Part shown: piece after piece, positions 1 through 64,000 of the stretch | Layout of the letters: the number at the start of each line of letters is the position of its first letter | How positions within the stretch are numbered: position 1 is the stretch's first letter | Notes under the pieces: generated by a model | What the model was told of the DNA's origin: nothing | The model's database searches: none | Seen by the model: only the letters and a program-made list of their open reading frames with translations | Translations under genes and position numbers: made by a program | NCBI RefSeq assembly: GCF_022012395.1 | Contig: NZ_JAKLTQ010000001.1 | Location: 1-64,000, forward strand | Reading direction: 5' to 3' | Length of the DNA: 64,000 nucleotides | Origin: Arthrobacter hankyongi | Lineage (GTDB): Bacteria; Actinomycetota; Actinomycetes; Actinomycetales; Micrococcaceae

Positions 1-271
1 CAATCCCCAAGAATTGAATTCTTCGTTTTATCCGCGCATTGCGGAAAAGCGGAAGATATTCCGTATTTTTGGAGGAAGGTCGGCCGCTCACCGCCCTCAG
101 TACTCACTGCCGGGCGCCGGCGACTCGAAAAACAATACACCCCCCGCACCCCCCGCGCAAATCGGCGGATTTCCGGGGCCTGATCCGGCCGGCTGGCGCC
201 AGGCAATGGCGCCTGGACAGCAACGGGCCCGGCGGGGCAGCTGCCCGCCGGGCCCGTTCGACTGGGGTTAC
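1..271. other. Window edge, no gene seen
   Basis: Apart from the hairpin at 222-258, nothing supportable was found. The first 90 bases are clearly more AT-rich than the rest of the window, as an upstream regulatory region would be. The short open frames here lack family likeness and start in different frames of the same bases. Confidence 0.4.
222..258 (-). terminator. Hairpin terminator after tyrS
   Basis: A perfect 15-base-pair stem (222-236 with 244-258) encloses a 7-base loop, 13 bases past the tyrS stop codon. It has no clear T-run on the minus strand, as is common for actinobacterial terminators. Confidence 0.7.
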
Positions 272-1582
272 TCAGGCAGGAACTTCAACCATGGCAAGAG
301 TGCGCTTTCCGCGGCGCATCAGCAGGTACTTGCCGTGCAGCAGCTTCGCGGCGTCGATCACTGAGTCTGCGTCGGTGATCTTTTCATTGTTCACGTAGGC
401 CCCGCCCTCGGCCACCGTACGCCGGGCAGCAGAATTGCTCCCGGCAAGTCCGGAAGCTACCAGCAGGTCCACGATGCCCAGCGCATTCCTGTCAGCCACG
501 GCAGTGGGCAGTTCCGCTGTGGCCGCCACCAGCGTCGGCTCATCCAGCTGGTCCAGCTCGCCCTGGCCGAAGAGGGCAGCGGATGCGGCAATGACCTTAT
601 CGGTGGCGTCGGGGCCATGCACGATGGAGGTCACATCGTAGGCCAGTGCCCGCTGCGCCTCACGGCGCTGGGGACGTTCGGCGACAGCACGTTCGAGTTC
701 CTCGATTTCGGTCTTGGTCTTGAAGGTGAAGACCTTCAGCCGCTCGACAACATCGGCATCCGCGGTGTTGAGCCAGAACTGGTACATCATGTACGGGCTG
801 CACATCGACGCGTCGAGCCAGATGGCGTTGCCTTCGCTCTTGCCGAACTTCGTTCCATCCGAATTGGTGATCAGCGGGGTGCCCAGAGCGTGGACGGTCT
901 TGCCCTCCACCTTGTGGATCAGGTCGATCCCGCTGGTCAGGTTGCCCCACTGGTCGGAGCCACCGGTCTGCAGCACGCACCCGTACCGCCGGAACAGTTC
1001 CAGGAAGTCCATGCCCTGCAGGATCTGGTAACTGAACTCGGCGTAGCTGATCCCCTCGTCGGAGTTCAGCCGGGAGGCAACGATGTCCTTCTTGACCATG
1101 GTGCCGACGCGGAAGTGCTTGCCGACGTCGCGCAGGAAGTCCAGCACGCTCATCGGCGCCGTCCAGTCCAGGTTGTTGACCATGCGGGCGGCGCTGTCGC
1201 CGTCGAAATCCAGGAAGCGCTGGATCTGGCCCTGCAGGTAGCCCACCCACTCGGCCACGGTTTCCTTGGTGTTCATGGTGCGTTCGGCTGTCGGGCGCGG
1301 ATCACCCACCAGGCCAGTGGAGCCGCCGACCAGCCCCAGCGGCCGGTGGCCCGCCAGCTGGAGCCGGCGCATGGTCAGCAGCTGCACCAGATTCCCCAGA
1401 TGCAGGCTGGGAGCGGTCGGGTCGAAGCCGCAGTAATACGTGATCGGTTCCCCGGCCAGCAGCTTTTCCAGCTCAGCCTCGTCGGTGGACACATGGACCA
1501 GGCCGCGCCATTTCAGCTCCTGCCAGACGTTGGCGAAGCTCGGATCGTTGCCCTGGGAAATCAGAAACGTATTAGTCGACAC
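272..1582 (-). CDS. tyrS: Tyrosyl-tRNA synthetase
   Basis: Cytoplasmic class I aminoacyl-tRNA synthetase (436 aa) that activates tyrosine and loads it on tRNA-Tyr. The HIGH-type signature appears as PTAPSLHLGN at residues 55-64, the KMSKS-type loop as KFGKS at 245-249, and the last ~65 residues fit an S4-like tRNA-binding domain. Length is usual for the bacterial TyrS family. The start is a GTG with a weak ribosome site; the first ~20 residues before the conserved QELKWRG are poorly conserved, so a slightly later start is possible. It lies 13 bases behind the helD-like gene on the same strand and is probably cotranscribed with it. A strong hairpin follows the stop. Confidence 0.97.
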   Translation of the reverse strand: MSTNTFLISQGNDPSFANVWQELKWRGLVHVSTDEAELEKLLAGEPITYYCGFDPTAPSLHLGNLVQLLTMRRLQLAGHRPLGLVGGSTGLVGDPRPTAERTMNTKETVAEWVGYLQGQIQRFLDFDGDSAARMVNNLDWTAPMSVLDFLRDVGKHFRVGTMVKKDIVASRLNSDEGISYAEFSYQILQGMDFLELFRRYGCVLQTGGSDQWGNLTSGIDLIHKVEGKTVHALGTPLITNSDGTKFGKSEGNAIWLDASMCSPYMMYQFWLNTADADVVERLKVFTFKTKTEIEELERAVAERPQRREAQRALAYDVTSIVHGPDATDKVIAASAALFGQGELDQLDEPTLVAATAELPTAVADRNALGIVDLLVASGLAGSNSAARRTVAEGGAYVNNEKITDADSVIDAAKLLHGKYLLMRRGKRTLAMVEVPA

Positions 1583-1595
1583 GCGTTCTAAATTA

Positions 1596-3854
1596 TCAGC
1601 CTTCGATCCCTGCCGGGATATCGCCGGCCGCGATCAGGCGCAGCCGCTGCGTAGGCCTGGTCATGGCCACGTAAAGGTCCCCCACCTTGCCGCCGAGCCC
1701 ATCCAGCAGCTCACCCGGCTCCAGCAGGACGACGCCGTCGAACTCCAGGCCCTTGGCTTCCTTCGGTCCGATCACGCTGATGTCCTGGCCCAGGCCGCCG
1801 GCCCCGGATCCGACCCGTTCCCCGAACCGCTGTGCTACTGCGGCACGGACCTCGGCCACCCGGTGTTCGGCGGCGATGATCGCGAGCAGGCCGCCCGCCA
1901 CGGCGTCGAGTTCCTGCTGCAGCACCCGAAGCAGGTGCGGCACCTGCGCGCCGTCGTCGACCCGGTCCACGATCGGCGCCCAGCGGCCGTCCCGGACGGC
2001 CTTCGGTGCCGAGACCACCAGACCCGCTGCCACGGCCATCCGGACCGAGGCCTCGGCAATCTGGGCCGGAGTCCGGTAGTTGACCGTCAGTTCCTCCAGC
2101 CGCCAGCGGTCCTGCGCAAACGGCTCCAGCGCCTGTTGCCAGGAATGGGCGCCGGCTGCCGAACTGGTCTGGGCGATGTCCCCCACCACGGTGAAGGACT
2201 TGAGCGGGCAGCGCCGCATCAGCAGGCGCCACTGCATGGCCGAAAGCTCCTGCGCCTCGTCCACCACAATATGGCCGAAGGCCCACGTCCGGTCCGTGGC
2301 TGCCCGTTCGGCAGCCGTCAGGCGCGTTTCCCGGCTGCGGTTGTGGTCCGCCAGGTCCTCGGCACTGACCATGCCGTCGATGCCTGCTTCGCGCAGCATC
2401 TGGTCAACGTTCTTCAGGGACTGCTCGGCGTTGGCCACGTCGCGGGCGCGCTGCTGGTCCTGCTGGGCTTTGTCCCGCCCGGCGGAGGCATCGAGTTCGC
2501 CGAGGAGTTCGGCCGCCTCGTCCAGCAGCGGTACGTCGGCCTCGGTCCATGGCGCTTGCGGATCCCGCAGCAGCAGTGCGCGCTCGGCCTCGGTGAAGCC
2601 GGGAGTCGCCGCGGCCAGATGATCCGGCCTGCTCAGCAGCTCGCTGATCAGCTTCTCCGGCGTCAAGGGCATCCAACACAGGTTCAGGGCCACCCGCACA
2701 TCACGCGAGGACCGCACGTCTTCGGCCAGGTAGGACCGATCCGTGGTATTGCCGGCCCCCGAGGACTGCTCAAGCGTCTCCATCAACTGTTCGGTCAGTT
2801 CGCGCAGCAGGACCTTGACGAAGGTTGCCCGGGCCTCGTTGTGCGGCTTCCCGGTGGCCCGCGCCTTGTCGCGTGCCCGGGCCACTTGGCGCGGAGTCAG
2901 CGTCAGGGTGGTTCCATCGACCTTGAGCTTGCGCGGTTCCACCAGCACCCGCTGGCGGTTGGCGACGGCGCGGGCGACGACATCGGCCATCACGGGCCTG
3001 CCCTTGACTTCGGCCACGGCCTGGTCGGTTTCGGGAACTGCGTTGATGCCCGGCATCAGCCTTCCCAGCGTCGCCATCACGACGCCGGTCTCGCCCAGCG
3101 ATGGCAGCACCCTTTCGATGTAGTGCATGAAGGAGTTCGATGGGCCTACCAGCAGCACCCCGGCGGACTTGAGCCGTTCCCGGTGGGTGTAGAGCAGATA
3201 GGCGGCCCGGTGCAGGGCAACGGCGGTCTTGCCGGTGCCCGGCCCGCCCTGCACCACCAGCACCCCCGGCATCGGGGCCCGGATAATTCGGTCCTGCTCG
3301 GCCTGGATAGTGCCGACGATGTCCGACATGTGGCCCGTGCGTTTGGAATTCAAGGCTGCGAGCAGGGCGCCTTCACCCTGCAGGTGACCGGAGTCGGTCA
3401 GCATGGAGGTGTCCAGGACATCGTCTTCGATGCCCCGGACCTCCCGGCCGTTCAGGATCAGGTGCCGGCGGCGCCGCACACCCAACCGGTCGAACGCCGT
3501 CGCCTGGTAGAACGCCGCGGCCTCGGGCGCGCGCCAGTCCACCATCAGCCGCTGCATGTCGGCGGTGCTCAGGCCGATGCGGCCGATGTAGCGGGCTTCG
3601 CCGCCGTCCAGGTCCAGCCGGCCGAAGACCAGGCGGGCGTCGACGGCATTCAGCTGAGCGAGCCGGTCCTCGTACATGCTGGCGAACGCGTCCCGCTCGG
3701 ACATGTTCTGCATCGAGCCCACTGCTCCCCCGCGGCGGACCTTGGCGAGCTGCTCCTGCTTCTCGGCACGCAACTCATCCAGGCGCCGGTACAGTCCGGC
3801 GACGTATCCGCGCTCGTGGTCCAGCTCGGCCTGCGCCGTGTGCGCTTCCTGCAT
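1596..3854 (-). CDS. HelD-like UvrD/Rep superfamily helicase
   Basis: Protein of 752 aa of the superfamily 1 helicase fold, most like the actinobacterial HelD/HelR proteins, which bind RNA polymerase, release stalled complexes and in some species protect against rifampicin. Visible features are an N-terminal coiled-coil-like segment (about 1-75), a DWRAP motif (106-110) typical of HelD, Walker A GGPGTGKT (203-210), a Walker B-like VVDEAQ near residue 530, and C-terminal helicase motifs ending in VAMTR. The start is supported by GGAGGG just upstream. It precedes tyrS by 13 bases. Role in RNA polymerase recycling is known for the family and inferred here; a plain DNA helicase is the alternative. 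Confidence 0.85.
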   Translation of the reverse strand: MQEAHTAQAELDHERGYVAGLYRRLDELRAEKQEQLAKVRRGGAVGSMQNMSERDAFASMYEDRLAQLNAVDARLVFGRLDLDGGEARYIGRIGLSTADMQRLMVDWRAPEAAAFYQATAFDRLGVRRRRHLILNGREVRGIEDDVLDTSMLTDSGHLQGEGALLAALNSKRTGHMSDIVGTIQAEQDRIIRAPMPGVLVVQGGPGTGKTAVALHRAAYLLYTHRERLKSAGVLLVGPSNSFMHYIERVLPSLGETGVVMATLGRLMPGINAVPETDQAVAEVKGRPVMADVVARAVANRQRVLVEPRKLKVDGTTLTLTPRQVARARDKARATGKPHNEARATFVKVLLRELTEQLMETLEQSSGAGNTTDRSYLAEDVRSSRDVRVALNLCWMPLTPEKLISELLSRPDHLAAATPGFTEAERALLLRDPQAPWTEADVPLLDEAAELLGELDASAGRDKAQQDQQRARDVANAEQSLKNVDQMLREAGIDGMVSAEDLADHNRSRETRLTAAERAATDRTWAFGHIVVDEAQELSAMQWRLLMRRCPLKSFTVVGDIAQTSSAAGAHSWQQALEPFAQDRWRLEELTVNYRTPAQIAEASVRMAVAAGLVVSAPKAVRDGRWAPIVDRVDDGAQVPHLLRVLQQELDAVAGGLLAIIAAEHRVAEVRAAVAQRFGERVGSGAGGLGQDISVIGPKEAKGLEFDGVVLLEPGELLDGLGGKVGDLYVAMTRPTQRLRLIAAGDIPAGIEG

Positions 3855-3986
3855 TGTGTAGTTCCCTCCAGCAAAGGTCGACCGTCCATTCTACCGGGTT
3901 CATGACGAATCATCATCGTGTCCGCATTGCGAAGCGGTAAAGATCCGGTAAATGGTCGCCTCCGCGTGGCTGCCCAGCCGTCCGTG

Positions 3987-4634
3987 CTACTCGGGATCGG
4001 GCCCTTCAGCCGGTGCCCGGCCGCTGCGGACACGGGGTTTCGCCGGCCGGTAGGCCGAGACCGTCCGGTCCCCGGCGATCCAGAAGCGCCACGGATAGGC
4101 CTCGGTCCCGCCTTCCCCGCCGACTCCCACCCGCGGCCCGGACCTGACATGCTGCGCCGGGGCGTGCGGCAACTGCAGTCCCAGGGAACCATGGCGGAAC
4201 CCCATGCCATCATCGGCCAGCGTGAGTCCGAGCGCCTGGGCCAGCCGGGCCGGGCCCTTGGCCAACTCGTCGTCGTTTCGGGCCGCCGGACGACGGCGCC
4301 GGGCCAGTTCCAGCCCCTCCGTCACCTCCCCGGCCCGCACCAGCACCCCGGTGGCCTGGCCCTCGTGGCCGCAGACGATATTCACGCAGTGGTGCATGCC
4401 GTAGGTGAAGTACACATAGATGTGTCCGGCCGGGCCAAACATCGTCCGGTTGCGCTTCGTCATCCCCCGGTAGGCGTGGGAACCCGGATCATGCTCGCCC
4501 AGGTAGGCCTCGACCTCGGTGATCCGCACCGCAACTTCGCCCTCCGGCGTCGTGCGGGAAAGCCTGGCGCCCAGCAGGCCCGGCGCCACCTCGACTGCCG
4601 GCCTGGCCAGCCATTTCAGCAGGGCACCATCCAT
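3987..4634 (-). CDS. 3-methyladenine DNA glycosylase (AAG/MPG family)
   Basis: Base-excision repair enzyme (215 aa) that removes alkylated purines such as 3-methyladenine. The MPG-family signatures are clear: [10 protein letters not shown] near the start, the catalytic-region TEVEAYLG around residue 39, [11 protein letters not shown] near 53, the [20 protein letters not shown] block at about 66-85 and [13 protein letters not shown] further on. It begins 12 bases after the SRPBCC gene stop, so the two are likely cotranscribed. The segment just upstream contains an earlier ATG that closes after three codons, so the chosen ATG at 4634 is the first usable one. Confidence 0.93.
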
Positions 4635-4646
4635 TTAGCTATCCAT

Positions 4647-5663
4647 TTAGCTGCGCTGGTCCTCAGGCGCTCCGGTGCCGACGGCCCGCCGGTAGAACCG
4701 CGTCAGGGCGTCCAACCGGTGTGCGGAAGGATGCACCTCGCCGCGCGCCAGCAGGACCGCCAGTGCATCCAGGCGGTCGTGCCACTTGGCCAGCAGCAGG
4801 TCGAGTTTGGCCGGCGAGCGCACCACGTGGTTCAGCTGCAGCAAGGTCTTGGACCCGGCACTGGACAACATCCAGTGGACCGAGCTTTCCTGGACTTCGG
4901 GGCTTGACCAGCTGTACTCCAGTGCCTGGCCGTTGAGCACGTAGGAGACGTCTCCGTCAAGCGAATAGTTCGGGAAGTCCAGCCGCATGGCGCCGCCGGC
5001 CTGCAGTTGCAGTTCCCCGGGGGCCAGCCAGCGGGCGAACTGCTCCGGTTCGGTCAGGGCGCTCCACACGGTGTCCCGGTCCGCGTCGAGGAGCCTGTCG
5101 AAATGCACCGCCGGATGGCCCGATTCCTGCCGCAGCGAACCCATCGAGGGTGAGAGCGAATACTCCCTGGAATAGGCGTCGCGCAGTGGCGTCCAGCGGT
5201 CGGTGCTGTTATCCGGATTCCGGCCGGCAGCCACGGCTTCCAGCCCTTCGAGGATGGTCTGCCACCCCGCGCTGCCCTCGGTGAGGAAATCCGTACTTTC
5301 GGTCCGGGCACGGAACTGCAGCAGCGTGCCGCCGGCGCTTTCAAGTACGCGCCATTCGATCAGGGATTCATCCCCGAGTTCATCTTCCCAGGTGATCTGC
5401 AGGCTCAGCGGCGGGTTGAATTGCAGGACCGTGCCGCTGGCGGAGCCGCCATCCATGTCCAGTTCGTAGGCGTGTCCCACCGCCCAGTCATCCAGCAGGA
5501 TGCCCAGCCATTTGGCGACCTTCTCCCGCTCGGTGAGCAGGCTCCAGATAAAACTGCGCGGGTAGTCGAGCTGAAGGTCAAAGGCCAGGACATAGTCGCC
5601 GTCGACCCGTTCGATCCGCCCGGTCGGAATTACTTTGTCTGCGTCCGGCGTCAGCGTCGTCAT
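4647..5663 (-). CDS. Tandem SRPBCC (AHSA1-type) domain protein
   Basis: Protein of 338 aa with two copies of the START/Bet v 1-like fold of the AHSA1 (activator of Hsp90 ATPase homologue) type. The first covers about 15-140 and has the usual sequence ...FIWSLLTEREKVAKWLG; the second covers about 185-315 with DTVWSALTEPEQFARWL. Such domains bind hydrophobic ligands or act as hydrolase-like proteins; no specific role can be given. Two domains in one chain are less common than one. The ATG at 5663 is preferred over 5711 because TAGTTT lies seven bases before it, as in a leaderless promoter. It is followed closely by the DNA glycosylase gene. Confidence 0.8.
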   Translation of the reverse strand: MTTLTPDADKVIPTGRIERVDGDYVLAFDLQLDYPRSFIWSLLTEREKVAKWLGILLDDWAVGHAYELDMDGGSASGTVLQFNPPLSLQITWEDELGDESLIEWRVLESAGGTLLQFRARTESTDFLTEGSAGWQTILEGLEAVAAGRNPDNSTDRWTPLRDAYSREYSLSPSMGSLRQESGHPAVHFDRLLDADRDTVWSALTEPEQFARWLAPGELQLQAGGAMRLDFPNYSLDGDVSYVLNGQALEYSWSSPEVQESSVHWMLSSAGSKTLLQLNHVVRSPAKLDLLLAKWHDRLDALAVLLARGEVHPSAHRLDALTRFYRRAVGTGAPEDQRS

Positions 5664-5670
5664 GAATGAC

Positions 5671-5676
5671 AAACTA
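5671..5676 (-). promoter_or_regulatory. Candidate -10 box, leaderless start of SRPBCC gene
   Basis: On the minus strand TAGTTT stands seven bases before the ATG at 5663, with no Shine-Dalgarno sequence between. This spacing would put the transcript start at or next to the ATG. Confidence 0.4.
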
Positions 5677-5825
5677 CCCCACGGAGCGTGGCTGCCGGTA
5701 GGTAAATTCACCGGTCACCGGTAGCCGGCCCTGGAAGAAATCAGGCTCTGGGTGTGGATGCGGCAACAGTCCGGTGCGGCCCCGTGCGGTCCAAAACTGT
5801 CGGCAGCAGGTGGTGGACTGGACCC

Positions 5826-7499
5826 ATGACAGGGAACTGCCTTCCCGAACCGGACCCGCCGGCCGAGCCGGGCGGCGGACCTGCTGCGGGCCCGGCACCT
5901 TGGGAGCTGGAGTTCATTCTCCGCTGGGGCGATCCTGGTGCACCGATACCCGAGGACCCGATGGCAGGCTGCCCGGATCCCGGCCGGCGTCCGCAGGACT
6001 GGGAAGACCCGGATGCCTGGGACAGCGAGGCGGACTTCGATCTGGAGGACCTGTCCGACGACGTGTGGGATCCGGACGACAGCATCCCCGCCACGTGTCC
6101 GCTGGAGCAGGTGCATCTGCTGGCCACGGTGCTACCGCACCGGCTCGATTACCGGCAGGCAGCCCGGCAGTTGGAGGAAGCCCGCAAGGCCGACGCCTGG
6201 CTCCAGGCACGCATCGTACGGCTGGCACACCGGCTGGCCCAGACGGCCGTGCAAGGGCTGCCGGCCCCGTGTCCGGGTATGCCGGAGCGGGCCCGGGCCA
6301 ATGCCAGTGAACTGGCCCGGAAGTCCGCAACTGCCGAACTGGCGAGACTGCTGAGCATTCCCGAGGGAACCGCCTGTGTCCGGCTGGAGCAGGCCCGGGA
6401 CCTGTGCACCAGCCTGCCTGCCACTTTGGCCGCACTGGAGTCAGGGGAAATCACCGGCGAGCAGGCCGCAGTGATCGCAGACCAAGCCGCCACAATTCCG
6501 GTTTCGTCCCGCCCGGCCTTTGAAGCGGTCCTGCTGCCGGGCGCAATGAAGCTGGACCGGCCGGCGCTGCGCAAGAAAGCCCGGCGGCAGGCCGAACGGC
6601 TCAACCCGGAGCCGCCCGCCGTCCGCCGCAACCGCGCCGAGGCCGGCCGCCGGGTGGAACTGACCCCGCAATCCGATGGCATGGCCTATATTGGCGCCGT
6701 CCTGCCGGCCGAGACCGCGTACGCCATCTACGACCGGATCACCCGCGCGGCCAAGTCCCTGCAGTGCGCCGAAGAAACCCGCACCCTGGCCCAACTGCGG
6801 CCCGATGTATTCGCGGATCTGCTCATCAACGGTGGCATGGACGCGGGACCGGCCGCCGGTATCCGCGCCGAGGTCATGGTCACTGTCCCCGTCTTCACCC
6901 TGCTGGGCCTGGACGAGGAACCGGCCGAACTGGAAGGCTATGGACCTGTTCCGGCCGACGTCGCCCGCGTCCTGTGCGCGAATGCCCCGTCCTTCCACCG
7001 CGTCCTCACACATCCCGAAACCGGTGTCCGCCTCTCCTGGGGCCGAACCACCTACCGGGTGCCGCAGGACCTGGCCCGCGTCGTGCGCCACCGCCACCCG
7101 GTGTGTACCTTTGCCGGCTGCCGGCGCGGCGCCGGGACCTGCGAACTGGACCATACCGTCGCCTTCGCGGATGGCGGCGAAACCGCCTTGGACAACCTCG
7201 GCCCCGCCTGCAAACATCACCACCGGCTCAAACACATGGCCGGCTGGATGGCGGCCCAGTCACCGGGCGGAAACTTCACCTGGATCTCCCCCGCCGGCTA
7301 CCCGAGCAGGACCGTACCGGATCATCTGGGCGACGGGCCGCCCCACTACCCCGAAGCAGTCCTTAAGCACTTGCCGGCGGAGCATCGTCGGCGCCTGCTC
7401 CGCGCTGCCGAGGAGCTCCGCAATCCGACGGAACCGGCACCGCCCGGGCCGCCGGAGACCGGTGCCCTGCCGGACCCGGACGCGCCCCCGCCCTTCTGA
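5826..7499 (+). CDS. DUF222 / HNH endonuclease domain protein (13E12 type)
   Basis: Protein of 557 aa of the 13E12-repeat family: a DUF222 helical region (about 90-400) and a C-terminal HNH nuclease domain near 415-470. In the HNH part CTFAGC, then ELDHTVAF, then NLGPACKHHHRLKH supply paired cysteines, the DH and the final N...HH expected for a zinc-bound beta-beta-alpha-metal site. The first ~90 residues are acidic and Pro/Gly rich, probably disordered. ATG 5826 has GGTGGA eight bases upstream; an in-frame ATG at 5754 is the alternative. Family members occur in many divergent copies in actinobacterial genomes and are often linked to mobile DNA. Target and role are unknown. No SOS box was seen upstream, although some mycobacterial relatives have one. 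Confidence 0.85.
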   Translation: MTGNCLPEPDPPAEPGGGPAAGPAPWELEFILRWGDPGAPIPEDPMAGCPDPGRRPQDWEDPDAWDSEADFDLEDLSDDVWDPDDSIPATCPLEQVHLLATVLPHRLDYRQAARQLEEARKADAWLQARIVRLAHRLAQTAVQGLPAPCPGMPERARANASELARKSATAELARLLSIPEGTACVRLEQARDLCTSLPATLAALESGEITGEQAAVIADQAATIPVSSRPAFEAVLLPGAMKLDRPALRKKARRQAERLNPEPPAVRRNRAEAGRRVELTPQSDGMAYIGAVLPAETAYAIYDRITRAAKSLQCAEETRTLAQLRPDVFADLLINGGMDAGPAAGIRAEVMVTVPVFTLLGLDEEPAELEGYGPVPADVARVLCANAPSFHRVLTHPETGVRLSWGRTTYRVPQDLARVVRHRHPVCTFAGCRRGAGTCELDHTVAFADGGETALDNLGPACKHHHRLKHMAGWMAAQSPGGNFTWISPAGYPSRTVPDHLGDGPPHYPEAVLKHLPAEHRRRLLRAAEELRNPTEPAPPGPPETGALPDPDAPPPF

Positions 7500-7601
7500 C
7501 ACGGTGCCCCTCTGACTGACACGCTGCCCCTCTGACACGGTCGATCTGCCTGACCCGGTTGATCCACGTGTCCTAGATGGTCCATCTGGCCCGGTGGCAG
7601 T

Positions 7602-8414
7602 TCAGCTGAATGTTGCCCGGGTGATCCGTGCGCGGAAGAACTCGCCTTCCTCCTGCCTGTCGGACCCCCACCACCAGCCGGCCCGGTAGACGCCTGGAAG
7701 CCGGAGTCCGGAGAAGACTGCTTCTTCCTCCACGGCCACCCCGAAGGAGTAGCGTCGGTAGCCGGTCCCCTCCGGATTCCCCCACCGCTGCATCAGTACC
7801 TCGCGCAGTTCTCCGCCGGGGCCGACGCGCAGCTGACAGTCCTCGGGCCCGTCCGCAGGCAGCCAGGTCATCACTGCAGTATCAGCATCAGAATCCGGGC
7901 CCGTGCCCGCTGACCAGCTGGCGGACAGGCAGGCGGTGGGCACGAAGATTGCTTCCCCGGCCAGCCGCCCGGCAGCGCTGCGGGTGGTGTCCTGTCCCCG
8001 TGCGGACATGGCAGGCAGCACGCCCAACAGGCGCCACCGCATCTGCCCGGCGGCAGCCGCCCCTGTTACCGGGTCTGATGCCCTATAGCGGTCGAAGCCC
8101 GACACCGGCAGGCCCCGGACCCGGGTCCGGGCCGCCCAGACGAAGCCACGGCCGGGCGCGATTATCTGGCGCGCGGTAAAGGGAAACCATTTGTCCCCAA
8201 GCCGGATCTGCCCGAGCATCTGCAGTTCTGCGGTGCCCCATAGCGGCGTGCCCGCATCAATGGCGTGGGTGAGCCACCGCCGGGCCGGCTCGGGAAGGGC
8301 GGACAGCGCCGCAGGATCGAATGCTTCAGGCCGGGCCGAAGCCGTGCCGGGGCGGCGCCCCAGCAGCGCCCAGTCGGCTGCCGCCGCGCGCGGGATACGG
8401 TGTCCTCGCTTCAT
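7602..8414 (-). CDS. DUF6544-like protein
   Basis: Protein of 270 aa without a known biochemical role. It resembles the DUF6544 family: LPEPARRWLTHAI near the start, then PLWGTAELQMLGQIRLGD, FTARQIIAPGRGFVW and a C-terminal FGVAVEEEAVFSGLRLP segment followed by an aromatic GWWWGSD. No signal peptide or membrane segment is evident. ATG 8414 is chosen because GGGAGG stands five bases ahead of it; the longer frame to 8486 would run through the strong hairpin after argH. It converges with the DUF222-HNH gene and follows argH on the same strand, but the hairpin suggests separate transcription. Confidence 0.7.
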   Translation of the reverse strand: MKRGHRIPRAAAADWALLGRRPGTASARPEAFDPAALSALPEPARRWLTHAIDAGTPLWGTAELQMLGQIRLGDKWFPFTARQIIAPGRGFVWAARTRVRGLPVSGFDRYRASDPVTGAAAAGQMRWRLLGVLPAMSARGQDTTRSAAGRLAGEAIFVPTACLSASWSAGTGPDSDADTAVMTWLPADGPEDCQLRVGPGGELREVLMQRWGNPEGTGYRRYSFGVAVEEEAVFSGLRLPGVYRAGWWWGSDRQEEGEFFRARITRATFS

Positions 8415-8472
8415 CCGTGCCTCCCGAGGCTCAGGCCGGGCGGTCATGACCACCGCCACCATACCGGAACGC

Positions 8473-8508
8473 CTCGGGCCGGCCATCTTTCCAGATGACC
8501 GGCCCGAG
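8473..8508 (-). terminator. Hairpin terminator after argH
   Basis: A 10-base-pair GC stem (8473-8482 with 8499-8508) is continued by a further 5 pairs (8484-8488 with 8493-8497) across one mismatch, closing on a 4-base loop. It begins 14 bases past the argH stop and marks the end of the arginine cluster. No T-run follows. Confidence 0.65.
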
Positions 8509-8521
8509 CCTGTTGAATCAA

Positions 8522-9955
<1,434 letters not shown>

Positions 9956-11164
9956 TTACTTCGCCACCGCCACTCGCTCGTCGCGCTCGGAGGCCACCTT
10001 GGCGGCCAGACCGAAGATGTCGATGAAGCCGCGGGCGCTGGACTGGTCGAAGGCGTCGCCGGTGTCGTAGGTGGCGAGGTTGAAGTCATACAGCGAGCTG
10101 TCCGAACGCCGGCCGGTGACGGTGGCGCGGCCGCCGTGCAGCTCCATCCGGATGTCGCCGGAAACGTACTGCTGGGTGTCCTCGATGAAGGTGTCCAGCG
10201 ATCGCTTGAGCGGGGAGAACCACTGGCCGTCGTAGACCAGCTCGGTCCAGCGCTGGCCGACGGTCTTCTTGAAGCGGGCCTGCTCCCGCTCGACCGTGAC
10301 ATTTTCAAGTTCCTTGTGCGCGGCGATCAGCGCCATGGCACCGGGTGCCTCGTAGATTTCGCGCGACTTGATGCCGACCAGGCGGTCCTCGACGATGTCG
10401 ATCCGGCCGATGCCCTGGGCGCCGGCGCGGTGGTTGAGCTGCTGGATGGCCTGCAGCGGGGTCACCGGGTTTCCGTCCAGGGCCACCGGAATACCTTCTT
10501 TGAAGGTAATGACGACCTCGTCGGCCACCGGCGGGAACTCCGGGGAGGCGGTGTAGTCGTAGACGTCCTTGGTGGGGCCGTTCCAGATGTCCTCGAGGAA
10601 GCCGGTTTCCACCGCGCGTCCCCAGACATTCTGGTCGATGGAGAAAGGGTTCTTCTTGGTGGTGACGATCGGCAGGTTTTTGTCCTCCGCGTAGGCGATG
10701 GCCTTGTCACGGGTGAGGGCCAGGTCGCGGACCGGTGCGATGCACTTCAGGTCCGGGCCCAGAGTCTGGATGCCGACTTCGAAGCGGACCTGGTCGTTGC
10801 CCTTGCCGGTGCAGCCGTGGGACACGGTGGTGGCGCCGAACTGGCGGGCGGCGGCGACCAGGTGCTTGACGATCACCGGCCGGGACAGCGCGGAGACCAG
10901 CGGGTAGGCGTCCATGTACAGGGCGTTGGCCTTCAGTGCCGGCATGCAGTACTCGGCGGCGAACTCGTCGCGGGCGTCGGCAACGTAGGCTTCCACGGCT
11001 CCGCAGTCCAGCGCGCGCTGGCGGATGGTCTCCAGGGATTCACCGCCCTGTCCGACGTCGACGGCGACGGCGATGACCTCGGCGCCGGTGGCCTCGGCGA
11101 TCCAGCCGATCGCCACGGAGGTGTCGAGGCCTCCGGAGTAGGCCAGAACAATGCGGTCAGTCAC
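9956..11164 (-). CDS. argG: Argininosuccinate synthase
   Basis: Joins citrulline and aspartate with ATP to argininosuccinate (402 aa). The N-type ATP pyrophosphatase P-loop AYSGGLDTS is at residues 8-16, and the citrulline/aspartate-binding region with [14 protein letters not shown] lies near 117-130. The start is GTG with AGGAG nine bases upstream. It abuts argH downstream and follows argR after about 40 bases, so it probably belongs to the same transcript as argCJBDFR or has a weak own promoter. Confidence 0.98.
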
Positions 11165-11206
11165 GTTAGGTGCTCCTAGCTAGTGATGTGGGGTGGGTTC
11201 AAGGGT

Positions 11207-11722
11207 TCAGCTGTTGCGCGAGGGATCGTCGGCGAACTGCAGGAATCGGGCCGCGACCTCGGTGCCGCCCTGCGGGTCCCGGGTCACCAGCAGCACCGTG
11301 TCATCGCCGGCAATGGTGCCCAGCACCGAGGGCATGACCGAGTGGTCGATGGCCAAGGCCAGGAAGTTCGCGGCCCCCGGCGGGGTCCGCAGCACCACCA
11401 GGTTGCCGGAGGCCTCGGCTGTGACCAGCAGGTCCGCGCACAGCTTGGCCAGCCGGGCATCGAGAATTTCCTGCGTGAGCCCGCTCTGCGGCGAGCGTTC
11501 CCCACCCTCGGCCGGGATCGCGTAGACCAGGGCGCCGTCCCCACTGCGGACCCGGACGGCCCCCAGCTCCACCAGGTCGCGGGATAGCGTGGCCTGGGTC
11601 ACCTGCACGCCGTCGGCCGCGAGCAGGGCAGCCAGCTCCGCCTGGGAACGCACGGACTGCCCGGTCAGGATCGCGGTGATCCGGGCCTGGCGGGCCGTCT
11701 TGGTGGTGGGCATGCTGGTCAT
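11207..11722 (-). CDS. argR: Arginine repressor
   Basis: Hexameric transcription factor (171 aa) that senses arginine and represses the arginine genes. The N-terminal winged helix-turn-helix is seen in the segment around QVTQATLSRDLVELGAVRV (about 40-58), and the C-terminal trimerisation and arginine-binding domain includes IAGDDTVLLVTRD with the two acidic residues that contact arginine. ATG 11722 has GGGAAGA upstream. Located inside the arginine cluster after argF, as in other actinobacteria, so it would be subject to its own control through the site before argC. Confidence 0.97.
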   Translation of the reverse strand: MTSMPTTKTARQARITAILTGQSVRSQAELAALLAADGVQVTQATLSRDLVELGAVRVRSGDGALVYAIPAEGGERSPQSGLTQEILDARLAKLCADLLVTAEASGNLVVLRTPPGAANFLALAIDHSVMPSVLGTIAGDDTVLLVTRDPQGGTEVAARFLQFADDPSRNS

Positions 11723-11757
11723 TGAAAGTCTTCCCGACAGTCTTCTCGCCGCAGCCT

Positions 11758-12732
11758 TCAGGATACCGACCGCAACGGGGCCAGGCCGGACTTGTCCATC
11801 AGCCAGGCCATCAGCGCCTTCTGCGCATGCAGCCGGTTCTCCGCCTCGTCCCAGACCACCGACTGCGGACCGTCGATCACCTCGGCGGAGATCTCATAGC
11901 CCCGGTAGGCGGGCAGGCAGTGCAGCACGATGGCGTCCGGCGCCGCCTGCTCCATGGCCGCGGCATCCACCGAGTAGTTGCGGAACAGCTGCTGGCGCTG
12001 GGCCTTTTCCTCTTCCTGGCCCATGGACACCCAGGTGTCCGTGGCAACGACGTCGGCACCGGCCAGGGCCGCCGCGGCGTCCGTGGTGACCAGCACCGAG
12101 CCGCCGGTTTCGGCGGCGCGTTCCTTGGCGGCGGCGACGACGGCGTCCGAGGGCAGGTAGCCTTCCGGCCCGGCAATCCTGATATTCATCCCCGCGGTGG
12201 CACAGGCGAGCAGGTACGAGTTGGCCATATTGTTGGCCGCATCGCCCAGGTAGGCCAGCGTCAGGCCGTTGAGCCCGCCCTTGTGTTCCTTGATTGTCAG
12301 CAGGTCCGCCAGCAGCTGGCACGGATGGTAGTCGTCCGAAAGCGAGTTGATCACCGGGACGCGGGAGATGGCGGCCATTTCCTCCAGGCCCGAGTGGGCG
12401 TAGGTCCGCCAGACCACGGTGGCGACCATGCGTTCGAGCACGCGGATGGTATCGGCTACCGATTCCTTGTGCCCGAGCTGGGATTCGCCGGGATTCATGA
12501 TCAGCGGCACCCCGCCCAGGTCCGCGATCCCGGCGGCGAAGGAGACCCGCGTGCGGGTGGAGGTCTTGTCGAAGATGACGGCGACCGTCCGGCGTCCGGC
12601 CCCGTCCCCGGCATAAGGCTGGTACAGGTACGGGGCCTTCTTCATGTCCGCGGCGAGGTCGAGGACTTCGGCCTGCTCGGCGGGACTGAGGTCGGTATCG
12701 ACCAGGAAATGGCGGATTCCGTTCTGGGTCAC
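11758..12732 (-). CDS. argF: Ornithine carbamoyltransferase
   Basis: Transfers the carbamoyl group to ornithine, giving citrulline (324 aa). Carbamoyl phosphate-binding STRTR is at 58-62, the second-substrate motif HPCQ sits in DDYHPCQLLAD, and the catalytic HCLP motif is near residue 280. The start is GTG at 12732 with AAAGGTGG just before it; a much longer open frame through argD is only an out-of-frame shadow. The GTG overlaps the argD stop codon as GTGA, so the two are translationally coupled. Confidence 0.97.
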   Translation of the reverse strand: MTQNGIRHFLVDTDLSPAEQAEVLDLAADMKKAPYLYQPYAGDGAGRRTVAVIFDKTSTRTRVSFAAGIADLGGVPLIMNPGESQLGHKESVADTIRVLERMVATVVWRTYAHSGLEEMAAISRVPVINSLSDDYHPCQLLADLLTIKEHKGGLNGLTLAYLGDAANNMANSYLLACATAGMNIRIAGPEGYLPSDAVVAAAKERAAETGGSVLVTTDAAAALAGADVVATDTWVSMGQEEEKAQRQQLFRNYSVDAAAMEQAAPDAIVLHCLPAYRGYEISAEVIDGPQSVVWDEAENRLHAQKALMAWLMDKSGLAPLRSVS

Positions 12733-14075
12733 TTTTCCACCTTTGCTTTGGATGCTTCGGAAGATGCGGAAGATTCGGCAGCCTGCCCGGCCACCGCGAT
12801 AATGCCCGGCAGCGCTTCGAGGAAGCTGGAGGCCTGACCGCGGGTCAGGATCAGCGGCGGAGCCAGCCGCAGCGTGTGCGGGCCGGGCGCGTTGATAATG
12901 AAACCGGCGTCGAGCCCGGCCTGGACTGCGGCCGGGGCGATGCCGCCCGGCATACCTGCGCCCAGGTCCTCGGCCAGGTCGAAGCCGATCAGCAGGCCCT
13001 CGCCCCGCACCTCGGCCACTCCCGCCGTCGAGGCCAGGCGCTCGCGCAGCCAGGCACCGACGTCGGACGCATTCTGCATCAGCCCGCGGGCCTCGATCGA
13101 GTGCAGCGTCGCCAGCGCGGCCGCGGTGGCCACCGGGTTGCCGCCAAACGTGGTCCCGTGCTGCCCGGCGCCGAGCAGTCCGGAAACTTCCTCGCCGAAG
13201 GTCACCAGCGCGCCGATCGGGAAGCCGCCGCCTAGGCCCTTGGCCAGGGTGATCGCGTCCGGAACGATCTGCTCGCCGCCGGCCACGGCGCCCTGGAAGG
13301 CGAACCAGTTTCCGGTACGGCCGACGCCGGACTGCACTTCGTCCAGGATGAGCAGGGCACCGGCCTCGCGGGTCACCTCGCGGGCGGCCTTCAGGTACCC
13401 CGGCGGCAGCGGCCGGACGCCGACCTCGCCCTGGATCGGTTCCAGCACGACGGCGGCAACAGTCCCGTCCACGGCAGCACGCAGTGCGTCCACGTCGCCG
13501 AACGGGATGTGCTCGACGCCGCCCGGCATTGGTTCGAACGGCTCCCGGTAGGCCTTCTTGGCGGTCAATGCGAGCGCCCCCATGGTGCGTCCGTGGAAGG
13601 CCCCCTCCAGGGCGATGATGCGCGTGCGCGGCTGCTCCGGCGTGCCGGCATTGCGCCGGGCCAGCTTGAAGGCCGCCTCGTTGGCCTCGGTACCGGAGTT
13701 GGCGAAGAACACCTTGGATCCGGCCGGCGCCTGGGCCAGTTCCAACAGCTTTTCCGCCAGGGCGATCTGGGTAGGACTGGTGAAGAAATTCGAGACATGG
13801 CCAAGCGTGGCCAGCTGGCTGGAGATGATGCTGGTCAGGAACGGATCCGCGTGGCCCAGTGCATTCACCGCGATCCCGCCGAGCAGGTCCAAGTACTCCT
13901 TGCCGTCGGCGTCCCACACGGTGCAGCCGCTGCCGCGCACCAGCACCCGCTGCGGGGTGCCGAACACGCCCATCAGCGAATGGTTGTAGCGGGCCAGCAG
14001 CTCCTGGTTGTGCAGGCCCTCCAGGTGGGCCAGCTGGGCCGCCGTGCCGATGCCGGCCTGCCGTACGTCGCTCAT
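12729..14075 (-). CDS. argD: Acetylornithine aminotransferase
   Basis: Pyridoxal phosphate enzyme of aminotransferase class III (448 aa) that makes N-acetylornithine from the semialdehyde; relatives also act in lysine synthesis. The cofactor lysine is K279 in [12 protein letters not shown]; the cofactor-binding [13 protein letters not shown] lies near 123-135 and the [14 protein letters not shown] block near 242-255. The C-terminus carries a short Ser/Ala/Lys-rich tail after residue ~430 that is not part of the fold. Overlaps argB upstream (ATGA) and argF downstream (GTGA) by four bases each. Confidence 0.97.
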
Positions 14076-14983
14076 GCGTCATCTCCGTCCGGGACGATCT
14101 GGGTACCAATCCCTGCCGTCGTGAAAATCTCCAACAGAATCGAATGGGCCATGCGACCGTCCACGACCGCAGCGCGTTCCACTCCCCCGTCCACGGCCTT
14201 CAGGCAGGCCTCCATCTTCGGAATCATGCCGGATTCCAGCCGGGGCAGCAGCCCGCGCAGGTCCGAGGCAGTCAGCGAGGAAATCAGCGAGGACCGGTCC
14301 GGCCAGTTGGCGTAGAGTCCTTCGACGTCGGTGAGGACCACCAGGCGCGAGGCATGCAGCGCCTCGGCCACCGCTGCGGCGGCCGTGTCGGCATTGACGT
14401 TGAGTACCTGGCTGGTGGGTTCGCCGCTGTGGCCGATTTCCGGGGCGACCGTGGAGATCACCGGGATCCGTCCGGCCTCGAGCAGGTCCAGGATGGCAGA
14501 GGGGTTCACCCCCACCACCTCGCCGACCAGGCCCAGGTCCACTTCCTCGCCGTCCACCACGGTGCCGGTGCGCACGGCCTGCAGCAGGCCGCCGTCTTCC
14601 CCGGACATACCGACGGCATAGGGGCCGTGCGAGTTGATCAGGCCCACCAGTTCGCGCCCGACCTGGCCGGTGAGCACCATCCGGACTACGTCCATGGCCT
14701 CGGGGGTGGTGACGCGCAGGCCGCCCTTGAATTCGGACTCGATGCCCACTTTGGCGAGCATGGCATTGATCTGCGGACCGCCCCCGTGCACCACCACAGG
14801 CCGGATGCCCACATGGTGGAGGAAGACAATGTCTTCGGCGAAGGCCCGGCGCAGCTCGTCGTTGACCATGGCGTTGCCGCCGTACTTGACGACCATGGTG
14901 GTCCCGGCGAAGCGTTTGATCCAGGGCAGCGCCTCGATCAGCGTCGCGGCCTTGTCCTGGGCCACCAGCATTGAAGTGTTCAT
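14072..14983 (-). CDS. argB: Acetylglutamate kinase
   Basis: Phosphorylates N-acetylglutamate (303 aa), usually the arginine-inhibited step. Amino acid kinase fold with [10 protein letters not shown] near residue 30, [14 protein letters not shown] near 60-73 and the C-terminal [10 protein letters not shown] region. ATG 14983 is chosen, with AGGATCC upstream and 10 bases after the argJ stop; an in-frame GTG-type extension to 15025 would overlap argJ and is unlikely. The stop codon overlaps the argD start as ATGA. Confidence 0.97.
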
Positions 14984-14993
14984 GGGGATCCTG

Positions 14994-16145
14994 TCAGCTG
15001 GAGTACGCGGAGTTTTCTTCCACATAGTCGTGGGTCAGGTCATTGGTCCAGATGGTGGCGGTCTCACCGCCGGCGTTCAGGTCGATCACCACTTCCACCT
15101 CGCGGCCGGACAGGTCCACCAGGCTGCGCGGCTCGCCGACGCCACCGTTGCGGCACACCTGGACGCCGTTCATCGACACGTTCAGCTGCCCCGGTTCGAA
15201 GGCTGCATCCGTGGTGCCGACGGCGGAGAGCACGCGGCCCCAGTTCGGGTCGTTGCCGAAGATCGCGGTCTTGAACAGGTTGGACCGGGCGACGGCCCGG
15301 CTGACGGTTTCGGCATCCGACTCGGTGGCGGCGTTCACCGTGGTGATGGCGATGTCGTGGCTGGCACCCTCGGCATCGGTGATCAGCTGCCGGGCCAGGT
15401 CCGCACAGACCTGGGTTAGCCCGGCGGTGAATTCCGCCAGGCCCGGAGCCGTCCCGGAGGCGGCCGAGGACATCAGCACCACCGTGTCGTTGGTGGACAT
15501 GCAGCCGTCGGAATCGGTGCGGTCGAAGGTCACCCGGGTGGCCTCCCGCAGCGCCGAATCGAGGGCCGCCGGTTCCACCTCGGCATCCGTGGTGATGACG
15601 ACCAGCATCGTGGCCAGGCCCGGAGCCAGCATGCCGGCACCCTTGGCCATGCCGCCGATGCTGTAGCCGGGGCCGGAGAATCCTGCCTGCTTGGAGACGG
15701 TGTCGGTGGTCATGATCGCGCTGGCCGCGGCCGCACCGCCGTCGCCGGCCAGCGCCGCGGCCGCGGCCTCGACACCGGGCAGGATCTTGTCCATCGGCAG
15801 CTGCTCGCCGATCAGGCCGGTGGAGCAGACCACCACGTCCCCGGCGGAGATACCCAGCACTTCGGCGGTCTTCTCCGCGGTGGCATGGGTGTTCTGGAAG
15901 CCTTCCGCACCGGTGCACGCGTTGGCCCCGCCGGAATTGAGGATGACGGCGTCCACCCGGGTGTCGCTGACCACCTGGCGGGACCACAGCACCGGGGCGG
16001 CAGCCACCCGGTTGGACGTGAAGACCGCCGCGGCCGCCTTGGCCGGCCCGTCGTTGACGACCAGCGCCATATCCGGTTTGCCGGAAGCCTTCAGGCCGGC
16101 GGTGATGCCCGCGGCACGGAAGCCTTTGGGGGTTGTGACGCTCAC
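14994..16145 (-). CDS. argJ: Bifunctional ornithine acetyltransferase / N-acetylglutamate synthase
   Basis: Moves the acetyl group from acetylornithine to glutamate and so recycles it; bifunctional members also use acetyl-CoA (383 aa). The protein cuts itself into two chains: the [14 protein letters not shown] stretch places the nucleophile at Thr179 of the ATML site. No separate early acetylglutamate synthase gene lies in the cluster, consistent with but not proof of bifunctionality. Start is GTG, overlapping the argC stop as GTGA. Confidence 0.96.
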
Positions 16146-17185
16146 GGTGCTACTCCCTGGTGGGTCAGGCCCGCGGTCTCCTCGAGGCCCAGGGCAATGT
16201 TCATGGACTGGATGGCGCCGCCGGCAGTGCCTTTGGCCAGGTTGTCGATGGCGCAGCTGACGATGACCCGGCCGCTGTGCGCATCGAAAGCCAGCTGCAT
16301 CACCGCATGGTTCGAGCCGAGGACGGCCTTGGTGTGCGGCCAGCGTCCCTCAGGCAGCAGGTGCACGAACGGCTCGTCCGCGTAGGCGGCGGCCCAGGCT
16401 TCGCGCAGCTCATGGGCAAGCGCGGTGGCGCTGGCGCCGGGCCGGGCCTTCGCGGTGGCGGTGGTGAGGATGCCGCGGCTCATCGGCGCCAGCGTGGGCG
16501 TGAAGGAAACCGTCACCTGCCCGCCGGCCGCCGCGCTGAGCCCCTGCTCGATCTCCGGAGTGTGCCGGTGGCCGCCGCCGACGCCGTAGGGGTTCATGCC
16601 GCCCATGACTTCCGAGCCGAGCAGGTTGACCTTGGCGGACTTGCCGGCGCCGGAGGTGCCGGAGGCGGAGACGATCACCACGTCGTCGTGTTCGAGCAGC
16701 CCGGCGGCGAAGCCCGGGGCCAGGGCCAGCAGCGAGCTGGTCGGATAGCAGCCCGGCACGGCGATGCGCCGGGCATTGCGCAGCCGCTCGCGGTGGCCGG
16801 GCAGCTCGGGCAGCCCGTACGGCCACGTGCCGGCGTGGGCCGACCCGTAGAACTTCTCCCAGGCCAGCGGGTCCTCGAGGCGGTGGTCCGCCCCGGCGTC
16901 GATCACCAAGGTGTCCTCGGGCAGCTGGGCGGCAATTTCGGCGCTCGCGCCGTGCGGCAGCGCCAGGAAGACGACATCATGGCCCGCAAGGTTCTCCACC
17001 GTCGTGTCTGACAGTTCCCGGCCGGCCAGCGAATGCAGGTGGGGCTGGAGTTCGCCCAGCAGCGACCCGGCATTGCTGTGGGCCGTGATGGCCCCGATGG
17101 TCACGTCCGGATGGCTGGCCAGCAGGCGCAGGACTTCGCCCCCGGCGTAGCCGCTGGCACCGGAAACGGCAACAGAAAAACTCAT
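16142..17185 (-). CDS. argC: N-acetyl-gamma-glutamyl-phosphate reductase
   Basis: NADPH-dependent third step of arginine synthesis (347 aa). N-terminal nucleotide-binding GASGYAGGE is at 9-17 and the catalytic cysteine is Cys146 in PGCYPTS. ATG 17185 is preferred over the upstream ATG at 17197: TATGGT ends seven bases before it and there is no ribosome site, as for a leaderless message. It is first in the argCJBDFR run, and the AT-rich palindromic stretch at 17207-17233 just upstream is the likely ArgR target. Confidence 0.96.
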
Positions 17186-17192
17186 AGCAACC

Positions 17193-17233
17193 ACCATACA
17201 GCAAAGTTATGCATTAGTCATGATATTTATGCA
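17193..17233 (-). promoter_or_regulatory. argC promoter with candidate ARG boxes
   Basis: Within a GC-rich setting, 17207-17233 is strikingly AT-rich and holds TTATGCA twice, 20 bases apart, with TCATGA between them. On the minus strand this reads as TGCAT-AAAT-ATCAT and overlaps a second half site, which resembles tandem ARG boxes (18-base sites repeated at 20-21 bases). TATGGT at 17193-17198 is the likely -10. ArgR bound here would cover the -35 region. Family knowledge gives the role; the exact site borders are inferred. Confidence 0.6.
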
Positions 17234-17341
17234 CATCCCCTTCGGCGGGCACCCTGTGGCGCTCCAGCCGCCCGAGGGCCGCCCTAGGATGGTGTGCAGA
17301 TCCCCACCAGCCTAGTAGCCAGACCGAGGAAAGGACCCTCT

Positions 17342-18349
17342 GTGACCGAGAATCCCGGAAACTCGCCCCGAACCGCCAAGGCCACCGCAAAAGCCATTGT
17401 GGCAGCAGCCCCCGGCGGGCCAGAAGTGCTGCAGCTGCAGGACGTGGAGATCCCCTCCCCCGGCCCGGGCCAGCTGCTGGTCAAGGTGGCCGCGGCCGGG
17501 GTGAATTTCATCGAAACCTACGAGCGCAGCGGGACCTACAAGGTGTCCTTCCCCTTCACTCCGGGCAGCGAGGCCGCCGGCACCGTGGCCGCCGTGGGCG
17601 AAGGCGTCACCGGAGTCGCAGCCGGAGACCGGGTGGCATTCTGCGAGGGTGCCGGGACCTATGGGCAGTACGCCCTGGTCCGGGCCGAGGCAGCACTGCC
17701 GGTACCCGACGGCGTCGGCTTCGAGGCCGCCGCCGCGCTCCCGCTGCAGGGCATGACGGCCCACTACCTGGTCAATTCCAGCTTCAAGGCGGGCCCGGAG
17801 CACACGGTGCTCACCCACGCCGGCGCCGGCGGCGTCGGACTGCTGCTGACCCAGCTGCTCAAGGCCAAGGGCGCCCGGGTGATCACCACGGTCTCCTCGG
17901 ACGAGAAGGAGGCCCTGGCCCGGTCCGCAGGCGCCGACGAGGTGCTGCGCTACGAGGGCTTCCCCGAAAAGGTCCGGGGACTGACCAATGGCACCGGTGT
18001 GGACGTGGTGTACGACGGCGTCGGCAAGGACACGTTCGACGGCTCCCTGGCGTCGCTGCGCAAGCGCGGCATGTTGGTGCTCTTCGGCGGCGCCTCGGGC
18101 CAGGTCCCGCCGTTCGACCTGCAGCGGCTGAACGCCGGCGGCTCACTGTTCGTCACCCGGCCCAAACTGGCGGACCACCTGCTGACCCCGGAGGAACGGC
18201 AGTGGCGCTCGCGCGAAATTTTCGACGCGGTGCTGGCCGGTCGGCTGGACGTCCGGATCGGCGGCACTTATCCACTGGCCGAGGCAGCCCGGGCGCACGA
18301 GGACCTGCAGGCCCGGCGCACTACCGGCAAGGTACTGCTCGTGCCGTAA
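17342..18349 (+). CDS. Quinone oxidoreductase, zinc-free MDR family
   Basis: NADPH-dependent quinone reductase-like enzyme of the medium-chain dehydrogenase/reductase superfamily (335 aa). An N-terminal GroES-like domain includes GVNFIETYERSGTYK and PFTPGSEAAG; the Rossmann part has HAGAGGVGLLLTQLLKAKGA and the C-terminus ARAHEDLQARRTTGKVLL, typical of Qor proteins. No zinc-ligand set of the alcohol dehydrogenases is present. GTG 17342 follows GAGGAAAGGA; an upstream ATG-type extension is less likely. Divergent from argC; it ends about 60 bases before the synthetase gene. Confidence 0.92.
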   Translation: MTENPGNSPRTAKATAKAIVAAAPGGPEVLQLQDVEIPSPGPGQLLVKVAAAGVNFIETYERSGTYKVSFPFTPGSEAAGTVAAVGEGVTGVAAGDRVAFCEGAGTYGQYALVRAEAALPVPDGVGFEAAAALPLQGMTAHYLVNSSFKAGPEHTVLTHAGAGGVGLLLTQLLKAKGARVITTVSSDEKEALARSAGADEVLRYEGFPEKVRGLTNGTGVDVVYDGVGKDTFDGSLASLRKRGMLVLFGGASGQVPPFDLQRLNAGGSLFVTRPKLADHLLTPEERQWRSREIFDAVLAGRLDVRIGGTYPLAEAARAHEDLQARRTTGKVLLVP

Positions 18350-18411
18350 CACCTGACCGGCTACGGTGGGGTGTATACCTCCTGTTAACCTTCTTGCGGC
18401 AGGCTTTTGAA

Positions 18412-21400
18412 GTGACTCTGCTTTTACCCCAGTTGCCAGGTTCGGCCCGCGCGCCGCACTCGCGCACGCTGCCTGAAATCATCGCCGCGAGCGCGCAGGC
18501 CTACCCGGAGGCGACGGCGCTGGATGACGGCCGGCAGGCGCTCACCTACGCCGAACTGCTCGAGGAGGTGCGGGCCAAAGGCCGCCAACTGCAGCAGGCC
18601 GGCTTCGGCGCCGGAGACAAGATCGGCATCCGCATTCCCTCCGGAACGCGCGAGCTGTACATCAGCATCCTGGCCACGCTGGAGATCGGTGCCGCCTACG
18701 TGCCGGTGGATGCCGACGACCCGGACGAACGTGCCCGGCTGGTCTTCGGCGAGGCCCAGGTGGCCGGCGTCCTCGGCGCCGGCGGGGAAATCACCGTGGC
18801 CCCGGTGCCCGGTACGGCTCCCGACCGGCGCACGGCGCTGCCGTCCGACGACGCGTGGGTAATCTTCACCTCGGGCTCTACCGGCACCCCGAAGGGCGTT
18901 GCCGTCACCCACCGCTCCGCGGCGGCCTTCGTGGACGCCGAAGCGGAACTGTTCCTGCAGCAGGAGCCGCTGGGTCCGCAGGACCGCGTGCTCGCCGGAC
19001 TCTCGGTTGCCTTCGACGCCTCCTGCGAGGAAATGTGGCTGGCCTGGCGGCACGGCGCCTGCCTGGTGCCCGCGCCGCGGTCGCTGGTGCGCAGCGGCAT
19101 GGACCTGGGCCCATGGCTGGTGGACAAGAGCATCACCGCCGTCTCCACCGTGCCTACCCTGGCCGCGCTGTGGCCGGCCGAGGCGTTGGAGAACGTCCGG
19201 CTGCTGATCTTCGGCGGCGAAGCCTGCCCACCCGAACTGGCCGCGCGGCTGGCCGTCCCTTCCCGCGAGGTCTGGAACACCTACGGGCCCACCGAGGCTA
19301 CCGTGGTCGCCTGTGCCGCACTGATGGACGGCACCGGCCCGGTGCGGATCGGCCTGCCGCTGGACGGCTGGGACCTGGCCGTGGTGGACGCCGACGGCGT
19401 ACCGGTGGCCGAAGGCGGCACCGGTGAGCTGATCATCGGCGGCGTCGGGCTGGCCCGCTACCTGGACCCGGCGAAAGACGCCGAAAAGTACGCACCAATG
19501 CCGACACTGGGCTGGGAACGCGCCTACCGCAGCGGAGACCTGGTCGTCTACGAACCCGCCGGCCTGATCTTCGCCGGGCGCGCGGACGAGCAGGTCAAAC
19601 TCGGCGGACGGCGGATCGAACTGGGCGAGGTGGACGCCGCCCTGCAGGCGCTGCCGGACGTGCATGGGGCCGCGGCCGCCGTGAAGACGACGGCAGCCGG
19701 GAACCAGGTGCTGGTCGGCTACCTTGCCACCGGCGCCGAGTACGACCTGACGGCCGCCAGGGCCCGGCTCACGGAACAGTTGCCGGCACCGCTGGTGCCG
19801 CTGCTGGCTATCGTGGACACGCTGCCGACGAAGACCAGCGGCAAGGTGGACCGCGAGGCGCTGCCCTGGCCCCTGCCCGGCACCGAACCGGATGCGGGCA
19901 GCAAGCTTGAACTGGACCCCGAAACCCAGTGGATCGTGGACCAGTGGGCCGCGGTGCTGGGCACGTCGCCGGGCTCGCTGGACGCAGACTTCTTCACCCA
20001 CGGCGGCGGTTCCCTGGCGGCCGCCCAACTCGTGTCGGCGCTGCGCGTGCGCTATCCGACCATCGCCGTCGCCGAAATCTACGCCCACCCGCGTGTAGGA
20101 GCACTGGTCGAGGCGGTAAGGCAGTCGGAGCCGGACGGCATTCCGGCCGCCCCGCAGGAACGCGAAGTCCGCCGGACCCAGCGCAAGACCCAGATCTTCC
20201 AGACGCTCATGGGCATTCCGCTGAACGTGCTGTCGGGCATGCGCTGGCTGACCTACCTCATGATCCTCAACAACACGCTGGTCCAGCTGGGTGTCTTCAC
20301 CGGCGCACCGGTCATCTCCTGGTGGTGGGTACTGGCCAGCTGGGTGGTGTTCGTCAGCCCGCCCGGGCGGATGGCCATCGCCGTCGCCGCCGCCCGGCTG
20401 CTGCTGCGCGGCGTCGGCCCGGGCAACTACCCGCGCTCGGGCAAGGTGCACCTGCGGCTGTGGCTGGCCGAGCAGATCGCAGACATGGCCGGTGCCGTCT
20501 CCCTCGCCAGCGCTCCCTTCGTGCCCTACTATGCCCGGGCGCTGGGGGCGCGGATCGGCCGGAATGTGGACCTGCATTCGGTCCCGCCGGTGACCGGCCT
20601 GCTCACGCTGGGCAGCGGCGCCTCGATCGAACCGGAGGTGGACCTGGCCGGCTGGTGGATCGACGGGGACCGGGTGCATATCGGAACCATCGAGGTGGGT
20701 CCCGGCGCCACGGTGGGATCGCGCAGCACGCTCCTGCCCGGTGCGAGCATCGGCGCCCACGCCAGCATTGCACCGGGCTCCGCGGTCACCGGCCCGGTCA
20801 AGGCCGGGCTGCATTTCTCCGGCTCCCCGGCCCAGCGCGCCGGAAAGGCCCGGACTGGCTGGCCGGAACCGCCGGGCAATTCCAGCCCGCTCTGGAGCGT
20901 GTTCTACCCCGTGGCCTCCGGCCTGCTGGCCCTGATCCCCTACCTTTCGGCGGTGGCTGCCATCGCCGTGGCCGTCCTGGTGCTGCCGGACACCGCCAGC
21001 GGGGGCCTCTCCGCCACCTTCTGGCCGCTGCTGGCGGCCGTCCCGCTGGCCGCCGCGGTCTGGTACCTGGCCAACCTGCTGCTGATCGCCGTCGTCGTCC
21101 GGTTGCTCGGGATCGGGCTGGTTCCCGGCTACCACCGGGTCCGCAGCCGGATCGGCTGGCAGGTCTGGGCCACCGAACGGGTCCTGGACCTGGCCCGGGA
21201 CCAGCTCTTCGCCACCTACGCCAGCCTGTTCACCCCGGTCTGGCTGCGCCTGCTCGGTGCCAAGGTGGGCAAGAACGTGGAAGCCTCCACGGTGCTGCTG
21301 GTGCCCAAAATGACCACCGTGGGGGAAGGCGCGTTCCTAGCCGATGACACCATGGTGGCCTCCTACGAACTGGGCGGCGGCTGGATGAAGATCGCCCCGG

Positions 21401-22293
21401 CCAAGGTGGGCAAACGCTCCTTCCTGGGCAATTCCGGCATGACTGCCGCCGGACGGAAGGTACCGCGGAATTCGCTGGTGGCGGTGCTGTCCGCCACCCC
21501 GGCGAAGGCCAAGGCCGGCTCGTCCTGGCTGGGCAGCCCGCCGGTGCGCCTGCGCCGGAGCGGCATCGAGTCGGACCAATCGTTGACCTACGCCCCGCCG
21601 GCCAGGCTCAAGATTGCGCGCGCCTTGTGGGAACTGTGCCGCTTCGTCCCGGTCGCCGTCACCACCGCGCTGGCGCTCTGCGTGCTGGCCCTGCTCGACT
21701 GGATCGCGCTCTCGTACGGCTACCTGCCGGCCGCCGTGGCCTCGGGGGTGGTCATGATGGCTGCCGGCGCCGCGGCCGCCGGCAGCTCGGTAGCCGCGAA
21801 GTGGCTGCTGGTCGGCCGGATCAAGGCAGGCGAGCATCCGCTCTGGAGTTCCTTCATCTGGCGCAACGAAGTGGTGGACACCTTCGTGGAAATGGTCAGC
21901 GCCCCGTGGTTCGGCCGGCTGGCTTCCGGCACCCCGGCCCTGGTCTGGTGGCTGCGCGGACTGGGCGCCAAGATCGGCCACGGCGTCTGGTGCGAGAGCT
22001 ACTGGCTGCCCGAGGCGGACCTGGTCACCTTGGGCAGCGGCTCCACGGTCAACCGCGGCTGCGTGGTCCAAACCCATCTCTTCCATGACCGGATCATGAG
22101 CATTGATACCGTGGAACTGGCCGCCGGAGCGACGCTGGGCCAGAACTCGGTGATCCTCCCGGCTGCGTCCATCGACGACGGCGCCACGGTGGGCCCTGCT
22201 TCCCTGGTCATGCGCGGGGAAACAGTGCCCGCCGCCAGCTACTGGATGGGCAATCCCGTACAGCCATGGACCGCACCGAACCAGCAGGACTGA
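18412..22293 (+). CDS. Pls/PosA-like membrane nonribosomal peptide synthetase
   Basis: Protein of 1293 aa, close to the size of the epsilon-poly-lysine synthetase Pls. Order of parts: adenylation domain (about 15-480) with FTSGSTGTPKG at 152-162, NTYGPTEAT at 289-297 and the A10 lysine K478; carrier domain (about 500-570) with the phosphopantetheine serine S534 in GGGSL; then hydrophobic membrane segments near 605-665, 830-900 and 1075-1130, alternating with three hexapeptide-repeat, acyltransferase-like modules near 710-800, 945-1020 and 1185-1275. There is no usual condensation or thioesterase domain. This is the layout of the Pls/PosA family, which joins amino acids into short homopolymers. 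Aligned to the GrsA positions the pocket reads D202 A203 E206 S245 I266 G268 T290 V298 V299; an acidic residue at the third place favours a basic amino acid. The start is GTG 18412 with only a weak GCAGG upstream. Coupled to the M1 peptidase gene by TGATG. Product unknown. Confidence 0.9.
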   Translation: MTLLLPQLPGSARAPHSRTLPEIIAASAQAYPEATALDDGRQALTYAELLEEVRAKGRQLQQAGFGAGDKIGIRIPSGTRELYISILATLEIGAAYVPVDADDPDERARLVFGEAQVAGVLGAGGEITVAPVPGTAPDRRTALPSDDAWVIFTSGSTGTPKGVAVTHRSAAAFVDAEAELFLQQEPLGPQDRVLAGLSVAFDASCEEMWLAWRHGACLVPAPRSLVRSGMDLGPWLVDKSITAVSTVPTLAALWPAEALENVRLLIFGGEACPPELAARLAVPSREVWNTYGPTEATVVACAALMDGTGPVRIGLPLDGWDLAVVDADGVPVAEGGTGELIIGGVGLARYLDPAKDAEKYAPMPTLGWERAYRSGDLVVYEPAGLIFAGRADEQVKLGGRRIELGEVDAALQALPDVHGAAAAVKTTAAGNQVLVGYLATGAEYDLTAARARLTEQLPAPLVPLLAIVDTLPTKTSGKVDREALPWPLPGTEPDAGSKLELDPETQWIVDQWAAVLGTSPGSLDADFFTHGGGSLAAAQLVSALRVRYPTIAVAEIYAHPRVGALVEAVRQSEPDGIPAAPQEREVRRTQRKTQIFQTLMGIPLNVLSGMRWLTYLMILNNTLVQLGVFTGAPVISWWWVLASWVVFVSPPGRMAIAVAAARLLLRGVGPGNYPRSGKVHLRLWLAEQIADMAGAVSLASAPFVPYYARALGARIGRNVDLHSVPPVTGLLTLGSGASIEPEVDLAGWWIDGDRVHIGTIEVGPGATVGSRSTLLPGASIGAHASIAPGSAVTGPVKAGLHFSGSPAQRAGKARTGWPEPPGNSSPLWSVFYPVASGLLALIPYLSAVAAIAVAVLVLPDTASGGLSATFWPLLAAVPLAAAVWYLANLLLIAVVVRLLGIGLVPGYHRVRSRIGWQVWATERVLDLARDQLFATYASLFTPVWLRLLGAKVGKNVEASTVLLVPKMTTVGEGAFLADDTMVASYELGGGWMKIAPAKVGKRSFLGNSGMTAAGRKVPRNSLVAVLSATPAKAKAGSSWLGSPPVRLRRSGIESDQSLTYAPPARLKIARALWELCRFVPVAVTTALALCVLALLDWIALSYGYLPAAVASGVVMMAAGAAAAGSSVAAKWLLVGRIKAGEHPLWSSFIWRNEVVDTFVEMVSAPWFGRLASGTPALVWWLRGLGAKIGHGVWCESYWLPEADLVTLGSGSTVNRGCVVQTHLFHDRIMSIDTVELAAGATLGQNSVILPAASIDDGATVGPASLVMRGETVPAASYWMGNPVQPWTAPNQQD

Positions 22294-23696
22294 TGACCGC
22301 CACACCTCCCGACAGCAACCCCGTGCCCGACCGCTACCTGCCCACCAACGGCAGCGCGGATTTCGCCGTCACCCGCTACGACCTCGAACTCGAATGCAAG
22401 CTCGCCGCCAACCGGCTGGCCGGCCACGCCCTGCTGTCCGGCCACATGGTCCGCGGCTGCGGCATACTGGAACTGGACCTGTCCGGCCTGCAGGCCTCCC
22501 GGGTCCAGGTCAACGGGCAACGGCCGCGGAGGATGGTCCAGCGCGCGGGCAAACTGATCATCACGCTGCGCGATCCGCTGCCCGCCGGGGCCGCCCTGAC
22601 CATCGACGTCCGGTATGAAGGAAACCCGGCTCCAGTCAACGGGTTGTGGGGCGACGTCGGCTGGGAAGAACTCACGGACGGCGTGCTGGTGGCGGCCCAG
22701 CCCAACGGAGCTTCGTCCTGGTTCCCCTGCAACGACCATCCGAGCCAGAAGGCCAGCTACCGGATCAGCGTCAGCACGGACGCCGGGTACCGTGCCGTCG
22801 CCAATGGTGCGCTGGTCGCACACACCCGCAGGTCCAGCCGGGAAACCTGGGTCTACGAGATGAACGCCCCGATGGCCACCTACCTGGCCACGCTGCAGAT
22901 CGGCCGGTACGGCCTGCATAGTCTGTTCCCCGCCCTGACCGATGGTCCGGCAGCGCCGGACCCGGGATCTTCAGGCACAGGATCATCAGGCACAGCAGAG
23001 CCGGTCCCCCAAATGGTGGCCGTCTCCGGCCAGCTCCGGCACCGGGCCGAGGCGGCCCTGGCCAGCCAGCAGCGGATGATGGAGGTCTTCGGCCGCTGCT
23101 TCGGCCTCTATCCATTCGGCCGGTACACCGTGGTGGTCACCGAGGACGAACTGGAAATCCCGCTGGAAGCCCAGTCGCTCTCCATCATCGGCCGCAACCA
23201 CCTGGAACCGGGCTGGGAGAACCAGCGGCTGATCGCGCACGAGCTGGCCCATCAGTGGTTCGGCAATTCCCTGACCCTGCGGCAGTGGCGGGACATCTGG
23301 CTGCATGAGGGATTCGCCTGCTATGCCGAATGGATCTGGTCCGAGGCTTCGGGCGCCGCGACGGCTGCCAGCCGGGCCAGGATCGCCTGGCGCAAGCTGT
23401 CCTCGCAGCCCCAGGACATCGCCATCGGCGATCCCGGGGCGGCGCGGATGTTCGACGACCGGGTCTACCAGCGCGGCGCGCTGACGCTGCACGCGCTGCG
23501 CACCGCCGTCGGGGACACGGACTTCTTCCGCATCCTGCGCCGCTGGACCGCGCAGCACCGGCATGGCTCCGTGGAAACTTCGATGTTCCTGTCCCTGGTG
23601 GATGAGGAATCGGACATCCCCCGGGGACTGTCCGCCCGCGGGCTGCTCGAGCCGTGGCTGTACCGGACCGAACTGCCGGCGTTCCCCGGCAAATAG
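22293..23696 (+). CDS. M1 family metallopeptidase
   Basis: Zinc aminopeptidase-like protein of 467 aa. The zinc site is HELAH (H316, E317, H320) with the third ligand E339 in WLHEG, the usual gluzincin spacing. In place of the GAMEN exopeptidase motif it has PLEAQS near 290-295, matching the ALETQ-type variant of bacterial relatives. No clear signal peptide. A Gly/Ser-rich stretch (about 218-236) interrupts the domain. The ATG overlaps the synthetase stop (TGATG), with AGCAGGA upstream; a start nine codons earlier would overlap more. Coupling suggests it trims, releases or degrades the synthetase product, which is inference. Confidence 0.9.
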   Translation: MTATPPDSNPVPDRYLPTNGSADFAVTRYDLELECKLAANRLAGHALLSGHMVRGCGILELDLSGLQASRVQVNGQRPRRMVQRAGKLIITLRDPLPAGAALTIDVRYEGNPAPVNGLWGDVGWEELTDGVLVAAQPNGASSWFPCNDHPSQKASYRISVSTDAGYRAVANGALVAHTRRSSRETWVYEMNAPMATYLATLQIGRYGLHSLFPALTDGPAAPDPGSSGTGSSGTAEPVPQMVAVSGQLRHRAEAALASQQRMMEVFGRCFGLYPFGRYTVVVTEDELEIPLEAQSLSIIGRNHLEPGWENQRLIAHELAHQWFGNSLTLRQWRDIWLHEGFACYAEWIWSEASGAATAASRARIAWRKLSSQPQDIAIGDPGAARMFDDRVYQRGALTLHALRTAVGDTDFFRILRRWTAQHRHGSVETSMFLSLVDEESDIPRGLSARGLLEPWLYRTELPAFPGK

Positions 23697-23726
23697 CAGC
23701 GCGTCAAGCAACAGCACATTAACGCC

Positions 23727-23772
23727 CGACGGCGGGGCCGCACCCTTGGTGCGGTCCCGCCGTCGCTGTTTT
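23727..23772 (+). terminator. Rho-independent terminator of the synthetase-peptidase operon
   Basis: A 17-base-pair stem (23727-23743 with 23749-23765, one G-T pair) closes on a 5-base loop and is followed by CTGTTTT. Lies 31 bases past the peptidase stop. Confidence 0.85.
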
Positions 23773-23794
23773 GGATAGTTCGCTGTTTTCGGCT

Positions 23795-23833
23795 GGCTCA
23801 GTCTTCGGCCGGCTCAGTCTTCGGCCGGCTCAG
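23795..23833. repeat. 16-base tandem repeat at the pheT 3' end
   Basis: GGCTCAGTCTTCGGCC occurs twice in a row (23795-23810, 23811-23826) and a third partial copy (23827-23833) contains the pheT stop codon. It looks like a local slippage duplication of the gene end. Confidence 0.8.
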
Positions 23834-26385
23834 CGCTGGACGGCGCCGAAGCGTTCGGCGGCCAGCGCGACGGCAGCCGCCCGGGCCTCGGAGGCCTCCT
23901 CGGCGGTCAGCGTGCGGTCATTGGCCCGGAAACGCAGGCCGAAGGCCAGCGACTTCCGGCCTTCCTCGATGCCGGAACCGGAGTAGACGTCGAACAGCGC
24001 GATGTCCTCGAGCAGCTCGCCCGCGCCCTCGCGCAGTGCCTCCAGCACCTGCCCGGCGGTGACCGCCTCGTCCACTACCAGCGCCACGTCCTGGGTGGCC
24101 AGCGGGTAGGTGGAGATGTGCTTGGCCACCACCACGTCCGCTGCGGCGTCGAACAGCGCATCGGCATCCAGTTCAAAGGCCACGGTCCGGGCCGACAGGT
24201 CGCGGGAACTGAGCAGCTTCGGATGCAGCTCGCCGGCGTAGCCGACCAGCTGTCCGCTGCGCAGCGACAATGCGGCCGTACGCCCGGGATGGAACGCCTG
24301 GTGCGCGCCCTGGCTGACCACCAGTTCCACACCGAGCACGTCGGCGACCAGGCGGGCGCCGTCCAGCGCGTCCGCCCAGTCCCACGGCCGCGGGGTGTGT
24401 CCGGCGCCGGCCGGCGAATCATGGCCGGTGAACACCGCGGCGAGGTGCAGCGGCTGCGCGGGCAGCCCGTCGTAGAGCTGGTCCAGCACCTCCTCCGGCG
24501 GCAGTTCGCCCAACGGCGGGAGCTCGGATGTACCCAGCTGGCCGTCGGGCAGGAAGACCAGGCCCGCCTCATAGAGCGCCAGGTCGCGGAAGCCGCGGGA
24601 GTGGTTGCGCCGGGCGGTTTCCAGCAGCCCGGGCAGCACCGAGGTACGCAGGTAGCCGTGCTCGTCGCTGAGCGGGTTCGCCAGCTTGACCGCACTGCGC
24701 CCGGCCCCCGCCTCGGCCACACCGAAGGTGTCGTTGTCGGCCTTGGTCACGAAGGGGTAGGAAAGCACCTCGACGAGGCCGGCGTCGGCGAGCGCCTGCA
24801 GAACCCCGCGGCGCTGCTGCTGCACGCGGGTGAGCCCGCGGCCGGGCGGGGCCACCGGCAGGGTCGCCGGAATCTTGTCGTAGCCGACCAGCCGGGCAAT
24901 CTCCTCGGTCAGGTCTTCCTTGATGGTCAGGTCCTGGCGCCAGCTGGGCACGGTGACCGTGTAGCTGCCCTCATGCTTCCCAACGCCCGCGCCCAGGTCT
25001 TCCAGGCTGCCGACGATCTGTTCTTCGGTGAACTCGATACCGATCCGCTCGGCGGCGAAGCCGGCCGGCAGTTCGATGACCACCGGCTCCGGTGCCGTGC
25101 CGACGTCGGTGGCCGCGGCGTCGGCGGTGCCTCCTGCCAGTTCGGTCAGCAGGTCTACCGCCCGTTGGGCGGCCTCGTCCGCTACCTGCCAGTCCACCCC
25201 GCGCTCGAAGCGCTTGGACGCTTCGGAAGGCAGCTTGTGCCGGCGCCGGGAGCGGGCGATGCCCACTTCCTCGAAGTGGGCGGCCTCGATCAGGACGTTG
25301 ACGGTGCTGTCCGAGACCTCGGTGGCCGCGCCGCCCATCACCCCGGCAATGCCGATGGCGCCGGAATCGTCGGTGATCAGCAGGTCCTCCGCATCCAGCG
25401 TGCGGACCTTGTCATCGAGGGTCTTCAAGGTCTCGCCCGGATTCGCACGGCGCACCACGATCGGGCCCTGCAGCTTGTCCTGGTCGTAGAAGTGCAGCGG
25501 CTGGCCCAGTTCGAGCATGACGTAGTTCGAGATGTCCACCACCAGCGAGATGGAGCGCATGCCGGCCAGGCGCAGCCGGGACGCCATCCACGGCGGCGTC
25601 GGCCGCGTCGGATCCACTCCGCGCACGGTGCGGGCGACGAAACGGTCGCAGCCGGGCTTGCCGTAGATCGGGGCGGAGTCCTCGATCTTCACCGGATAGC
25701 CTTCGCCCGCGGCCCCCTCCGGCACCGCGGCGACGACGACGCCGTCGGCCGGGTCCGTGAACTTGGTGCCGGTGGCGTGCGCGTACTCGCGGGCCACGCC
25801 GCGGATCGAGAAGCAGTAGCTCCGGTCCGGGGTGACGTTGATTTCGGCGGCCTCGTCGTACAGGCCGAGCAGTTCGAGCGCGTCCGCGCCGATCTCCGGG
25901 TCCAGGCCCAGACGGCCGAGCACGAGGATGCCGTCGTGGTCATCGCCGATGCCGAGCTCGCGCACCGAGGCGATCATGCCCGCCGACAGGTGCCCGTAGG
26001 TCTGGCGCGGAGTGATCCGGAAGTCACCGGGCAGCACGGCGCCGGGCAGGGTGACGACCACCTTGTCCCCGGGTTCGAAGTTGTGCGCGCCGCAGACGAT
26101 GCCCTGCACGCCGGAGGGGTCGATGCCGTCCCCGGCCAGGGTCTGTTCCTGACCCTCGGGCACCACGCGGACCTGGCACCAGTTGATGGTCTTGCCGTTG
26201 GACTGCGGTTCCTTCACCGCCGACAGCACCTGGCCGACCACGATCGGGCCGGAGAGCTCGTCCAGCGGACGGTGGACGTCCTCTTCCTCCAGGCCGACCT
26301 TGACCAGCTCCGCCATAACATCTTCGGCGGTGGCGTCCGCCGGAACCTGGGCATACTCGCGCAACCAGGAAAGTGGGATTCGCAT
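23830..26385 (-). CDS. pheT: Phenylalanyl-tRNA synthetase beta subunit
   Basis: Large subunit (851 aa) of the alpha2-beta2 enzyme that loads phenylalanine on tRNA-Phe. Domains in order: N-terminal tRNA-binding OB domain (about 40-150, with VCGAHNFEPGDKVVV), B3/B4 editing region (about 215-400, with ISLVVDISNYVMLELGQPLHFYD), B5 (about 405-480), the synthetase-like core, and the C-terminal anticodon-binding FDX-ACB domain with AFELDADAL and the final RFRANDRTLT segment. Begins three bases after the pheS stop. Intact and of usual length. Confidence 0.98.
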   Translation of the reverse strand: MRIPLSWLREYAQVPADATAEDVMAELVKVGLEEEDVHRPLDELSGPIVVGQVLSAVKEPQSNGKTINWCQVRVVPEGQEQTLAGDGIDPSGVQGIVCGAHNFEPGDKVVVTLPGAVLPGDFRITPRQTYGHLSAGMIASVRELGIGDDHDGILVLGRLGLDPEIGADALELLGLYDEAAEINVTPDRSYCFSIRGVAREYAHATGTKFTDPADGVVVAAVPEGAAGEGYPVKIEDSAPIYGKPGCDRFVARTVRGVDPTRPTPPWMASRLRLAGMRSISLVVDISNYVMLELGQPLHFYDQDKLQGPIVVRRANPGETLKTLDDKVRTLDAEDLLITDDSGAIGIAGVMGGAATEVSDSTVNVLIEAAHFEEVGIARSRRRHKLPSEASKRFERGVDWQVADEAAQRAVDLLTELAGGTADAAATDVGTAPEPVVIELPAGFAAERIGIEFTEEQIVGSLEDLGAGVGKHEGSYTVTVPSWRQDLTIKEDLTEEIARLVGYDKIPATLPVAPPGRGLTRVQQQRRGVLQALADAGLVEVLSYPFVTKADNDTFGVAEAGAGRSAVKLANPLSDEHGYLRTSVLPGLLETARRNHSRGFRDLALYEAGLVFLPDGQLGTSELPPLGELPPEEVLDQLYDGLPAQPLHLAAVFTGHDSPAGAGHTPRPWDWADALDGARLVADVLGVELVVSQGAHQAFHPGRTAALSLRSGQLVGYAGELHPKLLSSRDLSARTVAFELDADALFDAAADVVVAKHISTYPLATQDVALVVDEAVTAGQVLEALREGAGELLEDIALFDVYSGSGIEEGRKSLAFGLRFRANDRTLTAEEASEARAAAVALAAERFGAVQR

Positions 26386-26388
26386 TGC

Positions 26389-27489
26389 TTAGATCTCCAT
26401 CCCGAAGTGTTCGCTGAAACGGACGTCGCCCTCGATCATGTCGTGCATGTCGCTGACCTCATTGCGGAACATGAGCGTGCGCTCGATGCCCATGCCGAAG
26501 GCAAAGCCCGAGTAGACCTCGGGGTCGATGCCCGCGGCGCGCAGCACATTCGGGTGCACCATGCCGCAACCGCCCCATTCGATCCACTGCGGGCCGCCCT
26601 TGGCGCCGGGGTGCCAGATGTCCAGCTCGGCGGAGGGCTCGGTGAACGGGAAGTAGTTCGGGCGCAGCCGGATGCTCGCCTCGGCGCCGAACATCTGCCG
26701 CGCGAAGTGCTCCAGCGTGCCGCGCAGGTCCGCCATGCTCAAGCCCTTGTCGATGGCCAGGCCCTCGAACTGGTGGAACACCGGGGTGTGCGTGGCATCG
26801 AGTTCGTCGGTGCGGAAGACCTTGCCCGGGCACAGCACGTACACGGGCAGGTCGCGCTCGAGCATGGAGCGGACCTGGACCGGCGAGGTGTGGGTGCGCA
26901 GCAGCAGGTGGGCCTGCGGCGGCTCGACGAAGAAGGTGTCCTGCATCTCCCGGGCCGGGTGGTCCGGCTTGAAGTTCAACGCGTCGAAGTTGAACCACTC
27001 CGATTCCAGTTCGGGGCCTTCGGCGATCTCCCAGCCCATGCCCACGAAGATATCGCCGACGCGTTCCTGCAGCGTGGAGAGCGGGTGCCGTGCCCCGGCG
27101 CGGCGCCGGCGCGGGGCGGCGGTCACGTCCACCGCCTCCTCGACCAGGATCTGCGCGTCCCGCGCTGCCTCCAGCTCCTCGGTGCGGGCCGCGAGCGCCT
27201 GGTTCAACCGACCGCGGGCCGGGCCGATGATCTTGCCGGCGGCGGCCTTGTCCTGCTTGGCCAGCTTGCCGATTTCCCGGTTGGCCAGGCTCAGCGGCGA
27301 CTTCTCGCCGGTGTGCGCGATCCGCGCTGCCTTCAGTTGGTCCAGGTTGCCGGCGGCCGCGAAGGCGGCGAGCGCGGCGTTGACGGCGTTGCCGACGGCG
27401 GCTTCATCCAGCGGATCGGGCACGCCCAGGGCGGGCTCGGCCGGTCCCGCCGGCTGCGGGGATGCGGTCCCCAGGGTGGTTTCAGACAT
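26389..27489 (-). CDS. pheS: Phenylalanyl-tRNA synthetase alpha subunit
   Basis: Catalytic class II subunit (366 aa). An N-terminal helical arm (about 30-120) binds tRNA; motif 2 is in the region with [30 protein letters not shown], and motif 3 near the end in [13 protein letters not shown]. The first ~25 residues form a loose Ala/Pro-rich leader. ATG 27489 heads a pheS-pheT transcript. No T-box or other riboswitch structure was recognised in the 156 bases upstream. Confidence 0.98.
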
Positions 27490-27633
27490 GTCTTCGTTCT
27501 TAACTATGGTCGGTTAGTGAGGTCGGTAGCTCGGTGCGGGTGCCCGAAAGCTGGTCCCCGGCACCAATAAGTCTAACGGCCGCGGGTCCCGCCCCACTCC
27601 CACTCCCCCGGGCACTTCCCGCACCTAAGGTCC

Positions 27634-27639
27634 TATGAT
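27634..27639 (+). promoter_or_regulatory. Candidate -10 box, leaderless start
   Basis: TATGAT lies six bases before the ATG at 27646, the best -10 match in this gap, and would place the transcript start at the start codon. Confidence 0.45.
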
Positions 27640-27645
27640 GTGCGC

Positions 27646-28068
27646 ATGACCCCTCGGGAACGCCTGCGGCAGGCGCTGAACTGGCTCAACCTGTCCACCC
27701 CGCTCGGCCTGGCCGTGGCGGCCGGAACCGGCTGCCGGACCGGGCCCGGGCCGCACGGACTGGTCCTCGCCCACGGCTACCGGCTGACGCTGCCGAAGGC
27801 CGCTGCCTTCACGATCGGCAATGTGGTGCTTTTCCGTCCCGCCGCGGCCGCCCTGGCCGGCAATCCCGGGCTGCTCGCCCACGAGGCCCGCCACAGCACG
27901 CAATATGCCGCCTGCCTGGGCCTGCCGTTCCTGCCGCTGTACGGGCTGGCCGCCCTCTGGTCGCTCTGGCGGACCGGCGATCCGGCCTCGCGCAATATCT
28001 TCGAGCGCCGGGCCGGCCTGTCCGCCGGCGGCTATATCGAGCGCCCGCTGCGCGGACGGATCCGGTGA
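27646..28068 (+). CDS. Small HEARH-motif protein of unknown function
   Basis: Protein of 140 aa not assigned to a named family. It contains LLAHEARHSTQY near 84-95, which fits the HExxH zinc-binding pattern of metallopeptidases, followed by a hydrophobic stretch (CLGLPFLPLYGLAALWSLW, about 98-116) and a conserved-looking FERRAGLSAGGY. The first half is moderately hydrophobic with basic ends. A third zinc ligand is not obvious, so catalysis is uncertain. The stop codon overlaps an in-frame GTG of the next gene (GTGA), and both are probably one transcript. Confidence 0.6.
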   Translation: MTPRERLRQALNWLNLSTPLGLAVAAGTGCRTGPGPHGLVLAHGYRLTLPKAAAFTIGNVVLFRPAAAALAGNPGLLAHEARHSTQYAACLGLPFLPLYGLAALWSLWRTGDPASRNIFERRAGLSAGGYIERPLRGRIR

Positions 28069-28082
28069 CGGAGGTGCCTGTG

Positions 28083-28742
28083 ATGGACGTACCGGTGATG
28101 AATATGCCGGCGGGGATCACGGTCACCGGCGTCGGTACGGCCGCGGGCGCCCCGGACCTGCTTCGGCTCAGCCTCGGCGTCGAGGCCACCGCGGTGGGCC
28201 TGGCTGACGCACACCGCCGGGCCGCGGAGGCCGCCACACGGCTGCTGGCAGCCCTCGCCGAAGCGGGGATCGGGCCCGGGGACACCGCGACGTCGGTCAT
28301 TTCGCTGCGTCCGGAAACGTCCTGGCACGACGGCGGCCGGCAGGAGACCACCGGCTACACGGCCTCCACCACCTTCAATGTGACCGTGCGCAATCTGCAG
28401 CATGCCCCGGCGGTGCTCGAGGCCGCTGTGGCGGCCGCCGCGGACAGCCTCCGGCTGGGTGGAACCGGCTTCGGTTTTTCCGAGCCCGAAATCCTGGCCA
28501 CCGCGGCCCGCGCGGCCGCCTGGCAGGACGCACGGACCAAGGCAGGGCAACTGGCGGCCCTCGCCGGACGCAGCCTCGGCCCGGTGCTGCGGATCGAGGA
28601 GAACGGCGCCGGCGGCCCGGTTCCGCTGCCGGCCATGCGGGAGTCGTCGCTGCTGGCCGCCGACCTGCCGGTAGTGCCCGGCACCGCCGAGCTCTCGGCC
28701 AGGCTCACGGTCACATGGGGCTGGGCGGAGGATGGCCGCTGA
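28083..28742 (+). CDS. SIMPL domain (DUF541) protein
   Basis: Protein of 219 aa with one SIMPL/DUF541 domain from about 10 to 215: ITVTGVGTAAGAPDLLRLSLGVEA at the start, the GYTASTTFNVTVRNLQ strand in the middle, and LTVTWGW at the end. Relatives are often envelope proteins linked to oxidative stress, but this copy has no visible signal peptide. ATG 28083 has GGAGGT seven bases upstream; a GTG at 28065 overlapping the previous gene is the alternative. Role unknown. Confidence 0.8.
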   Translation: MDVPVMNMPAGITVTGVGTAAGAPDLLRLSLGVEATAVGLADAHRRAAEAATRLLAALAEAGIGPGDTATSVISLRPETSWHDGGRQETTGYTASTTFNVTVRNLQHAPAVLEAAVAAAADSLRLGGTGFGFSEPEILATAARAAAWQDARTKAGQLAALAGRSLGPVLRIEENGAGGPVPLPAMRESSLLAADLPVVPGTAELSARLTVTWGWAEDGR

Positions 28743-28743
28743 T

Positions 28744-28759
28744 TCGAAACTATGTTCTA
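28744..28759 (+). promoter_or_regulatory. LexA (SOS) box before radical SAM gene
   Basis: TCGAAACTATGTTCTA matches the actinobacterial LexA palindrome TCGAAC-N4-GTTCGA at 10 of 12 defined positions. It ends eight bases before the ATG at 28768 and touches TAATAT (28758-28763), so bound LexA would block the promoter. Confidence 0.7.
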
Positions 28760-28767
28760 ATATCCCT

Positions 28768-29823
28768 ATGCGTTGGGAAGGCCAGGCCGTCGACTCCGAA
28801 GACCCATTGGCGCTGCCGGGCCTGTCGAAGATCGCCGGCTTCGTGCGCAGCACCAGGACGCCGGAATTCGCGGGGGTCACCTTCCACGAGGTGCTCTGCA
28901 AGAGCGCCCTGAACCGGGTGCCGGCGCGCTCCGACATGCCGTTCGATTGGACGGTCAATCCCACCCGGGGCTGCCTGCACCAGTGCACCTACTGTTTCGC
29001 CCGGCGCACCCATGAGTATCTGGACTTCGATTCCGGACGGGACTTCGACACCCAGATCATCGTGAAGACGAACGTCGCCGAGGTGCTGCGCCGGGAACTC
29101 GCCAGGCCGTCCTGGCGGCGCGAGCACGTGGCCCTGGGCACGAACTCGGATCCCTACATGCGCGCCGAGGGACGCTATCGCCTGATGCCGGGCATTATTT
29201 CCGCCCTGGCCGATTCCGGGACCCCCTTTTCCATCCTGACCAAGGGGCCGCTGCTCAAGCGCGACCTGCCGCTGCTGGCGGCGGCGGCCCGCAGCGTGCC
29301 GGTGAGCATCGGAGTCTCACTGGCTTTCCTGGATCCCGGGCTGCAGCAGCGGGTGGAGCCCGGAACCCCCGCACCGAAGGCCCGGCTGGATCTGGTCCGG
29401 ACCATCGCCGAGACCGGGCTGGATGTCTCGGTGATGGCCATGCCTGTGCTGCCCTGGCTGACCGATAGCGACACCCACCTGGACGAGCTGTTCGGCCGGC
29501 TCGCGGCGGCGGGCGCCTCGCGCGTCACCGCGGGCGCCCTGCATCTGCGCCCAGGCTCGCGGGAGTGGTTCCTGCAGTGGCTCGCGCGCGATTACCCGCA
29601 GCTGGTGGATCGCTACCGCCAGCTCTATGCCGGAGGGACCTATGCGTCCAAGGAATACCGGCAATGGCTGGCTGGCCGTGTGGCCTTCTTCCGGTCCCGC
29701 CACCGCTTCGCCGGTCCGGCACGCGGTCTGCGTGGCGGCACTGCAGGGCGGGACAGACGCCCGGCCGGCGTGCCGCCAGCCCCCAGCGCCAGCCGGAACA
29801 CAGCCGAACCGACACTATTCTGA
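28768..29823 (+). CDS. Rv2578c-family radical SAM protein
   Basis: Protein of 351 aa with the radical S-adenosylmethionine cluster motif CLHQCTYC (Cys69, Cys73, Cys76; a CX3CX2C pattern) inside NPTRGCLHQC. The domain runs to about 290; a basic, probably disordered tail follows. It matches the group typified by mycobacterial Rv2578c and more widely spore photoproduct lyase-like proteins. The substrate is not known. An upstream LexA box points to induction by DNA damage, which agrees with reports that the mycobacterial relative belongs to the SOS set. Separate from the SIMPL gene by 25 bases that hold the box. Confidence 0.88.
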   Translation: MRWEGQAVDSEDPLALPGLSKIAGFVRSTRTPEFAGVTFHEVLCKSALNRVPARSDMPFDWTVNPTRGCLHQCTYCFARRTHEYLDFDSGRDFDTQIIVKTNVAEVLRRELARPSWRREHVALGTNSDPYMRAEGRYRLMPGIISALADSGTPFSILTKGPLLKRDLPLLAAAARSVPVSIGVSLAFLDPGLQQRVEPGTPAPKARLDLVRTIAETGLDVSVMAMPVLPWLTDSDTHLDELFGRLAAAGASRVTAGALHLRPGSREWFLQWLARDYPQLVDRYRQLYAGGTYASKEYRQWLAGRVAFFRSRHRFAGPARGLRGGTAGRDRRPAGVPPAPSASRNTAEPTLF

Positions 29824-29848
29824 TCTGGCATGTACCGACCGGCGGCGC

Positions 29849-30274
29849 TTAGCGCACGGACTCGAGCACGGCAGCGACGATCGGCAGGTCGGCAGGGATC
29901 CACGGCAGGTCATGCAGCAGGCCGGCCTCGAGCGGCACCCAGCGAAGTTCGTCATGGTCCTCCAACGGCTGCGGCTGGCCTGCGGCAACTTCGGCCAGCC
30001 AGACGCGCATAGCCGCGCCGGCCGCCAACGGCCAGCCCTGCGGCGACGGACCGGCCACCTCGGCGCCCAGCCGGCTGTCCACACCCAGTTCCTCCATCAG
30101 CTCGCGCCGCAGCGCAGCTTCGCAACTCTCCCCGGGCTCGACCTTGCCGCCGGGAAACTCCCACAGGCCGGCATAGCGCTCCGGTGCGCTTCGCCGCGCG
30201 GCGAGCAGCAGCGATGGCCGGGCCAGGGAATCCACGATGGCGGCGCCGACAACTTGTTTGAAAGCGTTTTCCAC
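29849..30274 (-). CDS. Nudix hydrolase, MutT-like
   Basis: Protein of 141 aa with a complete Nudix box at 42-65 (GGKVEPGES...RRELMEELGV). The small size and the AIVDSLARPSLLLAARR start are like the MutT/8-oxo-dGTP diphosphatase group, which removes oxidised nucleotides; other nucleotide substrates remain possible. The start is GTG 30274 with TAGACT six bases upstream and no ribosome site. Divergent from the MFS gene. Confidence 0.88.
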   Translation of the reverse strand: MENAFKQVVGAAIVDSLARPSLLLAARRSAPERYAGLWEFPGGKVEPGESCEAALRRELMEELGVDSRLGAEVAGPSPQGWPLAAGAAMRVWLAEVAAGQPQPLEDHDELRWVPLEAGLLHDLPWIPADLPIVAAVLESVR

Positions 30275-30280
30275 CGTCTG

Positions 30281-30286
30281 AGTCTA
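30281..30286 (-). promoter_or_regulatory. Candidate -10 box, leaderless start of Nudix gene
   Basis: On the minus strand TAGACT is followed after six bases by the GTG start codon. Confidence 0.45.
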
Positions 30287-30341
30287 AGGGCTGCAGGTCC
30301 GCGGGCCCGCCACTGCCGGCCGGGCAGCAGTGAGCCTGTCC

Positions 30342-30347
30342 TAGAGT
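30342..30347 (+). promoter_or_regulatory. Candidate -10 box, leaderless start of MFS gene
   Basis: TAGAGT is followed after seven bases by the ATG at 30355, with no Shine-Dalgarno sequence. Two opposed leaderless promoters would thus share the 80-base gap. Confidence 0.45.
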
Positions 30348-30354
30348 AGTACCC

Positions 30355-31560
30355 ATGCCTTTGCCCCACGCGGAAGCCGCACCAACGACCATCACCAAAG
30401 CCTCCGCGGGACCTGCAGTGTTCGCACTCGCCATGGGCGGCTTCGCCATCGGCACCACCGAATTCGCGATCATGGGCCTGCTGCAGAACGTGACCGCTGG
30501 GTTGGGCATCAGCATCCCGGCCGGCGGCCAGCTGATTTCCGCCTACGCCCTCGGCGTCGTCGTCGGCGCTCCCGTGCTCGCCGCGCTCGGCGCACGGGTG
30601 CCGCACAAGTACATGGCCATCGGACTGATGGCCATGTTCACGCTGGCCAATTTCTCCTCGGTGCTGGCGCCGGACTTCGGCTCGATGCTGGTGACCCGTT
30701 TCCTCTCCGGCCTGCCGCACGGAGCCTTCTTCGGCATCGCGGCCGTAATTGCCGCCTCGCTGGTGGCACCGACCCGCCGGGCCCAGGCCGTGGCCATGGT
30801 GATGCTCGGGCTCTCAGTGGCCAACGTCCTGGGCGTTCCGGTGGTGACCTGGCTCGGCCAGAACTACGGCTGGCGGCTGATGTTCCTGGCCGTGGCGCTG
30901 ATTGGTGCCGCCACCATACTGCTGATCCTGCGCTGGGTTCCGTTCCAGCCGGTCCATCAGGAGGCCAGCATCCGGCGCGAACTTGGATCGCTCAAGCGGG
31001 GCCAGGTCTGGCTGGCGCTGCTGACCGGCGTCGTCGGATTCGGCGGGTTCTTCGCCGTCTATTCCTACATCAGCCCCACAATGACCTCGGTGACCGGGCT
31101 GCCCGAGGCTGCCCTGCCGCTGGTCGTCGGGCTGTACGGCCTGGGCATGGTGCCGGGCAACATCATCGGCGGCAAACTGGCCGACCGCTCGGTCATGGGC
31201 AGCATCTACCTGGTCATGACCGCCATCGTGGTGGTCCAACTACTGTTCTGGGCCGCAGCGCCGGTACCGTGGCTGGCAGTGCCGCTGGTGTTCCTCCTCG
31301 GCGCCGCCGGCTCCAGCCTGGTCCCCGCCCTGCAGACCCGCCTGATGGATGTTTCGCCGCATGCCCAGACGTTGGCGGCCTCGCTGAACCATTCGGCCCT
31401 GAACCTGGCCAATGCGCTCGGTGCGATCCTGGGCGGCCTGGTCATCGCCTGGGGGCTTGGCTACCGGGCCCCGGCCCTGGTTGGGGCCGGCCTGGCGCTG
31501 CTGGGACTGGCGGTCGCAGCCCTGAGCGGCTGGCTGGAGCGGCGCCGGGCCCGCGCCTGA
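30355..31560 (+). CDS. MFS transporter, AraJ-like drug/sugar efflux (DHA1) type
   Basis: Inner-membrane transporter of 401 aa with about 12 hydrophobic segments. The start FALAMGGFAIGTTEFAIMGLL and the loop LGARVPHKYMAIGLM are typical of the AraJ/CmlA-like DHA1 branch, whose members export drugs or sugars by proton exchange. The substrate cannot be told. Single gene, divergent from the Nudix gene and convergent with the CDF gene. Confidence 0.9.
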   Translation: MPLPHAEAAPTTITKASAGPAVFALAMGGFAIGTTEFAIMGLLQNVTAGLGISIPAGGQLISAYALGVVVGAPVLAALGARVPHKYMAIGLMAMFTLANFSSVLAPDFGSMLVTRFLSGLPHGAFFGIAAVIAASLVAPTRRAQAVAMVMLGLSVANVLGVPVVTWLGQNYGWRLMFLAVALIGAATILLILRWVPFQPVHQEASIRRELGSLKRGQVWLALLTGVVGFGGFFAVYSYISPTMTSVTGLPEAALPLVVGLYGLGMVPGNIIGGKLADRSVMGSIYLVMTAIVVVQLLFWAAAPVPWLAVPLVFLLGAAGSSLVPALQTRLMDVSPHAQTLAASLNHSALNLANALGAILGGLVIAWGLGYRAPALVGAGLALLGLAVAALSGWLERRRARA

Positions 31561-31626
31561 CGCCGCTCCTTCGCTGATCCGGGACTTGTCCGGGACCTGC
31601 CCCGGGCCAACCTGCCGACGATCCAG

Positions 31627-32604
31627 TCAGGCCGGTGCGGACCCGTCCTGGACCGCCCCGCCGCTGGCGGCCGGACCGCCGGCCCGCGATCCTTCGCGCA
31701 GGATGTCCGGCTCCAGGTAGATGATCCGCGCAATCGGCACGGCCGCGCGGATCCTTTCCTCGGCAGCATCAATCAGCCGGGCGATGTCCTGGCCGGAATC
31801 CCCCTGGCCCACCGAGATCTTCGCCGCTACCAGCAGTTCCTCCGGGCCCAGGTGCATGGTCTTCAGGTGGATGACCCGGGTAAAGCCGTCTCCGGCAATG
31901 GCCTGTTCGATCAAGCGCACATGTTCCCGGGTGGCGGACTCACCCAGCAGCAGGGATTTGGTTTCGACGGCGAGGATGATCGCGATCACCACCAGCAGCA
32001 GGCCGATCATGGCCGTACCGGCGGCATCCCAGAGGCCGTTGCCGGTCAGCAGGGTCAGGCCGACGCCGAACAGGGCGAAGACCAGGCCGAGCAGCGCCCC
32101 GACATCCTCGAGCAGGATCACCGGCAGTTCCGGGGATTTCGCCGTGCGTACGAAATCGACCCAGCCGCGCTGGCCGCGGAAATGGTTGGACTCGTGGATG
32201 GCTGTGCGCAGCGAGAAGGACTCGGCGATGATCGCACCCACGAGCACCGCCAACGGCACCCACCACCACGGACCTTCGATGGGGTGCGGATCATGCCATT
32301 TTTCGTAGGCCTCGTAGAGCGCGAACAGGCCACCGACGGTGAACAGCACGATGGAGACAATGAACGCATAGATGTAGCGGTCCCGGCCGTAACCGAAGGG
32401 ATGCTCGGGACTGGCCTGGCGGGACGCGCGTTTGCCACCGACCAGCAGCAGCACCTGGTTGCCGGAGTCCGCGACGGAGTGGATGGCTTCGGCCAGCATC
32501 GACGATGACCTGGTCAGCAGAAAGGCCACAAATTTTAGTAGTGCAATGGTCAGGTTCGCGGATAGTGCCGCGATGATGGCCTTGGTCCCGCCGCTGGCGG
32601 CCAT
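31627..32604 (-). CDS. Cation diffusion facilitator transporter
   Basis: Metal exporter of the CDF family (325 aa). Six membrane segments in the first ~215 residues, with EAIHSVADSGNQ in TM2 supplying His and Asp metal ligands and HPFGYGRDRYIYAF after it; a cytoplasmic C-terminal domain follows (about 220-300), then an Ala/Gly-rich tail. Substrates in the family are Zn, Fe, Co, Cd or Mn; not decided here. ATG 32604 has GAGGGGGA upstream. Confidence 0.92.
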   Translation of the reverse strand: MAASGGTKAIIAALSANLTIALLKFVAFLLTRSSSMLAEAIHSVADSGNQVLLLVGGKRASRQASPEHPFGYGRDRYIYAFIVSIVLFTVGGLFALYEAYEKWHDPHPIEGPWWWVPLAVLVGAIIAESFSLRTAIHESNHFRGQRGWVDFVRTAKSPELPVILLEDVGALLGLVFALFGVGLTLLTGNGLWDAAGTAMIGLLLVVIAIILAVETKSLLLGESATREHVRLIEQAIAGDGFTRVIHLKTMHLGPEELLVAAKISVGQGDSGQDIARLIDAAEERIRAAVPIARIIYLEPDILREGSRAGGPAASGGAVQDGSAPA

Positions 32605-32667
32605 GGATCCCCCTCAGATTCGGTTTCGAGTCCTGGCCGGGAAGTCCCGGCCGTCGGAAACCATTAT

Positions 32668-33552
32668 CTACTGGTTCTCCCGGCGCCGTTGTGCGCGGGC
32701 GGAAGCATAAAGGCACACCGTGGCGGCGGTCGAGACGTTCAGGCTCTCGGCCTGCCCATAGACCGGCACCGCCACCCGGTAGTCGGCTGCGGCCAGTTCC
32801 TGGTTCGACAGGCCCTGGGCTTCGTTGCCGAAGAGCCACGCGCTGGTTTCTTCCAGCGCCGGCAGGCTGCCGTCCAGGCCGGCGCCGGGATTGCCTCCCA
32901 GCCGGCGCAGCGCACTGTGGTCCTGGAGGACGTCCAGATCCACGCTGCCATAGCCGTCGGCTGCCAGCAGCGTAATGCCCTGAGCGCGCAGGGCCGGCAA
33001 TAGAGCGTCCACATCCTGGCCGGTGACCACAGGCAGATGGAACAGTGAGCCGGCGGTGGAACGCACCGCCTTCGGATTGTAGATGTCCACGCTGGAGTTG
33101 GTCAGCACCAGCGCGTCGGCGCCGGCCGAATCGGCGGCCCGCAGGACCGTGCCGGCATTGCCCGGATCCTGGACCCGTACCAGCACTGCCAGCAGGCGCG
33201 GGCCGCTCCGCAGCACCTGGTCCAGCGGCTGGTCGAGGAAATGGCAGACGGCCAGAATCCCCTGCGGGCTGACCGTGTCCGCCATGGCGGCGAGCACCTC
33301 ATCCGTGGCCAACCGCAGCGGCACCGTCGCAGCCAGGTCTGCCAGTTCCGGCATCCGGTCCAGGCACGCCTCGGTGGCGTAGACCTCGGCCACTACGGGA
33401 GCCTGGCCGGCGGCGGCGCGCTGCCGGTGGGCGGTCAGCGCCTCGCGCACCGCCTGCGGGCCTTCGGCCAGGAACAGGCGCCGCTTTAAACGCACCGGGC
33501 GCCCGGCAAGCCTGGCCACCTCCTTTACCCGATCGGCTCGGGGATTGGACAT
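32668..33552 (-). CDS. TrmH/SpoU family RNA 2'-O-methyltransferase
   Basis: SPOUT-fold RNA methyltransferase (294 aa). An N-terminal substrate-binding domain (about 15-110, with RLFLAEGPQAVREAL) precedes the catalytic knot with VQDPGNAGTVLRAADSAGADAL (motif 1), WLFGNEAQGLS (motif 2) and VPVYGQAESLNVSTAATVCLY (motif 3). Likely target is ribosomal RNA; the exact base is unknown. ATG 33552 fits the family start; ATG 33582 adds ten residues. It sits 54 bases behind rplT, as often seen in actinobacteria, and may share its transcript. Confidence 0.9.
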   Translation of the reverse strand: MSNPRADRVKEVARLAGRPVRLKRRLFLAEGPQAVREALTAHRQRAAAGQAPVVAEVYATEACLDRMPELADLAATVPLRLATDEVLAAMADTVSPQGILAVCHFLDQPLDQVLRSGPRLLAVLVRVQDPGNAGTVLRAADSAGADALVLTNSSVDIYNPKAVRSTAGSLFHLPVVTGQDVDALLPALRAQGITLLAADGYGSVDLDVLQDHSALRRLGGNPGAGLDGSLPALEETSAWLFGNEAQGLSNQELAAADYRVAVPVYGQAESLNVSTAATVCLYASARAQRRRENQ

Positions 33553-33606
33553 GACCGCCTGCGGGCGCCCGGCAATGCTCATTATGCGGTTATCCGGCCT
33601 GAGCGG

Positions 33607-34245
33607 CTATTCGGCGATCTTCTGGCGTGCCTCGCCACCGGCCGGCTCGAAGCCGGCAGCCTTGGCGGACTCGACGGAGTCGAACCAGTACTCAGCCACA
33701 GTCTGCTCGTACCAGGTAGAACCCGGGACGTGGTACTTACCGGACTGGTTGCCCTTGATGACAAAACCCTCGGGGGCCTCTTCGCCGTTGACGGCACGCA
33801 CGGAGCCAGCCGGGCTGCCGGCGGCCTTGGCCGGAGCAGCCGGATCGGCGGCCTTGGTCCCGGCAGCAACAGCCGGAGCGGAGGTGTCGGCCGGCAGGGC
33901 GTTCTTGGCCAGCTGGACCAGCGCGGCAAACGCGGCGGCGTCGGAAACGGCCAGCTCGGCCAGCATGCGGCGGTCGACCTGGATCTCGGCGGCCTTCAGG
34001 CCCTGGATCAGGCGGTTGTAGGTCAGGCCGTTGGCGCGGGAGGCAGCGTTAATGCGCTGGATCCACAGGCGGCGGAAATCACCCTTGCGCTTGCGGCGGT
34101 CGCCGTAGCTGTACACAAACGAGTGCAGCAGCTGTTCCTTGGCCTTGCGGTACAAGCGCGAACGCTGTCCGCGGTAACCGGCTGCGCGCTCCAGGACAAC
34201 CCGGCGCTTCTTATGGGCATTGACCGCCCGCTTCACACGTGCCAC
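33607..34245 (-). CDS. rplT: 50S ribosomal protein L20 with extra C-terminal domain
   Basis: Residues 1-118 are a complete L20, an early assembly protein of the large ribosomal subunit. A further ~94 residues follow: an Ala/Pro-rich linker (119-158) and then a compact segment at 159-202 with [23 protein letters not shown] and AAGF, which resembles the small sunset-type domain found on some actinobacterial proteins. Start is GTG 34245 with GAAGGAGT upstream. Normal L20 is about 120 residues, so the protein is nearly twice the usual size. Third gene of infC-rpmI-rplT. Confidence 0.95.
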
Positions 34246-34348
34246 GTGCGTACTCCTTCAAATTCTTTTTCCCAGGCCATCTTGACGGCCCGGGCAGTTC
34301 TGGTGGAAAAGTTCCCGGCGGCAGGCGCCGCGGGACCAAAGGCCCGAG

Positions 34349-34543
34349 CTAGATGCCGAGCATCCTCTTGATCGTGCGGGTGTCGGCCGGAGAAACGATC
34401 CGGTCGCCGGCCAGGCGGCGGGTCAGCGTGCTCGGCTTGTGCTCCAGGTAATGGCGGCGGTTGGCCTGCTGGCGCTTGAGCTTGCCGCTGCCGGTGAGCT
34501 TGAAGCGCTTCTTGGCGCCGCTGTGGGTCTTATGCTTCGGCAT
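34349..34543 (-). CDS. rpmI: 50S ribosomal protein L35
   Basis: Small basic large-subunit protein of 64 aa starting [15 protein letters not shown], the conserved L35 start, and ending [12 protein letters not shown] 34543 has AAGGAGA upstream; the longer open frame to 34600 lacks support. Lies between infC and rplT in the usual order. Confidence 0.97.
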
Positions 34544-34639
34544 GGCTGCCGTTCTCCTTACGTCTTCCTCAGGCCCGAAGGCCTTCGGCTCGTGCGGCAT
34601 CCCGGGACAGGATGCCGGCTCTTTAACATGGCTGCCGGA

Positions 34640-34669
34640 CTGCCCGGGCGGCCTGAGGCCGCCCGGCAG
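34640..34669 (-). terminator. Strong hairpin between infC and rpmI
   Basis: A 13-pair stem with one bulged C (34640-34653 with 34657-34669, 3-base loop) starts about 25 bases past the infC stop. No T-run follows, and rpmI has its own ribosome site, so it may be a partial terminator or an RNA processing or stability element. Confidence 0.45.
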
Positions 34670-34692
34670 TTCCAGATCAACGTGGCCCGGGT

Positions 34693-35772
34693 TCAGCTCT
34701 TGGAGCTGCCCCGGCCCGCGGGCTTGGGTGCTGCCGGCCGGGCAGCGGGCTTGGGGATGGCCGTCGGCTTCGGAGCCGAGGGCTTGACGTCTCCGGGCTT
34801 GGGCGCGGCGGGCCTGGGTGCCGGAGCCGGGGCGGCCTTGGGAGCCGGTGCCGGTGCCGGAGCAGCCTTCGCGGCCGGAGCCGGGGCGGCCTTGGGAGCC
34901 GATTCCGGCGCTGCCTTCGCGGCCGGAGCCGGAGCCGGTGCGGCCTTAGGAGCCGGTGCCGGTTCCGGCGCTGCCTTCGTGGCCGGAGCCGGTGCAGGGG
35001 CGGCAGGCGCCTCCGGAGCTTCAGCAGCAGACTCCTCGGCCGGCCGGCTCAGCTCCTCGGCTGGCAACAGATCGGCAGGCAACAGATCCGCCAGGCTCTG
35101 GGTCAGCGGGGCCTGCTCGGAAGTGACGTCAATCCGCTCGCGCGGAGCACGCTGGCCTCCGGTATTGGCCCCGTCGCCTGCCTGGCCTGAGGCCTTGGCT
35201 TCGTTGGCAGCCTTGGCCTCGGCCTTCTGGGCCGCCCGTCGGGCTTCGGCCTTGGCCTCAGCCTTGTTCTTGACCGGCCCGATCACCATCACCATGTTCC
35301 GGCCATCAATCCGGGGGCTGGACTCGATCACGCCCACCTCGGCAACGTCCTCGGCGAAGCGCTGCAGCAAGCGGATACCCATTTCCGGGCGCTGCTGTTC
35401 GCGGCCGCGGAACTGGATCATCGCCTTGACCTTGTCCCCGGCACCGAGGAACCGCAGCGCATGGCCGCGCTTGGTCTCATAGTCGTGGGTGTCGATCTTC
35501 AGGCGGAACCGGATCTCCTTGAGAACCGTGTTCGTCTGGTTCTTTCGCGCCTCACGGGCCTTGACAGCAGCTTCGTACTTGTACTTGCCAAAATCCATGA
35601 GTTTACACACCGGAGGCTTGGCCTGCGGTGCAACCTCAACAAGATCCAGATCTGACTCGGCAGCCAGCCGGAGGGCGTCCTCGATGCGGACAACCCCGAC
35701 CTGCTCACCCGCCGGTCCTACCAGCCGCACCTCGGGGACGCGGATTCGATCATTGATTCGTGGCTCGCTAAT
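34693..35772 (-). CDS. infC: Translation initiation factor IF-3 with AUU start and long tail
   Basis: Binds the 30S subunit and checks start-codon and initiator-tRNA pairing. Residues 1-175 are a full IF-3: [19 protein letters not shown], the [16 protein letters not shown] block, the linker, and the C-domain with [15 protein letters not shown] and [17 protein letters not shown]. About 184 residues follow, a Lys/Ala/Pro-rich tail with repeated APAPAPKAA units, probably disordered. The start is ATT at 35772, seven bases after AGGAGCT; the family is known to use AUU for self-regulation and the protein matches start there. No ATG or GTG fits better. Confidence 0.95.
34800..35020. repeat. Imperfect coding repeats for Ala/Pro/Lys tail of IF-3
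   Basis: Imperfect tandem units, read on the minus strand, code for repeats such as APAPAPKAA. Units vary in length and some carry Ser or Glu, so the array looks prone to length change between strains. Confidence 0.75.
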
Positions 35773-35810
35773 GTGTAGCTCCTGTTTTCCTGGTAACGGG
35801 CACCGCCTGC

Positions 35811-35850
35811 AAAAGAAGAAGGCCCCCAATTGCAAGCGCAATCGAAGGCC
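35811..35850 (-). promoter_or_regulatory. Candidate attenuator in infC leader
   Basis: On the minus strand a GGCC...GGCC outer stem (35847-35850 with 35821-35824) holds an inner stem ATTGC/GCAAT (35838-35842 with 35829-35833) and is followed directly by TTCTTCTTTT, the most T-rich run in the ~290-base leader. The layout is that of a terminator upstream of infC, as expected for ribosomal-protein feedback on infC-rpmI-rplT. No known leader class could be matched. Confidence 0.45.
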
Positions 35851-36064
35851 CCGCCACGGCGCACCCGCCCAGGTTCCGGGCTGGCGCTGCACAGCCACAG
35901 ATCCCGAGGGATCCTGTGCCGCATACTGCCGACGCGACCCGGCAGCTCTGGAAATCCATGCCGACGGGTGGGAGAGGTCTCCGCTTGCAAACTGATTCCC
36001 GTACCGCCCGATCTTCAGGCAGGCAAATACCGGGTTTCAATCGGTCTGTGACAAGCTTACCAGT

Positions 36065-36502
36065 ATGAGCACGTCAGATAACAATCCGTCCGCAGAGCCC
36101 GCGGAGTCCATCCACCGCCACAGCTTCGATTCCCAGCCGGCGCCGGCTGCGCCCAGTGCGGCCGAAGAGGAAGTGCGGGCCCAGATGCGCGACATCGCCG
36201 AAGTCCCCGCCGTGGAAGTCATCACCACCGCCGCCGTCCACCTGATGAGCGCCGCGGCGGTCAAGTGCGGCCTGGCCGCCGGCGAGGACGCGGAGGAACT
36301 CAAGGACCTGGACGAGGCGCGCAAGCTGATCACGGCGCTGGCCGGTTTCGTCACGGCCGCCGCTCCGGAGATCGGCAGCCAGCATGCCGGACCTTTGCGC
36401 GACGGCCTGCGGTCCCTGCAGCTGGCCTTCCGTGAAGCCTCGCCGATCCCGGACGCACCGGGCAAGGGCCCGGGCGAGAAGTTCACCGGACCGGTGAACT
36501 GA
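36065..36502 (+). CDS. DUF1844 protein
   Basis: Protein of 145 aa; residues about 45-115 match DUF1844 (VRAQMRDIAEVPAVEVITTAAVHLMSAAAVKCGL and DLDEARKLITALAGF). The first ~35 residues are polar and disordered-like. No catalytic residues are evident and the role is unknown; in many bacteria the gene lies near translation genes, as here next to infC, from which it diverges. A strong terminator follows. Confidence 0.85.
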   Translation: MSTSDNNPSAEPAESIHRHSFDSQPAPAAPSAAEEEVRAQMRDIAEVPAVEVITTAAVHLMSAAAVKCGLAAGEDAEELKDLDEARKLITALAGFVTAAAPEIGSQHAGPLRDGLRSLQLAFREASPIPDAPGKGPGEKFTGPVN

Positions 36503-36536
36503 CCCTCCAGTTCCCCGCGGATCCAGTAAAAGCCTT

Positions 36537-36571
36537 GTCCGGCGCCGGCGTTGTCCGGCGCCGGACGTTTT
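36537..36571 (+). terminator. Rho-independent terminator after DUF1844 gene
   Basis: Perfect 12-pair stem (36537-36548 with 36555-36566), 6-base loop and GTTTT tail, 34 bases past the stop. Confidence 0.85.
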
Positions 36572-36616
36572 GCCGGCCGGCACATCCCGGACTGCCGGAA
36601 TGTCCCGGCTGCGGCG

Positions 36617-37465
36617 TCAGCGCGTGAACTTCACTTCCAGGGAGTCCACGCGCTCGGCAAACTGCTGGTCGGCGGCCAGGCTCTGCTGAATGCGCCCCGC
36701 CATCGCCTGCAGCTCGGCCGGCCCGAGGCCGTCCCTAACCTGCAGCACCAGGGCAAGTTCCGGGCCGGACCCGCCGCCGGCCACGATGCTGCCGCCCGCC
36801 GTCCGGCTGGCCACGCCGCTGCCCGGGGCCAACTGGGCGCGCAGTACGTCCGGCTCCCCCGCGACCGCCGCACCGACGGTGTCGGTGAGGGATTCGTCCT
36901 GGTACGACGGCGTCCAGGCATGCTGCTTGGCCAACGCCCAGACCGCGGGGCGGCGGATCACGACGGTCAATTCCGCACCCGGGTCCAGCACCAGAAGCTC
37001 CGCCTTTTCGGCCACCGCGGACAGCGCAGCACGCGGCGCAAAGACGGCCACCGGCCTGGCCTCCGGGTGCCAGGCGGTCAGCGCCGCCGTCGTGGTGAAG
37101 ACCGGCATGGCCCGTCTGCCGTCCGGTGCCTGCAGGGTAACCAGCGCCATATCCGCCTGCTTGTCCTCAGTCAGGCCATGGGCACCGGCCGCCTCCTGGG
37201 CCAGCTGGGCCAGGACCGGGACGAAGACCCGTGCAGTGGCCAGCGCCGCCACCACGGCGGCCTCGGTCCCGGTCCCTGCCAGCAGCGCCGCACGCGCCGC
37301 CAACACGCCGGCGTCCGCCGCGCCGTCGTCCCGGTCGAACTGGTGCAGCGGGTTGCCCGGGCCGCTGAGGTCCCGGCCCTGCCAGGCGATGCCCGCCGAA
37401 TCCGCCGACCCTCCGGCGGCGGCCAGGGCCGCGGCGATATGGCCGGGCAGTTCGCGCTTTTCCAC
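36617..37465 (-). CDS. SseB family protein
   Basis: Protein of 282 aa with an SseB N-terminal-like domain at about 75-190 (VFVPVLAQ, LVTLQAPDGRRAMPVFTTTAALTAWHP, and LVLDPGAELTVVIRR). The C-terminal part, with LVLQVRDGL and a final LEVKFTR, is a second alpha/beta region. Function is unknown. GTG 37465 has AGGGCG upstream and starts 12 bases behind hisA, so it is the last gene of the his transcript; this neighbourhood is common in Arthrobacter-like genomes. Confidence 0.82.
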   Translation of the reverse strand: MEKRELPGHIAAALAAAGGSADSAGIAWQGRDLSGPGNPLHQFDRDDGAADAGVLAARAALLAGTGTEAAVVAALATARVFVPVLAQLAQEAAGAHGLTEDKQADMALVTLQAPDGRRAMPVFTTTAALTAWHPEARPVAVFAPRAALSAVAEKAELLVLDPGAELTVVIRRPAVWALAKQHAWTPSYQDESLTDTVGAAVAGEPDVLRAQLAPGSGVASRTAGGSIVAGGGSGPELALVLQVRDGLGPAELQAMAGRIQQSLAADQQFAERVDSLEVKFTR

Positions 37466-37477
37466 CGTGCCCGCGCC

Positions 37478-38227
37478 CTAGCGCCGTCCCGCGACGTCGA
37501 GCGCCTGCGGCAGGGTGAATTTGCCAGCGTACAGGGCCTTGCCCACGATGGCGCCTTCGACGCCGTGCGGGACCAGGCTGCGCAGCGCGGCAAGGTCGTC
37601 GAGGCTGGAAATACCGCCGGAGGCCACCACCGGCTTGGCCGTGCGGGCGGCTACTTCCTTGAGCAGTTCAAGGTTCGGGCCCTGCAGCGTCCCGTCCTTG
37701 GTAACGTCGGTGACGACGTAACGGGCGCAGCCGGCATCCTCGAGGCGCGCGAGCACCTCCCACAGGTCCCCGCCGTCCTTGGTCCAGCCGCGGGCAGCCA
37801 AGGTAGTACCGCGAACATCAAGGCCGACGGCGATAGCGTCGCCGTACTTGTTGATGGCGCGCGCGGTCCACTCCGGGTTCTCCAGCGCAGCGGTACCTAG
37901 GTTGACGCGCGCTGCCCCGAGCTCCAAGGCACGGTCCAGCGACGCGTCGTCGCGGATGCCGCCGGAGAGCTCCACCTTGATGGTCAGTTCGGACACCACA
38001 CGCTGGAGCAGCTCGCTGTTGGACCCGCGGCCGAACGCGGCGTCCAGATCCACCAGGTGGACCCATTCGGCGCCGTCATTCTGCCAGGCCATGGCGGCCT
38101 CCAGCGGGTCGCCGTAGCTGGTTTCGCTGCCCGCCTCGCCCTGGACCAGGCGGACGGCCTGGCCGTCCGCTACGTCCACAGCCGGCAGCAGCTCGAGGAT
38201 TTCCGCTGTATTCGTTGTCATGTTCAT
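37478..38227 (-). CDS. priA: Bifunctional HisA/PriA isomerase
   Basis: TIM-barrel isomerase (249 aa) of histidine synthesis (ProFAR isomerase). In actinobacteria the PriA form also does the TrpF step of tryptophan synthesis. The two catalytic aspartates are in LPAVDVADG (near residue 19) and [11 protein letters not shown] (near 175); the phosphate sites [10 protein letters not shown] and [12 protein letters not shown] are clear. ATG 38227 has GGAG seven bases upstream. Dual function is inferred from lineage. Confidence 0.93.
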
Positions 38228-38303
38228 CCGCTTTCTCCGCAGCTTGTTCCCAAGCCCACGGAAGGTTGCCAGGGACGGCCCGTCAAGGGTCGCCTATGGA
38301 GGG

Positions 38304-38465
38304 TTATTTGGCTGGTCCCAGGGTCAGCAGGTACGCCGCCAACAGGGACATCGCTGCCAGCACCCAGAAGACGACCACCAGCAGGGTGGGCAGCTTCTGG
38401 CTGCGGAAGGAGATGGCACCGCCGGCCAGCAGGCCGGCCAGTCCCATCAGGACGATGCTCCACAT
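38304..38465 (-). CDS. 53-residue membrane protein in the his operon
   Basis: A small open frame between hisH and hisA codes for 53 aa with two likely membrane segments: VLMGLAGLLAGGAISF (about 5-20) and TLLVVVFWVLAAMSLLAAYLL (about 27-47), joined by the short basic turn RSQKLP. It starts six bases after the hisH stop and ends about 76 bases before hisA. Codon use has the GC-rich third positions of its neighbours. No family recognised; the position within the operon and the hydrophobic pattern support a real gene. Confidence 0.7.
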   Translation of the reverse strand: MWSIVLMGLAGLLAGGAISFRSQKLPTLLVVVFWVLAAMSLLAAYLLTLGPAK

Positions 38466-38471
38466 CCGCGG

Positions 38472-39113
38472 CTACCGCAGGGTCCCGAGCCAGTTGCGCA
38501 GCAGTTGGGCGCCGGCGTCACCGGACTTTTCCGGGTGGAACTGGGTAGCACTGAGCGGGCCGTTCTCGACGGCGGCGATGAATGGGGCGCCATGCTCGGA
38601 CCAGGTCACCATCGGGGGTTTCATGGCCGGCTGGGTTACTTCGAAGTTCCAGTGCTGCACGCCGTAGGAGTGGACGAAGTAGAACCGCTGGTCCTCGATC
38701 CCGGCAAAGAGCCGGGTGTCCTCGGGTGCCGTAACAGTGTTCCAGCCCATATGCGGGACGACGTCGGCCGGCAGCAGTTCCACGGTGCCCGGCCACTCGC
38801 CGATGCCCGCGGTACGCACTCCGTGTTCCACGCCCTGCTCGAACAGCACCTGCAGGCCCACGCAGATACCCAGCACCGGCCGTCCGCCGGCGACACGACG
38901 GCCGATCCAGCGCACGGCGTCGACAGCCTTCAGTCCCTCCATCACGGTGGCGAAGGCACCGACACCGGGCACCACCAGACCGTCGGCATTGAGCACATCC
39001 TCGCTGGCATGGCTGAGCGTGACCTCGGCCCCGACGTGTTCGAGTGCGCGGACGGCGGAACGGACATTCCCGGAACCATAGTCCAGGACGGTGACCTTGG
39101 GAGCCTGGCTCAC
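38472..39113 (-). CDS. hisH: Imidazole glycerol phosphate synthase, glutaminase subunit
   Basis: Class I glutamine amidotransferase (213 aa) that feeds ammonia to HisF. The catalytic cysteine is Cys84 in LGICVGLQ; the His and Glu of the triad are in QFHPEKSG near 193-195. The start [13 protein letters not shown] is typical. Start is GTG 39113, overlapping the hisB stop by four bases (GTGA). The partner hisF is not in the window. Confidence 0.96.
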
Positions 39114-39727
39114 AGCGCGCCCTTGGTTGAGGGAATGCCCTCAACCCGGGGATCCGGTTCGATGGCCGCACGCAGGGCGCGGGCGAAGGCCTTGAACTGG
39201 GCCTCGACGATGTGGTGCGGGTCGCGTCCGCCGAGCACGCGCATGTGCAGGCAGATCTGCGCGTGCAGGGTGATCGCCTCGAAGACATGCCGGGTCAGCG
39301 AACCGGTGAAGTGGCCGCCGATCAGGTGGTACTCCTGCCCCGCCGGCTCGCCGCCGTGGACCAGGTAGGGGCGGCCGGAGATATCGACGACGGCGTTCGC
39401 CAGGGCCTCATCCAGCGGCACCGTGGCCTCGCCGAAGCGGCGGATGCCGGCCTTGCTGCCCAGCGCGGACTTGAGCACCTCGCCGAACGTGATGGCCACG
39501 TCCTCGACGGTGTGGTGGACGTCGATGTGGGTATCCCCGGTGGCCTTGACCGTCAGGTCGATCAGCGAGTGCTTGGCCAGCGCGGTGAGCATGTGGTCGT
39601 AGAACGGCACGCTGGTGCTGATCTCGGAGCGCCCGGTGCCGTCAAGATTCACCTCGACAAGCACCGACGATTCACTGGTCGTGCGCTCCAGGCGCGCGGT
39701 CCTTCCGAGGGCTGTTTGCACGGTCAT
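39110..39727 (-). CDS. hisB: Imidazoleglycerol-phosphate dehydratase
   Basis: Single-function HisB dehydratase (205 aa). The metal-binding motifs are seen in [24 protein letters not shown] and [12 protein letters not shown] with the preceding [13 protein letters not shown] 39727 has AAAGGA upstream. Overlaps hisH (GTGA) and follows hisC after 59 bases. Confidence 0.97.
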
Positions 39728-39786
39728 TGAAGTCCTTTGAAGATAATGGCTGGCCGGCCATGGCGGAACCGGCCACTACTACCAGT

Positions 39787-40896
39787 TTAGAAGACGCCGG
39801 ATGAGGCCAGTTCCCGGATCCGGTCCAGGAAGGCACTGGTCTCGGCCTCGGTCCCGGCGGTGACCCGCAGATGGCCGGGGATCCCGACGTCGCGGATCAG
39901 CACACCGGCGTCCAACAGCCCCTGCCAGACGGCATGCGGATCCTTCAGTCCGCCGAAGAACACGAAGTTCGAATCCGACGGCGCCGGCGTCAGGCCGAGG
40001 GCGGTCAGCTCGGCCACGATGCGGTCCCGCTGGCCCTTGATGTCCTCGACGTTGGCCAGCAGTGCGTCGGAGTGTTCCAACGCGGCCAGCGCTGTGGCCT
40101 GGGTGACCGCGGAGAGGTGGTAGGGCAGGCGGACCAGCCGCAGGGCGTCCGCGATCTCCGGGGCGGCAGCCAGGTACCCGAGGCGTGCACCGGCCAGGGC
40201 AAAGGCCTTGCTCATGGTCCGGGAAACGATCAGCCGCTCACGGCCCGGCAGCAAGGTCAGGGCGCTGGGCGTGCCCGCGTGGGCGAATTCCGCATAGGCC
40301 TCATCCACCACAACAACGGCATTCTGGGCGGCGCCTGCCTCGTACACTGCTTCGATCACGTCCATGCCCAGCGCGGTGCCGGTGGGATTGTTCGGTGAGC
40401 ACAGGAAGACAATGTTGGCCTGGCTGGCAGTGACCGCCGCGGCGGCGGCCTCCGCGGTCAGGGAGAAGTCCGCACCCCGCCGGGCCGCCACGTACTCGGT
40501 GTCCGTGCCACTGGCCAGCAGCGGGTACATGGAATAGGTGGGCGGGAAACTCAGGAGCCGGCGACCCGGGCCACCGAAGGCCTGCAGGATCTGCTGGAGC
40601 ACCTCATTGGAGCCGTTGGCTGCCCAGATGTTTCCGGCCGAGAGGCCGTGGCCCAGATAGCTCGCCAACGCCTCGCGCAACTGAGTGAACTCCCGGTCCG
40701 GATAGCGGTTGAGCCCGGAGACAACGCCGTCCACTGCCGCGACGATGGCGGCATGGACCTTCTCCGGCATGCCATGGGTGTTCTCATTGACATTCAGGAG
40801 GATGGGGACGTGGAGCTGGGGCGCACCATAGGGCTCCAGCCCCCTTAGGTTTTCCCGCAGCGGCAGTCGGTTCAGGCGTTCAAGCTGGTCACTCAC
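39787..40896 (-). CDS. hisC: Histidinol-phosphate aminotransferase
   Basis: Class I/II pyridoxal phosphate aminotransferase (369 aa). The cofactor lysine is in VSRTMSKAFALAG (near residue 230), with LCSPNNPTG near 167 and VVVDEAYAEF near 197. Two GTG codons stand in line at 40899 and 40896; the second gives the usual start SDQLERL and lies six bases after TAAACT, so it is preferred. First gene of hisC-B-H-A. hisD, often upstream in other actinobacteria, is absent here. Confidence 0.95.
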   Translation of the reverse strand: MSDQLERLNRLPLRENLRGLEPYGAPQLHVPILLNVNENTHGMPEKVHAAIVAAVDGVVSGLNRYPDREFTQLREALASYLGHGLSAGNIWAANGSNEVLQQILQAFGGPGRRLLSFPPTYSMYPLLASGTDTEYVAARRGADFSLTAEAAAAAVTASQANIVFLCSPNNPTGTALGMDVIEAVYEAGAAQNAVVVVDEAYAEFAHAGTPSALTLLPGRERLIVSRTMSKAFALAGARLGYLAAAPEIADALRLVRLPYHLSAVTQATALAALEHSDALLANVEDIKGQRDRIVAELTALGLTPAPSDSNFVFFGGLKDPHAVWQGLLDAGVLIRDVGIPGHLRVTAGTEAETSAFLDRIRELASSGVF

Positions 40897-40902
40897 CACG
40901 TT

Positions 40903-40908
40903 AGTTTA
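40903..40908 (-). promoter_or_regulatory. Candidate -10 box, leaderless start of hisC
   Basis: TAAACT on the minus strand lies six bases before GTG 40896; no ribosome site is present. Confidence 0.4.
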
Positions 40909-41045
40909 AGCTCCCACCGCGCCGAGACTGGAATCCGCACCCCGGCCCTCGCCGATGTTACAGCCGCCTGGGGCTGTAACGGCCACTAACGGGATTCAGC
41001 GGGCGACGGGTTCAGCGAGCGACGGGTTCAGCGGGAAAACTCGTT

Positions 41046-41426
41046 CTAGCGGGAAAACGGCACGAACACCTGTTGCCCGGCGTGCACGACGCTGCCCTCG
41101 AGGCTGTTCAGCTGGGCGATCTCGGCAATCACTTCCTGGGGGTGCCGTTCCGGAGCCACCAGGGTGGCGATATCCCACAGGGTCTGCCCCGCACCGACGG
41201 TAATCTTGACGGTTTCCGGCGCGGACAGGGTTCCCGCGGCCTTTGCCGGCGCGGTGAAGGCTCCGGCCAGCAGCATCAGCGCCGCGGCAGCGACCATCAG
41301 CGGCAGGACGACCAGGACCAGGCGGCCACGGCGGGTCAGCCGGAGCCGGGGTGCGGGGCTGGACTGCGAACGACGGGACAGGGACGGGCCCAAGGTGCGG
41401 GGCTGCAGGGCAAGCTGGACGGACAT
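41046..41426 (-). CDS. SOS-linked LysM membrane protein (Rv2719c/DivS-like)
   Basis: Protein of 126 aa: basic N-terminus (about 1-35), one membrane segment LVLVVLPLMVAAAALMLLAGAF (split at about 37-58), then a LysM domain (about 73-124, VKITVGAGQTLWDIATLVAPE ... NSLEGSVVHAGQQVFVP). LysM binds peptidoglycan. A gene of this kind divergent from lexA is typical of actinobacteria; relatives (mycobacterial Rv2719c, corynebacterial DivS) slow division after DNA damage. ATG 41426 has GGAAAGGT upstream; the longer frame to 41474 is less likely. LexA boxes lie upstream. Division role is inferred. Confidence 0.85.
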   Translation of the reverse strand: MSVQLALQPRTLGPSLSRRSQSSPAPRLRLTRRGRLVLVVLPLMVAAAALMLLAGAFTAPAKAAGTLSAPETVKITVGAGQTLWDIATLVAPERHPQEVIAEIAQLNSLEGSVVHAGQQVFVPFSR

Positions 41427-41489
41427 CTGGCTACCTTTCCGGATTTTCGAATCTGTAGTCGCCATTCCAATCATGAATAGGCGCTGATT

Positions 41490-41505
41490 CGAATTTATCT
41501 TCGAA
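41490..41505 (-). promoter_or_regulatory. LexA (SOS) box before the LysM gene
   Basis: TCGAATTTATCTTCGA matches the LexA palindrome at 10 of 12 defined positions and lies 64 bases before the LysM start, a position suited to its promoter. Confidence 0.7.
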
Positions 41506-41555
41506 CAAGCTCACGTCATTTCTAGCACTGACGAACGAATCTTGTCGAGACTCGG

Positions 41556-41571
41556 TCGAACAAATGTTTGA
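41556..41571 (+). promoter_or_regulatory. LexA (SOS) box before lexA
   Basis: TCGAACAAATGTTTGA matches the LexA palindrome at 11 of 12 defined positions. It is the best site in the window and lies about 150 bases before the lexA start, indicating self-control. Confidence 0.85.
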
Positions 41572-41723
41572 AATCATCGGCGGTCCCGTCTAGCGTTAAG
41601 GACAGGAGCGGCCGCCTGCGCCTTAGTGGATCAGCCGCTCCCGACAAAATTCCTGACAACGCATTCCACCGCCCGGACAACGGCAGCCGCCGCGGGCGGA
41701 CACCTAGGAACCGGGGCCCGTCG

Positions 41724-42470
41724 ATGACCGAGAAGAGCAGCAAGAACACCGGCGGAAGCCATGGACGCGGCAAGACGCCGCCGAAGGGCCTGACTCCGCG
41801 ACAGAAGAAGATCCTGGAAACCATCCAGCGCTCGGTCAATGACAACGGCTATCCCCCGTCGATGCGCGAAATCGGCGATACCGTCGGCCTGGCCAGCCTC
41901 TCCAGCGTCACCCACCAGCTTTCCCAACTCGAAAAGCTGGGCTACATCCGCCGCGATCCGAAGCGGCCCCGGGCCATGGAGGTGCTGACCCATCTGACCT
42001 TGGAACCGGGTCCGGTGCAGATCCCCGGTGTCGAAGAACCGCGCCGGCTGCGCAGCGCCAGCGGTGTGGCAGTGTCCGAGCTGGCCAGTTCCTCGGACAC
42101 TGCCATGGTCCCACTCGTCGGCCGGATCGCTGCTGGCGGGCCGATCCTGGCGGACCAGGTGGTCGAGGACGTGATGCCCCTGCCACGCCAACTGGTGGGC
42201 CACGGCGAACTGTTCATGCTCAAGGTCTCGGGCGACTCGATGATCGATGCGGCCATCTGCGATGGGGACTGGGTAGTGGTCCGCCGGCAGTCCACCGCGG
42301 TCAGCGGCGACATCGTCGCGGCCCTGCTCGACGACGAGGCGACGGTGAAGACCTTCCGGCAGCGGGACGGACACACCTGGCTGCTGCCGCAGAACACCCA
42401 GTACGAACCCATCCTCGGCGACCATGCCGCCATCATGGGCAAGGTCGTCTCCGTGCTGCGCTCGCTCTGA
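41724..42470 (+). CDS. lexA: SOS repressor LexA
   Basis: Represses DNA-damage genes until RecA filaments trigger its self-cleavage (248 aa). The N-terminal winged helix (about 22-90) contains [18 protein letters not shown] and [19 protein letters not shown]; the cleavage site is Ala137-Gly138 in RIAAGG, and the Ser/Lys dyad is Ser172 (GDSM) and Lys209 (EATVKTF). ATG 41724 is taken; AGGAACC lies upstream at a somewhat long distance. Divergent from the LysM gene and followed by a terminator. Confidence 0.98.
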
Positions 42471-42515
42471 CCGCTCGCCTGGGCAGGCTGGAACCCAGGC
42501 AAGCCGACGACCAGG

Positions 42516-42564
42516 CTGCCCGCCGTCCCGTGCACGAACTGCGCAGGACGGCGGGCAGTTGCTT
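42516..42564 (+). terminator. Terminator after lexA
   Basis: Perfect 13-pair GC stem (42516-42528 with 42546-42558) with a 17-base loop and a short TTGCTT tail, 45 bases past the stop. Confidence 0.7.
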
Positions 42565-42671
42565 GTCCGGGCACGGTGATACCGGCGGTGGGCTCCCGGC
42601 AGGAGCGTTTCCATCGGCCTGGGCGAAGCCCTTATCTTAGCCATTCCCCCGGGCGTATCGTCGGTAAGACC

Positions 42672-43241
42672 ATGACTGAACACCAGCCCTTCGAGCTTGT
42701 GCGGCGGTACGCGGACTTCGAGCTGCGGCGGTATCCGGCGCACACAGTGGCAGAGATGGAAGTCACCTCATCCTTTGACGGCGCAGGCAACGCCGCCTTC
42801 CGCCGGCTTTTCAACTACATCAGGGGCAACAATACTGCCCGTCAAACCTTGGCGATGACCGCGCCTGTGCTCCAGCGCGGTGCGTTGGACAGCGGCCCTT
42901 CCGGCGGATCAGCGCAAGCGGCCTACGTGGTCGCGTTCGTGCTCCCTGCAGGAATGTCCGAGGATGCGGCCCCCGTCCCCGCTGACCCGAGGGTCAGGAT
43001 CCGGACAGTGCCGGGTTCTACCGCAGCCGCCCTCCGCTTTTCCGGCCGCGGTTCAGGGTCTGCCTTCGCGATGCGCAACCATGAGCTCCAAGGCTCCATC
43101 GCCGCGGCTGGCCTGAAAGCCATCGGTCCGCCTCGGTTTGCCCGGTTCGACCCGCCGTTCAAGCCCTGGTTCCTCCGCCGCAACGAGGTAGTCCAGGATG
43201 TGGTGCAGGGCCAGGATCCGGATTTGCCGGCGGAGAGCTGA
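42672..43241 (+). CDS. SOUL-type heme-binding protein
   Basis: Protein of 189 aa that is nearly all SOUL/HBP domain: FELVRRYADFELRRYPAHTVAEMEV at the start, FRRLFNYIRGNN, then MTAPVLQR near 58-65, and the C-terminal PPFKPWFLRRNEV, the hallmarks of the family. SOUL proteins bind heme or other tetrapyrroles. No signal peptide. ATG 42672 fits the family start, and the longer frame upstream has none of its features. Single gene, convergent with the SDR gene. Confidence 0.9.
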   Translation: MTEHQPFELVRRYADFELRRYPAHTVAEMEVTSSFDGAGNAAFRRLFNYIRGNNTARQTLAMTAPVLQRGALDSGPSGGSAQAAYVVAFVLPAGMSEDAAPVPADPRVRIRTVPGSTAAALRFSGRGSGSAFAMRNHELQGSIAAAGLKAIGPPRFARFDPPFKPWFLRRNEVVQDVVQGQDPDLPAES

Positions 43242-43266
43242 CCAGCCGCTCTACGAAACCGGCTGG

Positions 43267-44112
43267 TCAGTCGCCCGGGTTTGCGTCGAGGAGTGCAACG
43301 TCCAAGGGCATACGGTTGGTGCGCCGGAGGCGGCCGGCCAGCATGTTGCGCAGGCCGCGGGCCAGCAGGACCGGCTTGGTCAGGTCCCGGAACTGGGCGG
43401 CGTCCGAGGTGACAAGATCCAGCAGGGGACGCGCCGCGGCGTCGGGAAGCTGGCCCCACAGCCCGATGACGACCTGCAGAGCGCTCAGCCTCTGGTCGTA
43501 GCCGGGCTGGGACGTGACGCGCTGCAACATGTCAGTGATCACCAGCCCCGGGTTCATGCCGTGCACCCGCACCCCGGTACCTTTGGTCTCCAGCCGCAGG
43601 GTCTCCGTGAACTGGCGGACCCAACGCTTACTCGACGCATACGCGTTCTGCAGCGCCACCGGCCCGTGATCGCCCCGGCCATAAACGTTGACGAGGTCCC
43701 CGTGTCCCTGGGCCAGGAATACCGGCAGCGCGATCCGCGATCCATGGAACGTCCCGAGAATGTTCGTGCGCACCACGCGCGTAAAGTCCTCGACCGGAGT
43801 CGAAGCCGTAGGCCCGTACACACCGGCGGTTCCGGCATTGTTCACCCAGATATCGAGCGTGCCGCGGCCGAGGGCCTCGTCACGCAGAGCCTCGACGTCG
43901 GCCAATTCACCGGTGTCGCAGCAACGCCCCGAAACGGCAACGCCTTCCGCCTTCAAACGCTCAACCGCAGCCCTGACGTGGGACTCCGACCGGGACGCCA
44001 CCACCACGGTAGCGCCCCGGTGGCCCAGCAGTCGTGCCATCGCGAACCCCAGACCGCGCGTTGACCCGGTGACAACTGCCACACGTCCGCGGAGGATGTC
44101 TTGTTGCGTCAT
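43267..44112 (-). CDS. Short-chain dehydrogenase/reductase
   Basis: Classical SDR (281 aa): cofactor site TGSTRGLGFAMA near 15-26, NNAGTAG near 92, and the YxxxK pair in AYASSKRWVRQF near 163-167. The serine expected before the Tyr lies in a VNVYGRGDHG segment where Ser is replaced by Tyr/Gly, so activity should be checked. The C-terminal ~60 residues extend past the core. The NAD(P) substrate is unknown. ATG 44112 lies five bases past the dinG-like stop, so the two are probably one transcript. Confidence 0.85.
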   Translation of the reverse strand: MTQQDILRGRVAVVTGSTRGLGFAMARLLGHRGATVVVASRSESHVRAAVERLKAEGVAVSGRCCDTGELADVEALRDEALGRGTLDIWVNNAGTAGVYGPTASTPVEDFTRVVRTNILGTFHGSRIALPVFLAQGHGDLVNVYGRGDHGPVALQNAYASSKRWVRQFTETLRLETKGTGVRVHGMNPGLVITDMLQRVTSQPGYDQRLSALQVVIGLWGQLPDAAARPLLDLVTSDAAQFRDLTKPVLLARGLRNMLAGRLRRTNRMPLDVALLDANPGD

Positions 44113-44116
44113 CAAA

Positions 44117-46171
44117 CTACGGGTCCGTGGCCGGAACCGCCGCCGCCAGGCGCTGCAGGATCTGCAGTGTCGTAGCGCGGTCCCGGGTGGCCCAGAACGG
44201 CGGCAGAGCACTGCGCAGGAACCCGCCATAACGGGCATTGGCCAGTCGCGAGTCCAGCACGGCCACAACGCCGCGGTCCCCGGCGGCCCGGATCAGCCGC
44301 CCGGCCCCCTGGGCCAGCCGCACCGCCGCATGAGTGGCGGACACCGCCATGAAGCCATTGCCGCCGGCCTGGGCCACGGACCGGGTGCGGGCGGTCATCA
44401 GCGGATCGTCGGGGCGCGGGAACGGGATCCTGTCGATCACCACCAGCCGGCAGGACTCGCCGGGCACGTCCACGCCCTGCCACAGCGTCATCGTGCCGAA
44501 CAGGCAGGTGGCCTGCTCGGCAGCGAACTGGCGCACCAGCGCGGCCATTGAGGACTCGCCCTGGCAGAGGATCTCCAGCGGCAGCCGGCGGCGCATTTCA
44601 GCTGCCGCCTCCTCGGCCGCCCGGCGGGACGAGAACAGGCACAGAGCGCCGCCGCCCGAGGCTTTCAGCAAGGCTTCGAGCTCGTCCAGTTGCGCGGCAC
44701 TGGTGCCGCGTTCGGGCTTGGGCAGGTGCGCGGCCACATACAGCACGCCCTGCCGGGGGTAGTCGAACGGACTGCCGACGTCGGCGCTGGTGAAGGCCGG
44801 GGCGCCGTCGCCGAGCAGGCCCAGTGAGCCGGCCACGGCGTCGAACGCCCTGCCGATCGCCAACGTGGCAGAGGTCAGCACCACCGTGTGGCCGTCGAAG
44901 AGGCCCTCGCGCAGCCGGGCTGCCACCGACAGCGGGGCCACGTTCAGCGTGGCCGGCGCCGCCTCGTCCGCCGGGGTGTAGTCCCCGGGCGCGGCAAAGC
45001 TGTTGGTCCGCGAGGTCCAGACAACCTCGCGGGCTTCGGAAGCAGCCAGCAGGCGCTCACACAGTTCCAATACCGCCGCGAGCCGGGAACGGGCAATCTG
45101 CCGGCCGCCGTCAGCCGAATTCCCGCCGTCGGGCTTGGCATCGGACAACGCCGCACGGCAGGACTCGCGCAGCTGGGCCAGGGCCAGTTCCAGCCCCTCC
45201 CCCAGCCCCGCGGGCAACAGGCCGGTGGGCACGCCCTCCAGCGCCGCCTCCAGGTTCTTGGCAGCACTGTTCAGCGCCTCTACGCTGATGCCGGTATGCC
45301 GGCGGGCAGCGGCGGCCGCGGTACGGGCCATCGCCGCGGACAACTGTCCACTCACAGCACCGGTCACGCGGTCCTGAAGTTCGTGTGCCTCGTCGATGAC
45401 CGCCACGTCATAGTCCGGCAGCACGGCCAGCCCCTCGAAGGCGTTGATCGCCAGCAGGGCATGGTTCGTGACCACCACGTCCGCCTCGGCAGCGCGGGCC
45501 CGGGCCAGTTCGCTGAAGCATTCCTGCGCCATCGGGCACTTCTGCGCGCCCAGGCAGTCCATCGAATTGACCGACACCTGCCGCCAGGCCCGGTCGCTGA
45601 CCCCGGGCACCAGTTCGTCCCGGTCCCCGGTGGCGGTTTCCTCCGCCCATTCGCGCAGCCTGAGGACTTCGCGGCCCAGCGCCGAACTGCCGGCGCCGGC
45701 ACGGCCGCCGGCCGGCGCCGGATGGGCCACCTGGTCCTCGCCCAGGCTGAACAGCGCCTGCGGTTCGTCATCCTCCGGAAAGCCGCCGTCGAGCTTGTGC
45801 AGGCAGACGTAATTGCTGCGGCCCTTGAGCAGCGCCACCTCCACCGGCCGCGGCAGCTGCGGTCCGATGGCCTCCAGCAGCCGAGGCAGGTCCCGGTTGA
45901 CGATCTGGGCCTGCAGCGCCAGTGTGGCGGTGGCGACGACGGCGGGTTTCTCGCTGCCCAGGGCGTGGTCGATCAGCGGGATCAGGTAGGCCAGCGACTT
46001 GCCGGTGCCGGTACCCGCCTGAACCAGCAGGTGGCGGCCCTCGGCGATGGCCTCCGCCACCCGCGCGGCCATCTCGTGCTGTCCCGGACGGTTCTGCCCG
46101 CCCATGGCTTCGACCGCAGTATCGAGCAGCCGCAGCGACGGTACCGACGGTACGGTTGCCGGATCAGCCAT
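44117..46171 (-). CDS. DinG/XPD-type ATP-dependent DNA helicase
   Basis: Superfamily 2 iron-sulfur helicase (684 aa). Walker A GTGTGKS is at 53-59 and the DEAH box at 260-263. Four cysteines C123, C206, C212 and C218 match the spacing of the XPD/DinG 4Fe-4S domain. Motifs V and VI are seen in TLWQGVDVPGESCRLVVIDRIPF and QGAGRLIRA near the end. DinG-type enzymes unwind R-loops and damaged DNA. Here no LexA box was seen directly upstream. Its ATG overlaps the hflX stop by eight bases, so expression is coupled to hflX. Confidence 0.93.
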   Translation of the reverse strand: MADPATVPSVPSLRLLDTAVEAMGGQNRPGQHEMAARVAEAIAEGRHLLVQAGTGTGKSLAYLIPLIDHALGSEKPAVVATATLALQAQIVNRDLPRLLEAIGPQLPRPVEVALLKGRSNYVCLHKLDGGFPEDDEPQALFSLGEDQVAHPAPAGGRAGAGSSALGREVLRLREWAEETATGDRDELVPGVSDRAWRQVSVNSMDCLGAQKCPMAQECFSELARARAAEADVVVTNHALLAINAFEGLAVLPDYDVAVIDEAHELQDRVTGAVSGQLSAAMARTAAAAARRHTGISVEALNSAAKNLEAALEGVPTGLLPAGLGEGLELALAQLRESCRAALSDAKPDGGNSADGGRQIARSRLAAVLELCERLLAASEAREVVWTSRTNSFAAPGDYTPADEAAPATLNVAPLSVAARLREGLFDGHTVVLTSATLAIGRAFDAVAGSLGLLGDGAPAFTSADVGSPFDYPRQGVLYVAAHLPKPERGTSAAQLDELEALLKASGGGALCLFSSRRAAEEAAAEMRRRLPLEILCQGESSMAALVRQFAAEQATCLFGTMTLWQGVDVPGESCRLVVIDRIPFPRPDDPLMTARTRSVAQAGGNGFMAVSATHAAVRLAQGAGRLIRAAGDRGVVAVLDSRLANARYGGFLRSALPPFWATRDRATTLQILQRLAAAVPATDP

Positions 46172-47711
46172 GGTTGATGAACGGTTCCAGCTCGGCGGCC
46201 AGGCCTTCGCGGACCATGACCTCCAGCCGGGTGCCCTGTTCCAGATGCTCGGTGGCGAGGATCTCGGCGTCCGGCTCGTGCAGCCGGCTGACCACGTCCC
46301 CGCGGTCGTAGGGCACCAGCAGCTCCAGCCGGACCCGTGGCCGCGGGATGCCCTCGCTGATCGCCGCCAGCAGTTCGTCGATCCCCTGCCCGGTCCGGGC
46401 CGAGACCACGACATGCCGCTTTTCGCGCAGGCGCAGCCGTTCCAGCGTGAAGGGGTCCGCCACGTCGGCCTTGTTCAGCACGATGATCTCGGGGATGCTG
46501 CGTGCCTCCACCTCGGCCAGCACCTGGCGCACCGCGGCGATCTGCCCCTCGGGGTCCGGGTGCGAGGCATCAACCACATGCAGGATCAGGTCCGCATCCG
46601 CCGCTTCCTCCAAGGTGGAGCGGAAGGCCTCCACCAGCTGCGTGGGCAGCGAGCGGACGAAGCCGACGGTGTCGGTCAGGGTGTAACCCAGCCCGTCCGG
46701 CGTCGTCGCCTGGCGCACGGTGGGGTCCAAGGTGGCAAACAGCGCGTTCTCCACCAGCACCCCGGCGTTGGTGAGCCGGTTCAACAGCGAGGACTTGCCG
46801 GCGTTCGTATAGCCGACGATCGCCACCGACGGCACGGCATTGCGCCGACGGTTGGCCCGCTTGGTTTCCCGTGCCGGCCGCATCCCCTTGATTTCGCGCC
46901 GCAGCTTGGCCATCCGGTTGCGGATCCGCCGCCGGTCCAGCTCGATCTTGGTCTCGCCGGGACCACGGGAACCGATACCGCCGCCGGCTGCGCCGACCCG
47001 GCCGCCGGCCTGCCGGGACATCGATTCGCCCCAGCCGCGCAGCCTCGGCAGCAGGTACTCGAGCTGGGCCAGCTCCACCTGGGCCTTGCCTTCGCGGCTC
47101 TTGGCATGCTGGGCAAAGATATCCAGGATCAAGGCCGTGCGGTCGATGACCTTGACTTTGACGATGTCTTCGAGCCCGCGGCGCTGGGAAGGCGCGAGTT
47201 CGCTGTCCACGATCACCGTGTCTGCCCCCGTGGACATCACGATGTCGCGCAACTCCTGCGCCTTGCCAGAGCCGAGGAAGGTACCCGGATCCGGCTTCAG
47301 GCGCCGCTGGACGACGCCGTCGAGCACCTCGGAGCCCGCCGTCTCGGCCAGCGCAGCCAACTCCCGCAGGGAGTTGTCCGCGTCCTCGGCGGTTCCCTCG
47401 CTCCAGACGCCGGCGAGCACCACCCGTTCCAGCCGTAGCTGCCGGTACTCGACCTCGGTGACGTCCTCGAGTTCGGTGGACAACCCGGCCACGCGCCGCA
47501 AGGCGCGCCGTTCCGCCAGCTCCTGCTGGTCGCCGTCGAACTCCGAATGCTCGGCATCCTGAGCCGAGATGGCCTGGGCCCGGCCCTTCAGGTCCGGCCC
47601 TTTGGTCCGGCCGGCCTGGTCCTTTGACAGGATCCGGTCAATTACGGCCTGGATTTCCTCCTGGCTCAGCTGCGGATCCTGGGACGGCTGGTCGTTGCTG
47701 TTGGTGGTCAT
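46164..47711 (-). CDS. hflX: GTPase HflX
   Basis: Ribosome-associated GTPase (515 aa) that splits stalled or stressed ribosomes. The HflX domain (about 85-290) has TFLGSGKAQEL, ELAPSQRRGLED, the QLEYLLPRLRGWG helix and GSRGPGETKIE; the G domain has GYTNAGKSSLLN near 298-309, DTVGFVRSLP for switch II and VLNKAD for G4. The N-terminal ~80 residues are acidic and variable. ATG 47711 has AAAGGAGAG upstream; the frame to 47813 is a chance extension. Confidence 0.97.
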   Translation of the reverse strand: MTTNSNDQPSQDPQLSQEEIQAVIDRILSKDQAGRTKGPDLKGRAQAISAQDAEHSEFDGDQQELAERRALRRVAGLSTELEDVTEVEYRQLRLERVVLAGVWSEGTAEDADNSLRELAALAETAGSEVLDGVVQRRLKPDPGTFLGSGKAQELRDIVMSTGADTVIVDSELAPSQRRGLEDIVKVKVIDRTALILDIFAQHAKSREGKAQVELAQLEYLLPRLRGWGESMSRQAGGRVGAAGGGIGSRGPGETKIELDRRRIRNRMAKLRREIKGMRPARETKRANRRRNAVPSVAIVGYTNAGKSSLLNRLTNAGVLVENALFATLDPTVRQATTPDGLGYTLTDTVGFVRSLPTQLVEAFRSTLEEAADADLILHVVDASHPDPEGQIAAVRQVLAEVEARSIPEIIVLNKADVADPFTLERLRLREKRHVVVSARTGQGIDELLAAISEGIPRPRVRLELLVPYDRGDVVSRLHEPDAEILATEHLEQGTRLEVMVREGLAAELEPFINHG

Positions 47712-47813
47712 GCTCTCCTTTGAGAAGTCTGTGCATCCATCGTAGTCCTCCGCGACCGTTGAGTCTGCCGCGGGCTTAGGTGCGCCTTGATACACTTTCG
47801 GCCGCCCGCGCAC

Positions 47814-47819
47814 TACTGT
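47814..47819 (+). promoter_or_regulatory. Candidate -10 box, leaderless start of methylase gene
   Basis: TACTGT is followed after eight bases by the ATG at 47828, again without a ribosome site. Confidence 0.35.
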
Positions 47820-47827
47820 GGCGGATT

Positions 47828-48436
47828 ATGGCCTCCGATCATTACTTCAGCGCCCAGCCGGGCACGCCCGAGGCCCGCCGGCCGCTCACGGTTGTCCTGG
47901 ACGGCGAGGTGCGCAACCTGACCACCTCCGGCGGGATCTTCAGCCCCGACGGTATCGACAAGGGGACGGCAGTGCTGCTGGCCGAGGTCCCGCCGCCACC
48001 GCCGTCCGGACAGTTCCTGGACATCGGCTGCGGCTGGGGCCCGCTGGCCCTGACGCTGGCCCTGAAATCCCCCGGCGCCACAGTGACCGCCGTGGACATC
48101 AACGAACGCGCTGTCGCGCTGACCAACGACAATGCCCAGGCGCTGGGTCTGGCCAATGTGCATGCCTGCCTGCCGGAGGAAGTCGACCCGGAACTGCGCT
48201 TCGACACGATCTGGTCCAACCCGCCGATCCGGATCGGCAAGAACGAGCTGCACTCGCTGTTAATGCACTGGCTGCCCCGGCTGGCCCCGCAGGGCACCGC
48301 GTGGCTGGTGGTGCAGAAGAACCTCGGTTCGGACTCGCTGCAGCGCTGGCTGGCCGCCGAACTGCCGGCGGAATTCCAGGTGAGCCGGGACAGCACCTCG
48401 AAGGCCTTCCGCGTGCTGCGGATCCGGCGCGGCTGA
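47828..48436 (+). CDS. RsmC-like class I methyltransferase
   Basis: SAM-dependent methyltransferase of the MTS/RsmC type (202 aa). FLDIGCGWGPLALTLAL (near 60-76) is motif I, AVDINERAVAL motif II, and SNPPIRIGKNEL (near 122-133) the NPP catalytic motif that acts on RNA bases. Only one methylase domain is present, whereas E. coli RsmC has two, which is usual in actinobacteria. Target probably 16S rRNA guanine; inferred. Divergent from hflX. Confidence 0.9.
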   Translation: MASDHYFSAQPGTPEARRPLTVVLDGEVRNLTTSGGIFSPDGIDKGTAVLLAEVPPPPPSGQFLDIGCGWGPLALTLALKSPGATVTAVDINERAVALTNDNAQALGLANVHACLPEEVDPELRFDTIWSNPPIRIGKNELHSLLMHWLPRLAPQGTAWLVVQKNLGSDSLQRWLAAELPAEFQVSRDSTSKAFRVLRIRRG

Positions 48437-48447
48437 CGGCGCGTGGT

Positions 48448-48464
48448 TGCGGCACACTGCCGCA
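48448..48464. terminator. Small hairpin between convergent genes
   Basis: A 7-pair stem TGCGGCA/TGCCGCA with a 3-base loop lies in the 40-base gap where the methylase gene and dapF converge; it could end either transcript. Confidence 0.4.
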
Positions 48465-48476
48465 CAAGGAGCGCGT

Positions 48477-49427
48477 CTAGGCGAGGGTGCCGCGGGCCAC
48501 CAGCACTGCCGGGCCGCTCAGTTCCACATGCTCGGGCCCGTCCTGGCCGGGCAGGAATCTGACCCGCACGACGCCGCCGGGTACCGCCACCTGCCAGTCG
48601 TCCGGTGCCCCCTTGCCGGCCCAGTACCGGATGGCCGCGGCCGCCGCGCAGGCACCGGTGCCGCAGGACTGGGTTTCACCCACGCCGCGCTCGTGCACTC
48701 GCATGGTGATACTGCCGGCACCGTCCACCACCAGCGGGTCCGCCGGCACCACGAACTCAACGTTCGTCCCGTGTTCGGGCAGGGGCTCGACCTGTGGCGC
48801 CTCGTACAGCTTGGTGGCCGCCAGCTCACCCAGCTCGGCCAGCGCCACCACGGTGTGCGGATTGCCCATGCTGATGCTCAGGGCCGGGCGCGGCACCTCA
48901 AGCCCGTCGGCGTGCACCACGGAATCCATCGACTTCGCAACGGCATGGTCGGGGAAGATGAACGTCCAGGGCCCCATGTCCACCGCATAGCCGTTGGCGG
49001 AGCGGGAAACCACCTTGATCCCGGCCCGGGTGCCGATGGTCAGCGACTGGCCTTCGGCCAGCTCGACGAGGCCCTGGTCGGCCAGGAAATGCACGAACAC
49101 ACGCACCCCGTTGCCGCACATTTCCGAGACCGAGCCGTCGGCATTGCGGTAGTCCATGAACCATTCGGCATCCGGCGCGGCAGCCAGCAGTGCGCGGCCT
49201 TCCGGCAGTTGCTCCGAGCGGATGGCTCGGATCAGGCCGTCGGCACCGATCCCCCGGTGCCGGTCGCACAGCGCGGCCACGGCCGCCGGGGAAATCCCGT
49301 ACGCGCCGTCGGGGTCCGCGACCAGGATGAAATCATTGCCCGTGCCGTGGCCCTTGGCGAAGGGCAGGCCGGCCAGCGCGGCCAGGTCCGCAGGCAGGTT
49401 GGCATCGGTGGAAATAGTCACGCTCAC
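48477..49427 (-). CDS. dapF: Diaminopimelate epimerase
   Basis: Turns LL- into meso-diaminopimelate for lysine and cell wall (316 aa). The two catalytic cysteines are Cys104 in EMCGNG and Cys255 in [17 protein letters not shown] near 25-34 and GNPHTV complete the site. Two GTG codons stand close together: 49427, right after GGGAGG, and 49421, which has the better spacing and would shorten the protein by two residues. Separated from miaA by the tandem repeat. Confidence 0.97.
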
Positions 49428-49443
49428 CCTCCCAGCTTAGCCG

Positions 49444-49709
49444 CCGAGGGCCCCGCCGCGAGCGCAGCGAGTGGTGGGAGGCGGCTAAGCGTTAGCGTTC
49501 GCTGCCTCCCCCACACGCTTCGCGCACGGGGACCCCTGACAGCTCACTGACCGAGGGCCCCGCCGCGAGCGCAGCGAGTGGTGGGAGGCGGCTAAGCGTT
49601 AGCGTTCGCTGCCTCCCCACACGCTTCGCGCACGGGGACCCCTGACAGCTCACTGACCAAGGGCCCCGCCGCGAGCGCAGCGAGTGGTGGGAGTCGGCTA
49701 TGCGTTAGC
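49444..49709. repeat. 107-base tandem repeat between dapF and miaA
   Basis: Two nearly identical units (49444-49550 and 49551-49656, differing mainly by one C) and a third partial, diverged copy (49657 to about 49709) that runs into the 3' end of miaA and includes its stop codon. Each full unit has inverted arms: GGGAGGC pairs with GCCTCCC around an AGCGTTAGCG-containing centre, and the flanks are partly complementary, so each can form a long hairpin. No open frame. It looks like amplification of a miaA terminator-like element. Confidence 0.85.
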
Positions 49710-50624
49710 GATGTGTTCCAGCACCTTTGGCACCAGCTGCGGATCCTGCCAGCCGAACCAGCCGATCCGCGGGTCCGCCCGGAACCAGGTCAGCTGCCGG
49801 CGGGCAAACTTGCGGGTGGCGGCAATGGTGTCCGCGGCAGCCTCCTCACTGCTCCACCGCCCGTCGAGCACCTTGAGGAACTGGGCATACCCCAGGGCCC
49901 GCGACGCCGTCCTGCCTTCGCGCAGGCCGTGTGCATCCAGCGCGCGCACTTCCTCGAGCAGCCCCGACGCCACCATCCGGTGCACCCGCACCGCCAGCCG
50001 TTCCTTCAGCACCTCGCGGTCCACCTCCAGCCCGATCTGCACCGCGGGTTGAAAGTAGCGGCGTTCGGGCATAAAGGAGCTGAAAGCCCGCCCGGTCAGT
50101 TCATACACCTCCAGCGCGCGCACGATCCGCCGGGCGTCGCCGAGGCGCTCGGCGGAGACTGGATCCACGCCGCGCAGCCGTTCGCGCAGCGCGGGCATGC
50201 CGTCGGTGTCAAGCTCGCGCTCCAGCCGCCGTCTCAGCTCAGGGTCCGTGCCGGGAAACTCGATTTCATCCAGCACAGCGCGGACGTAGAGCCCGGATCC
50301 GCCGGCCAGGATGGCACGCCGTCCACGGGCGTGGATGTCTGCCACTGCGGCCCGGGCCTGCTGCTGGAACGCCGAGACGCTTGCCTCCTGGCGCACGTCC
50401 AGGATGTCAAGCAGGTGGTGCGGCACGCCGCGGCGTTCCTGCAGCGTCATCTTCGCCGTGCCGATGTCCATGCCGCGGTAGAACTGCATCGAATCGGCAT
50501 TGACGACTTCGCCGTCCAGGCGTTCGGCCAGCGCGACAGCGAGGTCGGATTTGCCCGAGCCGGTGGGCCCGACGACGGCGATGACCGGCGGAAGACCGCC
50601 GGCGGCAGCGTTATCTGTGGCCAA
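49698..50624 (-). CDS. miaA: tRNA dimethylallyltransferase
   Basis: Adds the dimethylallyl group to A37 of tRNAs reading U-starting codons (308 aa). The P-loop GPTGSGKS is at 19-26, with [15 protein letters not shown] near 44-58 and the insertion domain following. The start used here is TTG 50624; no ATG or GTG occurs before the P-loop, so a rare start is likely. Follows miaB by 17 bases, the two steps of one modification. Confidence 0.95.
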
Positions 50625-50641
50625 AGTTGTCCGGCCGCCGC

Positions 50642-52177
50642 TTAACTGGAACGGACCGGCAGCGAAGGAACCGCAGGCATGCCAAGCGACACGCCCTTCG
50701 AGCCCTTGCCTGCCGCCGGCGCCGGAACGCCGCAGGAGTCGGCCTGGGACCGTTCCCAGGCGTCCCCGGCGCGGGAGCGGCGCACCGAGTATTCGGCCGG
50801 TCCGGCCGGATCGGCAATCAGGTGGAAGGGCGCGGCTTCGGTGACGGTCACCGTCACTAGGTCGCCCGGCCGCGGCACCTCGGCGCCGTCGGGCACCGAG
50901 AAATGTACCAGCCGCTGGTCCCGGGCCCGCCCGGACAGCCGGTGGGTCTGGCTGGCCTTACGGCCCTGGGCGGCGGTGACCATGACCTCCACCTGGGTGC
51001 CGACCTGCTTGGCATTCTCCTCGGCGGCGATGCGGTCCTGCAGCGCCGTCAGCCGCTCGTACCGTTCCTGCACCACGGCCTTGGGCAGCTGCTCGGGCAG
51101 ATCGGCGGCCGGAGTCCCGGGCCGCTTGGAATACTGGAAGGTGAAGGCGCTGGCGAAGCGTGACTGCTCGACGACGTCGAGCGTGGCCTGGAAGTCCTCT
51201 TCGGTCTCGCCCGGGAAGCCGACGATTATGTCCGTGGAGATGGCCGCCTGCGGGATCCGTTCGCGGACCTTGTCCAGGATGCCCAGGAACTTCTTCGACC
51301 GGTAGGAGCGGCGCATGTCTTTGAGCACCTTGTCCGAACCGGATTGCAGCGGCATGTGCAGCTGCGGCATGACGTTGGGGGTCTCGGCCATGGCCTCGAT
51401 CACGTCGTCGGTAAACGCGGCGGGATGCGGGCTGGTGAACCGCACCCGCTCCAGGCCCTGGATCTGCCCGCAGGCGCGCAGCAGTTTGGCGAAGGCCCCG
51501 CGGTCGCCGAATTCGACCCCGTAGGAGTTCACGTTCTGTCCCAGCAGCGTGACCTCGATGGCGCCGTCGTCAACCAGTGCCTGGACCTCGGCCAGGATCT
51601 CGCCGGGCCGGCGGTCGCGTTCCTTGCCGCGCAGCGAGGGAACGATGCAGAAGGTGCAGGTATTGTTGCAGCCGACCGAAATCGACACCCAGCCGGAGTA
51701 GATGGCATCCCGTTTGGTGGGCAGCGTCGAGGGGAAGACCTCGAGCGACTCAAGGATCTCCAGCTGGGCCTCGTTGTTGTGCCGGGCCCGTTCCAACAGC
51801 GCCGGCAGCGAGCCGACGTTGTGCGTCCCGAACACCACGTCCACCCATGGCGCCTTGGCCAGGATGGTTTCCCGGTCCTTCTGCGCCAGGCAGCCGCCGA
51901 CGGCGATCTGCATCCCGGGGTTGCGTTCCTTGATCGGTGCGAGCTGCCCGAGGTTGCCGTACAGCTTATTGTCGGCGTTCTCGCGCACCGCGCAGGTGTT
52001 GAACACCACGACGTCGGCTTGCCCGTCTTCGGCCTTGACGAGCCCGGACGCCTCCAGCAGGCCGGCCAGCCGCTCGGAGTCGTGGACATTCATCTGGCAG
52101 CCGAAGGTGCGCACCTGATAGGTGCGCACTGGCGCGTCGCTGGTGCTGGGTCCGGGGGCGGCGATGGTCAAACTCAC
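50642..52177 (-). CDS. miaB: tRNA-2-methylthio-N6-dimethylallyladenosine synthase
   Basis: Radical SAM methylthiotransferase (511 aa) that adds the methylthio group to the product of MiaA. N-terminal cluster cysteines are C27, C62 and C96; the radical SAM cluster is C170, C174 and C177 in [13 protein letters not shown] domain (about 385-455) follows. The last ~50 residues form a Ser/Gly/Ala-rich tail outside the usual family length. GTG 52177 is taken. Confidence 0.97.
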
Positions 52178-52228
52178 CTGTTAAGGGTAAGACCTGCGTG
52201 CCGGACAGCCGTAATCCCGTTCAGCGGC

Positions 52229-53011
52229 CTAGTACCAGTTGTTGGCGTAATGGAACTGCAGGGCGTCGCAGGGCGCACCGTAGCGCTCGTCAATGTAGTT
52301 CAGGCCCCAGTCGATCTGCGTCTCATAGTTGGTCCGCCAGTCCGGGCCGGCCGACGCCATCTTTTCGCCAGGCAGCGACTGGACGATGCCGTAAGCCCCG
52401 CTGCTGGCGTTGGTGGCACTGGTAGTCCAATTCGATTCGCGGTTCCAGAGCTTGTCCAGGCACGGCATCTGCGAAGCGTCCCAGCCGTAGCTGTGCAACT
52501 CGGCGGCGGCGTATGCCTTGGCTGCGGCAGGATCATTGACCGGCTTGCTGGCAGCGGCCGCCTTGGCCAGGGCGGCCTTCTTCGCTGCAGCCGCCTGGGC
52601 TGCCTTCGCCTGCGCCGCCTTCTGTGCGGCAGCGGCCTTCTGTGCGGCGGCGGCCTTGGCCTGGGCTGCCTTCTGGGCAGCGGCTGCAACAGCAGCCTTC
52701 TTGGCAGCAGCCGCCTTATCCTGGGCGGCCTTCTGCGCGGCGGCCTGCGCTGCAGCATCCGCCTGGCCGGTCTTGGCGCCCTCGGGCGCGGCCGTCTGCG
52801 TCGGCTGCACCAGCGCGACAAGGCTCATCATGGGTGAGGCGGGAGCGGCATCGGCGGAGGCCGACCCGGCACCAGTAAACAGCGCGCCGGTCGCACTCAG
52901 CACGGCTGCGGCAGTCAGGCCCAGGGCGATGCCGCCACGCAGATGACGATGCTGCGTTAGGCGCCGCCGGGCACGGTTCTGGTCACGTCGTTCATGGTTC
53001 GTTTCGGTCAC
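52229..53011 (-). CDS. Secreted transglycosylase-like protein with Ala/Lys linker
   Basis: Protein of 260 aa: basic N-terminus, a hydrophobic segment (GGIALGLTAAAVLSATGALF, about 26-45) ending in an Ala-rich signal-peptide-like site, then a long Ala/Lys/Gln low-complexity helix (about 83-160), and a C-terminal domain (about 175-260) with NRESNW and SSGAYGIVQSLPG, which fits the lysozyme-like fold of bacterial lytic transglycosylases; the Glu of NRESNW is the likely catalytic acid. It probably acts on the cell wall. GTG start. Resembles the resuscitation-promoting/aggregation-promoting factor type; exact role unknown. Confidence 0.8.
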   Translation of the reverse strand: MTETNHERRDQNRARRRLTQHRHLRGGIALGLTAAAVLSATGALFTGAGSASADAAPASPMMSLVALVQPTQTAAPEGAKTGQADAAAQAAAQKAAQDKAAAAKKAAVAAAAQKAAQAKAAAAQKAAAAQKAAQAKAAQAAAAKKAALAKAAAASKPVNDPAAAKAYAAAELHSYGWDASQMPCLDKLWNRESNWTTSATNASSGAYGIVQSLPGEKMASAGPDWRTNYETQIDWGLNYIDERYGAPCDALQFHYANNWY

Positions 53012-53098
53012 AAGTGCAGGACCGTACGGACCGTTTCTGGGAAAAGTCTCAAAAAGGTAACGAAAACCCGCAATTAAGTGAGCAAGGTCTCGTTTAGG

Positions 53099-53674
53099 TT
53101 ACGGCGTGTCTGTTTCCGTCACGGCAGCTGCCAGTTCTTCGGCGACCACCTTGAAGGCAAGGGAAGGCGAGTAGCCCTTCCGGACCAGCATGGAGGCCAG
53201 CCGCCGGACGGCCTTGTCCCGCTCCCCGCGGTCTTCGGGCGCCCTGCCGGGCCGAAGTTTACGGCGCACCAGTTCCCGCGCCGCGGCCGTCTCATCCTCG
53301 TCCGACAGCTGTTCCAGGGCCGCCTCGGCTTCCTCCGGGGCAATGCCTTTCTCGGCAAGTTCGCGGCGCAGGGCGCCGCGGGCCAGGGAACGGGTACGCG
53401 CCCGGCTGCCGACCCACATCCGGGCGAACTCCGCGTCATCCACCAGCCGGACCTCTTCGAAGCGGTCCAGCACGGCGGCCGCCACGTCGTCGGGGACACC
53501 ACGTTCGGCCAGCTTGAGTTCGAGCTGGTGGCGGCTGCGGGGCGCCATCGTCAGCTGGCGCAGGACGATGGACCGCGCCACTTCGTAAGGATCCGCTTCC
53601 GGGGTCAGATCCGCCGGCGTCCCGGGTGTGGGGCCGGCAGACCTGCCGCGTCTGGGATGCGTTGCTGGATGCAC
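53099..53674 (-). CDS. recX: Regulatory protein RecX
   Basis: Small helical protein (191 aa) that binds and limits RecA filaments. Three-helix repeats are seen: SIVLRQLTMAPRSRHQLELKLAERGV, then FARMWVGSRARTRSLARGALRRELAEKGI and the C-terminal VRRLASMLVRKGYSPSLAFKVV. The first ~28 residues are loose and Pro-rich. GTG 53674 lies 18 bases behind recA, so it is expected to be cotranscribed and SOS-controlled. Confidence 0.94.
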   Translation of the reverse strand: MHPATHPRRGRSAGPTPGTPADLTPEADPYEVARSIVLRQLTMAPRSRHQLELKLAERGVPDDVAAAVLDRFEEVRLVDDAEFARMWVGSRARTRSLARGALRRELAEKGIAPEEAEAALEQLSDEDETAAARELVRRKLRPGRAPEDRGERDKAVRRLASMLVRKGYSPSLAFKVVAEELAAAVTETDTP

Positions 53675-53692
53675 CGCTGAGCTGCCGTCCGC

Positions 53693-54745
53693 CTAGAAGC
53701 CGTCCACAGCCTTGAGCTTGGGCTCGCCGCCCTCGGCAGCCTCGGGCTTGACCCCGATGCCCAGCTTCTCCTTGATCCGGCGTTCGAGTTCGTCCGCCAG
53801 ATCCGGGTTGTCGCGCAGGAAGTTGCGCGCATTTTCCTTGCCCTGGCCCAGCTGGTCCCCGTCGTAGGTGAACCAGGCGCCGGACTTCTTCACCAGGCCG
53901 TGTTCGACACCCATGTCGATCAGGCCGCCCTCGCGGGAAATGCCCTGACCATAGATGATGTCGAACTCGGCCTGCTTGAAGGGCGGGGCCATCTTGTTCT
54001 TGACAATCTTGGCGCGGGTCCGGTTGCCGACCGGATTCGTGCCCTCTTTCAGCGTCTCGATGCGTCGGACGTCGATGCGGACAGAGGCATAGAACTTCAG
54101 TGCCTTGCCGCCCGTGGTGGTTTCCGGGCTGCCGAAGAATACGCCGATCTTTTCGCGCAGCTGGTTGATGAAGATCGCCGTCGTCTTGGTCTGGCTCAGC
54201 CGGCCGGTGATCTTCCGCAGCGCCTGGCTCATCAGGCGGGCCTGCAGACCCACATGGCTGTCACCCATTTCGCCTTCGATTTCCGCACGCGGCACCAGCG
54301 CGGCGACGGAGTCCACGACCACGATGTCCAGCGAGCCCGAGCCCACCAGCATATCCATGATCTCCAGGGCCTGCTCACCGGTGTCCGGCTGGGATACCAG
54401 CAGCGCGTCCGTATCGACGCCCAGCTTCTTGGCGTATTCCGGATCCAGGGCATGCTCGGCGTCGATGAACGCAGCAATGCCACCGTTGCGCTGGGCGTTG
54501 GCCACCGCATGCAGGGCCACGGTGGTCTTACCGGAGGACTCCGGTCCGTAGATCTCCACGACGCGGCCCCGTGGCAGGCCGCCGATGCCCAGCGCAACGT
54601 CCAGTGCGATGGATCCGGTGGGAATCGTCTCGATGGGCGCCCGGGTTTCATCACCCAGGCGCATGATGGATCCCTTACCGAACTGCTTGTCGATCTGCGC
54701 AAGTGCGGCTTCGAGAGCCTTCTCGCGGTCTGCCGGTGCGGCCAT
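53693..54745 (-). CDS. recA: Recombinase RecA
   Basis: Strand-exchange protein and SOS sensor (350 aa). Walker A GPESSGKT is at 67-74; loop L2 lies in the region [22 protein letters not shown]. The chain is continuous, without the intein found in some mycobacterial recA genes. The C-terminus is short and acidic. ATG 54745 has GAGGTGA upstream. A LexA box lies 158 bases before the start, so the message has a fairly long leader. Followed by recX. Confidence 0.99.
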
Positions 54746-54902
54746 TGTTCACCTCAGTCTCTTTGCGGCCCCAAGGCCTGCCTTTATTGCCCACTTGGGA
54801 CACTATCCTGCGGCACTGACAAAATTGCGGCGCCGGTGCCGTGTGTGGAGAACACGGCAGCTCCCGTTGGATTTAATTCCCTGTGTAGGAGCTTACTCCT
54901 AT

Positions 54903-54918
54903 CCGAACAAATATTCGA
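54903..54918 (-). promoter_or_regulatory. LexA (SOS) box before recA
   Basis: CCGAACAAATATTCGA matches the LexA palindrome at 10 of 12 defined positions, in an AT-rich island between DUF3046 and recA. Confidence 0.75.
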
Positions 54919-54930
54919 ATATCCGGCCGG

Positions 54931-55152
54931 TCAGCGCGAGGGCTTGATATCGCGGCCAAGCCTGCGCTGGGGCGGCACATCCTGCATCTCGCAGACAGCC
55001 AGCCACACCGTCTTCGGCGGCACGCCGGCCTTCAGGGACTCGGCCGCCGTGCGGCCGCCCAAGCTGGTCAGCACCAGGTCCGCCGCCAGTACGCGGGAGT
55101 AGCCTGAGCCGAACTCCTCATCCATCAGCCGCCAGAAGTCGCTCAATCGCAC
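54931..55152 (-). CDS. DUF3046 protein
   Basis: Protein of 73 aa that is all DUF3046: RLSDFWRLMDEEFGSGYSRV at the start and a VWLAVCEMQDVPPQRRLG end. It is an actinobacterial family regularly found upstream of recA; its role is not known. GTG 55152 start. The recA SOS box follows within 30 bases of its stop. Confidence 0.88.
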   Translation of the reverse strand: MRLSDFWRLMDEEFGSGYSRVLAADLVLTSLGGRTAAESLKAGVPPKTVWLAVCEMQDVPPQRRLGRDIKPSR

Positions 55153-55214
55153 CCCGATATCTTCTCATGCAGACGGCTGCGGATTCATCCTTAGGGACCG
55201 GGTGCCGCGGGAAT

Positions 55215-55220
55215 TAGAAT
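55215..55220 (+). promoter_or_regulatory. Candidate -10 box, leaderless start of MarR gene
   Basis: TAGAAT is followed after seven bases by the ATG at 55228. Confidence 0.45.
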
Positions 55221-55227
55221 GGGGACC

Positions 55228-55707
55228 ATGAGCGATCAGGCCCCACCGGACAGCCCCGAATTCGATGCGGCCATCGACGCCTTGGAGCGGCAGTTGAGCG
55301 TCCTGTGGCGGCGTGCCCGCGCGAACTCGCACCGTGTGGCCCGGCAGGTCCATCCGGACATGGAGCCGGCCGCCTACGGGCTGCTGGCGATCCTGCAGCG
55401 TGAGGAATCCATGCGGCTGACCGATCTGGCGGCCAATATCGGCGTCGGCAAGCCCTCGGTCAGCCGGCAAATTGCGATGCTTGAGCAATTGGGCCTGGTG
55501 CACAAGCAGGCGGATCCGGTGGACGGGCGGGCCCAGTCGATTTCTCTCACCGAAGCGGGCCGGACCCGCCTGGCGGCAGCCCAACTGGCCCGCAAGGAGG
55601 CGTTCCGGAACCGGCTCGGCGATTGGCGGGTCAAAGACCTCGATGCGTTGGCCGACCTGCTGGACCGGCTGAACCAGAGCTACGCCCACGAGCCCCCGCT
55701 GCACTAG
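55228..55707 (+). CDS. MarR family transcriptional regulator
   Basis: Winged-helix regulator of 159 aa. The recognition region RLTDLAANIGVGKPSVSRQIAMLEQLGLVHKQADPVDGRAQ (split, near 66-105) is typical MarR; the ends form the dimer helices. The signal and targets are unknown; no clear palindrome was seen in the short upstream gap. Divergent from DUF3046 and convergent with clgR. Confidence 0.88.
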   Translation: MSDQAPPDSPEFDAAIDALERQLSVLWRRARANSHRVARQVHPDMEPAAYGLLAILQREESMRLTDLAANIGVGKPSVSRQIAMLEQLGLVHKQADPVDGRAQSISLTEAGRTRLAAAQLARKEAFRNRLGDWRVKDLDALADLLDRLNQSYAHEPPLH

Positions 55708-55763
55708 CACCCAACCGGAACCAATCCAGCCGGAACTGCGCCACCGGATCTGGGCAGACAGAA

Positions 55764-55815
55764 GGGCCGGGTCCCGCTGTGCGGGAGCCGGCCCCTTGCC
55801 AGGCGGTCCGCCTGG
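55764..55815. terminator. Bidirectional terminator between MarR and clgR genes
   Basis: A stem of 7 plus 6 pairs with one mismatch (55764-55777 with 55781-55794, 3-base loop), with AA before and TT after on the plus strand, is followed by a second small hairpin CCAGGC/GCCTGG (55799-55815). Suits the convergent genes. Confidence 0.65.
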
Positions 55816-55823
55816 CTGGAGTC

Positions 55824-56171
55824 TTAGGACCGGGCCGAGGCGAGGCCGCGGCTGAGGTCTTCCGGAAGTTCATCCGGAATTTCCGAAACGAATTCCCGGG
55901 ACAGCTCCTGCGGCACCGTGTCCGGAATGATCACGCCTTCGGCATCCGCGACGCGGTCGCTCACCTGGCGGAGCATCAGCGATAACGGCACCTCGAGTGC
56001 GGAGCAAATGGATGAAAGCAGTTCCGATGAAGCTTCCTTCTGGCCGCGTTCGACTTCGCTCAGGTAACCGAGGGAAACACGGGCGCTGTGTGACACTTCG
56101 CGCAGGGTGCGGCCCTGACGCTGCCGGACATCGCGAAGGACGTCACCAATTTCGTGGCGTAGCACTACCAT
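55824..56171 (-). CDS. clgR: XRE-family regulator, ClgR type
   Basis: Protein of 115 aa with one Cro/C1-type helix-turn-helix (about 8-65, [31 protein letters not shown]), of the ClgR/PopR kind that activates clp protease genes in actinobacteria. Size and place beside cinA and pgsA agree with ClgR. The short C-terminal acidic tail ends in SARS. ATG 56171 has GAAGGAG upstream; an open frame continues to 56261 but lacks a good start. Confidence 0.87.
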
Positions 56172-56366
56172 CTTGCGCTCCTTCTCTCGATGGGCTTCCG
56201 TAGCCAGGCCCACATCACGCCAACGGACTACGCCGTTCACGGATACGGGCTGCTTAACCATGTGTATCGCCTTGCTCCCTTGTATCTCTACCGCGGCCGA
56301 AACCGCTGATTTCTAAAGCTTAGCCAACAACGCTAGCAGTTGCCGACACCTTTGATAACTCCCGGG

Positions 56367-56909
56367 TCATTTATTTTGTTCCCCCCGGCCGGCCCGGACC
56401 GGCCCGTCCCGGAACACTGTCGGCCTGGCCGGCTGCTCCACCACGGCACGGCGCAATTCGGCCAGCGCGGCGGCGGCAGCCTGCAGCCTGATCTCGGCGC
56501 GGTCGCCGTCGAACCGGAACTCGACGGCGCGGCTGCCGGCAGCCGTCGCGACCCCCACGAAGACCGTGCCAACGCTTTTTCCTCCGTGCGGCTCGGGGCC
56601 GGCAGCTCCAGTGGTGGAGATGCCGACGTCCGCCTGCAGTGCCCGGCGGGCACCGGCAGCCATCTGGCGTGCGACATCCGCATCAACGGCGCCATTGCGT
56701 TCGAGCAGGTCTGCGTCCACGCCCAGCAACGAGGACTTGACCGAGTTTTGGTAGGAAACGATGCCGCCCTGCAGGGTCCCCGAGGCTCCCGGGACCGTAG
56801 CGAGGGCCGAAGCTACCATGCCCGCGGTCAATGATTCCGCCGTGGCCACGGTGATCTTCTTGGCAATGGCGGCCAGCACCACTTCCTCGGCTGCTGCAGT
56901 CAGTGGCAT
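56367..56909 (-). CDS. CinA-family nicotinamide-nucleotide amidohydrolase
   Basis: Stand-alone CinA C-terminal (PncC-type) domain, 180 aa. ATAESLTAGMVASALATVPGAS (about 22-43), YQNSVKSSLLGVD and GISTTGAAGPEP are the family motifs. It turns nicotinamide mononucleotide to nicotinic acid mononucleotide in pyridine-nucleotide recycling. The N-terminal competence-damage domain is missing, as in many actinobacteria. ATG 56909 has AAGGGGA upstream. Between pgsA and clgR. Confidence 0.92.
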   Translation of the reverse strand: MPLTAAAEEVVLAAIAKKITVATAESLTAGMVASALATVPGASGTLQGGIVSYQNSVKSSLLGVDADLLERNGAVDADVARQMAAGARRALQADVGISTTGAAGPEPHGGKSVGTVFVGVATAAGSRAVEFRFDGDRAEIRLQAAAAALAELRRAVVEQPARPTVFRDGPVRAGRGEQNK

Positions 56910-56956
56910 CGGTTCCCCTTGGATCGGCTTTCGGTCTGCTTTCAACCGGATTTCGG

Positions 56957-57550
56957 TCAGCGCGCGGCGGCACGCAGCCGCCAGGCCTTGGCAACATAAT
57001 CCACCCCGGTGACGACAGTTACCAGCACCGCCACCATCATGACGGCGAATGACACGGCGGCATAGATGCCGCCGGCCGGGCCCAGCCACTGTTCCAGCGG
57101 CATCAGGTACAGGAAGATGGCCGCCGTCTGCAGCACAGTCTTGAGCTTGCCGCCCCGGGAGGCGGGCATCACGCCGTATTTGATCACCACGAAGCGGAGC
57201 AGGGTGATGCCCACTTCGCGGACCAGGATCAGGACAGTCACCCACCACGGCAGCTCGCCGAGGGCCGAGAGCAGGATCAGCGCCGAACCGATTAGCAGTT
57301 TGTCCGCAATCGGGTCGGCGATCTTGCCGAAATTGGTAATGAGTCCGCGGCTGCGCGCGATGTCCCCATCCAGCTTGTCCGTATAAATGGCCGCTGCGAA
57401 GACCAGCACCGCCAACCAGCGGAACAGGCCACCGGCTCCGGCGTCCACCAGCATGAACCAGATGAAGACCGGCACCATCAAGATGCGCAGCACGGTCAGG
57501 ACATTGGCGATATTCAGCAGGGGTACGGGCCGGGACAGGGATTCACTCAC
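56957..57550 (-). CDS. pgsA: CDP-diacylglycerol-glycerol-3-phosphate 3-phosphatidyltransferase
   Basis: Membrane enzyme (197 aa) for phosphatidylglycerol synthesis. The CDP-alcohol phosphatidyltransferase motif DG..AR..G..D..D is seen in TDKLDGDIARSRGLITNFGKIADPIADK (split, near 58-84). Four or more membrane segments. GTG 57550. In the usual actinobacterial row ftsK-pgsA-cinA-clgR. Confidence 0.94.
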   Translation of the reverse strand: MSESLSRPVPLLNIANVLTVLRILMVPVFIWFMLVDAGAGGLFRWLAVLVFAAAIYTDKLDGDIARSRGLITNFGKIADPIADKLLIGSALILLSALGELPWWVTVLILVREVGITLLRFVVIKYGVMPASRGGKLKTVLQTAAIFLYLMPLEQWLGPAGGIYAAVSFAVMMVAVLVTVVTGVDYVAKAWRLRAAAR

Positions 57551-57624
57551 CTGACAAGGCTACCGGGCGGGCGACGGCGGGTCCCCCCGGCCGGGGATTT
57601 GTGCGGCTTGGTCACGGATACCGG

Positions 57625-60450
57625 TCACCGGCCGGTGAGGCTCCAGGCGTCTTCGGAACCGGAGCCATCATCGTCGTCGTAATAATCCACCGCCTGCGGC
57701 CGCGCATCCAGGTCCCGGGCCACCAGATCCACCGGCTCGTCCGTGCCGTGGTTCGCGTTGGCGTTGTCTGCCAGCGCCTCCGTCATCGGATCCGCCGCCC
57801 CGGCAGCCGGAGCCTCGTCGCCACGGATGGCCGCCAGCGTGGCCGCAAGGTCATCCGGCTTGACCAGCACATCGCGGGCCTTCGAGCCCTCCGACGGGCC
57901 GACCACACCACGGGACTCAAGCAGGTCCATGAGCCGGCCTGCCTTGGCAAAACCCACGCGCAGCTTGCGCTGGAGCATCGAGGTGGAACCGAACTGCGTG
58001 GTGACGACCAGCTCGGTCGCCTGCAGCAGCACGTCCAGGTCGTCTCCGATGTCGTCGTCGATCTGCTTCTTGGGCGCCTCGACGGCGACATCCTCGCGGT
58101 AGTCCGCCTGCAGCTGGCCCTTGACATGCTCGACCACCTGGTGGATCTCGGCTTCGGAGACCCAGGCGCCCTGCACACGCATCGGCTTGGACATACCCAT
58201 CGGCAGGAAGAGCGCGTCACCCTGGCCGATCAGCTTCTCGGCTCCCGGCTGGTCCAGCACCACCCGGGAGTCCGTCACGGAGGAGGTCGCGAACGCCATG
58301 CGCGAGGGCACGTTCGCCTTGATCAGTCCGGTGACGACGTCGACCGACGGGCGCTGGGTAGCCAGCACCAAGTGGATACCGGCGGCACGGGCCAGCTGGG
58401 TGATGCGCACGATCGAGTCTTCGACGTCGCGCGGGGCCACCATCATCAGGTCCGCCAGCTCGTCCACGATGACCAGCAGGTAGGGGTACGGCTTCATGAC
58501 CCGCTGGGATCCGGCCGGCGGGTGGACCTTGCCGTTCCGCACTGCCTTGTTGAAATCGTCGATGTGTTTGTAGCCGAAGTTCGCCAGGTCGTCGTAGCGG
58601 GTGTCCATCTCCCGGACCACCCACTGCAGGGCCTCGGCCGCCTTCTTCGGGTTGGTAATGATCGGGGTGATCAGGTGCGGCACGCCCTCGTAGGCGGTCA
58701 GTTCCACACGCTTGGGGTCCACCATCACCATGCGTACCTCGTCCGGAGTGGCGCGCATCAGGATCGAGGTGATCATCGAGTTCACGAACGAGGACTTACC
58801 GGCACCGGTGGCGCCGGCGACCAGCATGTGCGGCATCTTGGCCAGGTTGGCCACCACGAAGCCGCCTTCGACGTCCTTGCCCACACCCATCACCATCGGG
58901 TGGTCCGTCTTACGGGCGTTGTTCGAGCGCAGCACGTCACCCAGGGAGACGGTCTCGCGGTCGGTGTTCGGGATTTCGATGCCGATTGCCGACTTGCCCG
59001 GGATCGGACTGAGGATGCGCACATCGGAGCTGGCCACGGCATAGGAGATGTTCTTGGACAGCGCGGTGACCCGTTCTACCTTGGTGCCCGGCGACAGCTC
59101 GATCTCGTAGCGGGTGACCGTCGGGCCGCGCGAAAAGCCGGTGACGTGCGCGTCAACATTGAACTGGTCCAGCGTCTGGGTCAGCGCCGCGACCACGGCG
59201 TCGTTGGCCTCGGAGCGCTCCTTCGAGGGCGGCCCGGCCACCAGGAAGTCCGACGACGGCAACGTGTAGGCCACGTCCCCGGAGAGCTGGAGCTGCTCGG
59301 TCCGCTGCGGGATCGGGGTCGCGGGCGGTTCCGGTACCCGGTGCAGCATGGGCACGACGGCGGTGGCCGGCTCGGGCAGCACCGGTATCGCCTCGGTGGC
59401 GCCTTCGGGCACGGCACCACCGGGCAGCAGGCCCTGGTCGCGCTTGAGCTTGTCCATCTCGAGTTCGGCGCGGGTGGGACGGCGCACCCCCGGCGGTACC
59501 TTGGGCGCCGCCGGGGCGGGCTCGTCGTCCGGGTCCGGTTCGATGACGGGGGTTTCGAATGCCTCCGAAATGTGGAATGTCTCGTCCTCGGACACCGGTT
59601 CGGCGTTCTTGTCCTTGCCGAAGCGGCGGCGCTTCTTCTTGGCCGGGGCCGCCGGGGCGTCATGCTCGTACAGGTAGCTCTGGTCGTGGGCGTCCGGGTC
59701 CGTGCCGTCGCGCAGGTCCTGGCCCATCAGATGCTCGTACAGGGCCCGCAGCCGCAGCGGAATGTGGCGGAACGGGGTGGCGGTCACGATCAGCACGCTG
59801 ACAAAGGCCAGCAGCGAGTACGCCACCACCGGAATCAGCACGTTGATCCCGGCCAGCGGCCCGGCCACCAGGTAGCCGACCATGCCGCCGGCGTGCCAGA
59901 GCGGATCCAGCCCGGCGGCCAGCGCCGGCTGGCCGCCGATGACATGCGCCAGCCCGGTGCCCGAGAGCATGGCCAGGCTCAGGCCGACGGCGATCCGGTT
60001 ATTGGCCGCGTTCTGCTCCGGGTAGCGGAAGAGGCGCACGGCGAAGGCGCCCAGGAAGACCGGCAGGACCAGGGCCATCCAGCCGAAGGTCCCGCCGAAG
60101 ACGGCGTGCACGACGTCGGCGAAGCCGCCGTCGAGGTCCCACCATTCGACGACGGCCACCAGCGCGGCCACCAGCAGCAGGAACAGACCGGTGCCGTCGC
60201 GGCGCAGCTCGTAATCCGGGTGCACGTCCGGGCCCAGCTTGCGGATACCGGCTGCGACAATCCGGGCCACGCCCATCCAGGCTCCGTGGATCATCCGCGG
60301 CAGCAGCCCGGCATGCTCCGGGCCGGACGGCTGGACTGCTTTGGTGGACGTAGACTTGCCGCGCCCGGAGGAGGCACGCCCGGATCCGGCCGGTGACTTG
60401 CCGCGCGACTGCTGGTTGCCGTTTCGGGCAGGAGAAGTACGAGTCGCCAT
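57625..60450 (-). CDS. ftsK: DNA translocase FtsK
   Basis: Septum-bound DNA pump (941 aa). Membrane segments lie at about 80-255, then an Ala/Pro and acidic linker (about 255-400), the translocase motor (about 430-830) with Walker A AGATGAGKSS near 545, and a C-terminal gamma winged helix (about 850-910, ELVVTTQFGSTSMLQRKLRVGFAKAGRLMDLLE in parts) that reads KOPS sites. ATG 60450; TAACCT lies seven bases before it. The N-terminal ~70 residues are basic and Ser/Lys rich. Confidence 0.96.
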   Translation of the reverse strand: MATRTSPARNGNQQSRGKSPAGSGRASSGRGKSTSTKAVQPSGPEHAGLLPRMIHGAWMGVARIVAAGIRKLGPDVHPDYELRRDGTGLFLLLVAALVAVVEWWDLDGGFADVVHAVFGGTFGWMALVLPVFLGAFAVRLFRYPEQNAANNRIAVGLSLAMLSGTGLAHVIGGQPALAAGLDPLWHAGGMVGYLVAGPLAGINVLIPVVAYSLLAFVSVLIVTATPFRHIPLRLRALYEHLMGQDLRDGTDPDAHDQSYLYEHDAPAAPAKKKRRRFGKDKNAEPVSEDETFHISEAFETPVIEPDPDDEPAPAAPKVPPGVRRPTRAELEMDKLKRDQGLLPGGAVPEGATEAIPVLPEPATAVVPMLHRVPEPPATPIPQRTEQLQLSGDVAYTLPSSDFLVAGPPSKERSEANDAVVAALTQTLDQFNVDAHVTGFSRGPTVTRYEIELSPGTKVERVTALSKNISYAVASSDVRILSPIPGKSAIGIEIPNTDRETVSLGDVLRSNNARKTDHPMVMGVGKDVEGGFVVANLAKMPHMLVAGATGAGKSSFVNSMITSILMRATPDEVRMVMVDPKRVELTAYEGVPHLITPIITNPKKAAEALQWVVREMDTRYDDLANFGYKHIDDFNKAVRNGKVHPPAGSQRVMKPYPYLLVIVDELADLMMVAPRDVEDSIVRITQLARAAGIHLVLATQRPSVDVVTGLIKANVPSRMAFATSSVTDSRVVLDQPGAEKLIGQGDALFLPMGMSKPMRVQGAWVSEAEIHQVVEHVKGQLQADYREDVAVEAPKKQIDDDIGDDLDVLLQATELVVTTQFGSTSMLQRKLRVGFAKAGRLMDLLESRGVVGPSEGSKARDVLVKPDDLAATLAAIRGDEAPAAGAADPMTEALADNANANHGTDEPVDLVARDLDARPQAVDYYDDDDGSGSEDAWSLTGR

Positions 60451-60457
60451 AGGGGCT

Positions 60458-60463
60458 AGGTTA
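60458..60463 (-). promoter_or_regulatory. Candidate -10 box, leaderless start of ftsK
   Basis: On the minus strand TAACCT stands seven bases before ATG 60450, with no ribosome site. Confidence 0.4.
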
Positions 60464-60513
60464 CCCGCAAAGCAGGCCGGGCTGGGGGATCTCGCGGCCG
60501 GAAGCGTCCGGTG

Positions 60514-62205
60514 TCACGCCTCCAGCACCACCGGCACGATCATCGGCCGGCGGCGGTAGCGGCGGTTCACCCAGGTGCCGATGACACGGCGGACAGCCTG
60601 CTGCAGCTGGTAGGTGGTGTGGTCCAGGTTGCCCACCACAGCCTCTTCCAGCGCAGCGGTGATCTTGGGCTTGATCTCGTCGAACACCGCATCATCCTCG
60701 GCGAAGCCGCGGGCGTGGATCTCGGGGCCGGAAACGATCTTGCCGGTGCTGCGGTTCACCACCGTGATCACCGAGATGAAGCCCTCTTCACCCAGGATCC
60801 GGCGGTCCTTCAGGTCAGCATCGGTAATCTCGCCGATGCTGGATCCGTCCACATAGACGAAGCCGCATTCGAGCTGGCCCACGATCCGGGCCTTGCCGCC
60901 GGCGAGGTCGACCACGGTGCCGCCGTCGGTCAGCAGCACATTCTCTTCCGGGATACCGGTGGCCTGGGCCAGCTTGCCGTTGGCGATCAGGTGCCGGGTT
61001 TCCCCATGCACCGGCATCACGTTCTTCGGCTTGATGATGTTGTAGCAGTAGAGCAGCTCACCGGCGGCGGCGTGGCCGGAAACGTGCACGTTGGCATTGC
61101 CCTTGTGGATGACGTCGGCGCCGAGCTTAAGCAGACCGTTGATCACCCGGAACACCGCGTTCTCGTTCCCGGGGATCAGCGAGGAGGCCAGGATCACCGT
61201 GTCCCCTTGGCCGACCTTGACCCGGTGGTCCCCGTTGGCCATCCGGGACAGGGCCGCCATCGGCTCGCCTTGGGACCCGGTGGACATCAGCACAATCCTG
61301 TCGTCGGGGAAGTCCTCGACGTTCTTCAGCTCCACCAGGATGCCCTCGGGCACGTTGAGGTAGCCGAGCTTTTCGGCGATCCCCATGTTGCGGACCATGG
61401 AGCGGCCCACGAAGGCCACATGCCGCCCGTGCGCCGCGGCGGCGTCGAGCACCTGCTGCACCCGGTGCACGTGCGAGGAGAAGGAGGCCACGATGATGCG
61501 CTTTTCGACCTGGCCGAAGAGCCGTTCCAGCACCGGACCGATTTCCTTTTCCGCGGTGGTGAACCCGGGGACGTCCGCGTTGGTGGAGTCCGGCATGAAC
61601 AGGTCCACGCCCTCCTCACCCAGCCGGGCGAAAGCGCGCAGGTCGGTGATCCGCCCGTCCAGCGGCAGCTGGTCCATCTTGAAGTCGCCGGTGTGCAGCA
61701 CATTGCCGGCCGCGGTCCGGATGAAGACGGCCAGCGCGTCCGGAATAGAGTGGTTGACCGCCACGAATTCACATTCGAACGGTCCGAACTGCTCGATCTG
61801 GCCCTCGGAAACGGTCAGGGTGTAGGGCTTGATCCGGTGCTCGGCCAGTTTGGCCTCGACCAGGGCAAGGGTCAGCTGGGAGCCGATCAGCGGAATGTCC
61901 TGGCGTAGCCGCAGCAGGTACGGCACGGCTCCGATGTGGTCCTCGTGCCCGTGGGTCAGCACGACGCCGACGACGTCGTCGAGACGGTCCTCGATGTAGG
62001 AGAAGTCCGGCAGGATCAGGTCCACGCCGGGCTGGTGCTCCTCGGGGAACAGCACCCCGCAGTCCACAATCAGCAGCTTGGAATCGATTTCGAAGACGGC
62101 CATGTTCCGGCCGATTTCGCCGAGCCCGCCGAGGGGCACAATGCGCAGGGTGCCGTCCGCGAGCTTCGGCGGGGTACGCAGCTGTGAAATTGTGGATTCA
62201 CTCAT
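60514..62205 (-). CDS. rnj: Ribonuclease J
   Basis: Metallo-beta-lactamase/beta-CASP ribonuclease (563 aa) with endo- and 5'-exonuclease activity in RNA decay and rRNA maturation. The metal motif HGHEDH is at 85-90; other sites include HSIPDA, HTGDFK and the beta-CASP block with FSSHVHRVQQV and STGSQGEPM, then HVSGHA. ATG 62205 with AAGG upstream follows the dapA stop closely, as in many actinobacteria where dapA and rnj are one unit. Confidence 0.97.
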   Translation of the reverse strand: MSESTISQLRTPPKLADGTLRIVPLGGLGEIGRNMAVFEIDSKLLIVDCGVLFPEEHQPGVDLILPDFSYIEDRLDDVVGVVLTHGHEDHIGAVPYLLRLRQDIPLIGSQLTLALVEAKLAEHRIKPYTLTVSEGQIEQFGPFECEFVAVNHSIPDALAVFIRTAAGNVLHTGDFKMDQLPLDGRITDLRAFARLGEEGVDLFMPDSTNADVPGFTTAEKEIGPVLERLFGQVEKRIIVASFSSHVHRVQQVLDAAAAHGRHVAFVGRSMVRNMGIAEKLGYLNVPEGILVELKNVEDFPDDRIVLMSTGSQGEPMAALSRMANGDHRVKVGQGDTVILASSLIPGNENAVFRVINGLLKLGADVIHKGNANVHVSGHAAAGELLYCYNIIKPKNVMPVHGETRHLIANGKLAQATGIPEENVLLTDGGTVVDLAGGKARIVGQLECGFVYVDGSSIGEITDADLKDRRILGEEGFISVITVVNRSTGKIVSGPEIHARGFAEDDAVFDEIKPKITAALEEAVVGNLDHTTYQLQQAVRRVIGTWVNRRYRRRPMIVPVVLEA

Positions 62206-62213
62206 GCTTGGCC

Positions 62214-63125
62214 TTAGACCTCCAGGTTCCAGCCGGCTTCCGCAAGATCGGCCAGGATGGGTGCGAGCTCGGCGTCGGTCGGCTCGACCAGCGGCAGGCG
62301 GACCACCGAGTTGGGCAGGACTTTCTGCCACTTAAGAATTTGCTTGGCCGCCACGGCACCCTGGATGTGGGTCATGACGGCACGCTGGATCGGATCCAGC
62401 TCGAAGTGCAGCCGGCGGGCGGTGGCCAGGTCGCCGGCGTGCATGGCATCGACCAGGGCGCGGTACTGGGCCGTCGCCACGTGCGCGGTGACGGAGACGA
62501 CGCCGACGGCGCCGGCAGCCATCAGCGGCAGGGTGAGCCCGTCGTCGCCGGAGTAGACGTCCAGGTCGGTGTTCGCCAGCACGCGCGTGGTGGCTTGGTA
62601 GTCGGCCTTGGCATCCTTGAGCGCCACGATGCGCGGATGCTCGGCGAGACGGATCAGGGTCTCGGTTTCGATCGGAATGCAGGCACGGCCGGGAATGTCG
62701 TAGACCATCACCGGCAGGTCGGTCGCATCGGCGATGGCTTCGATGTGGGCCTGGACCCCGGCCTGGCTCGGCTTGTTGTAGTACGGGGTGGTCACGAGCA
62801 GGCCGTCCACGCCCAGCTCGGCGGCCTGGCGGGAGAGCCGGATGGAATGGCGGGTGTCGTTGGTGGTGGAACCGGCGATGACCTTGGCACGGCCGCCCAC
62901 GGCGTCGCGCACGGTCTTGAACATGCCCAGGTTCTCTTCGTCGCTCAGCGTCGAGGTCTCGCCGGTGGTCCCGGTGACTACGAGCCCGTCGCAGCCGTCG
63001 TCGACGAGTTTGGCGGCCAACTCGGCCGTCGTTGCGTAATCCACTTCGCCGTCCTCGGTGAACGGGGTGACCATGGCGGTGACCAGGGTGCCAAAAGTGT
63101 ACTCACGGATTTCAGACTCAGCCAT
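62214..63125 (-). CDS. dapA: 4-hydroxy-tetrahydrodipicolinate synthase
   Basis: First committed enzyme of the lysine/diaminopimelate path (303 aa), joining pyruvate and aspartate semialdehyde. Schiff-base Lys170 is in VALKDAK; catalytic Tyr142 in VYDIPGR; TGTTGE at 51-56 binds substrate. ATG 63125 with TAACGT seven bases upstream and no ribosome site. Leads the dapA-rnj pair; dapF lies about 13 kb away. Confidence 0.98.
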   Translation of the reverse strand: MAESEIREYTFGTLVTAMVTPFTEDGEVDYATTAELAAKLVDDGCDGLVVTGTTGETSTLSDEENLGMFKTVRDAVGGRAKVIAGSTTNDTRHSIRLSRQAAELGVDGLLVTTPYYNKPSQAGVQAHIEAIADATDLPVMVYDIPGRACIPIETETLIRLAEHPRIVALKDAKADYQATTRVLANTDLDVYSGDDGLTLPLMAAGAVGVVSVTAHVATAQYRALVDAMHAGDLATARRLHFELDPIQRAVMTHIQGAVAAKQILKWQKVLPNSVVRLPLVEPTDAELAPILADLAEAGWNLEV

Positions 63126-63132
63126 GGGGAAA

Positions 63133-63138
63133 ACGTTA
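63133..63138 (-). promoter_or_regulatory. Candidate -10 box, leaderless start of dapA
   Basis: On the minus strand TAACGT is followed after seven bases by ATG 63125. Confidence 0.45.
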
Positions 63139-63189
63139 CCGTGCCGGAGCAGGTTTCATGGAATGCGCGGCCGGTCAGTGGCCGGCGCC

Positions 63190-63990
63190 TCAGACCCGGC
63201 TCGCCTGCGCCTGGAGGAAGTCCCGCAGCAGTGTTGTGACCGGTTCCACAGCCGCCAACGACGTCCCATGGTCCAGGCCGGGCAGTTCCCGGAACTGCGC
63301 GTGCGGCATCAGTTCCGCCGCCCGGCGTGAATCCTCCGCCCGCGGATGATCGCGGCTTCCGGCCAGCAGCAGCGCCGGGACCTGCAGCCGGGCCAGTTCG
63401 TCCTCGGCCAGGCCGGGCAGGCGCTCACCTTGGCGGAAATACGCCGCCAGGGCCGCGGCGTCGTTGGTTCCGAAGGCATGGGCCGTGACCGGGTCCAGCG
63501 GGTGGCCGGCACGGGCGGCCCAGCCGTCGATGAAGGCCGGCATGCCACCGCGCTCAAGCGCCTCGAGGTAGCCGGGGAAGAACAGATCCCCGACCTGGCC
63601 GCCCAGCGCACGCCAGGTCCCGCCCAGGCAGGCGAGCGAACGGATCCGGTCCGGCCGGGCGGCGGCCAGGCCGAAACCGACCCTGGCCCCAAAGGAATAG
63701 CCGAAGTAGTGGGCGGACTCGACGCCGCAGGCGTCCAGCACGGCCTCCACGTCCGCCATGAAGGCCTCGGTGGTGTAGGCGGCGTCCTCGTGCGGCTTGC
63801 CGCTGCGGCCGTGGCCGCGCATATCCAGGGCGATGAGCCGCCAGCCGGCCAGCGCCTTGCGGTAGCCCAGGCCGCGCCAGGCGGCCTTCGACAGGCCGGT
63901 GCCGTGCACCAGCAGCAGCGGCTCGCCGGTACCGTACTCCTCGTAGGCCAGCCGGACACCGTCGTGGGGATTATGGGTGTATCCAGTCAC
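63190..63990 (-). CDS. Alpha/beta hydrolase
   Basis: Alpha/beta hydrolase fold protein (266 aa): oxyanion-region LLLVHGTGLSKAAWRG, the nucleophile elbow GYSFGARVGFG (near 97-107, with Ser99), a cap domain (about 125-205), an acid-bearing segment LLAGSRDHPRAED and the final His in LPGLDHGTS. Substrate unknown; the fold covers esterases, peptidases and dehalogenases. The start is GTG 63990 with GGAG upstream, only ten bases from the window end. Confidence 0.85.
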   Translation of the reverse strand: MTGYTHNPHDGVRLAYEEYGTGEPLLLVHGTGLSKAAWRGLGYRKALAGWRLIALDMRGHGRSGKPHEDAAYTTEAFMADVEAVLDACGVESAHYFGYSFGARVGFGLAAARPDRIRSLACLGGTWRALGGQVGDLFFPGYLEALERGGMPAFIDGWAARAGHPLDPVTAHAFGTNDAAALAAYFRQGERLPGLAEDELARLQVPALLLAGSRDHPRAEDSRRAAELMPHAQFRELPGLDHGTSLAAVEPVTTLLRDFLQAQASRV

Positions 63991-64000
63991 CGCTCCACTT

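Follow-up and report, generated by a model that had tools for sequence, protein, structure and literature searches.

A gene pair of Arthrobacter hankyongi that very probably encodes an epsilon-poly-L-lysine synthetase and its PldII-like hydrolase

The 64,000-nucleotide stretch of Arthrobacter hankyongi DNA analysed here (the window) contains two overlapping genes that, judged from their sequences, very probably encode an epsilon-poly-L-lysine (epsilon-PL) synthetase (Pls) and its hydrolase, a PldII-like peptidase of the M1 family (Table 1). The original prediction held that no specific product could be named for the synthetase and that it was the best candidate for an undescribed natural product. 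This view found no support, given that the substrate pocket is identical to that of PDB entry 7wew, that the second pocket residue is alanine and that an M1 peptidase gene overlaps the synthetase gene. Because the pair is very probably an ordinary epsilon-PL synthetase with its usual peptidase, the product can be named, and an “unknown product” is replaced by a named and testable one. An undescribed product was rejected on the pocket and the partner gene, which together make a rule for reading genes of this kind.

Table 1 Features of the putative synthetase-peptidase gene pair and its upstream neighbour in the window.
Feature	Position	Strand	Basis
pls, putative epsilon-poly-L-lysine synthetase, 1293 aa	18412..22293	+	GTG start
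adenylation domain, residues 11-490	18442..19881	+	PF00501; 7wew alignment; pocket code
carrier (thiolation) domain, residues 506-569	19927..20118	+	PF00550; S534 in GGGS
C-terminal membrane polymerisation region (predicted), residues 596-1283	20197..22260	+	TIGR02353; AlphaFold2 model; Foldseek; conservation
M1-family peptidase, 467 aa, PldII-like	22293..23696	+	PF01433, PF17900 (scan from 22266); motif; co-occurrence
qor-like reductase of zinc-binding-dehydrogenase fold, upstream	17294..18349	+	domain scan; neighbour in part of family

The synthetase frame was translated from its GTG to its end without an internal stop. A longer frame from a GTG at 18202 was rejected, since this start falls within the upstream gene. 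A Pfam scan (E ≤ 0.001) detected three families, AMP-binding (residues 26-349), PP-binding (506-569) and Hexapep; condensation and thioesterase families were absent from its hits. NCBIfam model TIGR02353 matched the C-terminal region with 701.5 bits; the curated cut-off is 423.1 bits, so that a chance match is excluded. The protein has the layout of Pls, with an adenylation (A) domain, one carrier (T) and an NRPS_term_dom region, and without condensation or thioesterase domains. The attachment serine of the carrier, S534, was aligned with serine in all 131 rows. These results, together with the structural model described below, bear out the original prediction of a 1293-residue protein of the Pls/PosA family, in which an A domain and a carrier are followed by three hexapeptide-repeat acyltransferase-like modules and condensation and thioesterase domains are absent.

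The top PDB match of the A domain was 7wew (664.6 bits), an entry named epsilon-poly-L-lysine synthase that we take to be the Streptomyces albulus enzyme; 325 of the 475 aligned positions (68%) were identical. The GrsA pocket positions, assigned through sequence motifs, correspond to D202, A203, E206, S245, I266, G268, T290, V298, V299 and K478. The resulting ten-residue code, DAESIGTVVK, is the same in 7wew. The acidic pocket residue E206 named in the original prediction was recovered in the code alignment, and the basic substrate deduced from it was right. According to the available text of PMC10522769, lysine enzymes have Ala at position 2 of the code, PosA has Met (DMEHNGTVSK), PDAP/PDAB synthetases have Phe and a poly-beta-lysine synthetase has Gly (DGESISVVNK). 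By this rule the present code, with Ala203 in place of the Met of PosA or the Phe of PDAB/PDAP enzymes, fits lysine. The comparison of the full pocket that the original prediction had recommended thus gave ten residues identical to 7wew and differences from the PosA, PDAB/PDAP and poly-beta-lysine codes.

In a survey of 123 A-domain rows (stops within extracted frames being written as X), DAESIGTVVK occurred in 115, DAESIGTVIK in four and DFECLSVVTK in four, the last all being rows of the genus. Repeats account for five or more of these 115, leaving at most 110: L046 is the window itself, and L047-L050 repeat L032, L042, L034 and L035. Selection of the 80 named loci used the 7wew domain, with pocket residues present in two of the search peptides; the named list is therefore biased to the lysine code. 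DAESIGTVVK was also present in all of the 30 loci scoring best for the whole protein, which were found without use of the pocket.

The C-terminal region (residues 583-1293) was modelled by AlphaFold2 with 59 relatives (mean pLDDT 91.8, pTM 0.91). The model shows three successive units, each predicted as helices followed by a left-handed beta-helix. Such units are named C1-C3 in the available text of PMC8506220 and PMC4668381, the latter of which cites them as essential to peptide bond formation. Among the best 50 Foldseek matches in the PDB, the top ones were left-handed beta-helix acetyltransferases (best E 1.8e-5). Their TM scores reached about 0.5 by target length and at most 0.16 by query length, the low value arising because a single unit is matched at a time. 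A phmmer search with residues 580-1293 gave weak matches to gamma-carbonic anhydrases and hexapeptide acetyltransferases (best E 1.2e-4). The model and the Foldseek matches point to three tandem acyltransferase-like domains. As for the six transmembrane segments of Pls, a hydropathy scan flagged only residues 830-908 and 1074-1123, and long helices are present in each of the three modelled units. For conservation analysis, 60 loci were picked and L103 was left out owing to a stop in its extracted frame, so that the alignment consisted of the window and 59 others, including relatives without A domains and with DFECLSVVTK. Thirteen polar or aromatic positions were invariant in 60 of 60 rows, among them Q1220, H1222 (the sole invariant histidine) and D1226 in the third unit. 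We infer that these third-unit residues may be catalytic.

The overlapping M1 peptidase gene downstream was missed in the first reading of this DNA. Its ATG and the stop codon of pls overlap (TGATG), and its product has an M1 domain with the zinc motif HEXXH-18-E, as in PldII-like hydrolases. Among the 80 named loci, 69 have an M1 gene after pls. In the downstream DNA examined, the other 11 gave no match: in three of them (L078, L117 and L128) the synthetase frame runs into the contig end, and eight (L081, L085, L086, L088, L101, L121, L122 and L141) have no such cut, with just 619 downstream bases examined for L121. Operons of pls and a peptidase gene are described in the accessible parts of PMC8117764 and PMC9223678. 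According to the latter, pldII adjoins pls, is translationally coupled to it and encodes an aminopeptidase. The gene overlap and the co-occurrence reported below are those expected of a pls-peptidase operon. As a stand-in for PldII, we used the peptidase encoded after the pls gene of L076, to which the present peptidase is 42% identical.

We compared the occurrence of the two genes in 149 genomes of the family, with thresholds of E ≤ 1e-100 for the synthetase and E ≤ 2e-50 for the peptidase. Both were found in 75 genomes, the synthetase only in five, the peptidase only in none and neither in 69 (Fisher test with kinship ignored: p = 5e-37). Peptidase rows were counted down to 1.9e-50, and six weaker ones (1.2e-44 to 6.7e-42; G000, G005, G006, G009, G017 and G120) were excluded. 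At a looser E ≤ 1e-40, peptidase matches were obtained in 77 genomes, and the counts became 75 (both), five (synthetase only), two (peptidase-like only) and 67 (neither). In G006 and G120, which have no synthetase match, the only matches were weak and partial, and were to longer M1 proteins. The five genomes with a synthetase but without a peptidase (G004, G056, G068, G089 and G108) have synthetases of 31-50% identity. Of the 71 synthetase matches at ≥56% identity, 70 have the peptidase directly downstream on the same strand, at most 500 bases away; the exception is a 375-residue fragment with a stop. It lay within this distance of none of the 18 synthetases at 47-54% identity (four have it 3.4-4.0 kb downstream) and of none of the ten at ≤34%. 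This tight co-occurrence supports the peptidase as part of the system.

A FastTree phylogeny of 96 rows was rooted on the DFECLSVVTK rows, with local supports only; it included 19 unnamed loci and omitted L078, L117 and L128, whose frames are cut by contig ends, and L106, whose frame is broken. The A. hankyongi synthetase clustered with five rows of its genus (support 99) inside 19 rows of its family (100). In the enclosing clade of 73 rows (95), all 73 have an M1 neighbour. Outside this clade, ten Streptomyces rows grouped with four Kitasatospora rows (14 rows, support 99); one of the ten is L076, with 93% identity to 7wew in its A domain. Three other Streptomyces rows (L100, L111 and L112) fell within the clade. 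Over the whole protein, identity to the Streptomyces rows nearest 7wew was 51-54%; a paralogue on contig C23 of the same genome, at 54%, is not below this range. All five further loci of the genus that were examined, as well as that of Arthrobacter celericrescens (L147), share the order argC-qor-pls-M1-pheT. On a contig of Micrococcus (L109) the order is argC-qor-pls-M1, and Arthrobacter sp. C2 (L124) has its qor and argC genes about 7.7 kb away. None of these neighbours was found in the DNA examined of the named family loci L099, L110 and L143. Therefore, the genus keeps the pair at one chromosomal place, which the family as a whole conserves only in part.

From characterised relatives, the following scheme can be predicted. 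The A domain would adenylate L-lysine and load it on the phosphopantetheine (Ppant) arm at S534. The membrane beta-helix region C1-C2-C3 would then link lysyl units repeatedly through their epsilon-amines, with no need of a condensation or thioesterase domain. The product would be a short cationic isopeptide exported from the cell, and the peptidase would trim or degrade the polymer, probably for self-protection.

The Pls of S. albulus has in common with the present system the arrangement A-T-C1-C2-C3, the identical ten-residue pocket and an overlapping or adjacent peptidase gene. It differs in chromosomal neighbourhood, and in A. hankyongi the polymer is a predicted product. By its description in the available sections of PMC8117764, the Pls of Corynebacterium variabile is also comparable, being encoded in a peptidase-gene operon of a non-filamentous actinobacterium. 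The same source states that its pls gene yielded confirmed epsilon-PL in S. coelicolor and that epsilon-PL was undetectable in C. variabile's own culture, which suggests that such loci can be silent. Arthrobacter is among the coryneform genera for which it lists Pls homologues. With architecture, context and product published there, and coupling in PMC9223678, the A. hankyongi pair would add one more member to a system already described. PosA of Acinetobacter baumannii, a delta-poly-L-ornithine synthetase, shares the family layout and the pocket Asp and Glu but differs in its code, with Met at position 2, and in its ornithine substrate (PMC10522769, available text). Our literature search found no published demonstration of production in Arthrobacter, and the available portions of PMC12857086, PMC11078813 and PMC12025171 do not mention an Arthrobacter Pls; those of PMC10628120 describe a predicted epsilon-PL cluster in Leifsonia. 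Searches for TIGR02353 and for either code, DAESIGTVVK or DIWQSTADDK, gave no literature match.

Several polymers are made within the family, as the available text of PMC10522769 indicates, and the four genus rows with DFECLSVVTK carry the Phe at position 2 that this source links to PDAP/PDAB. The synthetase might accordingly make a different cationic homopolymer, such as poly-ornithine, poly-diaminobutyrate, poly-beta-lysine or another. However, its own position 2 is Ala rather than Met, Phe or Gly, its full code is that of 7wew, and the distant synthetases (≤34% identity) lack the adjacent M1 gene that it possesses. We regard another homopolymer as quite improbable; poly-ornithine, PDAB/PDAP and poly-beta-lysine were rejected on the pocket by comparison with the codes in that source. 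Still less probable is that the peptidase is a general aminopeptidase unrelated to the synthetase beside it. M1 peptidases are common, and the NCBIfam matches of this one were all below the curated cut-offs, with aminopeptidase N leading. However, at E ≤ 2e-50 the peptidase is confined to genomes with the synthetase (75 of 75), and the start-stop overlap belongs to an arrangement seen in most named loci. An unrelated peptidase was rejected on the co-occurrence in the 149 genomes.

A further question is what the poly-lysine would be for. It may serve the envelope or storage of the producer rather than antibiotic action: in each of the five further genus loci examined, the pair is flanked by arg and pheST genes, and the tree, judged by eye, mostly tracks taxonomy. 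However, a close copy is missing from three of eight genus genomes (G006 and G008 have no synthetase match and G004 has distant matches only), which indicates that the pair is non-essential. We consider an envelope or storage role unlikely, although less so than the two alternatives above. Equally doubtful is the wider scenario of an old, mostly vertical trait of Actinomycetota, in which the polycation would have served the envelope or storage and antibiosis would be a later use. The reading that we prefer remains an epsilon-PL synthetase with its own hydrolase.

The same genome encodes four proteins above the TIGR02353 cut-off, and two of the three further ones are stranger than the one described here. 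The C23 copy, with the code DAESIGTVIK, precedes a dapA gene and a gene with an HGSNAT-type acetyltransferase domain. The copies on C29 and C3 are without an A domain and have three carriers each, every carrier with the motif GADS. The gene of the C3 copy belongs to a series encoding, in order, SbnA, the A-less protein, an A-T protein, TauD, SbnB and LuxE. The A-T protein has the code DIWQSTADDK, and its first ~195 residues have no Pfam assignment. By its gene content, the C3 cluster reads as a diaminopropionate pathway, and the A-T protein may load the Pls-like polymerase in trans. A limited literature search found no description of this A-less cluster. An A-less Pls-like protein beside diaminopropionate genes (SbnA and SbnB) is a stronger lead than the synthetase of the window. 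The C3 gene order recurs in L033, L041 and L043, and in a short contig (L044) without SbnA in which LuxE is cut. Among 296 genomes of the class, ten matched (E ≤ 1e-250), and a single genus from a different family accounts for eight. Four of these were inspected, and they have a shorter protein, assigned to the A-less type by its size, followed by the A-T protein, TauD, SbnB and then SbnA, without LuxE.

Elsewhere in the A. hankyongi genome, a second synthetase with an adenylation domain, having the pocket code DAESIGTVIK, is followed by dapA and by a further gene, whose product carries an HGSNAT-type acetyltransferase domain (locus L028). The presence of dapA beside this synthetase suggests a dedicated lysine supply.

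Further TIGR02353 (Pls/PosA-type) proteins of this genome.
Feature	Position in locus	Genome region of the locus	Strand	Basis
Second synthetase with adenylation domain, and following genes	L028 7291-13342	C23:204000-223900	+	
Cluster around a Pls-like protein without adenylation domain	L027 7095-17157	C3:73000-92900	+	domain content, gene order
Triple-carrier TIGR02353 protein without adenylation domain	L026 8918-12004	C29:6000-25986	+	

The Pls-like TIGR02353 protein of L027 lacks an adenylation domain and has three carriers in tandem. The run of genes encodes, in order, SbnA, this Pls-like protein, an adenylation-carrier protein (code DIWQSTADDK), a TauD dioxygenase, SbnB and a LuxE-like acyl-protein synthetase. 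The cluster possibly produces a diaminopropionate peptide, the synthetase being loaded in trans. Its gene order recurs in L033, L041 and L043, and the copy in L044 is cut. Loci L174-L177, from four genomes that belong to a different family, hold related genes without LuxE, and there SbnA lies at the opposite end compared with L027. The L026 protein shares 75% identity with its L027 counterpart; no cluster genes of the L027 type were found near it, nor in L036 and L040 from other genomes.

Members of the genus also carry a third class of synthetase (L029, L030, L038 and L045) with the code DFECLSVVTK. Its second position is Phe, a residue that PMC10522769 ties, at this position, to diaminobutyrate or diaminopropionate polymers.
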